Under the pieces are notes generated by a model. The model saw only the letters and a list, made by a program, of their open reading frames with translations. It was not told the DNA's origin and did not search any database. Made by a program: the position numbers and the translations under genes. This document shows, in pieces, positions 1 through 48,554 of a stretch of 48,554 nt of DNA. The stretch covers positions 1-48,554 of the forward strand of contig CAJJBK010000042.1 in assembly GCA_905182415.1 (NCBI GenBank). The letters are read 5' to 3'. This stretch comes from an uncultured Woeseiaceae bacterium. GTDB taxonomy: Bacteria; Pseudomonadota; Gammaproteobacteria; Steroidobacterales; Woeseiaceae. Position 1 is the stretch's first letter; each line of letters opens with the position of its first letter.

Positions 1-2117
1 ACTTGCGAGTAAGCCACGTCCAAACTAAAATACTCAGTTGGTGCCCATGTAAGATCTATCTCACCGCCAGCAGCCTCAGTTCGGCCCGCATTTGTTAGAT
101 TGAATGCATTTCCTGCAAACGTTGATACTTGCAAGTTATCTACATTCATTTTCCAAGCTGCCATGTTTAAGCGCAAGGTATCACCTAAATCCATCTTCGC
201 ACCAGCTTCTAGTACTTCATTTGTTTCTGGTAAGAAAACATAAGCTAATCCTGCTGCTAGACGATCGGTATTGGTACCGCCCGCTTTATAACCGGTCGAG
301 TACGAACCATAGAACAACAAATCATCATTTGGTTGGTAGGCGATTTTAACGTTACCAGTTACACGGTGATCTTCAAGCTTGGCATTTTCAGCAGCATGCG
401 GCGCTAATGAAGGCTGAGTATAGAATCCCCAACCCGGTGCATATAGCGGTTTCAAAGCTGCTAATATGTTAGGTATCGGTATCGATGCACCTTTTGCTAG
501 TGCGCCCAATGTCCATAAAATAGATCCTGGAGTGGTAGACACAATATCTGGAACCCCTCCAAGCGTGCTATTTGTGAAGGTACCGTTCATGGTTTTATCT
601 TCGTTGGTGTATCTCAATCCTGTAGTTAATGTCCAATTATCTTGAACCGGGATATCAACTTGACCAAAAAATGCATAACTTTTATGTTTTTGCTTCATTA
701 CATCGCGAGCATACGCTCCGTCTGGAAATGAACTTGCTGCACCAACGGGAAATGGGTTAACAGATAACGCATATCCTGCTGCCTGTGCATCCGTAAGCGC
801 AGGATTAGCTGCTTTAGCTCCTGCTGCAATCTTTGCGCCCGTAGCAGTATGGAGGCCCGCAAGCGCATTAACCGCGGCGGTAAGTCTTGGATCGGCATTC
901 AAAAACGTCGTGGTATGAATTCCAGACGTTAACTTGGAGTTATTGTCCATGTCTTGAGAGTAATAATAAGCTCCAAATTGATAATGACCGTCTCTGCCAT
1001 TGGCGCCAGCAAAATCACCAGAGAATCTAAGCTCTTGGGAAAAAGAACTTTGCTCTAGAATGTTTCTGTCTGTCAGCAAGTAAGCTGCACCAAAATCGGC
1101 ATCGATGAAATCATTGGTATCAAAATTACGAATCGCTGACACTGAAGTTAAAGTGAAATTTTCATAGTCACGGTTAATCTCTAAAGAGATACCTTTATCT
1201 TTAGCTGTCGATGAAGGCGCATAAGTCAAATACTGCTCTTGCTTATTAAAATTAGCTGCAAGCGTTAAGGGTTGTTTTAGCACGCCCATGATTAAAGCGT
1301 CTGTTCCTGGCGCTCCAGCGGCACTTTTAAAGTTATTCATCTTCGTTAGTGCAGTACAACAAACCTCATCTAATTCTGCGTAATCAGCAATCAAACGCAT
1401 GCTGGTGTTTTCACTAGGTGTATACAACACTTGAAAGCGACCGCCCTTTCTATCACGATCGTTCATCTTAGGACCGTTTTTATTTGTTAGATTGGTAGCA
1501 AAACCATCACGCTCACTGACAAATACTGTACCGCGAACTGCAAGTACATCTTCAATCAATGACATATTTGCTCCGGCATTGACGTTTACCAAACTAAGAT
1601 CTCCACCTACAATCTCAAAGAAACCGTTGCGGTCATGACTTGGTGCAACCGTTCGAATATTGATGGCTCCGGCTGAAGTGTTTTTTCCAAAAAGCGTTCC
1701 TTGCGGTCCACGTAAGATTTCTACAGCTTCAATATCTACCAATTGATTACCAATTGAGCTCTGACGAGCACGATAAACATTATCTACATAAGAGCCTACC
1801 GCTGATTCAAGACCAAAGTTCTGTGAACTGGTGTTTAGTCCACGAATACCCCAACTTGAAAAACCTGCACTCTGACTTTGAAATGACGCCAATGAAGGAG
1901 TCATACCTGCCAAGTCTCGCATCGTTTTAATGCTGGATCTTTGCAACATGTCGCCGGTAAAGGCATCCAATGCAACAGGCACATCTTGTGAGTTTTGAGC
2001 GCGTTTTTGCGCCGTTACGATTATCTCTTCAATTTCAAGAGCATTGACACTAGTAACAGAAAAGCCAACCAGTATGCAAAGTGATTTCGCTAAGAAGCGA
2101 CGAATATTAAAGTTCAT
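1..2117 (-). CDS. TonB-dependent outer-membrane receptor, partial (C-terminus beyond window)
   Basis: The minus frame is open without interruption from an ATG at 2117 to the window edge (about 705 codons), so the missing part is the last beta strands. Residues 1-26 form a signal peptide ending VNA. A TonB box (EEIIVTA, residues 30-36) follows, then a plug domain with the family motif VEILRGPQGTLFGKNTSAGA near 132-150, then a long beta-barrel with aromatic-rich strands (for example FFGQVDIPVQDNWTLTTGLRY and YSTGYKAGG). It should import a large or scarce ligand across the outer membrane using TonB energy, probably from the cluster at 27-32 kb. A strong ribosome site (GGGGGG, 5 nt from ATG) precedes it. 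The substrate cannot be read from sequence; it resembles the broad TonB receptor group of marine gammaproteobacteria. No Fur-box-like site was seen. Confidence 0.93.
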   Translation of the reverse strand, partial: MNFNIRRFLAKSLCILVGFSVTSVNALEIEEIIVTAQKRAQNSQDVPVALDAFTGDMLQRSSIKTMRDLAGMTPSLASFQSQSAGFSSWGIRGLNTSSQNFGLESAVGSYVDNVYRARQSSIGNQLVDIEAVEILRGPQGTLFGKNTSAGAINIRTVAPSHDRNGFFEIVGGDLSLVNVNAGANMSLIEDVLAVRGTVFVSERDGFATNLTNKNGPKMNDRDRKGGRFQVLYTPSENTSMRLIADYAELDEVCCTALTKMNNFKSAAGAPGTDALIMGVLKQPLTLAANFNKQEQYLTYAPSSTAKDKGISLEINRDYENFTLTSVSAIRNFDTNDFIDADFGAAYLLTDRNILEQSSFSQELRFSGDFAGANGRDGHYQFGAYYYSQDMDNNSKLTSGIHTTTFLNADPRLTAAVNALAGLHTATGAKIAAGAKAANPALTDAQAAGYALSVNPFPVGAASSFPDGAYARDVMKQKHKSYAFFGQVDIPVQDNWTLTTGLRYTNEDKTMNGTFTNSTLGGVPDIVSTTPGSILWTLGALAKGASIPIPNILAALKPLYAPGWGFYTQPSLAPHAAENAKLEDHRVTGNVKIAYQPNDDLLFYGSYSTGYKAGGTNTDRLAAGLAYVFLPETNEVLEAGAKMDLGDTLRLNMAAWKMNVDNLQVSTFAGNAFNLTNAGRTEAAGGEIDLTWAPTEYFSLDVAYSQ

Positions 2118-2136
2118 ATTTCCCCCCGAAAACTCA

Positions 2137-2155
2137 GTCTAATTAATTGTTAGAC
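2137..2155. repeat. Inverted repeat GTCTAA-N7-TTAGAC in receptor leader
   Basis: Two perfect 6-nt arms separated by 7 nt lie between the predicted promoter and the receptor start. It could be a regulator site or a chance AT-rich palindrome. A similar element (TGTCTAATATAGACA) occurs upstream of acpP. Confidence 0.3.
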
Positions 2156-2177
2156 ATTAAAGTTCGGTATTTACTAA

Positions 2178-2186
2178 ATTATACCA
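2178..2186 (-). promoter_or_regulatory. Extended -10 promoter for the TonB receptor
   Basis: On the minus strand the sequence reads TGGTATAAT, a perfect -10 hexamer with the TGn extension. No good -35 hexamer lies 16-18 nt upstream, as expected for extended -10 promoters. It would start a leader of about 55 nt before the receptor ATG. Confidence 0.5.
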
Positions 2187-2340
2187 ACCCATCATCATAT
2201 GATTATGGGACCACATGCAGTTGTAATTGCTTACTTCTGCTACGAATATAGCGATAAAATATCTCTATATAACCAATGATTACATGTATTAAACGATTTG
2301 GGAAGCCCATTTGTCACATAAGTGATATGTTATGTCTATA

Positions 2341-2580
2341 TCAACAATCGATTAAGTTGCGTCCGCTAAAGAGAATAGATTTATATTTTGATTTGTATTG
2401 ACAAGAGATAGGATGCTTACTTAGTTCCAAACTCTTGATCTCATCTCCAATTGGGCGCTCATCCAATTGCATTGAAACAGCATGTGTATCTCTGGAAACA
2501 CCCTGCTTAAGATAGTCAATTAATACAGTAGTCAATAGTGTCACGTCATCAAAAATATATTTCATCTTGAATAGCTTCAT
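2341..2580 (-). CDS. Small hypothetical ORF (79 aa), uncertain
   Basis: I do not recognise this protein. It is an open frame on the same strand as, and 41 nt downstream of, the glycerophosphodiesterase gene, in an otherwise empty 500-nt gap. The predicted protein is mixed polar/hydrophobic with no membrane segment, no signal peptide and two cysteines (one at the C-terminus). Upstream of the ATG there is only a weak GGGCAAG-like ribosome site; an alternative ATG is codon 6. It could be a real small protein co-transcribed with glpQ or a chance ORF. The rest of the gap (2187-2340) shows nothing further. Confidence 0.3.
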   Translation of the reverse strand: MKLFKMKYIFDDVTLLTTVLIDYLKQGVSRDTHAVSMQLDERPIGDEIKSLELSKHPISCQYKSKYKSILFSGRNLIDC

Positions 2581-2621
2581 TAATTTACTTGCCCAGCATT
2601 AATGGCACAGGAAGCACGTAA

Positions 2622-3563
2622 CTAGCTACCTTTTATCAGGTCAATTGTTTGATCAACGAAGTCAGTGAACAGACCATCCACTCTCAAATCAGTTACAAAC
2701 CATCGAATCATTTCTTCATAACTTCTAAACGACAAAGGCACACTGTCCGCTCTGAATGTAAATGGATGCACCAATAAGTTATGGTTTTTTGCGTACTGCA
2801 TTAAGTTTGTTGGTGAAACCGAGTTATTGACAATGCTGGCTGTATAGAATAAGTCCATAGTAGGACCGATGCCAACTGCATATTGGGCGATATCCTTGCA
2901 TCCTCTATCGGTTGACATTTTACGAAAATCGTCCGGTGACTCATTCCATGAGTTTTTCCCTATTAACTGGATTAAGGGTAGCTTTGATTTGAAGTCATTT
3001 CTAATTCGTTTTAATTCCGTGGAATCAAAACATTGTAAAAAGATATTATCCGACTCTGCTTCATAATTATTTTGCTTTAAGACATCGAGAGTATGAAGAG
3101 TAATCTCTGCACCTTCTTTATTGTGCCAATCTGGTTTTTTTATTTCAGTATAGAGTCCAACATTTCTTCCAGTGGAATGATTTAAACCTTGGATTAAATC
3201 GATCTCTTCTTGCAATGTAGGGATTTGAAAATGACCCCGCTCATAAGGAAATCGCTGAGGAAATACCGGGCCACTGCCGTCTGAATTACCTCTTTCATGT
3301 ACTTCTAATTGCTTAAGCTCTAACAGTTCAAAATCTCGAACATACCAATGGCCGTCGTCTCGATTACGTTGTGGAAATATTTCTGCAACATTAGTAACTT
3401 GATCCAAATGGATATCATGCAAAACAATAGGACAATCATCCTTAGACAAGACAATATCTTGTTCAATGAAATCTGCACCCATACCGTAGGCAAGTGCCGC
3501 CGCACTCAATGTGTGCTCAGGTAAATATCCGCTGGCGCCGCGATGCGCGATTACAATTGTCAC
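2622..3563 (-). CDS. glpQ: Glycerophosphodiester phosphodiesterase, GlpQ type, no signal peptide
   Basis: This enzyme hydrolyses glycerophosphodiesters from phospholipid breakdown to sn-glycerol 3-phosphate plus an alcohol. The N-terminus carries the GDPD signature IAHRGASGYLPEHT (residues 4-18, catalytic His and Arg), followed by the metal-site Glu and second His (FIEQDIVLSKDD, PIVLHD), then EIKKPDWHNKEG, FLQCFD and the C-terminal GLFTDFVD block. All match the GlpQ subfamily, which is usually periplasmic. Here the start is GTG at 3563 with AGGGG about 9 nt upstream. The codon directly before it is an in-frame TGA, so no signal peptide can be added, and the product begins at what is the mature N-terminus elsewhere. 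I infer a cytoplasmic enzyme. It is divergent from the fadJ-like gene across 86 nt. Confidence 0.9.
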   Translation of the reverse strand: MTIVIAHRGASGYLPEHTLSAAALAYGMGADFIEQDIVLSKDDCPIVLHDIHLDQVTNVAEIFPQRNRDDGHWYVRDFELLELKQLEVHERGNSDGSGPVFPQRFPYERGHFQIPTLQEEIDLIQGLNHSTGRNVGLYTEIKKPDWHNKEGAEITLHTLDVLKQNNYEAESDNIFLQCFDSTELKRIRNDFKSKLPLIQLIGKNSWNESPDDFRKMSTDRGCKDIAQYAVGIGPTMDLFYTASIVNNSVSPTNLMQYAKNHNLLVHPFTFRADSVPLSFRSYEEMIRWFVTDLRVDGLFTDFVDQTIDLIKGS

Positions 3564-3649
3564 TCAATTAAGCCCCTAAAAAAAGTAATGTGATAAGAAT
3601 AATAGTAAATTATACTAACGTAATTATAAGATTATTATAGGCGTTAACC

Positions 3650-5695
3650 ATGACTAATAAAGCGAAATTTCAACACTGGGCATTAAATCTCGATAAAGAC
3701 AATCTGGCTTGGCTTTGTTTCGATAAACATGAAAGCTCAGCCAATGTTTTATCTGCGTCTGTTTTAGAGGAATTCGCGTCCATCGTAGAGCAACTTCAGC
3801 TTAACCTTCCCGATGGATTGATTATTTACTCGGGAAAGAAAAATGGCTTCATCATGGGTGCTGACATCAAGGAATTTACCAAGATCAACAGTGAAGAAGA
3901 GGCATACACATTAATTCGTCAGGGTCAAAAAGTTTTAGATGCGTTAGAGGCACTTGCCTGCCCTACTCTATCAGTTATCAATGGTTACACCTTAGGTGGT
4001 GGACTTGAATTAGCGATGGCCTGTAATTATAGAATTGCAATTAATTCAGATAAACCAGTCATAGGGCTTCCTGAAGTTCAGCTTGGTTTGCATCCTGGAT
4101 TTGGCGGGACCGTCAGAGCAGTTAAAATAGCCGGCGTGCGAGCAGCGATGAAATTGATGCTCACTGGGAAACCGATCCGAGTAAAAGCAGCAAAAAATAA
4201 TGGCTTAGTCGATCAATTGTGCTCTGATGAAGAATGGCAAAATCAAGCCAGAGCGATGATAAAATCAAAGCCCAAGCAAGCTACTGCCCCTCTAATTGAA
4301 AAATTATTAAACCTGCCTTTTTTGAGAGGTTTCATTGCAAAAACATTAATCAAACAAGTTTCTTCCAAAGCAAATAAAAATCATTATCCAGCACCATATG
4401 CAATGATAGGTTTGTGGCAAAAACATGGCGCTTCAACAACTAATGGTTATAAAGCAGAAGCAAGATCGATGGCAAAATTAATGTGCGGTAGTACCAGTCG
4501 TAATCTAATACGAGTTTTCTTTTTGCAGAACAAATTGAAATCTCAATTCCCAGCGAGTGATACCAACATCAAAAATATTCATGTTATTGGTGCCGGAATA
4601 ATGGGGGGTGATATTGCAAGTTGGTGTGCCCTAAAAGGCTTCAATGTAACTCTTCAAGATCGCTCTACCGAAGATATAGCTCCAGCTCTAAAAAGAGCTG
4701 AAAAACTATTTGCAAAAAAAATTAGGGACAACTCGCTACTTGAAAAAACTCGCTCAAGATTATCCGAAGACCTCCTTGGTGATGGTGTAGCAAATGCAGA
4801 TTTAATCATTGAAGCGATTTATGAGAATCTTGAAGCCAAAAAAGAACTTTACAAAAAAATTGAAACCAACATGAAATCAACCGCAGTATTAGCGACCAAC
4901 ACTTCAAGTATCTTACTGGAGGATTTAAGGGTCGATCTAAAGCAACCTGAAAAATTTATCGGTTTGCATTTCTTTAACCCGGTTTCACAATTACCCCTGG
5001 TGGAAATAATCAGCTGTAATGATACCGATGGCGATACGCTTCAAACGGGATTTAATTTCGTTAAAAAAATTGGTAAATCCCCTTTACTTTGTAAAAGCTC
5101 AGAAGGCTTTATTGTTAATCGTATCTTGGCCCCCTATATGGCAGAAGCGATGCATCTTAGCGAAGAAGGTATGGCATCGATAGATATAGATAAAGTTGCG
5201 GTAAATTTTGGAATGCCAATGGGTCCTGTAGAACTTGTTGATACTGTAGGTATAGATGTTGCATTGAATGTATCTAAGGTACTAGGCAAGGCATTTAATC
5301 GACCCATTCCAAAAAAATTAATAGATATGGTCGAAAATAATGAGCTTGGAAAGAAAACTGGCAAAGGTTTTTATGACTGGACATTTGACGGAGTATCCAA
5401 ACCCAATGCAACCGCAGATGAAACGGCATTAATCCCAGATGATGCAGAGGATAGACTTATTCTACCGATGCTAAATGAAGCGGTTGCATGCCTTGAAGAA
5501 GGTATTGTTCTTGATTCAGATATGCTCGATATTGGTGTGATTTTTGGCACGGGCTTCGCCCCTTTTCATGGCGGACCAATACAGTATGCAAAGGAACGTG
5601 GCCTTGAGAATATAATGATGGCTTTTGCTAAACTTGAAGCCAAGCATGGATCAAGATTTAAGGCTCATTCTGGCTGGCTAAAATTAACAAAATAA
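3650..5695 (+). CDS. fadJ: Fatty-acid beta-oxidation alpha subunit: enoyl-CoA hydratase / 3-hydroxyacyl-CoA dehydrogenase
   Basis: This two-domain enzyme hydrates trans-2-enoyl-CoA and oxidises the 3-hydroxyacyl-CoA with NAD. The hydratase domain (about 1-230) has the oxyanion motif GFIMGADI and both catalytic glutamates, E120 in GGGLE and E142 in GLPEV. The dehydrogenase part begins with the dinucleotide fold GAGIMGG (314-320), has the catalytic His440 in GLHFFNPV and the SSEGFIVNR and GMPMGPVELVDTVG segments. At 681 residues it is slightly shorter than FadB/FadJ (about 715-730). No thiolase subunit gene (fadA/fadI) is adjacent, so the partner is encoded elsewhere. FadJ rather than FadB is a judgement on overall similarity. 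It ends 10 nt from the convergent holB with no visible terminator. Confidence 0.88.
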   Translation: MTNKAKFQHWALNLDKDNLAWLCFDKHESSANVLSASVLEEFASIVEQLQLNLPDGLIIYSGKKNGFIMGADIKEFTKINSEEEAYTLIRQGQKVLDALEALACPTLSVINGYTLGGGLELAMACNYRIAINSDKPVIGLPEVQLGLHPGFGGTVRAVKIAGVRAAMKLMLTGKPIRVKAAKNNGLVDQLCSDEEWQNQARAMIKSKPKQATAPLIEKLLNLPFLRGFIAKTLIKQVSSKANKNHYPAPYAMIGLWQKHGASTTNGYKAEARSMAKLMCGSTSRNLIRVFFLQNKLKSQFPASDTNIKNIHVIGAGIMGGDIASWCALKGFNVTLQDRSTEDIAPALKRAEKLFAKKIRDNSLLEKTRSRLSEDLLGDGVANADLIIEAIYENLEAKKELYKKIETNMKSTAVLATNTSSILLEDLRVDLKQPEKFIGLHFFNPVSQLPLVEIISCNDTDGDTLQTGFNFVKKIGKSPLLCKSSEGFIVNRILAPYMAEAMHLSEEGMASIDIDKVAVNFGMPMGPVELVDTVGIDVALNVSKVLGKAFNRPIPKKLIDMVENNELGKKTGKGFYDWTFDGVSKPNATADETALIPDDAEDRLILPMLNEAVACLEEGIVLDSDMLDIGVIFGTGFAPFHGGPIQYAKERGLENIMMAFAKLEAKHGSRFKAHSGWLKLTK

Positions 5696-5705
5696 ATACT
5701 AATAA

Positions 5706-6734
5706 TTATCGATTAATACTTTGAAAAAAATTGGCTGGCAAGCGATTAAACATGGCTTGATCTTGATTGCAGAATTTTAACCCCATAGACCAATCTACCA
5801 ATAATGACTCGTAGGCCATTTGTAAATTATAAGAACCTTGTGGTTGATTGCGTAATTTGTAGATAGTATCTAAAAAAATAAATAAATTTAATTTATCTAT
5901 CTTACTTAACATTAATATATCTGACTCACCTCCTATCGAGGATCCCGATCCAAAAGACTGATGGATTAGAGTTGCCACAAAATCAGCGAGCCAGTCCAAT
6001 ACAAAGTGAGGCTCTTCCTTGCTCCATTTTGCTGCCAACTGGATGGGTGATTCTTTTTTATGCAATAACTCAATAAATTGTTGCTTGAATACCGGTATCT
6101 TTTTAAATTCTTCAACCTTACTTAATGCTAATAATGGATGCTCAATAAGATGTTTGGGCAATTCATCCCAGCTCAATGTGTCATTTGCATCTTTTAACCA
6201 TTGGATAGCATCGACCGTGGAGGGTTTATTTATATTCAATTGCTGACAGCGACTTCTAATTGTTGCTGGTATATTCTGCATACGATCCACGATTAATATA
6301 ATAAGCGTATTACCACTCGGTTCCTCTAGCGTCTTGAGCAAACTATTAGTCGCATTTACAGTCATTGCATTTGCTGGCTCAATTATTGCAACCTTTCCAA
6401 CACCTAAATAGCTTGTCTTCGATAATTCTTCGGTAAGCGCTCTAATTTGATCAACACTAATTGAGGTTTTACCGTCATTCGGAGAGACACGATGAATGTC
6501 TGCATGCTCATGATCGTGGCGTGGATGAATTGGAAATTCTGTGGTCGGTGAAATTCGCAAAAATTTCTCTATCTTCCATTCCGCTAATGATCTTTTACCA
6601 ATTCCAGCAGATCCTGATAACAACAAAGCATGTGGGATCTGATTGTTTGCAATTTGGGTTACCCATATTTTTTGCTGCTCTCGATACCAAGGAATATCGG
6701 CGACTTTTGATTGTTTTGTATTATTATTGGTCAC
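5706..6734 (-). CDS. holB: DNA polymerase III subunit delta-prime
   Basis: Part of the clamp-loader complex that opens the beta clamp on primed DNA. The AAA+ fold is visible: a P-loop-like GSAGIGKRS (41-49), sensor-type segment NATNSLLKTLEEPSG (127-141) and the SRC arginine-finger motif (161-163), giving the delta-prime assignment. The zinc module that follows the first helix in E. coli delta-prime (four cysteines) is replaced by a cysteine-free His/Pro-rich stretch (FPIHPRHDHEHADIH, about 67-81). The start is GTG at 6734, overlapping the tmk stop in GTGA, so translation is probably coupled. Length 342 is usual. It is the last gene of mltG-tmk-holB. Confidence 0.9.
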   Translation of the reverse strand: MTNNNTKQSKVADIPWYREQQKIWVTQIANNQIPHALLLSGSAGIGKRSLAEWKIEKFLRISPTTEFPIHPRHDHEHADIHRVSPNDGKTSISVDQIRALTEELSKTSYLGVGKVAIIEPANAMTVNATNSLLKTLEEPSGNTLIILIVDRMQNIPATIRSRCQQLNINKPSTVDAIQWLKDANDTLSWDELPKHLIEHPLLALSKVEEFKKIPVFKQQFIELLHKKESPIQLAAKWSKEEPHFVLDWLADFVATLIHQSFGSGSSIGGESDILMLSKIDKLNLFIFLDTIYKLRNQPQGSYNLQMAYESLLVDWSMGLKFCNQDQAMFNRLPANFFQSINR

Positions 6735-7357
6735 TCTAATAACCGATCCAAATGAAATAAAATTTCAGCTTGAACTAATTTTAACGATTGAGATGCATCA
6801 ATAACAACAAATCTATCTTTATGCTCGTTAGCAAGCTCTAAGTAGCCTTGTCTAACACGCTCATAAAATGAAATATCTTCAGTTTCCATACGATCGATAG
6901 AACCCCTATTTTTAGCTCTTTGCATACCTATTTCTGCTGGAGCATCTAGTAAGATTGTTAAATCAGGTTGTAATTTTTTTTGTACCCAGGCAGCGATTAT
7001 ATTGATATCTTTAACATCAAAGCCACGACCGTAACCTTGATATGCAATAGTAGCGTCAGAAAAGCGATCACAAATTACATAATGCCCTTGGTTAATTGCG
7101 GGCTTTATTAAATTCTCTATATGAAAAGATCTGGCAGCAAAGAATAGGAGTAATTCTGCGATCTCTGGAACAGTCTCACCCTCTGTATTCAAGAGAACTC
7201 GCCTTATCTCTTCGGCTGTCTTCGTGCCACCGGGCTCTCGAGTTTCTATAGTAGTTATATCTTTGCTTTTGAGGTAATTGGATATAAATTCAATATTTGT
7301 TGACTTGCCAACACCTTCACTGCCTTCAATGGTTATAAATTTTCCTGTCATATTCAT
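6731..7357 (-). CDS. tmk: Thymidylate kinase
   Basis: Phosphorylates dTMP to dTDP with ATP, an essential step in dTTP synthesis. It shows the P-loop GSEGVGKST (12-20), REPGGT (dTMP-phosphate contact), the DR motif in CDRFSDATIAYQGYGRG, and a basic LID segment RAKNRGSIDRME as in class II enzymes. The 208 residues match the family. ATG at 7357 is preceded by AAGTAGG; a second ATG two codons on is possible. It begins 2 nt after mltG and overlaps holB by 4 nt, a gene order common in gammaproteobacteria. Confidence 0.96.
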   Translation of the reverse strand: MNMTGKFITIEGSEGVGKSTNIEFISNYLKSKDITTIETREPGGTKTAEEIRRVLLNTEGETVPEIAELLLFFAARSFHIENLIKPAINQGHYVICDRFSDATIAYQGYGRGFDVKDINIIAAWVQKKLQPDLTILLDAPAEIGMQRAKNRGSIDRMETEDISFYERVRQGYLELANEHKDRFVVIDASQSLKLVQAEILFHLDRLLE

Positions 7358-7359
7358 AC

Positions 7360-8361
7360 CTACTTTTCTTTGCCTTCTTTGAATTTGATTTTATCAAGAT
7401 ATTCCTTAACAGCAAGATTATGTTCATCTATATCTTTTGAAAATTTATGTCTTCCATCTTCATCGCCAGTAGCAACAAAATATATGTACTCTTCATCGCT
7501 TGGGTTGAATGCAGCACGGATTGAATCTCTTCCAGGCAGCGCAATGGGTGATGGTGGAAGGCCCTTTCTAGTGTACGTATTGTAAGGGGTATCAAGGCGA
7601 AGATTACTTCTAGTTAGATTCCCATCAAATTTAGATCCCAAACCATAAATTACCGTTGGATCTGTCTGAAGTCGCATATTTAGCTTTAAACGTTTAATAA
7701 AAACACTGGCTATTCTTGTCCTCTCATCTGCAACTGCAGTTTCTTTTTCTATTATTGAGGCCAAAATAAGCCCCTCATAAGGAGAATAGAGGGGTAAATT
7801 GTCAGCACGATTATTCCATTCTTCATTGAGGGCTTTCAGCAAAGAATTATGTGCATCTTGAAGCACCATTGCAATTGGAGTTGACCTTGGAAATAAATAC
7901 GTTTCAGGTAAAAATAAACCCTCTATATTTGCCTTGGAAGCAAACACAAAAGAATCAGCACTTAGTTGATCCCAATCGATATTTAGATTTAAATTTAAAT
8001 CTACATCCTTATCAGCAAATATTACTGAAGCTCGGAGATCTTGCTCTAACTCACTCGCTGTCAATCCCTCTATGATTGTGAAAGGATGCAAAAAAACTTC
8101 ACCTGTTATAAATCTATCAATAATTAATGATAAATTTGTGACCCCTTCAAGCAAATATTCACCAGCTTGAATTTTTGTTCCTTTTTTGGTCAGTCTCGCG
8201 TAGATCTTCAAGGGAAGGATATTTTCGACGAGACCTTGTTTTTTTAGTTTTATTAGGACTTCACTGAAATTCTCACCAGATTTAATTTCAAAAAAAATTG
8301 GCTTATCGTTGAAATCAATCGTCGAAAATAACATTCTGTAAAAAAGCAAGGCAGCTACCAA
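7360..8361 (-). CDS. mltG: Endolytic murein transglycosylase; true start probably upstream at a non-standard codon
   Basis: MltG cleaves nascent peptidoglycan strands and limits glycan length, anchored in the inner membrane by one N-terminal helix. The YceG/LytM-type domain is clear: EGLILASIIEKETAVADER with catalytic Glu205 (numbered from TTG 8361), then MRLQTDPTVIYGLG, YNTYTRKGLPPSPIALPG and the tail YFVATGD. The only standard start after the in-frame TAA at 8434-8436 is TTG at 8361, which would cut the membrane helix in half. The open frame upstream encodes QVIKLSIVAIIAVLLVAALL, a complete helix with a basic N-side. Initiation at ATT 8421 or ATA 8427 would give 353-355 residues, closer to the usual 340 or so with a full anchor. 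An ATG at 8463 is in the same frame but reads only nine codons before the TAA. Confidence 0.9.
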   Translation of the reverse strand: MVAALLFYRMLFSTIDFNDKPIFFEIKSGENFSEVLIKLKKQGLVENILPLKIYARLTKKGTKIQAGEYLLEGVTNLSLIIDRFITGEVFLHPFTIIEGLTASELEQDLRASVIFADKDVDLNLNLNIDWDQLSADSFVFASKANIEGLFLPETYLFPRSTPIAMVLQDAHNSLLKALNEEWNNRADNLPLYSPYEGLILASIIEKETAVADERTRIASVFIKRLKLNMRLQTDPTVIYGLGSKFDGNLTRSNLRLDTPYNTYTRKGLPPSPIALPGRDSIRAAFNPSDEEYIYFVATGDEDGRHKFSKDIDEHNLAVKEYLDKIKFKEGKEK

Positions 8362-8500
8362 TAAGACTGCAATAATGGCAACGATAGATAATTTGATTAC
8401 TTGAAGTTGATTGATTAAAATTTTTATTCTCTGTTAGTTGAAACTCATCCCGCAAAGCTTCATGGCTATAGACGTTTCTTTATATTTGAATATACAACAA

Positions 8501-8526
8501 AAAAACGCCTCTGATGAGGCGTTTTT
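8501..8526 (-). terminator. Rho-independent terminator after acpP
   Basis: ACGCCTC pairs with GAGGCGT around a four-base loop, flanked by A and T runs on both sides, so it can act in either direction. On the minus strand it ends in a run of T. It sits 45 nt after the acpP stop and separates acpP from mltG-tmk-holB, which therefore need their own promoter in the next 70 nt or so. Confidence 0.88.
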
Positions 8527-8571
8527 AATAATACTTAAAAGAATAAATTATTCTTTCATCTATCCCAATAG

Positions 8572-8811
8572 TTAAACAGATTTATGTGCAGTCACAAAGT
8601 CTATAGCTTGCTGAACAGTGGTAATCTTTTCAGCATCTTCGTCAGGAATCTCAGTATCAAACTCTTCTTCTAATGCCATTACCAATTCTACTGTATCTAA
8701 TGAATCAGCACCCAGATCATCAACGAAAGAAGCTTCATTGGTTACTTCGTCGCCTTTTACACCCAGTTGCTCTGCAACAATACTTTTAACTTGCTCTTCG
8801 ATATTACTCAT
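8572..8811 (-). CDS. acpP: Acyl carrier protein
   Basis: Carrier of growing acyl chains in fatty acid synthesis. The 79-residue acidic protein has the phosphopantetheine attachment motif GADSLDTVE with Ser37, and the usual N-terminal [15 protein letters not shown]. The ribosome site AAGGAG lies 6 nt from the ATG, strong for this genome and in keeping with the very high expression of this protein. It lies 168 nt downstream of fabG, and a strong terminator follows at once, so fabF does not follow as it usually does in gammaproteobacteria. It probably has its own promoter in the fabG-acpP gap. Confidence 0.98.
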
Positions 8812-8883
8812 TTTTATCTCCTTGAGGACTAGTTAAAGAAACTCGATAAATATACTGACTATCGACTTTTTTACTGTACACAA

Positions 8884-8898
8884 TGTCTAATATAGACA
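8884..8898. repeat. 15-nt perfect inverted repeat TGTCTAATATAGACA between fabG and acpP
   Basis: Arms TGTCTA and TAGACA with a 3-nt centre lie 73 nt upstream of the acpP ATG. The position suits an operator or promoter element for acpP. It does not match the FabR, FadR or PsrA consensus sites I know. A weaker 5-bp stem (TGCGG/CCGCA) lies about 20 nt further upstream. Confidence 0.35.
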
Positions 8899-8979
8899 AT
8901 TTATCTAGACTATATATGCGGTAATATAAAATCCGCAGCCGTATTGTAGGGGAAAGTCACCTTTCAATCTACTCAGGAT

Positions 8980-9735
8980 TCAATTCATTAGCATTCCACC
9001 ATTAATATTAATGGTCTCACCAGTAATATACGCGGCAGAATCAGAGGCCAAAAATATCACGGAAGCTGCTATTTCTTCAGTTTCTCCAAATCTATTAAGT
9101 GGAACATTTGCTAGCATTTTTTCTGTTTGATCGGGCGTTAATTTATTTGTCATATCTGTTTGAATAAAACCAGGAGCGATAATATTAACCGTTATATTGC
9201 GTGTTCCTACCTCACGAGCCAATGATTTTGAAAACCCAATAACACCAGCTTTGGCTGCTGCATAATTAGCTTGGCCTGGATTACCCATGAGGCCTACCAC
9301 CGATGAAACATTGATGATTCGACCATATCTTTGCTTCATCATTGGCTTAACACAGAGCTTACAAAGTTTAAATACTCCGTTTAAATTTGCATTAATTACC
9401 GCATTCCAGTCATCGTCTTTCATTCGCATTAATAAATTATCTTTCGTAATGCCTGCATTATTAATTAATATATGTATCGTTCCCTCATTTCCGAGGATAT
9501 CTTTTATAGCTGAATCAATTGATTGACCATCTGTCACATCGAGTATCACCCCTCTTCCTTTTCCAGCTAACATTGTTGTAATGCGTTTTGCTCCATCTTC
9601 GGTAGTGGCGGAACCAATTACGAAAGCTCCTGCTTCTATGCAAGATTTAGCGATAGCTGCGCCAATCCCTCGACTCGCACCTGTCACAAAAGCAATTTTA
9701 TCATTTAGTAAATTTGGTGAAAATATATTACTCAT
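8980..9735 (-). CDS. fabG: 3-oxoacyl-[acyl-carrier-protein] reductase
   Basis: Reduces 3-oxoacyl-ACP with NADPH in each elongation cycle. It is a short-chain dehydrogenase with the cofactor motif TGASRGIG (18-25), NNAG (92-95), the catalytic tetrad Asn117, Ser145, Tyr158 and Lys162 (YAAAK), and the FabG-like segments VVGLMGNPGQANYAAAKAG and NIIAPGFIQTDMT. Its 251 residues are about seven longer at the N-terminus than E. coli FabG. The ATG overlaps the end of fabD by 8 nt, indicating coupled translation. The neighbours fabD and acpP support FabG rather than another SDR. Confidence 0.96.
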   Translation of the reverse strand: MSNIFSPNLLNDKIAFVTGASRGIGAAIAKSCIEAGAFVIGSATTEDGAKRITTMLAGKGRGVILDVTDGQSIDSAIKDILGNEGTIHILINNAGITKDNLLMRMKDDDWNAVINANLNGVFKLCKLCVKPMMKQRYGRIINVSSVVGLMGNPGQANYAAAKAGVIGFSKSLAREVGTRNITVNIIAPGFIQTDMTNKLTPDQTEKMLANVPLNRFGETEEIAASVIFLASDSAAYITGETININGGMLMN

Positions 9736-10687
9736 TGTCTTCCTCTGATGATAATTTTTGAGCGATCAATTCATTGATCGAATCAATTGATTTTATAGAG
9801 TCGAATTTAACTGCTCGTATTGATTTGTCAATTCTTTTACAAAGACCACTAAGGATTCCACCTGGGCCAAATTCTATAGAAATCCCAATATCTTTTTTGA
9901 TGAAATAACGAATTATGTCCGCCCATCGAACAGGATTGGATATCTGTCTTGTAAGACCTTCAATGAGGTTATTTTGATCAGTATATAAGGCCACATCAAC
10001 ATTATTTATAACAGGAACGCTAGGGATTGCAAGTTGAATACTCTGAAGTTTTTCTTTAAGTTTTGCACCTGCTGGTAACATTAATTCACAATGCGAAGGA
10101 ATACTGACATTCAACAGAATTGCCCTTCTAGCACCTTTCTTTTTAGCAATATCAATCGTATTTTCTACGGCAACTTTACTACCAGCAATCACAACTTGTC
10201 CTGGTGCATTAAAATTGACTGCCTCTACAATACCCTTATTTTTCCCCTCATCACACGCCTCTATTACAACATCATCATCAAGACCTATAATTGCGGCCAT
10301 AGCACCTAAACCAAGAGGTACGGCTGTTGCCATATATTGAGCACGGCACTTGACTAGATCAACCGCATCTTCAAAAGCTAGGGCCCCAGAACAAACTAAA
10401 GCCGTGTATTCGCCAAGACTGTGCCCAGCCATGATAGAGGGAGAATGAGGAGACTCGGATGTGTAATATCGCCATGAGGCAACACCCGCCACCAGCATGG
10501 CAGGTTGAGTGTATAAAGTATTATTTAACTTTTCATCTGGACCATTCTGCATTAATTCCCACAAATCAAAACCCAGAATTGCTGCAGCTTCTGAAACCGT
10601 TTCTCGAACAATTTCAGATTCATTATAAAGCTCATGCATCATTCCGATTGACTGGGATCCTTGACCAGGAAAGACAGCTGCGAACAT
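9728..10687 (-). CDS. fabD: Malonyl-CoA:ACP transacylase
   Basis: Loads malonyl groups from CoA onto ACP for chain elongation. The N-terminus FPGQGSQSIGM, the nucleophile elbow GHSLGEYTAL (Ser90), Arg115 and His199 (IPSHCELM) form the expected active site; the C-terminal IEFGPGGILSGLCKRI is also diagnostic. Length 319 is slightly above the usual 310. A GGAAG ribosome site precedes ATG 10687. It is the first gene of a fabD-fabG unit. The rpmF-plsX-fabH genes normally found upstream are absent; a divergent gspG lies there instead. Confidence 0.97.
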   Translation of the reverse strand: MFAAVFPGQGSQSIGMMHELYNESEIVRETVSEAAAILGFDLWELMQNGPDEKLNNTLYTQPAMLVAGVASWRYYTSESPHSPSIMAGHSLGEYTALVCSGALAFEDAVDLVKCRAQYMATAVPLGLGAMAAIIGLDDDVVIEACDEGKNKGIVEAVNFNAPGQVVIAGSKVAVENTIDIAKKKGARRAILLNVSIPSHCELMLPAGAKLKEKLQSIQLAIPSVPVINNVDVALYTDQNNLIEGLTRQISNPVRWADIIRYFIKKDIGISIEFGPGGILSGLCKRIDKSIRAVKFDSIKSIDSINELIAQKLSSEEDNE

Positions 10688-10726
10688 ATTACTCTTCCAT
10701 TGATTTTATGCTTGTAATTATTTTCT

Positions 10727-10732
10727 ATTATA
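10727..10732 (-). promoter_or_regulatory. -10 element for fabD
   Basis: A perfect TATAAT on the minus strand, 39 nt before the fabD ATG. The -35 region is poor (TGTTAA at a 16-nt spacer), so strength is uncertain. Confidence 0.4.
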
Positions 10733-10789
10733 ACGCCGCAATAAACAATTAACATTAATTCTTGACGTCACGTTTTCTTATTTTTTATT

Positions 10790-10817
10790 TTTACAATCGG
10801 TGTATGATTAATATAAG
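10790..10817 (+). promoter_or_regulatory. Sigma70-type promoter for the gsp operon
   Basis: TTTACA and TATAAG, each one base from consensus, are separated by 16 nt. The start would fall near 10824, about 29 nt before the GTG of gspG. An additional TTGACG at 10762 has no good -10 partner. Confidence 0.55.
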
Positions 10818-10852
10818 TATATGAATGAACTGAATAGATTCAAGGTGGATAC

Positions 10853-11284
10853 GTGAACAGACAAAAAAAAGAAACTGGTTTTACGCTAATAGAAATTATG
10901 GTTGTTGTTATTATTCTGGGAATACTCACTGCCATTGTTGCACCAAACATCATTGGTAGAGTTGGAGATGCACAAATCTCTGCAGCGAAACAAGACATTA
11001 GAAATATTGAAAGTTCATTGAGACTTTTTCGCCTTGATAATTTCAACTATCCAACTAATGAGCAAGGTATTAAAGCATTGACGGCAAAACCAGTTGGACA
11101 AAACACCAGAAATTGGAAAGGGCCATACCTAAATCGAATGCCTAAAGATCCATGGGGAAACCAATATCTTTATATGTACCCAGGCCTAAATAGTGAAATA
11201 GACATATATACTTATGGGCGAGATGGACAGCCAGGAGGAAGTGGAGATGATGCTGATATCGGCAATTGGGATAGTCAACAATAA
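10853..11284 (+). CDS. gspG: Type II secretion major pseudopilin GspG
   Basis: Main subunit of the periplasmic pseudopilus that drives protein export through the type II secretion system. A 9-residue basic leader ends at the prepilin peptidase site G9|FTLIE, with Glu14 (+5) and a hydrophobic helix. The body has the GspG pattern YPTNEQGIKALTAKP and GPYLNRMPKDPWGNQYLY, and an acidic C-terminal loop (GRDGQPGGSGDDADIGNWD) that binds calcium in this family. The start is GTG at 10853 with AAGGTGG 4 nt upstream. It opens a gspG-N run; gspC, D, E, F and the prepilin peptidase are not in the window. Confidence 0.96.
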   Translation: MNRQKKETGFTLIEIMVVVIILGILTAIVAPNIIGRVGDAQISAAKQDIRNIESSLRLFRLDNFNYPTNEQGIKALTAKPVGQNTRNWKGPYLNRMPKDPWGNQYLYMYPGLNSEIDIYTYGRDGQPGGSGDDADIGNWDSQQ

Positions 11285-11855
11285 GCTCAACTATCAATCC
11301 TTTATAAGGCGCACCCCAGAATACAAAGAAAACGGCTTCACGCTTATAGAACTATTAACTGTCATGGCAATAATTGGCATAATTAGTGCGATATCGATAT
11401 TCGCAATCAATACAACAAATAAAAATGACGATCTAACGGTTAACGCTACTAGATTAGCGTCATTGATGGAACTGTCAAGAGAAGAGGCGATAATGCAAGG
11501 ACGTGATTATGGGATTGAATTCATTGAGAGTGGCTATCAATTTCTTGAATATATTCCGATGCTAGAGACATGGGTTGACCTACAAAATGATCACCTTTTT
11601 AAACAAAGAAAACTTCCCAATGGACTTCAATATGAGCTAGTAATTGAAAACAAGGAAATTCAAATAAAGAATAATAAAGTTAACTCATCCGATGAATCAT
11701 TAGATAAACTTCGAGTAGATAAGATACCGCATATCTTAATTCTATCGAGTGGGGAAATTAGTCCATTCAATCTAATTCTTTTTACGGATGATAATTCCAG
11801 AATAAAAGTATCTGCCTCATTAGGTGGGGAAATTATTGTCAATAATGACCAATAA
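11247..11855 (+). CDS. gspH: Type II secretion minor pseudopilin GspH
   Basis: Minor pseudopilin at or near the pseudopilus tip. The cleavage site is NG|FTLIELL followed by a hydrophobic helix (VMAIIGIISAISIFAI) and a pilin-like beta domain containing the GspH/FimT-type stretch RLASLMELSREEAIMQGRDYGI. I placed the start at ATG 11247 because AGGAGG lies 8 nt upstream. That gives a 30-residue leader and a 38-nt overlap with gspG. The frame extends back to an ATG at 11214 without a comparable ribosome site, and there is no standard start codon nearer the cleavage site. Confidence 0.85.
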   Translation: MMLISAIGIVNNKLNYQSFIRRTPEYKENGFTLIELLTVMAIIGIISAISIFAINTTNKNDDLTVNATRLASLMELSREEAIMQGRDYGIEFIESGYQFLEYIPMLETWVDLQNDHLFKQRKLPNGLQYELVIENKEIQIKNNKVNSSDESLDKLRVDKIPHILILSSGEISPFNLILFTDDNSRIKVSASLGGEIIVNNDQ

Positions 11856-11866
11856 GTAATTATCCT

Positions 11867-12292
11867 ATGAAATTTTATTGTAACTTTTTAACACCTATAA
11901 ATAATCACAAAAAATCAGGATTTACTCTTATAGAAGTTATGATTGCTTTGGCGATTGTTGCAATCTCACTTGGCTCTGCAATTGCTATAACAAGCCAAGA
12001 TATAATGAGAGCCGATTCGATGCAGCATAGAACCTACGCGAATTGGATCGCACAAAATAAACTCACTGAAGCTCGTATTAATAATATAAAACCAGATACT
12101 GGTGTTCAAGATGGATCTATTATATTTGCTGGAAATAATTGGAAATGGGAAACAAGAATCTCAAAGACAGGTATTGACGATTTATATCGAATGGATGTAG
12201 CAGTCAGTATTGAAACTAGAGAACTACCCAGTAGAACTATAACTGGATTTATTAACGATAACTCAAGATCTAGAAACAATGTCTCAAATTAA
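11867..12292 (+). CDS. gspI: Type II secretion minor pseudopilin GspI
   Basis: Minor pseudopilin that nucleates the GspI-J-K tip complex. An 18-residue leader ends at the processing site KSG|FTLIEVM with Glu at +5, followed by the GspI-typical ALAIVAISLGSAIAI and the conserved NWIAQNKLTEARI. At 141 residues it has the usual length. Its 3' end overlaps gspJ by 14 nt. Confidence 0.93.
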   Translation: MKFYCNFLTPINNHKKSGFTLIEVMIALAIVAISLGSAIAITSQDIMRADSMQHRTYANWIAQNKLTEARINNIKPDTGVQDGSIIFAGNNWKWETRISKTGIDDLYRMDVAVSIETRELPSRTITGFINDNSRSRNNVSN

Positions 12293-12890
12293 GAAAAATG
12301 GCTTTACGCTGATTGAAGTACTGGTTGCCATGGGAATATTTTCAATCTTATCTGCATTGGCCTATGGCACACTCAATCAAACGATAATTACTGCAGATAT
12401 ACTCTCAAATCGAATGAATAAAATACAGTCACTCCAAAGGACTATCAGGCTCATAGAACAAGACTTCATGCAACTGGCAGAAAGGCCAGTTCGAAGTGAA
12501 ATAGGAAATACACAGCTTGCCGCATTAAGCACCAACCCTAATAATATCTATCCCATTGAATTTACTCGTCATGGTTGGTCAAATCCTTTGTCGCTAAAAA
12601 GAAGTACACTCCAACGAGCAGCTTACAACCTAAGCGGTGATTCATTAGTACGTCTTCATTGGAATGTTTTGGATAAAACTTATAATAATTTCATGCAAAG
12701 TGACATTTTGTTGGATAACGTTGAAAGTTTTAACTTCTCATTCATGAAGAATAATAACGATTGGACTGAGCAATGGCCACCAATTGAATCTAGTCTTTCT
12801 GATGGTCTTAGAATTTTACCTAAAGCAGTTAAAATAACGCTTAATTTTAATGATGACACCAATGTATATCGTTTAATTGAAATAAAATGA
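12279..12890 (+). CDS. gspJ: Type II secretion minor pseudopilin GspJ
   Basis: Minor pseudopilin of the tip complex. The leader is short and basic with cleavage at KNG8|FTLIEVLVAM and Glu at +5. The GspJ hallmark helix LQRTIRLIEQDFMQLAERPVR follows, then a beta-rich domain. Length 203 is typical. It overlaps gspI by 14 nt and gspK by 4 nt (ATGA), consistent with coupled translation. Confidence 0.94.
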   Translation: MSQIKKNGFTLIEVLVAMGIFSILSALAYGTLNQTIITADILSNRMNKIQSLQRTIRLIEQDFMQLAERPVRSEIGNTQLAALSTNPNNIYPIEFTRHGWSNPLSLKRSTLQRAAYNLSGDSLVRLHWNVLDKTYNNFMQSDILLDNVESFNFSFMKNNNDWTEQWPPIESSLSDGLRILPKAVKITLNFNDDTNVYRLIEIK

Positions 12891-13828
12891 TGAAAAAAAA
12901 TCATCCATTACAAAAAGAATATAATAAAGGCGTAGCTCTAATTACCGCCATGATGATAGTTGCCATTACTGGAATCATTTCCACCAATTTACTTTGGGAT
13001 AATATACTTGATACCCGCCGAACGATGACAACCCTAAATAGAGACCAAGCAATACAAGTTGCACTTGGAGCGGAAAGTTGGATCATGAAGATATTAAAAG
13101 ATGACGCCCTTAATACACAATCCGATCATCTAAATGAATTTTGGGCGAAAGATCTTCCGGCGTTACCCATTGATGGAGGTGATATTTTTGGTCAAATTAC
13201 TGATCTCCAAAGTAGATTTAATTTAAATAATCTTGTTAAGTCAGATGGTAGTATTGATCAAGATCAGTTTGAACATTTTCAACGTCTACTTAAAATCTTG
13301 AATATTGAAGCTAATATTACTGCCGAAATTATCGATTGGATTGACCCAGACCAATATCCAACATTTCCTGGAGGCGCTGAAGATGACAACTACACCAAGC
13401 TAACTCCACCCTATCGAACTGCAAACCAACCAATGATTAGTACCAGTGAAATCCTTTCTTTGAATTCTGTAAATCCCTATATTTATAAAACCTTAAAACC
13501 TCATATTACAGCTTTACCTGTAAAGACAAGAATTAATGTAAATACTGCCAACTCAATCGTTTTACAGTCTCTTGATAACGGAATAACCAAAAATGATGTT
13601 CAACGACTAATTATAGAAAGAATGCCTTCAGGGTTTGGTGATGTCTCAAGCTCATTTAAATCTTTACTTCTTCCTGAGAATTTAACTAAGATATCGGATA
13701 ATTCGAATTACTTTCAATTAAAACTTATGATTAGAATCGATACTGTAACTATGACTATGTTCAGCAACATTAAACGAGACCAAAATGGAAATACATCCAT
13801 TTTGATGCGAAGTTTTGGGTCGACCTAA
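12887..13828 (+). CDS. gspK: Type II secretion minor pseudopilin GspK
   Basis: Largest minor pseudopilin, caps the pseudopilus tip. The processing site is NKG15|VALITAMM; position +5 is Thr instead of Glu, which is normal for GspK and the reason it sits at the tip. The alpha-domain and SAM-like helices are present: DLQSRFNLNNL, EIIDWIDPD, and INVNTANSIVLQSL. The 313 residues match the family. ATG overlaps the gspJ stop; gspL begins 3 nt after its stop. Confidence 0.94.
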   Translation: MMKKNHPLQKEYNKGVALITAMMIVAITGIISTNLLWDNILDTRRTMTTLNRDQAIQVALGAESWIMKILKDDALNTQSDHLNEFWAKDLPALPIDGGDIFGQITDLQSRFNLNNLVKSDGSIDQDQFEHFQRLLKILNIEANITAEIIDWIDPDQYPTFPGGAEDDNYTKLTPPYRTANQPMISTSEILSLNSVNPYIYKTLKPHITALPVKTRINVNTANSIVLQSLDNGITKNDVQRLIIERMPSGFGDVSSSFKSLLLPENLTKISDNSNYFQLKLMIRIDTVTMTMFSNIKRDQNGNTSILMRSFGST

Positions 13829-13831
13829 TTT

Positions 13832-15046
13832 ATGACTATTACAACCATCATCAAGCTGAATGAATATTCTCTTAATCTGTCAGAGTGGATGACTGTAGAT
13901 GAGATGGGCAGACAAATTACAGCGCCAGAATCCGGAGACCTCATGAATCTCCCTAGCGAACATAAACTGAATACAATAATTGTTCTTCTACCAGCTACTG
14001 AAGTATCAACTTCATTCTTAAATTTACCCATAAAATCAATCAATAAAATTAAAACAGCAATCCCCTTTGCCCTAGAGGAGGATTTAGCTTGTGACATTAA
14101 TTTATTGCATTTTTCATTCAAAAAAATTAAATACAAAGACTCTATTCCTGTTTGTGTAATAGATAAAAATAAATTCAATGAGTACCGTAAACTCTTAATT
14201 AATTCTGGAATTAACGCTCAAGTAATAACATCAGAAATCTTTGGATTACCAATGATTCAAAGAACCGTAAATGTATTAATCGAACCAAACAAAACGCTCA
14301 TTAATAATGGATCAGGCAAGGCCTATGCACTTGAGAATGATAGCGTAATAGATCTCCATGAATTGATTGATGAAGTGAAAGAAGACGCCAATCATGTTCA
14401 AGTGTATCTCGATTACTCATGCCAAGATAAATACAAAAATATCCAAGAAAATCAGGATGGTATAGATATACAATTACTAGAAGGAAGCTCGCTGCAAAAG
14501 TTATCGCAAATTATCGTAAACTCAGATTATGTTAATCTGCTGCAAGGTGAATATGCCGCTCAAATAGAATATAAAAAATACCTCCAACCGTGGCGTCATA
14601 GTGCTTACTTATTGTTGGGACTTATGATTATTTTAATGACAAGTAAGACCATTAACTACTTTCAAGCAACTAATTATGAGACTACGTTATCCTCTCGCTT
14701 TCTAGATGAATATAAAAAATTCCAACCCAATGCCAATAATATCAGTGACCCTATCCGTATTGTTACTGCTATAAAAAACAACAATTCCGTCAAAATAAAT
14801 ACATCTTTCTTCTTAAGCTCACTTCAACAATTAAGCAAAGCAGTAAATGACAATGACGGCGTATTTTTAACTTCTATAACTTACCAAGAAAACGTGACTA
14901 TCATAAGATTAACCGCGCCCAATGTAACCTTAATTGATACAATTCGAAAAACAATAATTCAAAATGGAATCTTTCAAGCTAAAATATTATCCACTAATAA
15001 AATCAATAATAACGTGCAAAGCCGAATAGAGATAAAAGCACTATGA
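13832..15046 (+). CDS. gspL: Type II secretion inner-membrane protein GspL
   Basis: Links the cytoplasmic ATPase GspE to the inner-membrane platform. The N-terminal actin-like cytoplasmic domain (about 1-250) includes IIVLLPATEVSTSFLNLP and AIPFALEEDLACDINLLHF, which is the most conserved GspL segment. One membrane helix follows (about 253-272, HSAYLLLGLMIILMTSKTI), then a periplasmic ferredoxin-like domain. Length 404 is usual. It overlaps gspM by 4 nt. Confidence 0.92.
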   Translation: MTITTIIKLNEYSLNLSEWMTVDEMGRQITAPESGDLMNLPSEHKLNTIIVLLPATEVSTSFLNLPIKSINKIKTAIPFALEEDLACDINLLHFSFKKIKYKDSIPVCVIDKNKFNEYRKLLINSGINAQVITSEIFGLPMIQRTVNVLIEPNKTLINNGSGKAYALENDSVIDLHELIDEVKEDANHVQVYLDYSCQDKYKNIQENQDGIDIQLLEGSSLQKLSQIIVNSDYVNLLQGEYAAQIEYKKYLQPWRHSAYLLLGLMIILMTSKTINYFQATNYETTLSSRFLDEYKKFQPNANNISDPIRIVTAIKNNNSVKINTSFFLSSLQQLSKAVNDNDGVFLTSITYQENVTIIRLTAPNVTLIDTIRKTIIQNGIFQAKILSTNKINNNVQSRIEIKAL

Positions 15047-15537
15047 CTATGATCAAACGATTAGAATCTCTTCAACAGCGTGAACTAATCTTGCTCACCA
15101 TAGGTACCGTTACTCTATTGTCATTTTTAATATATTTATTCATATGGAAACCATTAGCTATAGAAACTGTTTCTGCAGAGACTAGAATAAAGCAACTAGA
15201 ATGGTCTCTTGTTGAAATAAAATATCTTCAAAATATCAAGCAAAATGATAATCAAAAAAACCCACAGGAAGTTATTGAAAGCAATGAACCTCTCGTCGTA
15301 ATTATTGATAGCGCCCTTAGAAAATACAGTTTGTATGAAAATCTACAAAGAAGTCAGCCCATTGGTGACAACTCCATCAGAGTGGAGCTGAATAAGGCAA
15401 AATTCAATGATTTAATAGCTTGTCTTGGGGAATTAAAGAATTCGTTTAATATGAATGTCGATACCGTCAACATTTCACTCGCTCAAGCGAATCAGGCTGG
15501 GATTGTTAATGCCAGCATCACGATACTTCGCAATTAA
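15043..15537 (+). CDS. gspM: Type II secretion inner-membrane protein GspM
   Basis: Partner of GspL in the inner-membrane assembly platform. It has a short cytoplasmic N-terminus (LESLQQRELILL), one membrane helix (about 15-38, ending LFIWKPL), a coiled-coil-prone stretch and a periplasmic ferredoxin-like domain. Sequence conservation is low in this family, so the call rests on topology, size (164 residues) and position between gspL and gspN. ATG overlaps the gspL stop in ATGA. Confidence 0.88.
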   Translation: MTMIKRLESLQQRELILLTIGTVTLLSFLIYLFIWKPLAIETVSAETRIKQLEWSLVEIKYLQNIKQNDNQKNPQEVIESNEPLVVIIDSALRKYSLYENLQRSQPIGDNSIRVELNKAKFNDLIACLGELKNSFNMNVDTVNISLAQANQAGIVNASITILRN

Positions 15538-15539
15538 TC

Positions 15540-16271
15540 ATGCCAAAAAAGTATATTGCAATTATTTTAGTGCCCTTCATTGTTGGTGTGATTAATTTCT
15601 TTCCAGCTAATATTGCACTGCAAATAATTGCACCAAAAAATACCATCATCAATGGAATTAATGGAACTATTTGGAATGGTAACGTCAGTGAGGCGCAAAA
15701 TAAAAGTATATATATTCGCGATCTAAGATGGAATATTCGGCTCTCTAGCCTACTGCTCGGTCAATTGAGTTATAAAATTTCAATGTACCCGTTCAATGGT
15801 TACTTGAATACTCAAATAACAAGGAGCATTGATTCAACCATCGAACTGTCTGATTTAGAAGGTTCTATCAACAAAGGTGTTTTACCGGTGATTGCACCTT
15901 ATTTGGGCCTCGATGCACAAATTGACTATGCAATTAAACAAGTCTTATTGAGTAAAAACATACCAATCAAAATTGACGGCGATATTAAAGTTAGGGATTT
16001 GAAAATTCTAGGTTTATCCATTCAATCTTTAGGAAATTATGCAATTAAATTTAATCCAGCTATAGGAAAAGTTATAGGAAGCATAGAAGGCGAAAATGCT
16101 TTATTAGATGTTGCCGGGACAGTTGAACTTGATAATAATGGAAATTATTTAATATTTGGCCTTGTGGCTCCTAATACATTCACGCCTATAGAAATAGTAA
16201 ACCTAATGAATTTTCTAGGTACCCCCAATGATAAAAATCAACGAGAATTTAGATTTGAGGGCAAACTTTAG
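15540..16271 (+). CDS. gspN: Type II secretion protein GspN
   Basis: Accessory component found in some type II secretion operons, with one N-terminal membrane helix (KYIAIILVPFIVGVINFFPANIA) and a periplasmic domain. Family-typical segments are NGINGTIWNGNV, LRWNIRLSSLLLGQLSYKI and the glycine-rich ENALLDVAGTVELDNNGNY. It begins 2 nt after gspM and is the last gene of the operon. Its stop codon overlaps the stop of the convergent addA (shared bases 16268-16271), with no room for a terminator. Confidence 0.9.
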   Translation: MPKKYIAIILVPFIVGVINFFPANIALQIIAPKNTIINGINGTIWNGNVSEAQNKSIYIRDLRWNIRLSSLLLGQLSYKISMYPFNGYLNTQITRSIDSTIELSDLEGSINKGVLPVIAPYLGLDAQIDYAIKQVLLSKNIPIKIDGDIKVRDLKILGLSIQSLGNYAIKFNPAIGKVIGSIEGENALLDVAGTVELDNNGNYLIFGLVAPNTFTPIEIVNLMNFLGTPNDKNQREFRFEGKL

Positions 16272-19200
16272 CTTTCAGTCAAATGTAATATCTTAAGATT
16301 TGGGAAATAAAGTGCCGTTTTTGGATGAAGGCCGCTGTAATTCTTGTATATAGCGGCATATTTAGTTAATTGATCCTTGTAGCGAATCGCTTCTGAATCG
16401 ATAAAATCTGAAAGTCGACCTCCCTCATGATTGCCGGTTTTGTAATCAATTATCCAGTGCTGGTTATTTTCATCTATGTGGACCCTGTCTATGATAATCG
16501 AGTAACGCTTGTTTTCCCAAATACCAGTAAGGGGAAGCTCTGAAAATCCCTCACTCAAGATAATCTGATGATTTTTTTTGTCTTCAATGACATTAGTCAT
16601 TGCCTGATATACTTTCTTCATCACGTTATCAAGCTGATCTTCTTTGACATAAATATTTCTTGCCCAATTTATTAGCATGGGCTTAAAACTATCAACTTCA
16701 TTCAAAGATGGAATTTTTTTATCCACAGATAATTTATAAAGCCACCGATGTATGATGGTGCCAGATTTTTTGGCATTTTCGCCGACCCATGAATATTCAA
16801 TATTATCTGAAGTTATTGATTCTGCATCCAAACCAAAAGATTCAATAGATGGGGCTTTTGAAGCAAAAGGAGTCAAGTAAAGATCATTTATACGTCTCAA
16901 GATTGGTTGAGTATAAATCGATTTTGGTTTGATATAATTATCAGATGAAATATTTTCATTTTCTAAATTAGTTTCAAATGTTTTTCTCAAAGATGGCCAC
17001 AATCGTCCGAGCAATGATGATTTTGATGGAGGTATTAATGTATTGCCATCATCAGTTTGTTTGGTTTTTACATTACCAATAACCTCTAATGATTCACGTG
17101 CCCTCGTATACGCAACATATATCAATCGATCTAACTCTAAAAGCTCACCTTCTTTTGAGGTCTCTTGAATGTATGAATGTAATTTATCCTCATCCCGCGA
17201 CCCTATCGGACTTATAACGATGTCATCGGAAAATGAATCTGAGGGTCGAGACATCCAATTAATTACCGGTCTTTCAGAAGCTCTTGCTCCAGCCCCCAAT
17301 GAAGGAAGAATGACATGATCAAATTCTAATCCCTTTGATTTATGGATTGTCATTACATTAATTCGAACTTCTTTAAGATCTGAACTAGTTACTCTAATTT
17401 CGTCGATTTTACTCTCAAGCTCGGAAGGATCATCTAAACTTCCACCAACATCAATCGCTTCTATTGCCTTAAAAAACCTTTGTATGTTTTCTAGCTGCTC
17501 TATATTGGTAATTAATGCCGGACCATTTAACCGATACCAGGTTATCTCAACACGCTCTCGTAGTGTCAGCATTTTGCTTGGATCGACATAAGGAGAAATA
17601 ATATGACAAAATTTATTCAATCGGGATTGGCTATTTTTGGATAGTACTTTGATTTTACTTTTATCCTGAATTAACTCCCAGATACTTTTTTCATTTTCAC
17701 CTCTAACTAATGCAATTAAATCAATCCAAGTTAACCCTAATAATGGACCTCTGAGTATTCCCAGCCAAGCCGCCCTATCACATTTATGACAAATCGCCCT
17801 CGTTAAAGCCAAAAGATCAATAACTTCGGGTAGGTCAGTCAATCGATCAATCTCAACTGCATTATAGTGGATTTTCTCTTCCCTCAATAACGTTAGCAAT
17901 AATGTCAATTGCGGCCTTGATCTCACCAATATGGCAATATTACCCGCTGTTTGTTTTAGCTTATTTCTGATTATATTGACGGTATAGGCTGCCTGAGCTT
18001 CTTTACTTTTATCAAAAAGACTGTGAATGCTATATTCGCCAGAATTTATTTTAGATGGATCTGCGGTCGCCTCAGAATAAGTAACCGCACCTCTAACTAA
18101 ATCCTCTGAACTAGGTAATACTTTTTTGAAAGTTTGATTGAATTGATCTACCAATATGCCACCTGATCTATAATTACTTTTAAGAACTAAAAAAGTCAAC
18201 GGAATATCGCCCAAGCCCTTTTTACTACTTATTAAAAATTGTGAAACCTGAGCATTTCTAAACCTAAATATAGATTGCATGGGATCTCCAACAAGAAATA
18301 AAGTCCTCTTGTCTTTTTCCTCCCAACCGCGAGTCAATGATTCGAGAAACTGATATTGTCGCGTTGATGTATCTTGCATTTCATCAACTAGGATATGCTT
18401 AAGCTTGTAATCCATAATGAGCGCTAGATCTGTTGGGAACTCATCATCACCGAGTGCTAATCTGGCGCAATCAGCCATTTCTATAAAATCAGCTGTATTT
18501 TTTTGTGCGAATATATTTTTTAGTTCTGCAACTGCATAAGGAAGCAGTCTAAATAATACAATTAAGATATCCCATTGCTGGGCATCATAATGTGGATTTG
18601 GAAGCAATCTAACTGAATGAAGCAATTCCCTAAGAAGGTTAAGATCACTCGCTTCATTTATTATTTCTTTAGTTTCTTCTTTTTCTTCTTTTGCCGCAGG
18701 CGGAAAACCGTTATTTTTATTTAAAGATTTCCGCCAAGCACCTGATTTCGTCAGTAAAAGATCAGCAATAAGACACCAACTATCATTATCCTCATAAGAA
18801 TTAAGTTCTTTAACTGAGGACAATGAAGATAAAAATGTAAATTTATCATTCTCTACCAACAAAAAGTTAAAAATATTCGACAAACGTAAAAATAATTGCT
18901 CTGGAAATTCTTGTATTAATTTTGATTGATGATCTGCTACCAAGCTTTGTATATTTTTTTCTAACTGAACTCGTAATGCCGAGTAATTTGCTTCATTCAA
19001 ACTGACACCTGAACCAATAATATCCATCCATTGATCCCGTCTCGCTAGCATTTTCTCGACATAATCAATATATTTATAGAGATTTACATCTATATGCATT
19101 AATAATTTTTCTGCATCAGAGATTGAAGTCTCGGCATTTTCATTAGAGAGGAGATTTAAAGTGGATATTGCAGCCAATCGATAGTTGGCTTTTAAATCTC

Positions 19201-19651
19201 GGTTTAATAATAATTTTTTACCAAAACCAAATTTAGACGTTACCGGTGATTTATTCACAATTTCAGAACATAATGAATCTAAAGTTAAAATTTTCATGCG
19301 CTTATGAGCGTGGATCAAATTCCATTTACATTCTTTGTCCTTTTTTAAGACCTCATTTGCATAATGATGAGTCTTTATTTGGTAATCTTCAGTAGGCTTT
19401 ATATTGGAACTTGCTTTTGTTATTGCCCTCAAAACTCTTTGCTTCATCTCATTTGCTGCTTTTACCGTAAAAGTAATTGCTACAATTTCCTCGGGCTGAG
19501 TGACGCAAGCTAATAGCTTAAGATATCGCTGAATGAGAAGTTCAGTTTTTCCTGAGCCAGCAGGAGCTTGAATAATGAACGATTTTTCTATATCTAGAGC
19601 TTGCTTACGGATACCGTCATCATTGCTTAAAAGAGCATCAACTTGACTCAT
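16268..19651 (-). CDS. addA: AddA-type helicase-nuclease (double-strand break repair)
   Basis: UvrD/RecB-like superfamily 1 helicase with a C-terminal nuclease that resects double-strand breaks for RecA loading. Walker A APAGSGKT is at 29-36 with a Q-motif Gln17, followed by VAITFTVKAANEMKQRV (Ia), LVDEMQDTSTRQYQF (II), LVGDPMQSIFRFRNA (III), TIHKSKGLEFDHV (V) and YVAYTRARESL (VI). The PD-(D/E)XK nuclease core ends with HWIIDYKTGNHEG near the C-terminus. At 1127 residues it fits AddA; RecB is possible but the partner upstream is AddB-like, not RecC. It overlaps addB by 14 nt. Confidence 0.87.
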   Translation of the reverse strand: MSQVDALLSNDDGIRKQALDIEKSFIIQAPAGSGKTELLIQRYLKLLACVTQPEEIVAITFTVKAANEMKQRVLRAITKASSNIKPTEDYQIKTHHYANEVLKKDKECKWNLIHAHKRMKILTLDSLCSEIVNKSPVTSKFGFGKKLLLNRDLKANYRLAAISTLNLLSNENAETSISDAEKLLMHIDVNLYKYIDYVEKMLARRDQWMDIIGSGVSLNEANYSALRVQLEKNIQSLVADHQSKLIQEFPEQLFLRLSNIFNFLLVENDKFTFLSSLSSVKELNSYEDNDSWCLIADLLLTKSGAWRKSLNKNNGFPPAAKEEKEETKEIINEASDLNLLRELLHSVRLLPNPHYDAQQWDILIVLFRLLPYAVAELKNIFAQKNTADFIEMADCARLALGDDEFPTDLALIMDYKLKHILVDEMQDTSTRQYQFLESLTRGWEEKDKRTLFLVGDPMQSIFRFRNAQVSQFLISSKKGLGDIPLTFLVLKSNYRSGGILVDQFNQTFKKVLPSSEDLVRGAVTYSEATADPSKINSGEYSIHSLFDKSKEAQAAYTVNIIRNKLKQTAGNIAILVRSRPQLTLLLTLLREEKIHYNAVEIDRLTDLPEVIDLLALTRAICHKCDRAAWLGILRGPLLGLTWIDLIALVRGENEKSIWELIQDKSKIKVLSKNSQSRLNKFCHIISPYVDPSKMLTLRERVEITWYRLNGPALITNIEQLENIQRFFKAIEAIDVGGSLDDPSELESKIDEIRVTSSDLKEVRINVMTIHKSKGLEFDHVILPSLGAGARASERPVINWMSRPSDSFSDDIVISPIGSRDEDKLHSYIQETSKEGELLELDRLIYVAYTRARESLEVIGNVKTKQTDDGNTLIPPSKSSLLGRLWPSLRKTFETNLENENISSDNYIKPKSIYTQPILRRINDLYLTPFASKAPSIESFGLDAESITSDNIEYSWVGENAKKSGTIIHRWLYKLSVDKKIPSLNEVDSFKPMLINWARNIYVKEDQLDNVMKKVYQAMTNVIEDKKNHQIILSEGFSELPLTGIWENKRYSIIIDRVHIDENNQHWIIDYKTGNHEGGRLSDFIDSEAIRYKDQLTKYAAIYKNYSGLHPKTALYFPNLKILHLTES

Positions 19652-22262
19652 TTTTAAGCTCCTGAATTCGACTTAATACGTGCAGATGTCTCAAGTTATT
19701 ATTACTGTCTAACTGGGTTTTCTGATTGATAGAGGTATCACCACTTGAAATACTAGATAAGACTTTATGAACTTCATCGATACCAATATCGATATCATAT
19801 GATTTATGTTTATTATTTTTACAATGATTAAAATCATGGAGCCCTACAGACACAAAATTAATTGTATCCTTATCTTTAAAATTTATAAAAGAAGCGGTGG
19901 CAGGTTGGTTCTGGATCGCCGCAGCATAAACAAAAAGCTGAATAGAGGATATAGCATTATCTGAATTTATAATTGCCTTTCCACTATTGCCAGTTTTGTA
20001 ATCAATAACATGAGATGTATTATCTTGATAAACATCTACCCTATCAACTCGCAAGCTTAGCTTTAGATTGGCGTAAGTGAAGTTTAATTTTTCTTCAATA
20101 CCCTGAATCTCAAAGTAATCACGATTCAATTCATTCGCTAAGAAATTAGCTAACAGCAACTCAGATCGAGATTTTTCCAATTGAAAAAGTCGTTTCAAAA
20201 TTGGATTACCACTACTATTGATGTCTTTATCGTAAGTTAAGCTTACTGCTTTTCGAATACGCTGTTTTTTTTCATTTTCCGACCATGATTGAATGTCTTT
20301 CGATGATAGTTTAATACTGAATAATTCAGCCAACGAATCATGCAGTAATGAACCTCTTAAGAATGGACTAATACCTACCACAAATTTATCCAAAGGCTTT
20401 ACCGAAAGTCTGCCGCCAACAAAAGATGAAAAAGGATCACTTAAATAAGCTTGGATGGTATTAACTCCTCCGGCCAAATATTCTATATTTTGAACTTTTG
20501 GAACATTCTCTTTCACTTCGATTGTATTCTGGCTTAAGAAAGGCAAAAGATACCAGTCAGGATCACTACAAATTTGAGTGTTATCTCCAACATCTATCAT
20601 CGATGTAAATTCTAATAACAAGTCATTTTTATTTATCGAATAACTGTAATTTATATTTGCTGCTGCCGATGATAATGATTTCAATAATTTTTTCTGGGTT
20701 GCAATTGAAGCTGAAGACTGCATATTGGGGAGGTTATATTGCCTTTGAATAACGGTAGAAATAAGCGCAGATGATTTCAGGTTTTTTGGCCAATTTTCAT
20801 TATCCATGCCTGACATCCAAAGATAATCAAATTCCATACCAACGGCATCATCGAAACTTAAGATAGTGATAGCGCTTAATGAATCTTCTGGCTGGAATAC
20901 AGTATTTTCAATTGAGTTTAATAGACGATTAATGACATATACCAATGATACTTTGTCATAAATAATTTGAGTGCTTTCAATCTCATTTAATAAATCTTGC
21001 CACCGAGTCAATAATTGGTAATCAGTATTAGTAGGATTATCTATACCCGGCCACCCCAATGACTCAAGGTCGGCACTGACTATATCAAACCAATCTCGAA
21101 TTAATTTATTTGTATTTCGTGATATTTTTGTTTTTTCGAAAACAACTAGTTTCGATATCACCTCAAGCTCATCTGGACTAGAGTCCAATTTGAATTTTTC
21201 TATAAATTCTTCAATCTGCCAGTCCCTCTCTGGCAATAATCTTAATTTTGACTCTATAGAGTGTGAACCTGCGACATTAATATCTTGAAATAACGAGCTT
21301 CTTACCAATAAACTGATCTCTTTTGAAGATAATGCTGATTGATACCACTTTAGCAAGAGTAAACAGTTAAATATTATAGGGTAATTATTTATATGCCCCT
21401 CATACCTATTGTTAATGAGTGATGCTTGGTGCGGATAATTGTATTGCCAGCCTGGAGATAAACCCTCCATGATTAAATATCTAATCTCCCTAGATTGATG
21501 AGCATCATTTATTAATACGGCTATTTTTGATTCGGGATGTCCTTGCAGCATTTTTCTAGCCCAGGCGCCAACCGACCTAAACTCTGCTTCAATATCTTTA
21601 TAAGAATTTTTACCGGCAATAGAAGCAGGCTGCGCGTAATTCATATAGTTTATTTCTATGTTACTTTGTAAAGCGGTATTCAACTGGTCTAATATTGGCA
21701 ATGGTTCATAAAAGCCAACAAGTGAAAGCGATTTATCGTCTTTTGGGTTCAACCATTCCTCTGGATCATATTGTAGTAAATGATTTGCCAGCATCGACGA
21801 ATCTAACCAATTATTTTTTGTTATTTTTTCAACATATAGTTGTAATACGCTAGAGAATAATTGGGTCTCTTCAGAATTCTCCAGCTCAGTAATTTCAGTA
21901 AATGGCACGCAGAAATCACACAACTGTCTAAATGCATCTTGGGCCTCACTAGCGAGTCGATTAATATTTGCTAAAGGATCGCTGAGTACAGCTTGGAAGC
22001 ACTGCTCCCACAATAAATGAGATATATTGTTGTCTATGATTAGTAAGTTACCCACATCTGTACTATTGAGATATCTATTTTTTAGCCAGTCTCGCCAAAA
22101 AAATATTTTTGGTGTGGCCCATGCTTGTTTTTTTAGTCTCAATTGAGATTTATCATACTCATTGATTAAATCTCTCGCCAAAACCTGAGACACAGTTAAG
22201 ATAATTTCATTATTTTTAATTTTTTCTGGCAACCAAGGATAAATGAAGCTATTTACACTCAT
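19638..22262 (-). CDS. addB: AddB-type PD-(D/E)XK nuclease/inactivated helicase
   Basis: Partner of AddA in the break-resection complex. The large N-terminal part is a degenerate helicase fold without a Walker A motif, as in proteobacterial AddB; a recognisable helicase-like segment is ITILSFDDAVGMEFDYLWMSGMDNENWP. The C-terminal nuclease contains LRVDRVDVYQ followed by HVIDYKTGNSGKA, the catalytic Asp-x-Lys. The cysteines that hold the iron-sulfur cluster in Bacillus AddB are not evident around the nuclease. Its ATG overlaps the CoA-transferase stop (ATGA) and its 3' end overlaps addA, so it lies in a four-gene operon. Confidence 0.82.
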   Translation of the reverse strand: MSVNSFIYPWLPEKIKNNEIILTVSQVLARDLINEYDKSQLRLKKQAWATPKIFFWRDWLKNRYLNSTDVGNLLIIDNNISHLLWEQCFQAVLSDPLANINRLASEAQDAFRQLCDFCVPFTEITELENSEETQLFSSVLQLYVEKITKNNWLDSSMLANHLLQYDPEEWLNPKDDKSLSLVGFYEPLPILDQLNTALQSNIEINYMNYAQPASIAGKNSYKDIEAEFRSVGAWARKMLQGHPESKIAVLINDAHQSREIRYLIMEGLSPGWQYNYPHQASLINNRYEGHINNYPIIFNCLLLLKWYQSALSSKEISLLVRSSLFQDINVAGSHSIESKLRLLPERDWQIEEFIEKFKLDSSPDELEVISKLVVFEKTKISRNTNKLIRDWFDIVSADLESLGWPGIDNPTNTDYQLLTRWQDLLNEIESTQIIYDKVSLVYVINRLLNSIENTVFQPEDSLSAITILSFDDAVGMEFDYLWMSGMDNENWPKNLKSSALISTVIQRQYNLPNMQSSASIATQKKLLKSLSSAAANINYSYSINKNDLLLEFTSMIDVGDNTQICSDPDWYLLPFLSQNTIEVKENVPKVQNIEYLAGGVNTIQAYLSDPFSSFVGGRLSVKPLDKFVVGISPFLRGSLLHDSLAELFSIKLSSKDIQSWSENEKKQRIRKAVSLTYDKDINSSGNPILKRLFQLEKSRSELLLANFLANELNRDYFEIQGIEEKLNFTYANLKLSLRVDRVDVYQDNTSHVIDYKTGNSGKAIINSDNAISSIQLFVYAAAIQNQPATASFINFKDKDTINFVSVGLHDFNHCKNNKHKSYDIDIGIDEVHKVLSSISSGDTSINQKTQLDSNNNLRHLHVLSRIQELKNESS

Positions 22263-23476
22263 ACTATATTCTTGCTACGTAGTTTCTCTATCTCAGTATC
22301 AGAGTAACCTAAATTCTCTTTTAAAATTTCATTCGTATGCTCACTTAGCTTTGGAGGTGCCCTATTATATTGAATTTTGTAACTTGAAAATGTGACTGGA
22401 TTCGCGACTGTAGGAACCTTCTCATTGTCTGATGTAACTGTATATCTAACTATATTTCGTTCCTTGGAATAGCTGTCATTAAATACCTCTTGAATATTGT
22501 TAATTGGTCCACACGGAATACCGTGCTCCCTAAACAAAGACAACCAATGATTGGCATTATTTTTAATAAAAATTACTTGTAAAAAATTTATAATTTCTTC
22601 TTTATTAACAATGCGTTGTTCATTTGTTTTGAACTTATTTATAAATTTAGTATTAGTTTCATTTAGGACTGTCATTAACCGCTTGAATTGACCATCATTT
22701 CCAATCGCCAGCATGATCTCACCATCGTTTGTTGAGAAAGTCTGATATGGAACGATATTTGGATGTCCAGTCCCCTCTCTTACAGGTATTTCGCCACCAA
22801 TTAAGTAGTTCATACTCTGATTGGCTAACCATGCTACCTGGGTATCGTATAATGGGATATTTATACGCTGCCCTTCATGATTTTTTTCTCGCTGATAAAG
22901 CGAAGCTAATATAGCTGTAACTGCATACATTCCAGCCATAATATCTGCGATAGCGACTCCCGATTTTTGTGGTTTACCTTCTTTCTCCCCAGTAATACTC
23001 ATTAGACCACCTGATGCTTGTATCATCGCATCATAACCAGATTCGTCTGATTTGCTCGAGGTTTCAGAAAAAGCAGTTATAGAACAGTAAATTAATTTAC
23101 TGTTTATTTTTTTTAACTGTTTCTCACCTAGTCCATATTTTTCAAGTGTTCCAGCCCTGTAATTTTCAATCAAAATATCACAAGACTTAATCAGTTTCTT
23201 GATTATTAGGGCGCCTTCTTTCGTTGAAAAATCACAAGTTAAAGAGCGTTTATTTCTATTGGTAGATAAAAAATAAGCAGCATCTGAATTATCAAGTCTC
23301 TTTTTGCCGCTCAACCAAGGAGGGCCCCATTGACGAGTATCATCCCCCACTTCTGGCTTCTCAATTTTTATTACCTCAGCACCATAATCAGCGAGTAACT
23401 GAGTAGCCCATGGCCCTGCCAAAATACGACTCATATCCAATATTCGGACACCTTTTAATAAAGGATTATTACGCAT
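22259..23476 (-). CDS. CaiB/BaiF-family acyl-CoA transferase
   Basis: Class III CoA-transferase moving CoA between carboxylic acids; the substrate cannot be told. The N-terminal GVRILDMSRILAGPWATQLLADYGAEVIKIEKP block, the ENYRAGTLEKYGLG segment and the probable catalytic Asp in SGVAIADIMAGMYA identify the family. I chose ATG 23476 (405 residues) because the homologous region starts directly after it and it gives an 8-nt overlap with the upstream sulfurtransferase gene. A GTG at 23509 would add 11 residues and a 41-nt overlap. It overlaps addB by 4 nt. Formyl-CoA transferase or succinyl-CoA:2-hydroxyacid transferase are possible activities. Confidence 0.87.
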   Translation of the reverse strand: MRNNPLLKGVRILDMSRILAGPWATQLLADYGAEVIKIEKPEVGDDTRQWGPPWLSGKKRLDNSDAAYFLSTNRNKRSLTCDFSTKEGALIIKKLIKSCDILIENYRAGTLEKYGLGEKQLKKINSKLIYCSITAFSETSSKSDESGYDAMIQASGGLMSITGEKEGKPQKSGVAIADIMAGMYAVTAILASLYQREKNHEGQRINIPLYDTQVAWLANQSMNYLIGGEIPVREGTGHPNIVPYQTFSTNDGEIMLAIGNDGQFKRLMTVLNETNTKFINKFKTNEQRIVNKEEIINFLQVIFIKNNANHWLSLFREHGIPCGPINNIQEVFNDSYSKERNIVRYTVTSDNEKVPTVANPVTFSSYKIQYNRAPPKLSEHTNEILKENLGYSDTEIEKLRSKNIV

Positions 23477-24314
23477 ATAACACCCGTCTATTATCAGTAA
23501 TCCATTCACTCCAAGAACCGGGGTATAAGGCAGGTTCAGTTATACCTGCAATCACCGCCGATATCGAAAGATGGCAAGCCGTTACTCCAGAGCCGCACAT
23601 TACGCCCCAGTCCTGACAATTGGTTATATTTTTATTTGCAAATATCTTTTTTACTATAGATTGTTCCTTCCAACTACCATCTGGGTTTACAAAATCCATA
23701 AAAGGAATATTTATAGCATTCGATATATGTCCTGCAATTTTATCAATCGGCTCTGACGTGCCACTAAAACGATCTTTATCTCTTGCATCAACCAGTAAAA
23801 AACGAGTTTTATTCAAAAGCCATTGCTCTATCATCTCAGTTGACCACGTTGTAAGTGTATTTGTACTTGCTTCAAAATCACCTTCAGTAATAACTGGTAA
23901 TAATTGAGTTAAAGTAAAATCAGAGCTTAGCCATGCTTTCATACCTCCATCAAGCACTGAAACTCTCTTGTGACCTAGCCACCTGAGAAGCCACCATAGC
24001 CTTGCAGCAATAGCACTATTGCTATCATCATAAACAATTACATGACTTTCTTTTGAGATCCCCCACATTCGAAAAAGAGCAGATATTTCGTTTATATCAG
24101 GTAAGGGATGTCGACCGGTTAGTGGGGTAATTTTTCCAGCCAAATCATTATCTAAATGGGCGTAAACTGCATTAGGAATGTGCCCTTGATTGTATGAGTT
24201 TTGACCTTGACATGGATCTATCAAAGAAAAACGCGTATCAATAATCACGTAATTATTATTATTTATACAATCAACCAATGATGATGGTGTTATCAATACA
24301 TTATTATCAAGCAT
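23469..24314 (-). CDS. sseA: 3-Mercaptopyruvate/thiosulfate sulfurtransferase
   Basis: Two tandem rhodanese domains transfer sulfane sulfur. The first (about 10-125) includes DTRFSLIDP and GHIPNAVYAHLDNDL; the second carries the active-site loop CGSGVTA with Cys240. CGSGVTA favours mercaptopyruvate over thiosulfate, which usually has CRKGVTA in this loop. The segment VYDDSNSAIAARLWWLLRWLGH and VLDGGMKAW are also typical. It is the first gene of the sseA, CoA-transferase, addB, addA run, and is divergent from etfB across 102 nt. Confidence 0.9.
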   Translation of the reverse strand: MLDNNVLITPSSLVDCINNNNYVIIDTRFSLIDPCQGQNSYNQGHIPNAVYAHLDNDLAGKITPLTGRHPLPDINEISALFRMWGISKESHVIVYDDSNSAIAARLWWLLRWLGHKRVSVLDGGMKAWLSSDFTLTQLLPVITEGDFEASTNTLTTWSTEMIEQWLLNKTRFLLVDARDKDRFSGTSEPIDKIAGHISNAINIPFMDFVNPDGSWKEQSIVKKIFANKNITNCQDWGVMCGSGVTACHLSISAVIAGITEPALYPGSWSEWITDNRRVLYA

Positions 24315-24416
24315 AAATTATCCAAAAGTAATGAAAAATTGACAAAAAAGACGTTATATACTTGTACCAAAGTATACTCTCATAGACAATACGATTACTA
24401 AAAATAAATAAGGACA

Positions 24417-25172
24417 ATGTCAGTGAGGAAAATAATTGTTGGACTAAAACGAGTCATTGACTACAACGTTCGTGTAAGAGTACGTCCAGATGGCAGCGGT
24501 GTCGAAACAGATGGTGTCAAAATGAGTATTAATCCATTTGATGAAATTGCACTCGAAGAAGCATTGCGAATTAAAGAACAAGGTAAAGCTGATGAGATTA
24601 TCGTGCTGTCAATCGGTGCAAGCGAATCCCAGCAACAACTTAGAACAGGCCTAGCAATGGGTGCTGATAGGGCTGTATTAATAGAAACTAGCGAAAACCT
24701 CGACCCTCTCAGTATCACTAAAGTTTTTCAAAAAATCATATCGCAAGAAAACCCAAATCTAGTAATATTGGGTAAGCAAGCAATTGATAATGATAATAAT
24801 CAAACAGGACAGATGCTCGCGGCACTCCTTGAGTGGCCACAGGCCACTTTTGCTTCAAAAATTTCATTAAATGACACTAAAGCTGAAGTAATTAGAGAGG
24901 TTGATGCTGGTCTAGAAACTATCGAAATCAACCTGCCCGCTATTATAACGGTGGATCTAAGGCTTAATGAGCCAAGATACGTTAAATTACCGGATATCAT
25001 GAAAGCCAAGAAAAAACCTCTAGACGTTATTGCGTTTGGAGACCTTGATATTACACCTAATGATGCAATTAAAATTCTCAACACTGAGCCACCAGAGCAA
25101 AGACAAAAAGGCATAATGGTGGATAATGTTCCCGCGCTTATAAAAGAACTCGAAAATAAAGGCTTAATCTAA
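24417..25172 (+). CDS. etfB: Electron transfer flavoprotein beta subunit
   Basis: With EtfA it accepts electrons from acyl-CoA dehydrogenases and passes them to ETF:ubiquinone oxidoreductase. The N-terminus [47 protein letters not shown] and the conserved loop [20 protein letters not shown] (AMP site) mark Etf[24 protein letters not shown] is the C-terminal recognition segment. AAGGA lies 3-4 nt before ATG. The stop and the etfA start share one base. Beta-oxidation genes elsewhere in the window are the likely clients. Confidence 0.97.
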
Positions 25173-26116
25173 TGAACAAAATTCTCGTAATTGCTGAACA
25201 TAATGGTACTGAGATAAATGGCAGCACCAATAAGTGCGTCACTTGTGCAAGTAAAATAGAAAATTGTGAAATTGATGTAGTTGTATTTTCGAAAAATGGT
25301 GATATTTTGGCCTCAAAGGCGGCAAAAATAGATGGGGTAAATAAAGTTATCAAGATCGATGGCGACATAAACGAATTCAGTTTAGCGGCTATAATCGCCC
25401 CTCAAATTAAACACATATCCAGTGATTACTCTCATATTTTCGGCCCGTCTACTACTTTTGGTAAAGACCTTATGCCAAGAGTTGCTGCACTATTGGATAC
25501 CAATCAAATTAGCGACATCATGGAAGTAATTACATCGCACTCATTCAAAAGGCCTACTTATGCTGGTAACGCCATTCTAACTATAGAGGTTGCAAAGTCA
25601 GAAAAAATCATAGCTACAATAAGGACGGCATCATTCACTGCGGCAGAAAATAACAATAATGCCAATATCGATACTGTCTCCCATGATATTCAATTACCAG
25701 ACCACACAAAATACATCTCTCTGCAATCCGGTAAATCAGACCGTCCCGACCTCCAAACCGCAAAAAAAGTGGTATCTGGCGGAAGAGCACTAGCGAGTGA
25801 AGAAAATTTTAAAATTATATACGAACTGGCTGATTCTCTAGGTGCCGGTGCTGGCGCATCAAGAGCCGCTGTTGATGCAGGTTATGTTCCTAACGAAATG
25901 CAAGTCGGTCAAACAGGAAAAATTATAGCGCCCGATCTTTATCTTGCTATCGGTATTTCTGGTGCAATTCAACACCTTACAGGAATTAAAGACGCGGGAA
26001 CGATTGTTGCTATCAACAAGGATGAAGATGCTCCTATTTTCGAAGTAGCTGATATAGGCCTAGTCGGCGATTTATTTAAAATAATACCAGAGCTAAAAGC
26101 TGCTCTCGACGGTTAA
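25172..26116 (+). CDS. etfA: Electron transfer flavoprotein alpha subunit
   Basis: FAD-binding subunit of ETF. The N-terminal domain begins KILVIAEHNG; the C-terminal FAD domain has SGGRALASEENF, LADSLGAGAGASRAAVDAGY, QVGQTGKIIAPDLYLAIGIS and GAIQHLTGIKDAGTIVAINKD, all diagnostic. Length 314 is standard. It is translationally coupled to etfB. It ends 2 nt before the stop of the convergent peroxiredoxin gene, and no terminator separates them. Confidence 0.97.
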   Translation: MNKILVIAEHNGTEINGSTNKCVTCASKIENCEIDVVVFSKNGDILASKAAKIDGVNKVIKIDGDINEFSLAAIIAPQIKHISSDYSHIFGPSTTFGKDLMPRVAALLDTNQISDIMEVITSHSFKRPTYAGNAILTIEVAKSEKIIATIRTASFTAAENNNNANIDTVSHDIQLPDHTKYISLQSGKSDRPDLQTAKKVVSGGRALASEENFKIIYELADSLGAGAGASRAAVDAGYVPNEMQVGQTGKIIAPDLYLAIGISGAIQHLTGIKDAGTIVAINKDEDAPIFEVADIGLVGDLFKIIPELKAALDG

Positions 26117-26118
26117 AT

Positions 26119-26601
26119 CTATAATTTAGATAATACCGAATCAGCTTTACTTGCTTCAATTTTACCGGGCTCTTCAATCATCAAGTCAGTAATGACTCCG
26201 TCATCAGCGATCATGGCAAATCTCTTGCATCGAATCCCCATACCAAAATTACTATTATCATTATCAAGGCCAATTGATTTTGTATAATCACCATTACCGT
26301 CTGCTAGCATTAAAATCTTATCGCCCACAGCCTTATCAACACCCCAAGCATGCATCACAAAAGTATCATTGACTGACATACATGCAATTGTATCCACTTT
26401 CTGGGCATATATTTCATCTGATAGATCTAAATAAGACGGTAAATGGCTCATTGAGCATCCCGGAGTAAATGCACCAGGTACTGCGAAAAGGACGACTTTT
26501 TTTCCATTAAATAGATCATCAGTACTCATCGGTGCTGGACCGTTATCAGTCATTACTGTGAAGACACCTTGAGGTAATTTGTCACCGACTTTTATTGTCA
26601 T
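26119..26601 (-). CDS. Peroxiredoxin, Prx5-type
   Basis: Thiol peroxidase that reduces hydrogen peroxide or organic hydroperoxides. The active-site motif PGAFTPGCS carries the peroxidatic Cys49 with Thr46, and the conserved Arg124/Arg127 region (GIRCKRFAMI) is present. The overall 160-residue layout, with KVDTIACMSVNDTFVMHAWG, is that of Prx5/AhpE-like hybrids reduced by glutathione or glutaredoxin. Cys74 and Cys125 are additional cysteines. It lies 47 nt downstream of the ferredoxin gene on the same strand. Confidence 0.92.
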   Translation of the reverse strand: MTIKVGDKLPQGVFTVMTDNGPAPMSTDDLFNGKKVVLFAVPGAFTPGCSMSHLPSYLDLSDEIYAQKVDTIACMSVNDTFVMHAWGVDKAVGDKILMLADGNGDYTKSIGLDNDNSNFGMGIRCKRFAMIADDGVITDLMIEEPGKIEASKADSVLSKL

Positions 26602-26648
26602 TAGATCTTCCTTTTATTTATAATTTTTAGGGTAATATCAAACTTTAA

Positions 26649-26969
26649 TTAACATTCATTTTCTGCGATGTGAACAACCAACCCATCAAGCTCATTCGTT
26701 ACTTCAATTTGGCAGGTTAAACGGCTGTTGTCGCGACGATCAAACGCAGCATCTAGCATACTGTCTTCCATATCATCAGGAGCTGGTAACTTACTTAGCC
26801 ATTCTGGATCAATATATGCGTGACAGGTTGCACATGCACATGCGCCACCGCATTCGGCAGGCAAACCATCTAAGTCGTTATTAACTGCACCTTCCATCAC
26901 GGTATAGCCAATATCGACATCAATCTCATGTTTGCCACCATCTTGGGTGACATAGTTAATCTTAGGCAT
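26649..26969 (-). CDS. [2Fe-2S] ferredoxin, adrenodoxin type
   Basis: Small one-electron carrier. Ligands Cys40, Cys46, Cys49 and Cys86 follow the exact C-x5-C-x2-C-x36-C spacing of adrenodoxin/putidaredoxin ferredoxins (motif CGGACACATC, later LTCQIE). The acidic loop APDDMEDSMLD is the partner-binding region of that group. Such ferredoxins serve cytochrome P450s or iron-sulfur assembly; Isc Fdx normally sits in an isc operon, so a P450 or other oxygenase partner elsewhere seems more likely. It has 106 residues and no reductase gene beside it. Confidence 0.93.
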   Translation of the reverse strand: MPKINYVTQDGGKHEIDVDIGYTVMEGAVNNDLDGLPAECGGACACATCHAYIDPEWLSKLPAPDDMEDSMLDAAFDRRDNSRLTCQIEVTNELDGLVVHIAENEC

Positions 26970-27046
26970 TTAATTCCCCGTCAATTGACGTCATTATTGA
27001 TTGATTTAATTATCCAGAGCAAACGTCATGAGGTATTTTCAAGCAC

Positions 27047-28564
27047 TTAAATCCTTGCTGCTTGAGCCTGGGCCCGCCTTTTGGCAAGATCATCTGCTTG
27101 TTTTTTTGCTGCATTTTCAGCTAGTTCTATTTGCTTATTTCTAGCAATGTCACTTTCTATAACAGCAATCCATTGGCCTGAAATACGTTGTGATCGTTTT
27201 GTTTTGCTAGCAGCTTTAAATGCATCAATAGCCTCAAGATATTCTTTTTCATTATACAGGCACATACCAAGTGAGATTTGTGCGTTGTCCGGGCTCTTGA
27301 TCTTTCCCTTCTTTATACCAGCTTTTACTGATTTTACGCAGTCACCATACATAGCTAGATTCAGATACGCATTACCCAATCTCAGGTCTAATTCACCTTC
27401 ATCTGATAATTTTGCAGCCATCTTAAGAGCAGGAATTGCCATCTCATCTTCCGAGGCTAGAGTAAATGCTTGAGACATCAGTCTATAATTTTTTGCATTA
27501 CCTTCTACGCGTCCATTTTTAATTTCTTTATCTAAGAGAAGAGCACCTTTAAATGGCACTTCTGCCTGCATAAACAATTGTGCCATTGTTATTATTTCAG
27601 CTGGTTTTTCCAATAAACCTTGTGTGTGGGCAGCATCATATGCATATATCAAATTCTCATCTTCACCTAGTTCCGTATAAGCGCCTGCTAGAGAGAACCA
27701 ATATCTCTTTTTAGGCCAATTGAGTATCAATGTTTTTTGTATATCCCTAACTTTTTCAAAATTTTCTTGCTGGAAATATGCAAAATTTAGAAGCACAAAC
27801 CAGTCTTCTTTTGCTAGCGGTTCTTTACTCGCTAATTTTCTTGCGTCAGATAATTTCTTTGTTGCAGCTGCAATTTCAAGCTCTTCTCTGGCTTTTTTTA
27901 GCTCCGCTTCAGCAGTAATTACCGCTGCCGCTCTCTGTGCTTTTTTTCGCCTCACATCTACAACTAAAGCTGTTTCAATCGGCTCTATCATTTCACCATA
28001 ACGCTCTATTTGATAAAGATTTTGAGCATAGAGAATATATGCGTCTGGTGTAGGATTAATTTCTAATTTCAAATATTCCTCTATCAGAGAAATAGCCGCT
28101 GAATAATTTTCTTCCATCGTATTTAACTGAGCTAATGTATACGTCGTAGTTTTCTTTATTTGTTCTTCGATGGTTGGAATTCTTAGCATTTCTTGATAGG
28201 CGCTCATTGCCCTAGGAATGTCTTCCATGTTGTAGTAAACGAAGCCTAGATAATTCATTACATTCTGGCGCTCATAGTCAGAAATTTTTGTACTGGCTCG
28301 TAGGGCATTTAATATCTTTAGCGCTCCATCGTTATCTTCAGTCTCCATCAATTCTTGAGCTTTGGTAATTTTCGCATAGACGCTCTTACTAACCGCCTGT
28401 GATTTTTTTGTTTTTTTATTATCACGACGATCACGCTCACTGACTCTATCGTTCTCTGATTGAGCGCTACTAGGTGTTGTTTGAGCAAATAAAGGCCCTA
28501 CCAAAAATATTGAAACGGTAAGGACTGCGAGTAGCTGTTTAATTATATTTTGTTTTATTGACAT
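27047..28564 (-). CDS. Secreted TPR-repeat protein of the TonB/ExbBD cluster
   Basis: A signal peptide ends near FAQ (residue 28), followed by a charged linker and repeated helix pairs of the tetratricopeptide type (for example YLGFVYYNMEDIPRAMSAYQEML, LGNAYLNLAMYGDCVKSV, LGMCLYNEKEYLEAIDAF). It ends with a highly charged Ala/Arg/Gln tail. In marine gammaproteobacteria such a protein commonly follows tonB in the DUF3450-ttpC-exbB-exbD-tonB cluster. I infer a periplasmic scaffold that helps the TonB system; its exact role is not known to me. It is 53 nt downstream of tonB. Confidence 0.82.
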   Translation of the reverse strand: MSIKQNIIKQLLAVLTVSIFLVGPLFAQTTPSSAQSENDRVSERDRRDNKKTKKSQAVSKSVYAKITKAQELMETEDNDGALKILNALRASTKISDYERQNVMNYLGFVYYNMEDIPRAMSAYQEMLRIPTIEEQIKKTTTYTLAQLNTMEENYSAAISLIEEYLKLEINPTPDAYILYAQNLYQIERYGEMIEPIETALVVDVRRKKAQRAAAVITAEAELKKAREELEIAAATKKLSDARKLASKEPLAKEDWFVLLNFAYFQQENFEKVRDIQKTLILNWPKKRYWFSLAGAYTELGEDENLIYAYDAAHTQGLLEKPAEIITMAQLFMQAEVPFKGALLLDKEIKNGRVEGNAKNYRLMSQAFTLASEDEMAIPALKMAAKLSDEGELDLRLGNAYLNLAMYGDCVKSVKAGIKKGKIKSPDNAQISLGMCLYNEKEYLEAIDAFKAASKTKRSQRISGQWIAVIESDIARNKQIELAENAAKKQADDLAKRRAQAQAARI

Positions 28565-28617
28565 ACTTACACCTTTATTTCTTTTACCCTAGTTACTATG
28601 TTTATCATTAATATAAA

Positions 28618-29223
28618 TCAATCTTCAATTTTAAACGTTATTCTCGTTTTTACCCCTGATACAGATTGAGGCACTCCATCTACTACACGTGGCTTATATT
28701 TAAATTTTAATACCGCTCTTTGTGAAGATCTATCGAATAATGAGCTAGTGCAGAATTCTGCAAATGGATCCGAAGTTGTACCCGCCGGTGTTACAGTAAA
28801 GCTCATATCGCAATAACCCTCTAAATTCCTGGATAAAGCTCTCGCTGGATAAATAGGTGCCACTCTAACAATAGGTAGATAATCACCTTCAGCAATATTC
28901 ATTCCGCCAGGACCACCTATGTTTAGGTCATTCGACACTGATGGAGGTGGTATATTAATTGTTGGTGCATTTGGATCAACCGAATCCATATCTTGAGGTG
29001 GCATCTCTTGAGGTATCTCAGGAGGTTTTGGTGGTTTTTCAGGAGTTATGTCTTCAGTGTTAATATTTTCATTACGCTTAACCCTCACAAACTCAAGCAA
29101 ATGTCTAGCTCTTGGTTCTGTTAAGGCACTTTTTCCTGATGCAATGAGTAAATGCATAACAAACAGAAGGCTTATAGTAATTGCAGACCCGGCTAATATT
29201 GAAATTGCATATCTAGCGTACAT
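28618..29223 (-). CDS. tonB: Energy transducer TonB
   Basis: Transmits proton-motive energy from ExbB/ExbD to outer-membrane receptors. It has one N-terminal membrane helix (about 7-29), a short proline-rich spacer (PEKPPKPPEIPQEMPPQ, about 62-78) and the TonB C-terminal domain (YPARALSRNLEGYCDMSFTV ... AVLKFKYKPRVVDGVP). The spacer is short compared with E. coli TonB. Two cysteines in the C-terminal domain (EGYC and AEFC) could form a disulfide. Position after exbD supports the call. Confidence 0.93.
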   Translation of the reverse strand: MYARYAISILAGSAITISLLFVMHLLIASGKSALTEPRARHLLEFVRVKRNENINTEDITPEKPPKPPEIPQEMPPQDMDSVDPNAPTINIPPPSVSNDLNIGGPGGMNIAEGDYLPIVRVAPIYPARALSRNLEGYCDMSFTVTPAGTTSDPFAEFCTSSLFDRSSQRAVLKFKYKPRVVDGVPQSVSGVKTRITFKIED

Positions 29224-29245
29224 GGATTATACCTCTTCTGTTTTC

Positions 29246-29650
29246 TTAATTATTTGCCGCAATTGAAACGTTATAGACACCGGCTTGTCTCGCAGCATCC
29301 ATCACAACAACCAATAATTCATTCGTTGATTTTTTATCTGCTTGGATAACTACCGACCCTTTAGGATTCTCCGCATGCATTCTTTCTATGTTTGCTCTTA
29401 CTGCCCTCGGATCTATTAATCTTCTGTCTATCCAGATTTCATCATTAGGACTAATAGCAATTAATATATTGGCATCCGCAATACTTTCTGAGGTTGGTGC
29501 ATCTGGTCTATTAACATCTATTCCTGCTTCTTTGATAAAAGACGCGGTCACGATAAAGAAAATTAGCATAATAAATACCACATCCAACATTGGTGTTAGA
29601 TTAATTTCTTCTGACTCTTCTTCTTGTCCTAAATTTATACCTTTACGCAT
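29246..29650 (-). CDS. exbD: Biopolymer transport protein ExbD
   Basis: Inner-membrane component of the proton-driven TonB motor. The N-terminal cytoplasmic stretch EEINLTPMLDVVFIMLIFFIVTASF contains the essential membrane Asp23. The periplasmic domain has VVIQADKKSTNELLVVVMDAARQAGV. Its 134 residues are typical. It lies between exbB and tonB in the same orientation with gaps of 12 and 22 nt. Confidence 0.95.
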   Translation of the reverse strand: MRKGINLGQEEESEEINLTPMLDVVFIMLIFFIVTASFIKEAGIDVNRPDAPTSESIADANILIAISPNDEIWIDRRLIDPRAVRANIERMHAENPKGSVVIQADKKSTNELLVVVMDAARQAGVYNVSIAANN

Positions 29651-29662
29651 ATGCTTTCACCT

Positions 29663-30190
29663 TTAATGATCTATTGTGAGAGAGTCTTCTAAAAACTCTA
29701 CTTCTCTTGCGGCACGCCTGGTTAGGAGTGTTACTAAAAGAACACCCGATAAAGCTCCTACCATTCCAGCCATTGTTGGAACGGTTGCCTGTGATACTCC
29801 AGCCGCCATAGCTCTAACATTACCTGAACCTGATACTGCCATCACCTCGAAAACCTTAATCATGCCTGTCACAGTACCAAGAAGGCCTAAGAGAGGACAT
29901 AAGGCTACCAATGTCTGAATCATTGGTATTGACCCATTAGTTGCCATAGAAAATCTGGAAATCATGCCTTCTCTTATTTGATGGGCCTGCCAGGAGCGAC
30001 GCTCGCTCCTTGCATCCCAATTGCTTTTAATATCACTTGCTAGTTCCGTCATAGTTGAACGAAAATACATCAATCGCTCAATGATTAAGGCCCACATAAG
30101 GAATATTGTTACTGCAATCCATCTGAGTACATTACCACCAAGATACAAGAAATCGATGATTGCGTCCCAAGAGTCATATAACCAATACAT
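29663..30190 (-). CDS. exbB: MotA/TolQ/ExbB proton channel protein ExbB
   Basis: Three membrane helices (about 19-42, 95-120 and 135-160) with the family signature LCPLLGLLGTVTGMIKVFE and a second block GVSQATVPTMAGMVGALSGV. The 175-residue form without periplasmic domain corresponds to ExbB2 in Vibrio-type TonB2 systems, where it works with ExbD, TonB and TtpC. It is 18 nt downstream of the larger ExbB-like gene. Confidence 0.93.
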   Translation of the reverse strand: MYWLYDSWDAIIDFLYLGGNVLRWIAVTIFLMWALIIERLMYFRSTMTELASDIKSNWDARSERRSWQAHQIREGMISRFSMATNGSIPMIQTLVALCPLLGLLGTVTGMIKVFEVMAVSGSGNVRAMAAGVSQATVPTMAGMVGALSGVLLVTLLTRRAAREVEFLEDSLTIDH

Positions 30191-30208
30191 AACTACCCCT
30201 ATACTCGA

Positions 30209-31567
30209 TTAATTCTTGTTTTCTGAGTGATTTGCAACAATTCCAGCACTCTGTGATTGCAAGATATTAATTATCTTGCGACTCTGCCCACTAACTAAGG
30301 TGTGAAGCAATACCATTGGTATCGCAACACATAACCCCAATACTGTAGTCATGAGCGCCTGTGAGATACCCCCTGCCATTAGTTTTGGATCGCCGGCACC
30401 ATAAAGCGTTATCACTTGGAAAGTTTTTATCATTCCAGTCACTGTACCAAGTAATCCCATCAATGGTGCGACTGCTGCTATGACTTTAATAAATAACAAA
30501 CCTTTTGTAAGGTCAGGCATCTCTTTCAAGGCAGCCTCACTTAATTTAAGCTCAACGGTTTCTATATCAGCTCCCTTAGCTTGATCATAAGCAGATAAAA
30601 CTCGACCTAATGGATTGTCCATTGATGCAGTTTCTTTTGTTAATTGAGCGGTTACATTACGACTGTCTTTAGTAAGTGAAATCCATCGCCATACAGCAAT
30701 CATAAGACCAACAATTCCTAATGCAATAATACAATAACCAACAATGCCGCCTTGGTTGATACGCTCAGTAATCGTCGGTGATTCTACTAATAAAGCCAGA
30801 ATTCCACCGCGTGTAACATCCAAACCTATTGCTACGTAGCCATCTGTGGCCTCCATCATATCTTCTGCTGAGTTAGTATATTGAGATTGCTCGGGCTGTC
30901 TTTGCAACTCGGTGACATTTCCTGTCGTAGTATCGTATTGAAGGTAGCCATCTTCGAAGACCAGGTTGAACACACCAATTCGAACAACATCAGATGTTAT
31001 TCTTTCGCCATCCGCCGATGCATACTCTGTAGTGAACCTTGCAATTTTTCCTTGCTCACTAATTTCCCTTTGAAGCTCATACCATAAACCTTCAATATCC
31101 TGAATGGATGCGAGGCTATTTGCGCTGGCCATCTTATTACCAAGCTCAACCAAGAATGCTTCACGATTTGGATACTGAATATTGGTTAATGAACCATTGA
31201 AACGTGTTTGAGCATCACCTGATACAGTCTGCAATACACCAAATAGTTCTTTTAGAGCACCTAATCTTTTATCTAAAGCCGCTCTTGCATCAACAATCAA
31301 TTGTTGATTATCGGCAAAGGTAGATTCTAAATCTTCACTTCTGTTCTCTTGACGAGTTCTTTCAGCTCTTGAATCATTTAAGATTTTTTGCTGATTATTT
31401 CTGTCTGCTTGAAAGCGAGCTTCTCTCTTTTGTGCCTCAACAGAATCTCGTGCTTGCCCTTGTTCGATTTGTTTTAGCAAATCGCCCATTGATGATGCAT
31501 CTTCTTGTGCATTAGCAATACCAATTGAACCCATCAGTATTAATGTGTAGGTTATAAACTTATTCAT
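30209..31567 (-). CDS. ttpC: TtpC-like large ExbB-family protein
   Basis: A signal peptide (ending ANA, about residue 20) is followed by a long coiled-coil-prone periplasmic region (about 25-110, rich in Gln/Arg/Glu) and a globular segment. Then comes a MotA/TolQ/ExbB channel domain with helices near 272-295, 360-385 and 400-425 and the signature APLMGLLGTVTGMIKTFQV. This is the architecture of TtpC, the extra component required by TonB2 systems of Vibrio and relatives. At 452 residues it matches. It starts 1 nt after DUF3450. Confidence 0.87.
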   Translation of the reverse strand: MNKFITYTLILMGSIGIANAQEDASSMGDLLKQIEQGQARDSVEAQKREARFQADRNNQQKILNDSRAERTRQENRSEDLESTFADNQQLIVDARAALDKRLGALKELFGVLQTVSGDAQTRFNGSLTNIQYPNREAFLVELGNKMASANSLASIQDIEGLWYELQREISEQGKIARFTTEYASADGERITSDVVRIGVFNLVFEDGYLQYDTTTGNVTELQRQPEQSQYTNSAEDMMEATDGYVAIGLDVTRGGILALLVESPTITERINQGGIVGYCIIALGIVGLMIAVWRWISLTKDSRNVTAQLTKETASMDNPLGRVLSAYDQAKGADIETVELKLSEAALKEMPDLTKGLLFIKVIAAVAPLMGLLGTVTGMIKTFQVITLYGAGDPKLMAGGISQALMTTVLGLCVAIPMVLLHTLVSGQSRKIINILQSQSAGIVANHSENKN

Positions 31568-31568
31568 T

Positions 31569-32357
31569 TTAAGATGCCTCCTTTGCAGCTTGTACCGGAA
31601 TTAGCATTAATTCTGGTGCAATTAACTGTCTTGCCATTCTTAGTCCTTTTCGTATTTCCGCACGATGCTCATCATCTACTACCCAATCATTTTGATTAAC
31701 GTCCCAAATACCTGTTATTGAAGAGTCATCCGATTGAAAATACAGTCCAATTCTACCAACTCTCAACATATTATAATCACGAACCCCATAATCACTGCCA
31801 AGATCCAATGATTGCTTATAATATTCAGCGGAAGAGCCGTAATCCAATTCAATTTGATAAGATTCCATGACTTTTCTGAATTTTTCAGCAACACTGACAT
31901 CCGAACGAGACATTAATAATTTCAAAGCATCTATACGTTTAGTTCTTTCTTCTATCAAGAAAGGAATATCTAAAGCTACGGATTGATCCAAGCCATCAAT
32001 CATTCTCTCCATTAAAGGAAAGATTTGACGATTAATGACATCAACTTGATCCATAGATATTTGAATATCTTCAAGTGTAGCCTCTTGACCTTGCACTTGA
32101 GCATTCATGAGTCGGTTATAGACTTTAAGCCCATCGATTTCTTTATTAATGGCACGATATTGATCGGTAAGAGTTCTCGTACCTTCAACTTTTTCATTAA
32201 TTCTTTCTTGAGAAGCCTGAGCTAATTGTAATCTTTTAGCGTCAGCCCTAAGAACATCATCGACCGATTGAGCAACTAAATTACCAGACATCAATACAAG
32301 ACCGATTGTCGTAGTTACTAATTTAACTGCCAAGCTATTATTTATGCACCGTTTCAT
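31569..32357 (-). CDS. DUF3450 family periplasmic protein
   Basis: A signal peptide (ending LVAQ, about residue 30) precedes a long alpha-helical, coiled-coil-prone region (RLQLAQASQERINEKVEG, YRAINKEIDGLKVYNRLM) and a small C-terminal domain with VGRIGLYFQSDDSS and GIWD. DUF3450 proteins regularly head TonB2-like clusters of aquatic gammaproteobacteria; their function is not established to my knowledge. I chose ATG 32357 because AAGGAG lies 5 nt upstream and overlaps the alternative GTG at 32363. It is the first gene of the six-gene cluster. A TATAAT (32439-32444, minus) without a clear -35 lies 80 nt upstream. Confidence 0.85.
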   Translation of the reverse strand: MKRCINNSLAVKLVTTTIGLVLMSGNLVAQSVDDVLRADAKRLQLAQASQERINEKVEGTRTLTDQYRAINKEIDGLKVYNRLMNAQVQGQEATLEDIQISMDQVDVINRQIFPLMERMIDGLDQSVALDIPFLIEERTKRIDALKLLMSRSDVSVAEKFRKVMESYQIELDYGSSAEYYKQSLDLGSDYGVRDYNMLRVGRIGLYFQSDDSSITGIWDVNQNDWVVDDEHRAEIRKGLRMARQLIAPELMLIPVQAAKEAS

Positions 32358-32594
32358 GGGCACTCCTTAAAAGTTTATTTAAATTACTTTTACACTATCC
32401 CCGATAAAAAAGGAATGATGCACTTATTTCATTACCAAATTATATTATGTTTTTTTTTGATTAAAAATCAAGTATTGCTGGGCCTTATTAGTATTTAAAA
32501 ACTATATAGTTGTTGTAGCCTCACCACCACTTAATCTAATTTAAGCGTGGATAAGAATACCATAATAAAAAAATATCGCTAGTCCTTAAGAAAG

Positions 32595-33812
32595 TTACTT
32601 TTTCAACAATAAATGTGCGGAGAGTTCGAGCTTTGCAATTTGAGATAAATGCACCTCGTCAGGCCCATCCGCCAACCTAAGCGATCTCGCCCCTGCCCAA
32701 GCTGAAGCTAAGCCAAAATCTTCACTAACACCGCCCCCACCATGAACTTGAATGGCCCTATCAATAACTCTTAACGCCATATTAGGCGCCACAACCTTTA
32801 TCATTGCTATCTCTTTACGCGCTAATTTGTTTCCCTGCTTGTCCATCATGTCAGCAGCTTTTAGGGTAAGTAGTCTCGCTTGCTCGATATCAATCCTTGA
32901 ATTTGCGATCATTTCCTTGACTACCCCTTGTCGAGATAATTCCTTACCAAAAGAAACTCTTGCAGCCGCTCTTTCGCACATCCTTGATAACGCCCTTTCC
33001 GCCATACCAACAAGACGCATACAGTGATGAATTCTTCCTGGCCCAAGCCTTCCTTGGGCTATTTCAAAACCTCTACCCTCTCCTAAGAGTATATTATTTT
33101 TGGGAACGCGAACATTCTTAAAAGTAATCTCCGCATGACCATGTGGTGCGTCATCATAACCATAAACCATTAAAGGTCTAATCACATCAACACCCTTAGA
33201 ATCCAAAGGAATCAGTATCATTGATTGTTGTGCGTGCCTGGCGGCATTGACATCTGTTTTACCCATAAATATAAGTATTTTACATCGAGGGTCCATAGCG
33301 CCTGAAGTCCACCACTTGTGGCCATTGATTACATACTCGTCACCTTCAAGAGTAATAGTTGATTCGATGTTTGTAGCATCAGAAGAAGCCACTCCAGGTT
33401 CTGTCATTGCAAATGCCGATCTTATTTCCCCATTCAATAACGGTGTTAGCCACAGATCTTTTTGCTCTTGAGTGCCATACCTAACCAGGACTTCCATATT
33501 TCCAGTATCAGGAGCTGAGCAATTAAATACCTCAGAAGCAATCAGGGATCTTCCCATTATCTCTGCAAGTGGCGCATATTCGAGATTATTGAGTTGAGCG
33601 CCATATTCGCTATCAGGCAAAAATAAATTCCATAAATTCTCTTGTTTCGCAAGTGTTTTTAACTCTTCCATAATGGGCGGGATCTGCCAGCGAGAATCGC
33701 CTTGATTCAAAGAATCATAAAAAACTTTTTCATTTGGATAAATATACTCATCCATGAAGCTAATTAATCGATTTCTTAACTCAACAACTTTTAAAGAATA
33801 GTCAAAATTCAT
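32595..33812 (-). CDS. Acyl-CoA dehydrogenase, ACAD10/11-like
   Basis: FAD enzyme that introduces the 2,3 double bond into acyl-CoA and reduces ETF. Segments visible are [17 protein letters not shown] (FAD/substrate), [45 protein letters not shown] and the catalytic-Glu motif [23 protein letters not shown] and HHCMR are characteristic of the ACAD10/11-type clade, often acting on long or branched chains. The 405 residues are normal. It is monocistronic with its own promoter and is divergent from the ilvC operon. Confidence 0.93.
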
Positions 33813-33836
33813 TATCTTATACCTTGCAAATTAATT

Positions 33837-33866
33837 ATTATATTTTACGTTAAATATCCTCAACAA
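33837..33866 (-). promoter_or_regulatory. Sigma70-type promoter for the acyl-CoA dehydrogenase
   Basis: On the minus strand TTGTTG (33866-33861) and a perfect TATAAT (33842-33837) are separated by 18 nt. The transcript would start about 18 nt before the ATG at 33812, which is preceded by AAGG. Confidence 0.55.
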
Positions 33867-34033
33867 TGTCGAAGTTTACTACCATTTAAAGGAATAAAGC
33901 ATTGGAGAAGAAATTCAATCTTTAAGTTATCACCCTATCATTAGAAATACCAAGTAATGATTTATTCGAAACCATATTAACGGAAATATATTCGAAAGAC
34001 GTAAAAGAATAAATGTATTATAATGCGGCAGTA
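33867..34033. other. Gene-free spacer between divergent promoters
   Basis: No coding frame with a ribosome site is visible. The only structure seen is a direct repeat ATTCGAAA at 33964 and 33990 (26 nt apart), 37-70 nt upstream of the ilvC-operon -35, which could bind an activator. Confidence 0.4.
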
Positions 34034-34062
34034 TTGACATAAATACGCCCTTACAACATTAT
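34034..34062 (+). promoter_or_regulatory. Sigma70 promoter of the ilvC-leu operon
   Basis: A perfect -35 TTGACA (34034-34039), a 17-nt spacer and CATTAT (34057-34062, four of six). Transcription would begin near 34069, giving an RNA leader of about 215 nt before ilvC that contains the leader peptide and terminator. Confidence 0.65.
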
Positions 34063-34086
34063 TTATATTATTAATATGAAAAAAAT

Positions 34087-34167
34087 ATGAAAAAAATAAA
34101 AATAAGCTCAAGAAACGAGAGTTCCTTTTTACTTTCACTGTTATCATTGCCATCAAGAGGACGCTAG
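34087..34167 (+). CDS. Leucine-rich leader peptide of the ilvC-leu operon (26 aa)
   Basis: An open frame of 26 codons (ATG 34087, TAG 34165) starts with a basic segment MKKIKISS and then reads FLLSLLSLPS: five Leu codons (TTA, CTT, CTG, TTA, TTG) lie between codons 15 and 21, and it ends in RGR before the stop. It sits between a sigma70 promoter and an intrinsic terminator upstream of ilvC, so it fits a transcription-attenuation leader like leuL or ilvL. Ribosome stalling at Leu codons when Leu-tRNA is scarce would allow read-through. GTTCCTTTT (34121-34129) can pair with AAGAGGAC (34155-34162) around the Leu codons, a plausible pause hairpin. The ribosome site is weak; a four-codon ORF (ATG 34076) ends in ATGA over this start. 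Confidence 0.72.
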   Translation: MKKIKISSRNESSFLLSLLSLPSRGR

Positions 34168-34198
34168 GGAAAATTTAATATCTCATACATTATTATTA

Positions 34199-34235
34199 AC
34201 CTCGCATTCAAAAAACGAATGGTGGGGTTTTTTTT
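34199..34235 (+). terminator. Attenuator terminator upstream of ilvC
   Basis: ACCTCGCATTC pairs with GAATGGTGGGGT (11 bp with one bulged G and two G-U pairs) around a six-A loop and is followed by eight T. It ends 47 nt before the ilvC ATG and inside the transcript from the TTGACA promoter, so termination must be conditional for the operon to be expressed from that promoter. A clear antiterminator was not found by eye; GAGG (34157-34160) could pair with CCTC in the 5' arm. Confidence 0.82.
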
Positions 34236-34282
34236 AAGATAAACGCATATTTAAAGCAACAACATAAGAGGAAACGCAAGCA

Positions 34283-35269
34283 ATGCAAATGTATTCAGAA
34301 AAAGATGTAGATTCATCAGTATTAATGGGTAAACGTGTCGCAATAATTGGATATGGCAGTCAAGGTCGTGCTCACGCACTCAATCTTAAAGATAGCGGTC
34401 ATAATGTAATAGTTGGGTTACGCAAGAACGGACCTAGCTGGAAAAAAGCAATTGCTGATGGACTTGAAGTAGCAGAGCCAATAAACGCGGTAAAAGGTGC
34501 AACAATCACTGCATTTCTAACGCCAGATCTCACCCAAGAGGAACTCTACAAAAGTATTGAAGGTGCCTTAGAGATTAATTCTGCAATCTTGTTCGCTCAT
34601 GGATTCAATATTCATTATAAGCAAATCATGCCTCGTAATGATTTGGATGTTTTTCTAATCGCTCCAAAAGGACCTGGTGGACTAGTTCGTCGTCAATATG
34701 AAGAAGGTCATGGTGTCCCATGTCTGGTCGCGGTTGAAATTGATCACTCAGGCTCTGCTCTTAATTTGGCTCTTGCTTACGCACATGGAATTGGTGGGGC
34801 CCGAGCTGGAGTAATAGAAACAACTTTCAAAGAAGAAACCGAAACTGACTTATTTGGTGAGCAAGCTGTTTTGTGTGGTGGTGCGACAGAGTTAGTCGTC
34901 GCAGGTTACGAAACTCTTACTGCTGCCGGTTATCAACCAGAAGTGGCATACTATGAGTGCATGCATGAATTAAAACTTATCGTAGATTTATTGCATGAAG
35001 GTGGACTTAAAAAAATGCATGAATTCATTAGTGATACTGCGGCTTATGGAGACTTAGTTAGTGGCCCTAGAGTAATTGATGAGCATGTAAGAAATAAAAT
35101 GAAAAAAATTCTAACAGAAATTCAAGATGGTACATTTGCAAAAAATTGGATCGATGAAAATAATGCAGGCCAACCTGAATTCAAAAGAATGATGAACGAA
35201 GATTTAAATCATTCTATAGAGAAAGTAGGTTCTGACCTTCGCAGTCGTATGGATTGGTTAGAAAACTAA
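34283..35269 (+). CDS. ilvC: Ketol-acid reductoisomerase, class I
   Basis: Converts acetolactate or acetohydroxybutyrate to the dihydroxy acids of valine and isoleucine synthesis with NADPH and Mg. The Rossmann motif [17 protein letters not shown] (23-39), the cofactor loop [21 protein letters not shown], and the metal-binding helices ([45 protein letters not shown]) are all present. The 328-residue short form differs from the 490-residue class II enzyme of E. coli. GAGGAA lies about 10 nt before the ATG. It is the first structural gene behind the leader/terminator; ilvBN is not nearby. Confidence 0.97.
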
Positions 35270-35360
35270 TCTTTATAATAGAGCTATGAGAAGAACAATA
35301 ATTATCAATAATGTATAGTTTTTGGTAAGAATTGAACTTTAATCTAATGAGGGTAGGAAA

Positions 35361-36287
35361 ATGAGTTATAAGGGCGGCAAATTTATTTGGCATAATGGTC
35401 AAATTATTAACTGGGATGAAGCAAAAGTTCATGTACTGTCTCATGCCCTTCATTATGGATCGTCAGTATTTGAAGGAATTAGAGTCTATAAAACGCCAAA
35501 CGGTTTAAAAGTATTTCGCTTGGGAGATCATATTAAACGTTTATATAATTCTGCTAAAATATACAGAATGCCTATTCCGTTTTCTGAGCATGAAATTATT
35601 GATGCTTGCAAAAAACTAATTACTGATAATAATCTCGACAATGGTGCTTATATAAGGCCAATTGCTTTTCGTGGCTATGGTGATATTGGATTAGCGCCTA
35701 AAAAAGATCATCCAGTAGACGTTTCTATCGCGGCTTGGGAATGGGGTACTTATTTAGGTACAGAAGCACTTGAAAAGGGGGTTGATGTCTGCGTTTCTAG
35801 CTGGCAAAGAGTTGCACCAAACACCATCCCAACTCAAGCAAAGGCAGGTGGAAACTATCTATCCAGTACACTAATAAGCACTGAAGCAAAACGCCTTGGC
35901 TTTGACGAGGGTATCGCTTTATCTACGGATGGAATGGTTAGCGAAGGTGCCGGTGAAAATCTTTTTTTAGTCAAGGATGGTCGGTTATATACGCCCCCTG
36001 CCTCATCAGGTATTCTCACTGGCATTACCCGAGATACAGTAATCAAACTTTGTTCACGCCTAGGATTATCTGTAAGCGAACAATCCATCAATCGTGAGTC
36101 TTTGTACCTTGCTGATGAAATGTTTTTTACTGGCACTGCTGCTGAAATTACACCCATTAGTTCTGTTGACAGAATTGCTATAGGATCAGGAAAAAGAGGT
36201 GTTATCACGAAGCAGCTTCAAGATCAATTTTTTGGTCTATTCTCATCCCAAACCAGTGATAATGATAATTGGCTAGATACTATCTAG
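35361..36287 (+). CDS. ilvE: Branched-chain amino acid aminotransferase
   Basis: Fold-type IV PLP enzyme making Val, Ile and Leu from their keto acids. The N-terminus FIWHNGQIINWDEAKVHVLSHALHYGSSVFEGIR, PLP-lysine Lys161 in TQAKAGGNY, and SEGAGENLFLVKDG plus TGITRDTVI identify IlvE over D-amino acid transaminase. The 308 residues are typical. GAGGGTAGG lies just upstream of the ATG. It lies 91 nt after ilvC; no terminator is seen in that gap, so the operon probably continues. Confidence 0.96.
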   Translation: MSYKGGKFIWHNGQIINWDEAKVHVLSHALHYGSSVFEGIRVYKTPNGLKVFRLGDHIKRLYNSAKIYRMPIPFSEHEIIDACKKLITDNNLDNGAYIRPIAFRGYGDIGLAPKKDHPVDVSIAAWEWGTYLGTEALEKGVDVCVSSWQRVAPNTIPTQAKAGGNYLSSTLISTEAKRLGFDEGIALSTDGMVSEGAGENLFLVKDGRLYTPPASSGILTGITRDTVIKLCSRLGLSVSEQSINRESLYLADEMFFTGTAAEITPISSVDRIAIGSGKRGVITKQLQDQFFGLFSSQTSDNDNWLDTI

Positions 36288-36327
36288 TATCAGTTTACCC
36301 GGTAATCTGGACAAACTAACTTATCTC

Positions 36328-37737
36328 ATGGAAATAAATAAACCAAAAACACTTTTCGAGAAAGTCTGGACAGAGCATGAGGTCAATCATGAGACTTCTT
36401 CGAGTCCGGCTATACTTTACATAGATTTACATCTCATTCATGAAGTTACTACACCCCAAGCATTTTCTTTGCTTAAAAATTTAAATTTAAGCGTGAGAAT
36501 GCCGAATTTAACCATTGGAACAATGGATCACTCAACACCTACTGTCCCCGTTCGCTCTTTCAAAGATATAGAAATTGCAGGAAAAAGTGCAGCAAACCAA
36601 GTTAGGACTATGATGAAGAATTGCGAAGAATTTGGTATTGAGCTGTTCGGGTTTGAAAGCAAAAATAGAGGTATTGTTCACGTAATCGGTCCTGAACTTG
36701 GCCTGACGCAGCCTGGTAAAACAATTGTTTGTGGTGACAGTCATACCAGCACACATGGAGCTTTTGGTGCGCTTGCATTTGGAATCGGTACAACTGAAGT
36801 TGGGCATGTACTAGCTACGCAATGCTTGTTACAACGAAAACCAAAAACATTACTTATCGAAGTCAATGGTCACCTCAATAAGGGCGTCACTGCAAAAGAT
36901 TTAATCCTAGCCATCATCGGGCAAATAGGCGTTTCTGGGGGTACCGGCTATATAATGGAATTCAAGGGCGATGCTATATCCAACATGGATATGGAGGCAC
37001 GTCTAACTATCTGTAATATGTCCATCGAAGCAGGAGCTAAATCAGGAATGATTGCACCTGATGATACAACATATAATTATCTATATGGACGACCAAGATC
37101 ACCAAAAGGAAGTGACTGGGATAGAGCATTGTTACGTTGGAAATCACTCCCAAGTGACTCCGAAGCTACCTATGATAAAAAAGTATCAATAGATGCAAGT
37201 AAATTAACGCCTATGGTCACATTTGGAACAAATCCAGGGATGGTGATTGGTGTTAATGATTCTGTCCCTCAAAAGAAAAATGACAAGAGTTTTAATAAGT
37301 CACTTGAATACATGCAAGTTTTGCCTGGCAAACTGATATCAGATAATGAAGTTGATGTCGTATTTATTGGGAGCTGTACAAACTCGAGAATTAATGACTT
37401 GCAACAAGCAGCTCAAATATTAAAAGGAAGAAAGATTTCTAAAAAAGTTAAGATGCTGGTTGTTCCTGGCTCTCAAAAAATAAAAAAAGAAGCTGAAGAC
37501 CTAGGTTTAGATAAAATATTCATATCTGCTGGAGCACAATGGAGAGAATCAGGATGCTCAATGTGCTTGGGCATGAATGGAGATACAGTAAGCTCTGGCA
37601 AATTAAGTGTCAGCACCAGTAACAGAAATTTCGAAGGACGCCAAGGAAAAGGGGCACGAACAATATTAGCCAGCCCACTAACTGCAGCTGCATCAGCGAT
37701 TGAAGGTCGAGTCGCAGATCCACGAAAATATTTATAA
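36328..37737 (+). CDS. leuC: 3-Isopropylmalate dehydratase large subunit
   Basis: With LeuD isomerises 2- to 3-isopropylmalate in leucine synthesis. An aconitase-type [4Fe-4S] cluster is bound by Cys350 (FIGSCTNSR), Cys410 and Cys413 (GCSMCLGMN). Other hallmarks are TMDHSTPT, IVCGDSHTSTHGAFGALAFGIG and SNRNFEGRQGKGARTILASP. The 469 residues match bacterial LeuC. It is 40 nt downstream of ilvE and 7 nt before leuD. The leuA gene for the preceding step is not in the window. Confidence 0.97.
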   Translation: MEINKPKTLFEKVWTEHEVNHETSSSPAILYIDLHLIHEVTTPQAFSLLKNLNLSVRMPNLTIGTMDHSTPTVPVRSFKDIEIAGKSAANQVRTMMKNCEEFGIELFGFESKNRGIVHVIGPELGLTQPGKTIVCGDSHTSTHGAFGALAFGIGTTEVGHVLATQCLLQRKPKTLLIEVNGHLNKGVTAKDLILAIIGQIGVSGGTGYIMEFKGDAISNMDMEARLTICNMSIEAGAKSGMIAPDDTTYNYLYGRPRSPKGSDWDRALLRWKSLPSDSEATYDKKVSIDASKLTPMVTFGTNPGMVIGVNDSVPQKKNDKSFNKSLEYMQVLPGKLISDNEVDVVFIGSCTNSRINDLQQAAQILKGRKISKKVKMLVVPGSQKIKKEAEDLGLDKIFISAGAQWRESGCSMCLGMNGDTVSSGKLSVSTSNRNFEGRQGKGARTILASPLTAAASAIEGRVADPRKYL

Positions 37738-37744
37738 AAATATC

Positions 37745-38329
37745 ATGAAACCACTAAAGTTCATAGAATCAAATACCATTGCTTTACCAACTACAGACAT
37801 TGATACAGATCAAATTATACCTGCGCGCTTTCTTACAACAACTACTCGTGAAGGGCTGGGAGATAATCTATTCCATGATTGGCGGTACAAAGATAATGGT
37901 AAGAAAAATCCAAATTTTTTACTCAATCAAGACAGTAGCAAAAACTGTCAGATTTTAATTGCTGGTGATAATTTTGGTTGCGGTTCATCTAGAGAGCATG
38001 CGCCATGGGCGCTTATGGATTATGGATTCAAGGCTGTAATAAGTACCAAAATTGCAGATATCTTTAAAAGTAATTCCTTAAAAAATGGCCTATTACCTAT
38101 AGTTGTAGATGAAGAAACGCTAATGGATTTATTGGATAACTCCGGAGAAAAAATTATAATTAATGTTGAAAAATCTGAGATACAGACATCAACTAAAAAA
38201 ATAATAAAATATACAATAGATAAATTTTCAAAATATTGTCTTACCGAAGGTATAGATCAACTTGGATATATCCAGAGGCATAAAAATGAAATTAAAAAAT
38301 TTGAGGAAATAAGAACATGGACGCCTTAA
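37745..38329 (+). CDS. leuD: 3-Isopropylmalate dehydratase small subunit
   Basis: Swivelling domain partner of LeuC. Conserved parts are TDIDTDQIIPARFL, GDNFGCGSSREHAPWAL and FKSNSLKNGLLPIVV. I place the start at ATG 37745 (194 residues) because family homology begins there (MKPLKF) and it leaves 7 nt after leuC; the open frame extends back into leuC to 37700 but that part has no homology. The ribosome site is weak, which suggests coupling to leuC. It overlaps leuB by 13 nt. Confidence 0.95.
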   Translation: MKPLKFIESNTIALPTTDIDTDQIIPARFLTTTTREGLGDNLFHDWRYKDNGKKNPNFLLNQDSSKNCQILIAGDNFGCGSSREHAPWALMDYGFKAVISTKIADIFKSNSLKNGLLPIVVDEETLMDLLDNSGEKIIINVEKSEIQTSTKKIIKYTIDKFSKYCLTEGIDQLGYIQRHKNEIKKFEEIRTWTP

Positions 38330-39381
38330 TAACATTATTGCCTGGTGATGGCATAGGACCTGAAGTTACAAAATCAGGGCGATCTATATTAGATACAATT
38401 GGTAAAGAGTTCGGTCACAACTTTAGCTTCTCAGAGCAACACATTGGTGGCTCAGGAATAGATCATTGTAATGACCCCTTACCCTCAAATACGATTTCTA
38501 GTTGTAACGAATCAAATGCCGTTATACTTGGTGCAGTGGGAGGTCCTAAATGGGACAATCCAAATGCGAAAATTAGACCAGAGCAAGGATTATTAGGGTT
38601 GCGTGCAGCGCTAAAAGTCTTTGCAAATATCCGCCCTGTACAGATAATACCCTCTCTATCAAATGCATCGCCATTAAAAAATCATCTTCTCAAAGATGTT
38701 GATCTTCTAGTGATTCGTGAACTTACGGGAGGAATATATTTTGGCGAAAAAAAACGCAATAAATCTTCTGCCAGCGATCTATGCATCTACCATGATTATG
38801 AGGTTGAGCGAATCATTAGAGTGGCGGCGAAACTAGCAAAAACAAGAAAAAATAAATTATGCTCTGTAGACAAAGCTAATGTTTTAGAAACATCTCGTCT
38901 TTGGAGGGATATAACAACAAAGACAATGTCCTCTGAATTTCCAGATACTGCTATAGAGCATATTCTAGTTGATGCAGCAGCTATGTATCTTATTAACCGT
39001 CCTGCCGACTTTGATGTAATAGTAACCGAGAATATGTTTGGAGATATTCTAACTGATGAAGCATCAATGCTATCTGGGTCGATGGGCATGCTTCCATCTG
39101 CATCTTTAGGTGAGAGTAGCGTTGGTCTTTATGAGCCAATTCATGGCTCTGCACCAGATATTGCTGGCAAAGGAATTGCCAATCCATGCGGCATGATAGG
39201 AAGTGTCGCTCTGTTATTAAGGCATAGCTTAAACCTAAACGAAGAAGCTGATTTATTAGAACAAGCAATTTATGATGCGATTGAAGGTGGTGCAAGAACA
39301 GCTGATATTGCAACCAATAATGAAAATATTCTTAGTACGGATGAAATGACCAATGTCATTATAAATCGACTAAAAAAATAG
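38317..39381 (+). CDS. leuB: 3-Isopropylmalate dehydrogenase
   Basis: NAD-dependent oxidative decarboxylation of 3-isopropylmalate to 2-ketoisocaproate. LLPGDGIGPEVT, LLGLRAALKVFANIRPV, VIRELTGGIYFGEK and the Mg/NAD region VTENMFGDILTDEASMLSGSMGMLPSASLG followed by EPIHGSAPDIAGKGIANP are diagnostic. The 354 residues are usual. It overlaps leuD and is followed 20 nt later by hisC. Confidence 0.97.
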   Translation: MDALITLLPGDGIGPEVTKSGRSILDTIGKEFGHNFSFSEQHIGGSGIDHCNDPLPSNTISSCNESNAVILGAVGGPKWDNPNAKIRPEQGLLGLRAALKVFANIRPVQIIPSLSNASPLKNHLLKDVDLLVIRELTGGIYFGEKKRNKSSASDLCIYHDYEVERIIRVAAKLAKTRKNKLCSVDKANVLETSRLWRDITTKTMSSEFPDTAIEHILVDAAAMYLINRPADFDVIVTENMFGDILTDEASMLSGSMGMLPSASLGESSVGLYEPIHGSAPDIAGKGIANPCGMIGSVALLLRHSLNLNEEADLLEQAIYDAIEGGARTADIATNNENILSTDEMTNVIINRLKK

Positions 39382-39401
39382 AGCTTTTTTACAAAATATA
39401 T

Positions 39402-40463
39402 ATGAAGATAAAAAATCTTGTAAGACCTGAAGTTCTTGATTTACCTACTATAAATGCACCAGAGGTAAGTCATGGAATGATTCGTATGAATGCGAATGAA
39501 TCTCCCAGCTCCCCATGGCAAAAAAGCAAGGCTATACCACTTAATCGATATCCGCCAGTTCGTCCAAATTCTTTAACTCAAGGAATGGCAAATTTTTACG
39601 TCGTCAAGAAAGGAGAAATACTCCTATCAAGAGGCAGTACCGAAGCCATTGATACCATCATAAGAACGTTTTGTAATCCAAATATGGATAGCATTTTGGT
39701 TTCTCCACCAACATTTGATATGTATCAGTTTTTTGCTAATTTGAATTCAATTAGTATCGAAGAAGCACCACTAAAAGCTGAAAATAATTTCGTTTTAGAA
39801 ATTGATGATTTGATAGATGCAATAACCGTGAAAACAAAACTTGTTTTTATATCTACACCGAATAACCCATGCGGATCATCTACAACGATAAACGATATAA
39901 CTTCAGTTCTAGAGGCGGTTAAAGATAATGCTATTGTCGTTGTGGATGAGGCATATATTGAGTTTAGCTCAATCGAGTCAATGATCAAAGAGATTCGAAA
40001 TCATGAAAACCTCATTGTATTAAGAACACTATCAAAAGCTTTTTCTCTAGCTGGAGCTAGATGTGGCGCAATGATATCAAGTGCAGAAGGCATAGATCTT
40101 CTGAAGAAAACAGCTCCACCATTTTCTTTCTCTACGCCCACAATAAATCATATTGAATCAGTTTTATCATCAAATGACATAAAGGCGAATAATCGTCACA
40201 TAAAAAATATAGTCATCCAAAGAGAGCGCCTAAAAAAGTCGCTGTTGACATTAGCATGTGTAGATAAAGTCTGGAAAAGTGATGGTAACTTTTTACTTGT
40301 TCGTTTTAAAAATACTAATAGTATTTTAAACGCACTAGAAGAAAATCAAATATTGGTTGGACAAATTAAAAATAGTGATGCCCTGAAAGATTGCCTGAGA
40401 ATCACCGTGGGAAATTCAGAGGAAAATAAAAAGCTAATAGAAGCTATCTCCTCAATTATATAA
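39402..40463 (+). CDS. hisC: Histidinol-phosphate aminotransferase
   Basis: Fold-type I PLP aminotransferase of histidine synthesis. MIRMNANESPSSPW, the RYPP phosphate-contact region, LLSRGSTEAIDTIIRTFC, STPNNPCGSS, VVDEAYIEF and the PLP-lysine Lys212 in LRTLSKAFSLAGARCGAMI define HisC. The 353 residues are normal. It is the last gene of the ilvC-leuB run, not with other his genes. Some HisC-family enzymes also serve tyrosine/phenylalanine synthesis, so that role is an alternative. It ends 21 nt from the convergent lysA. Confidence 0.9.
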   Translation: MKIKNLVRPEVLDLPTINAPEVSHGMIRMNANESPSSPWQKSKAIPLNRYPPVRPNSLTQGMANFYVVKKGEILLSRGSTEAIDTIIRTFCNPNMDSILVSPPTFDMYQFFANLNSISIEEAPLKAENNFVLEIDDLIDAITVKTKLVFISTPNNPCGSSTTINDITSVLEAVKDNAIVVVDEAYIEFSSIESMIKEIRNHENLIVLRTLSKAFSLAGARCGAMISSAEGIDLLKKTAPPFSFSTPTINHIESVLSSNDIKANNRHIKNIVIQRERLKKSLLTLACVDKVWKSDGNFLLVRFKNTNSILNALEENQILVGQIKNSDALKDCLRITVGNSEENKKLIEAISSII

Positions 40464-40484
40464 CGAAGAGGTAATAAAACGGAT

Positions 40485-41639
40485 TTAAATCATAATTTCT
40501 TTTGGAATCTCTCTTAAATTATAATTTGATGCCATCGACTTAACATACGCACCTGTATTCCCTATCAGAATAGTATCGCCCTCGATGGTCAATGGAAATT
40601 TTCTATTAATTCCCAATTTATCTCCGGACTCACACACAGGTCCAACTATTGTTACACTCTGAGTATTGGGTAAACCGTATCTAGATAAATTAACAATTTC
40701 ATGAAAAGCACCATACAAAGCTGGCCTAATCAGAGTATTCATACCTACCCCAACACCAATATAATAATTCTTCCCTTTTTCTTTTAACTGAGTTACTTTC
40801 GTTAAAATAACTCCCGCCTCACCAATAATATACCTTCCTGGTTCTAACCAAAATTTAAACCTAGGGTGCTTTATTTTCAACTCCAAAAGCAAAGTATTAA
40901 GCTGCTTAAAGTCAAAGGAATTATCATCCAATCTCTCTCTAATTGGAATTCCACCCCCTAGATTTATAATTTTCACCAAAGGCATATTACTTGCAATTTC
41001 AACAAGTTTACTGGCTACATCTATCCAGTTGGATGCATTTTTAATGCCACTTCCGCTGTGAGTATGCAAACCCCCAATAGTAATATTATTTGCTTTTGCT
41101 AAATGCTTTAGCTCTGAGATTTGAATTAAGGGTATCCCAAATTTTGAGGAGTCACCCCCAGTATTAACATGCTCGTGATGCCCATCACCAACATCTAGAT
41201 CAATACGAGCCATTATTTTTTTACCCATAAAAATATCTGGCCATGCTTTTAATGGATATAAACTATCCACCGTCACCACAAGATTTCTCTCCAGAGCAAA
41301 AATATAATCTTCTTTCGGTGAAAAATTAGGGGTAAATAAGATTCTTGCTGGATCAATATTTGGAAATAAGTTAATTAAATATTGCACCTCTCCAGGAGAT
41401 ACACACTCAAAACCAATATTTTTTTTCACTACAGTTTTTAAAATATCATCGCTATAGTTTGCTTTCATTGCATAAAACAATCCGTCAATAGAATCTAATT
41501 GACCAAGCCTATCAATATTTTCATTAATTGTATCAACGTTATAAATAATGGAATTTCTATGTACTTCAGATAGCTCAAGCAATTGAGTAATTTTACTAGT
41601 CCACCAAATTGGTTTCTCAGATGAAATAGTTTTAATCAT
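40485..41639 (-). CDS. lysA: Diaminopimelate decarboxylase, LysAC C-domain-like
   Basis: Final step of lysine synthesis, meso-diaminopimelate to lysine. It is a fold-type III PLP barrel: Lys59 in FYAMKANYSDD, GFECVSPGEV, HTHSGSGI, LGGGIPI, LEPGRYI, and Cys336 in GPVCESGDKLG with the final GAYVKSMASNYNLRE. The segment order, including the N-terminal WWTSKITQLLEL and ILFTPNFSP, resembles the C-terminal half of fused aspartokinase-decarboxylase (LysAC) proteins, from memory. Here it stands alone at 384 residues, and ilvD, not an aspartokinase gene, is directly upstream (9 nt). No clear ribosome site precedes ATG 41639, so coupling to ilvD is likely. Confidence 0.9.
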   Translation of the reverse strand: MIKTISSEKPIWWTSKITQLLELSEVHRNSIIYNVDTINENIDRLGQLDSIDGLFYAMKANYSDDILKTVVKKNIGFECVSPGEVQYLINLFPNIDPARILFTPNFSPKEDYIFALERNLVVTVDSLYPLKAWPDIFMGKKIMARIDLDVGDGHHEHVNTGGDSSKFGIPLIQISELKHLAKANNITIGGLHTHSGSGIKNASNWIDVASKLVEIASNMPLVKIINLGGGIPIRERLDDNSFDFKQLNTLLLELKIKHPRFKFWLEPGRYIIGEAGVILTKVTQLKEKGKNYYIGVGVGMNTLIRPALYGAFHEIVNLSRYGLPNTQSVTIVGPVCESGDKLGINRKFPLTIEGDTILIGNTGAYVKSMASNYNLREIPKEIMI

Positions 41640-41648
41640 GGTAAGGAT

Positions 41649-43331
41649 TTACCAAGCAGGTGCTTCAGTAGTCGCTCCAAGAGATGCAGATGTCACTGAA
41701 GATCGATATTTCGCTAAAGCGCCTCGCTTGACATCCGATGAAGGTCGACTCCAAGCAAGCTTTCTTTGATCCAGGATATTTTCGTCTATGATTAGGTCAA
41801 TAGATTTATTCTCAGCATCTATCCTAATCTTATCGCCATCTTCAATCAGAGCTAAAGGACCACCAACCATAGCTTCGGGAGAAACATGACCAACCACAAA
41901 ACCATGACTGCCACCAGAAAATCTGCCATCAGTTATAAGCGCAACATCTGAGCCCAGACCTTTTCCTATAATTGCACCTGTTGGGCTGAGCATTTCTCTC
42001 ATGCCAGGCCCACCTTTAGGACCTTCATAGCGAATCACCACAACATCTCCAGCGATTATCTCATCATTTAATATGGCTTTTAATGCATCCTCTTCGGAGT
42101 CAAATACTCTAGCAGAACCCTCAAAATATAGGCCTTCTTTTCCAGAAATCTTCGCAACAGAACCTTCAGGAGCAAGATTACCATATAGTATGCTTAAGTG
42201 ACTTTCCGGCTTTATTGGTGAATCAAGATCCATGATAATTTTTTGACTAGAGGGGTAATCCTCAACATCACGTAAATTTTCTTCTAAAGTTTTTCCCGTA
42301 ACCGTTATACAATCACCATGCAATAACCCCGCTTCCAATAAGCGCTTCATTAATGGTTGTATGCCACCAATTTCAATCAAATCAGACATTAGGTATTTTC
42401 CACTGGGCCTAACATCGGCCAATACCGGGACACGAGATCCAATTCTAGTAAAATCATCTAGTGTTAAAACAACATCTGCTTCTTTTGCCATAGCAATCAA
42501 ATGCAAAACTGCATTCGTTGAGCCACTAAGTGCAATTACTACTGTAATAGCATTTTCAAATGCATGTTTCGTCATTATATCTTTGGGTTTTATGTCTTGT
42601 TTGATTAAATTAATTACCGCCTCTCCAGCTTTTTGGCAATCTATTAATTTATTCTTCGAGACAGCCTCTTGAGCAGAGCTATTTGCTAGACTCAAACCCA
42701 TCGCCTCAATAGCAGATGCCATTGTATTTGCTGTATACATTCCCCCGCATGCCCCTGGACCGGGAATTGCAGTACTCTCAACCTCTAATAATTCTTTTTC
42801 ATCTATTTTTCCACTTGATATTGCGCCCACCGCTTCAAATACAGACACAATATCTCTATTTTTTAACCCAGGTTTAATTGTTCCACCATAAACAAAAATA
42901 GAGGGTCTATTAAGCCTTGCCATCGCCATGGCGCAAGCAGGCATATTTTTATCACAACCACCTATAGTGACAAGCCCATCAAATCCCTGTGCTGAAGTAA
43001 CCGCCTCTATAGAATCAGCAATAATCTCCCTAGAGACCAGCGAATAACGCATACCAGGAGTGCCCATGGAGATGCCATCAGAAACCGTTATTGTGTTAAA
43101 AATAACGGGTTTGGCGCCAGATCTTTCTACTCCAATTGATGCCTCTAAAGCCAGTTTATCCAAATGCATATTGCATGGTGTTATCGTGCTCCATGTAGAT
43201 GCAATGCCAATTTGAGGTAATTTAAAGTCGCCATCTTTAAAGCCAACAGCTCTGAGCATAGCTCTACTTGGTGCTTGCTCTAAACCGTCAACAATTTGTT
43301 TTGAATATTTTCGTAATGTTTTTTTTGTCAT
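41649..43331 (-). CDS. ilvD: Dihydroxy-acid dehydratase
   Basis: Third step of valine and isoleucine synthesis. Iron-sulfur ligands Cys53 (TPCNMH), Cys125 ([10 protein letters not shown]) and Cys194 ([14 protein letters not shown]) are present, as is [19 protein letters not shown]. The 560-residue form with an N-terminal [11 protein letters not shown] matches the IlvD group often holding a [2Fe-2S] cluster, unlike the longer 616-residue E. coli enzyme. It is transcribed with lysA, on the strand opposite to the ilvC operon and separate from its leader control. A TATAAT-like element lies upstream without a clear -35. Confidence 0.96.
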
Positions 43332-43437
43332 GGTGCTTACCTACAAAATACTAAATCAATAAATTTATTAAGTGAATTATATTACAAAATCGAAAGAGAA
43401 AATATCATCATAATGCAGAGTAGTATAACTCACTTTA

Positions 43438-44832
43438 TTAGATAATTTTTCCTGGATTCATGATATTCATAGGATCAATTGTTTGTTTTATAGAGCGCAT
43501 TAAATTAATCTCGATATTGGACTTATAATGCAATAAATCGGCCTTTTTTAGCATGCCTACTCCATGCTCAGCGCAGATACTTCCGTTAAAATCCATAATA
43601 CAATCATAAACTGTTTTAGAGATTATTTTTCTAAATTTTTCAAAATTACTCAATGTCATATTTTTCGGTTGCGAAACATTAAAATGGATATTTCCGTCAC
43701 CAACATGACCAAAAGCCACTATCCTTGATGTTGGTAAAATTCTTAATATTTTCTCCTCTAGTTCGATAATTAAAGCAGAAACTTTGCTAGGAGGTACCGA
43801 TATATCATGCTTAAAACTTCCCCCTTCGTATTTTTGTGCTGCAGAAATTGAATCTCTAATTTTCCATAAAGCATTTTTTTCTGTTAAGTTCTTAGTAATT
43901 ACTGCATTGCTTATATGATTTGATTTTACGAAACTCATCAACTGATCATTGCACTCAATGAAAGTCAATTTTGATACTTCTAATAATATGTACCATGAAT
44001 AGTCGGTATCAAAGGGATGGTTAATATTAGATATATTCTTTTTCACAAGATTTATTGCTCTTTCCGATATTAATTCAAATGTTTCTAAATTATTTCCATA
44101 TTTTTTTCTCATTTCAAATAAAAGGTATTGAACAGAGGAAATTTCATCGAACCCAAGAAAAGCTGTGACGATATTTCCGGGACACGGATATAGCTTAAGA
44201 GTAGCTGAGGTAATAATTCCAAGTGTTCCTTCAGCTCCAATAAAGAGTTGTTTTAGATCATAACCAGAATTATCTTTTATTAAATTAGTCATTCCATTCC
44301 ATATATCACCGTTAGGAAGAACCACTTCGAGACCCAGCACCTGCGAACGAGTAGTTCCATATTTTAAAACATTTGTACCACCAGCATTCGTGGAAATGTT
44401 ACCTCCAATTTGACAGCTGCCCGAGGAAGATACATCTATAGGAAAAACAAGACTATAATTACTTACCTTTTTGTGAATATCCTCCAAAATACATCCAGCC
44501 TCAACTTCAATTGAAAAATTATTTCTAGAAATACTTTTAATTTTATTTAATTTTTTTAATGAAATTATCACCTGCGAACCTGATTTATCTGGTATTGCAC
44601 CACCACAGAGACCAGTATTACCGCCTTGTGGAATAATGGCTATTTTATTGGAGGCACATATCTTTACTATTTCAGATACTTGGTTAGCAGATTCGGGGAA
44701 TAGCACAATCAAAGGAATGCCATCAAAAGTATTACGCCACTCTGTGATATAAGCTTGCATTTCACTGATATCAGTAATCCATGCATTTTCATTGACAGCA
44801 GACTTTAGGGTCTCAAGAGGAGAGTCAAGCAT
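43438..44832 (-). CDS. FAD-linked D-2-hydroxyacid dehydrogenase (D-2-hydroxyglutarate dehydrogenase-like)
   Basis: VAO/PCMH-type flavoenzyme oxidising a D-2-hydroxy acid. The FAD domain shows IIPQGGNTGLCGGAIPD, GSCQIGGNISTNAGGTNVLKYG and LFIGAEGTLGIITSATLKLYP; the C-terminal domain has AFGHVGDGNIHFNV and CAEHGVGMLKK with NPGKI at the end. This pattern fits D-2-hydroxyglutarate dehydrogenase and GlcD/Dld relatives; the exact substrate is not decidable. It has 464 residues and is not fused to an iron-sulfur domain. It begins 1 nt after the dehydratase gene, so the two are co-transcribed. Confidence 0.88.
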   Translation of the reverse strand: MLDSPLETLKSAVNENAWITDISEMQAYITEWRNTFDGIPLIVLFPESANQVSEIVKICASNKIAIIPQGGNTGLCGGAIPDKSGSQVIISLKKLNKIKSISRNNFSIEVEAGCILEDIHKKVSNYSLVFPIDVSSSGSCQIGGNISTNAGGTNVLKYGTTRSQVLGLEVVLPNGDIWNGMTNLIKDNSGYDLKQLFIGAEGTLGIITSATLKLYPCPGNIVTAFLGFDEISSVQYLLFEMRKKYGNNLETFELISERAINLVKKNISNINHPFDTDYSWYILLEVSKLTFIECNDQLMSFVKSNHISNAVITKNLTEKNALWKIRDSISAAQKYEGGSFKHDISVPPSKVSALIIELEEKILRILPTSRIVAFGHVGDGNIHFNVSQPKNMTLSNFEKFRKIISKTVYDCIMDFNGSICAEHGVGMLKKADLLHYKSNIEINLMRSIKQTIDPMNIMNPGKII

Positions 44833-44833
44833 A

Positions 44834-45808
44834 TTAATTAATCAATTGTGTGTTATTTTTGTAAGTATGCCAATCAATATTGCTGCCACACATAATTAAC
44901 ACAATTTTTTTGCCATCTAATTTCTCTTTCAATGGGCCCAAAAGAGCAGCTGTAGAAACAGCACATGCTGGCTCAATCGCTAAATTCATTTCATCAAAAA
45001 GAAGATTCATTGATTGAGCTATTTGATTCTCGCTAACTAAAAGTGATTGAGTAAGGTTATCTCGACAATACTCAAACGAAATAGGCATTGCAAAAGGTGC
45101 GGCAAGGCTATCAGCGATTGTGGCCATATTTTTGATTTTTTGTGGAGAGTTATTTTTTATGCTTTCGTTTATCGAATTGGCATGAAAAGGTTCGACCCCA
45201 TATATAGATGTAGAAGGTAATTTACCTCTTACATAAGATGAAAGCCCCGCACAGAGCCCACCGCCACCAATTGGAACTACCACTGCATTCATTTCACTAT
45301 ATTGTTCACATATCTCATAACCTAGTGTGGCTGTACCATGAATTATATCAATTCCCTCAAAAGGATGAATAAAAGCACGATTCTCTTTTTGTTTAATTGT
45401 TTCAACTTTCCTAAAGGCCGCAGTCGCATCATCAGCGAATACAACTTCCGCCCCTAATTTTCGGCATGACTCTACACGGAATATATTGGATGACTTTGGC
45501 ATAACAACCTTTGCATTAATTCCGAGCACTCTTGATGCATAGGCTATTGCAATAGCATGATTACCAGCACTGACGGCTGTAACACCATTTTTTAGTTGAT
45601 TTTTATTTAAACTCAATAATGAAGTTAACGCACCTCTTAACTTAAAAGTTCCTGTGTGTTGAAGAAACTCCATTTTGGCAAATATTTTTGTATTTTTAGA
45701 AAATCGCTGCTCTAAATCATAACAACGAACCATAGGTGTATTGACTATATAATCATCTAAAGTACTTCTTAGTTTCTTGATTGCAACTAAATCAACTGAA
45801 GTATTCAT
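44834..45808 (-). CDS. Threonine/serine dehydratase-type PLP enzyme
   Basis: Fold-type II PLP enzyme, probably threonine (or serine) ammonia-lyase. PLP-lysine Lys56 lies in HTGTFKLRGA (most relatives have TGSFK), followed by AVSAGNHAIAIAYA, the glycine loop VPIGGGGLCAGL and LIMCGSNID. At 324 residues it lacks the C-terminal ACT domain of biosynthetic IlvA, resembling catabolic TdcB, serine racemase or 3-hydroxyaspartate dehydratase. It could supply 2-ketobutyrate to the ilv genes in this window, but that is inference. It starts 47 nt after the tRNA-Pro 3' end and is followed by a D-2-hydroxyacid dehydrogenase. Confidence 0.85.
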   Translation of the reverse strand: MNTSVDLVAIKKLRSTLDDYIVNTPMVRCYDLEQRFSKNTKIFAKMEFLQHTGTFKLRGALTSLLSLNKNQLKNGVTAVSAGNHAIAIAYASRVLGINAKVVMPKSSNIFRVESCRKLGAEVVFADDATAAFRKVETIKQKENRAFIHPFEGIDIIHGTATLGYEICEQYSEMNAVVVPIGGGGLCAGLSSYVRGKLPSTSIYGVEPFHANSINESIKNNSPQKIKNMATIADSLAAPFAMPISFEYCRDNLTQSLLVSENQIAQSMNLLFDEMNLAIEPACAVSTAALLGPLKEKLDGKKIVLIMCGSNIDWHTYKNNTQLIN

Positions 45809-45855
45809 CTTCGTGACCCTAAATTATATTTATTAACAATTCTATATATTACAAA

Positions 45856-45932
45856 TGGTCGGGACGGAGAGATTCGAACTCACGACCCCCACAACCCCAT
45901 TGTGGTGCGCTACCAGGCTGCGCTACGCCCCG
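45856..45932 (-). tRNA. tRNA-Pro, anticodon GGG
   Basis: The minus strand folds as a tRNA: acceptor CGGGGCG/CGTCCCG (one G-U), D arm GCGC/GCGC, anticodon stem CCACA/TGTGG with loop ATGGGGT (anticodon GGG at 45898-45896), T loop TTCGAAT, and an encoded CCA. The T stem GTGAG/CTCTC has one T-T mismatch (50-64). It reads CCC and CCU. The order ihfA, merR-like gene, tRNA-Pro(GGG) is common in gammaproteobacteria. Confidence 0.97.
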
Positions 45933-45983
45933 ATTGTTTATTGTGAATTAGTTATTAAAGTCTTTAAGTGAGGGTATATGGTA

Positions 45984-46340
45984 TTAATTACGTAATATTT
46001 TATAAACATCTTCAAGTTCTATACGTAACTGCTTGATTATCTGTTGACTTTTTGAGATATCAGATTTGGATTCATCACCCATAAGACGTTGACGAGCACC
46101 TCCAATTGTAAATCCTTCATCGTACAATAAAGCTCGTATTTGTCTAATAATTATCACATCTTTTCTTTGGTAGTAGCGTCTATTACCTCGCCTTTTTACT
46201 GGTTTTAATTGCGGAAATTCTTGCTCCCAGTATCTTAGGACATGCGCTTTAACACCACATAATTCACTAGCTTCACCAATTGTAAAGTACCTTTTGCCAG
46301 GTATTGGGGGTAGCTCGTTATTATTTGCTGGTTCCAACAT
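45984..46340 (-). CDS. MerR-family transcriptional regulator next to ihfA
   Basis: Small MerR-type regulator with the winged-helix DNA-binding domain at about 16-86 ([40 protein letters not shown]) and a short helix [18 protein letters not shown], followed by a brief coiled tail. There is no ligand-binding cysteine set, so it is not a metal sensor of the MerR/CueR kind. The 118-residue protein beside ihfA is conserved across gammaproteobacteria; its targets are not known to me. It overlaps ihfA by 20 nt. Confidence 0.93.
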
Positions 46341-46620
46341 ATCCCTCTACTTTATTTTTCAATTTTTGACCTGGTTTAAATGTAACAACTCGGCGAGCTG
46401 AGATAGGTATATTTTCGCCAGTTTTAGGGTTCCTGCCTGGCCTTTGCTTCTTATCGCGTAAATCAAAATTTCCAAAACCAGATAATTTCACTTGATTACC
46501 ATTCGCTAAGGCTGATTTTAGCTCATCAAAATAAAGCTCAACAAGTTCGCGGGCTTCTCTTTTATTCAAACCTAATTCGTTATATAACGATTCAGCAATG
46601 TCTGCTTTTGTTAGTGCCAT
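46321..46620 (-). CDS. ihfA: Integration host factor alpha subunit
   Basis: Half of the DNA-bending heterodimer IHF. It begins [23 protein letters not shown], has the IHF/HU beta-arm [26 protein letters not shown] with the intercalating proline in RNPKTGE, and continues [22 protein letters not shown]. The 99 residues and its position 6 nt after pheT distinguish it from IhfB and HU. It may itself respond to the pheST operon control, as in E. coli. Confidence 0.97.
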
Positions 46621-46626
46621 TAAATC

Positions 46627-48554
46627 CTAATCTCTTAATTTAGCGAAAAATTTCTTTTCAAGTAAAATCACAGTTTTTGAAATAATCTCATCTGCAACAG
46701 TGTCTGTAAGGGTGCGTGATTTTTCCTGCAAAATCAAGCCCAAAGCGATACTTTTTAGTCCTTCTTCTATGTTATTTCCCTCAAAAATATCAAAAACCTT
46801 TATTGATTGAATAATTTCAGGTTCTATAAACTTAATTGACTTAATGATATCCGCTGCTTTTATGTCTTTTTTGACAGTAAAAGAGATATCCCTTCTTATC
46901 AATGGGTACTTAGAAATCGGCTTAACTTTTAGAGAAACACCAGGATAAGCACTTATAATATTCAACTCAAATAAATAAACATCTCGTTTAATAGAGAATT
47001 TTTTAGCTAAAACGGGGTGCAACTTTCCCACTGAGCCAATTTTCAAGCCATTGAGGAGTAATTTTGCTGATTGCCCTTGTTGCAAGGATGCATTGTTATC
47101 TGGTTCAAATTCGAATTCATTTTCTATTGTATCAAGGATTAAAATCGACTCCAAATCGCCTTTTATGTCGTAGAAATTCACGTTGATAGATTTTTCTGAC
47201 CAATGCTCACCTCTTAAAGGTCCCATAATTAGTCCTGCAACTTGCTCGATTTCTTGATGACCATCGTTAGTACTTTCAAAGATTTTACCAATTTCAAATA
47301 ATCTCACTCGATCCATTTGTCGGGCTACATTCCTAGATGCGACATTTAGCAGTCCCGGCCAGATTGAACCTCGCATTGTCGACATATCTTTAGATAATGG
47401 GTTTGCAAGTCTTAATTCTGATTGCTTACCTGTAATAAGCGTATTCACATCATCATCGATAAAACTATAAGTAATAACTTCTTGGTAGTCTCTAGTGCAT
47501 AAATGATTGGCAATTTTATCAATATTTTTTAAATCGTCATTCGGTAGAGAAAGTGATCTTGATGAAACCTCAGTTAGCTCAGGTATTTTATCAAAACCAT
47601 ATATCCTTGCCACCTCCTCGATTAAATCTTCTTCTATTTGAAGATCGAACCGATATGATGGCACGCTTACCTGCCAATCAATTTTATTTTCACGTATTTT
47701 AAAATTCAACCTTACCAATATTTCAGAAATTTTATTAAAATCAATTTTATGACCTAATATTCTCTCAAGACGACGAGAAGTTAATTTTATAGTTTTATTT
47801 TTTGGCAGATAATCTTCATTTTTAATATCGGTGACCTTGCCAGCATCGCCACCACAAATAGACAACAATAATTCACAAGCTCTATTTACAGCGATCTTTT
47901 GTATCCTTGGATCGACCCCCCTCTCAAACCTCAGAGAGGCATCAGTATGCATGCCATATCTTCGAGCCACTCCTGCCATTACTTCGGTAGGCCAATAGGC
48001 GGCTTCAAATAAAACTGATGTGGTGTTTAATGATACTGAAGTCGATAAACCGCCCATAATTCCAGCCATACCAATTGGTCCTGAATCGTCAGTGATTACA
48101 ACAGTGTCTTTTTTTAATTCGACCTCTGATTCATCAAGCAATACTAAATGCTCATCTTTTTTCGCAAATCTTGGAATTATTGTTCCATTTACTTTTGATA
48201 AATCATAGGCATGTAAGGGCTGTCCAAGCTCTATCATTACAAAATTAGTAATATCTACAACTGGGTTAATTGATCTAATTCCTGATTTCCTAAGTTTTTC
48301 AACCATCCATAAAGGAGTTAAAGCTTTATTGTCTATATTAATTATAGCCTGAGCTGCCAATCTCGGGCACAAATCAGGAAAGGGGGTTTTAATGGAATAT
48401 TCCACTTTTGCACTTGGTTTATTGCTAATATCAAATTTGTATTTAATATCTTCCTTACAAGTCCCTGCTAAATCCCTTGCAATACCCAAGACAGAGAAAC
48501 AGTCGCCACGATTAGGCGTCAAATCTAAATCAATTATACGGTCAGGTAATTTAA
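46627..48554 (-). CDS. pheT: Phenylalanyl-tRNA synthetase beta subunit, partial (N-terminus beyond window)
   Basis: Charges tRNA-Phe together with PheS. The frame is open to the window edge, beginning LPDRIIDLDLTPNRGDCFSVLGIARDLA, so about 150 N-terminal residues (including the tRNA-binding-like domain) lie outside; 642 residues are visible. The B3/B4 editing region (PVVDITNFVMIELGQPLHAYDLSKV), the B5 domain, the core GSIWPGLLNVASRNVARQ and the C-terminal anticodon-binding domain (SKYPLIRRDISFTVKKDI) are present. The TTG at 48522 is internal, not the start. Confidence 0.97.
   Translation of the reverse strand, partial: KLPDRIIDLDLTPNRGDCFSVLGIARDLAGTCKEDIKYKFDISNKPSAKVEYSIKTPFPDLCPRLAAQAIINIDNKALTPLWMVEKLRKSGIRSINPVVDITNFVMIELGQPLHAYDLSKVNGTIIPRFAKKDEHLVLLDESEVELKKDTVVITDDSGPIGMAGIMGGLSTSVSLNTTSVLFEAAYWPTEVMAGVARRYGMHTDASLRFERGVDPRIQKIAVNRACELLLSICGGDAGKVTDIKNEDYLPKNKTIKLTSRRLERILGHKIDFNKISEILVRLNFKIRENKIDWQVSVPSYRFDLQIEEDLIEEVARIYGFDKIPELTEVSSRSLSLPNDDLKNIDKIANHLCTRDYQEVITYSFIDDDVNTLITGKQSELRLANPLSKDMSTMRGSIWPGLLNVASRNVARQMDRVRLFEIGKIFESTNDGHQEIEQVAGLIMGPLRGEHWSEKSINVNFYDIKGDLESILILDTIENEFEFEPDNNASLQQGQSAKLLLNGLKIGSVGKLHPVLAKKFSIKRDVYLFELNIISAYPGVSLKVKPISKYPLIRRDISFTVKKDIKAADIIKSIKFIEPEIIQSIKVFDIFEGNNIEEGLKSIALGLILQEKSRTLTDTVADEIISKTVILLEKKFFAKLRD

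Follow-up and report, generated by a model that had tools for sequence, protein, structure and literature searches.

To our knowledge, only a few bacterial genes have established AUU or AUA start codons. The infC gene of E. coli, which encodes IF3, starts with AUU and regulates itself, and infC of other bacteria likewise has a conserved AUN start. The AUU start of E. coli pcnB reportedly limits the output of that gene, as Binns and Masters are said to have described in 2002. The initiator tRNA can read AUN codons in spite of their poor third base, and IF3 lowers the use of such codons. Two reports (PMC5472188 and PMC10158994) back this effect of IF3 on non-canonical starts; in the titration of the second, the AUU/CAU pair was one of the mismatches whose full-length share fell as IF3 was raised. 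According to PMC5472188, sigR of Streptomyces has a GTC start in 32 of 34 species and GTT in the other two, and is repressed by IF3. PMC13009471 describes two genes of S. aureus, ccpN (AUA) and cvfC1 (AUU), which gave about 10% of the activity of an AUG reporter in poor medium; ccpN reached up to 30% in rich medium, and the conserved non-canonical starts of this species were accompanied by extended Shine-Dalgarno (SD) sequences. In 36 groups of genomes, a switch to AUU was inferred for one of 61,358 ancestral AUG starts and for one of 5,080 ancestral GUG starts, as given in PMC5622118. Conserved near-cognate starts are already known as a class (infC, pcnB, sigR, ccpN, cvfC1). The mltG gene described here would be a new gene in this class, and none of the open-licence papers listed in our searches described such a start for mltG.

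The window, that is, the whole stretch of 48,554 nucleotides that was analysed, carries mltG on its minus strand, and the features of the locus are collected in Table 1. After the in-frame TAA the mltG frame reads CAG AGA ATA AAA ATT TTA ATC AAT CAA CTT and so on. The original prediction stated that the membrane anchor of MltG is encoded upstream of any standard start codon and that TTG 8361 splits the membrane helix. Our analysis agreed with this statement. TTG 8361 had also been called the only ATG, GTG or TTG; it is indeed the first, but TTG 8349 and ATG 8334 come later. The in-frame ATG at 8463, which had been said to read nine codons before the TAA, was found on the minus strand and gives MKLCGMSFN.

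Table 1. Features of the mltG locus in the window (SD, Shine-Dalgarno; G002, G007 and G006 are congeners)
Feature	Position	Strand	Remarks
mltG coding sequence as proposed, 353 aa	7360-8421	-	initiated at ATT 8421-8419; PF02618 and TIGR00247 matches
Proposed near-cognate start ATT	8419-8421	-	ATT, ATA and ATT in G002, G007 and G006
AGAGA, weak SD-like element, 6 nt before ATT	8428-8432	-	duplex -2.9 kcal/mol with an assumed anti-SD
In-frame stop TAA closing the mltG frame upstream	8434-8436	-	conserved in G002
First canonical start TTG, within the membrane helix	8359-8361	-	G002 likewise has TTG; G007 has GTG close to this place
N-terminal membrane helix	8344-8400 (about)	-	best 19-residue hydropathy segment
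Mini-ORF ATG...TAA, nine codons, in frame with mltG	8434-8463	-	G002 has a similar one, G007 a different one, G006 none
acpP (context)	8572-8811	-	ATG start, GGAGATAAAA-ATG; arrangement like AGAGAATAAAA-ATT of mltG; name from translation
Intrinsic terminator after acpP, separating acpP from mltG	8501-8526	-	conserved in four species
tmk (context), downstream of mltG	6731-7357	-	name from reading the translation

The product was matched by Pfam PF02618 (YceG) with 265.3 bits (cut-off, 32.4) and by NCBIfam TIGR00247 (MltG) with 269.6 bits (cut-off, 103.4), and it fell below the cut-off of the narrower model NF007619 (212.1 vs 532). Residue 9 was aligned with position 6 of the 347 positions of the NCBIfam MltG profile, so that the start of the profile falls near the AUU start. 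The stretch ASIIEKET is similar to the catalytic motif, and the glycan-cutting activity is putative. Counted from ATT 8421, the highest 19-residue hydropathy mean (2.96; 33 residues tested) was that of residues 8-26. Because this segment spans about 8400-8344, TTG 8361 splits the helix, and the helix of the window MltG is whole only with a start upstream of that codon. The best helix values calculated from the proposed starts were 2.96, 2.69, 2.64 and 2.25 in the window, G002, G007 and G006, respectively. The upstream start also adds lysines before the helix: one in the window and G002, two in G007 and three in G006.

The gene order continues from mltG to putative tmk and holB, named from reading the translations. 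The mltG gene directly follows acpP and its terminator (8501-8811). The usual neighbours in the interval between acpP and mltG are fabF and pabC, and both are absent from it here. Upstream of AGAGA, the leaders of the four species show little conservation. Folding of the leaders, judged by eye, revealed no structure common to all four, and one hairpin was common to the window and G002; the start site was 0.52-0.73 unpaired in the leader folding of the four species. A sigma-70 scan gave two sites against 1.8 expected, and an Rfam search of the window yielded only a tRNA.

The original prediction had proposed alignment with relatives, and we compared the start region of mltG accordingly. The search covered 60 genomes, the own genome included, and gave a match in 56; within the genus, 7 of 9 congeners (genomes 52-93% complete) had a match, and G003 and G008 had none. 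The start regions looked at were those of 30 loci (own included), of G005 and of 80 loci among the matches listed. Several metagenome-assembled genomes labelled Gammaproteobacteria or Woeseiaceae are included in the best named mltG matches among those listed. The identity of the congener proteins to the window MltG was 92% for G002, 67% for G007, 56% for G006, 53% for G004, 51% for G001, and 37% over a partial match for G005.

Four of the seven congeners (the window, G002, G007 and G006) have no ATG, GTG or TTG before the MltG helix. The TAA upstream is kept in the nearest relative, G002, and the other two have an in-frame stop 6 and 8 codons ahead of their near-cognate codon. In G004, G001 and G005 the first canonical codon is a GTG at approximately the same place as the near-cognate codon, and ATG is absent from this position in all seven congeners that have a start region. 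In the GTG-type genes L006, L007 and L112 we saw no SD match; TAAAAT stands 14 nt before the GTG in all three, and leaderless translation of the GTG-type genes is possible. We then counted this state over the matches listed: 110 loci, some species being represented twice, were tried, 107 were scored and 3 could not be aligned. In 5 of the 107 scored loci, no canonical start lies 32 or more residues ahead of the conserved FEI motif, and in the remaining 102 a canonical codon stands 36 or more residues ahead of it. The lack of such a start is thus more than chance. The five are the window, G002, G007, G006 and the locus of Alkalilimnicola ehrlichii AK92 (L085), which has an apparent indel. We rejected L085 as a parallel. 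It too is without an in-frame start by this count, but it has an out-of-frame ATG immediately ahead of a run of A, which makes an indel or an assembly fault likely.

We next consider which AUN codon would serve as the start. The TAA of the window and of G002 ends just four codons ahead of the position of ATT 8421, and initiation is therefore confined to a short interval. In the order window, G002, G007 and G006, the codons are ATA, ATA, TAT and ATA at position -2, ATT, ATT, ATA and ATT at position 0 (8421), and ATC, ATT, ATT and AGC at position +2. Thus, among the AUN codons located after the upstream stop and before the helix, only position 0 carries AUN in each of the four species. AGAGA is located 6, 6, 7 and 8 nt before the codon at position 0 in the same order; AACAGAGAAT is identical in the window, G002 and G007, and the AGAGA of G006 lies two alignment columns further upstream. 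The match of AGAGA is weak and not distinctive: its energy of -2.9 kcal/mol is equalled by that of TTG 8349 inside the helix, and a match as good at 5-9 nt was found for 139 of 984 internal ATT, ATA and ATC codons of the window's genes. These duplex energies are based on an assumed anti-SD; the 16S gene was found, and its anti-SD end was not seen in the piece examined. Taken comprehensively, AGAGA at a distance of 6-8 nt supports AUU 8421 as the start site but falls short of proof.

We also compared the codons upstream of the first canonical start, using codons 2-20 of the window, G002 and G007. Between the window and G007, there were 5, 1 and 11 differences at the first, second and third codon positions (7 synonymous and 5 non-synonymous codons), and between G002 and G007 there were 6, 3 and 11 (5 synonymous and 8 non-synonymous). 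The window and G002 differ at 1, 2 and 3 sites, respectively (3 synonymous and 3 non-synonymous codons), which are too few changes to tell. The excess at the third position is the pattern of a translated frame. The codon counts alone are not strong, because the synonymous and non-synonymous codons number 3 and 3 for the window and G002, and 5 and 8 for G002 and G007. The pattern KIL..QL...KL followed by the helix is common to all four species, down to G006 at 56% identity. Judging from these alignments, the reading frame of mltG is kept upstream of TTG 8361, most clearly in comparison with G007.

The four AUU/AUA species formed one group (82/85) in a tree of 17 MltG proteins whose bootstrap had not yet settled, and the three GTG species formed the neighbouring group (95/91). 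The path between the window and G006, taken as the sum of the printed branch lengths, is about 1.3 changes per column. From this path and the grouping of the four species it follows that the near-cognate state is old. Since the four species are one lineage, the state is to be counted as one event that was maintained, not as four.

To see how particular this is within the window, we compared 42 genes, picked by hand from 69 rows, with the contigs of congeners; mltG, two genes cut by the ends of the window and 24 rows taken as antisense shadow ORFs were kept apart. A frame conserved 8 codons or more ahead of the first canonical start was found in mltG and in 4 of the 42 genes, and each of these 4 overlaps the preceding gene at the conserved upstream frame. 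Thus, a conserved frame without a start is particular to mltG among the genes compared in the window. Among the rows kept apart, the end-cut gene at 46630-48552 and several putative antisense shadow ORFs were flagged as well.

Several other explanations should be weighed here. Translation may start at one of the canonical codons within the stretch of the helix, in the window at TTG 8361 or TTG 8349; this would yield a truncated MltG and make the upstream frame a 5' leader. The farthest canonical codon lies 24-28 residues before the FEI motif in each of the four species, and a gene finder limited to ATG, GTG and TTG would pick that codon and so shorten the anchor of the MltG that it reports for these genomes. 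The SD match of TTG 8349, at 6 nt, is as good as that of ATT 8421, the TTG of G002 has one of -2.1, and a start at the ATG of G002 would keep a fairly hydrophobic segment (best 19-residue mean, 2.34). However, the internal starts vary in kind and place (TTG in the window; ATG and TTG in G002; two GTGs in G007; GTG and ATG in G006), and SD matches were absent for TTG 8361, the ATG of G002, the GTGs of G007 and the GTG of G006, the ATG of G006 reaching only -1.2. Moreover, no hydrophobic helix is left from the first canonical codon in G007 (0.96) and G006 (0.84), the amino-acid sequence upstream of the in-helix codons is conserved, and the 102 other scored loci described above have a canonical codon farther from the motif. 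We therefore regard an internal start as unlikely. The original prediction had also listed a sequence error and a recent nonsense mutation. The window assembly is a draft in 73 contigs, and a fault or a loss of the start could be confined to this genome. But three further assemblies show the same state at 92, 67 and 56% protein identity, so that an error or a recent mutation is very unlikely, indeed close to negligible, and initiation at AUU or AUA, which had been the remaining option, is left as the best reading.

The N-terminus might also be made by stop readthrough from the mini-ORF of ATG 8463, or by a frameshift from an overlapping upstream ORF. In the window, G002 and G007, the distance from the end of an in-frame ATG mini-ORF to the near-cognate codon is 12, 12 and 18 nt, and a frame-2 TTG ORF is present in all four species, ending at +107, +11, -1 and +8 from that codon. 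In G006, however, a TTG ORF of two codons is the only in-frame upstream ORF after the terminator, and in G007 the frame-2 TTG ORF ends before the near-cognate codon. The mini-ORFs and frame-2 ORFs vary in start, length and peptide, except between the window and G002, and the leader that holds them shows the poor conservation mentioned above. We regard both routes as unlikely. A different near-cognate codon, ATA 8427 or ATC 8415, may be used in the window, where both are AUN codons. But ATA 8427 directly abuts AGAGA and is replaced by TAT in G007, and ATC 8415 is 12 nt from AGAGA and is replaced by AGC in G006; the use of either one appears improbable.

We consider it likely that mltG of this clade starts at a near-cognate codon, which would be AUU 8421-8419 in the window and AUA in one relative; the ATT, ATT, ATA and ATT at one aligned codon point to this reading. 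The ribosome would be placed by the weak AGAGA and by an A/U-rich site with low predicted structure, the initiator tRNA would read AUU with a mismatch at the third base, and the product would be a full-length, membrane-anchored MltG (MLINQLQVIK...). Since IF3 disfavours such codons, the output of MltG would be low and would rise when IF3 falls. By analogy with infC, pcnB, sigR and ccpN/cvfC1, AUU is probably a weak start that limits MltG and makes it sensitive to IF3.

We speculate that the start codon would stay poor because selection favours having little of a wall-cutting enzyme: the first canonical codon is GTG in the three sister species and ATG occurs there in none of the seven congeners. 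In E. coli, overexpression of MltG hinders growth at low osmolality and 42 C, according to PMC7481392. This defect gives a reason to limit the dose of MltG, and a low dose may be advantageous. For a wall enzyme to have kept a near-cognate start over about 1.3 changes per column would lengthen the short list of such genes, and such conservation would suggest that the MltG dose is under selection. More tentatively, and with considerable doubt, the dose of this wall transglycosylase may follow free IF3 and initiation capacity. Such start-codon control would link the cutting of glycan strands to the state of translation, possibly with reinitiation after the mini-ORF, which ends 12-18 nt upstream, in some species.

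We finally compared mltG with the known systems, including their counterparts in this genus. For infC, ATC stands at the usual start position in all six congeners with a match (L121-L126) in a search in which G006 gave no match and to which G007 and G008 did not belong. A TTG or GTG near the SD lies a few codons upstream of this ATC in five of the six, and an unread base hides the sixth. Because such codons lie upstream in most of them, we assign the ATC start by the habit of the family. The presence of ATC in all six makes AUN initiation plausible in these cells. The infC gene resembles mltG as an otherwise ordinary gene with a conserved AUN start. It differs in that its product is IF3 itself, so that infC is self-regulated, where mltG would be a target from outside; moreover, the infC SD in this genus is of the GGAG type, whereas mltG has only AGAGA.

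The E. coli pcnB gene is similar in that an enzyme gene has its output limited by an AUU start. In the window genome, however, pcnB appears to start with TTG, and the near-cognate start is found on mltG instead. The pcnB match of this genome (L131) contains one TGA and extends about 12 nt beyond the end of the open frame; this TGA is probably the natural stop. The S. aureus genes ccpN and cvfC1 share conserved AUA and AUU starts with mltG, but have extended SDs as against the weak AGAGA, and neither is a cell-wall enzyme. The sigR start is GTC rather than AUN, is served by the ribosome-binding site AGGAGGTG and was proven by experiment, while that of mltG is proposed from sequence; what the two genes have in common is a non-canonical start conserved across a genus.
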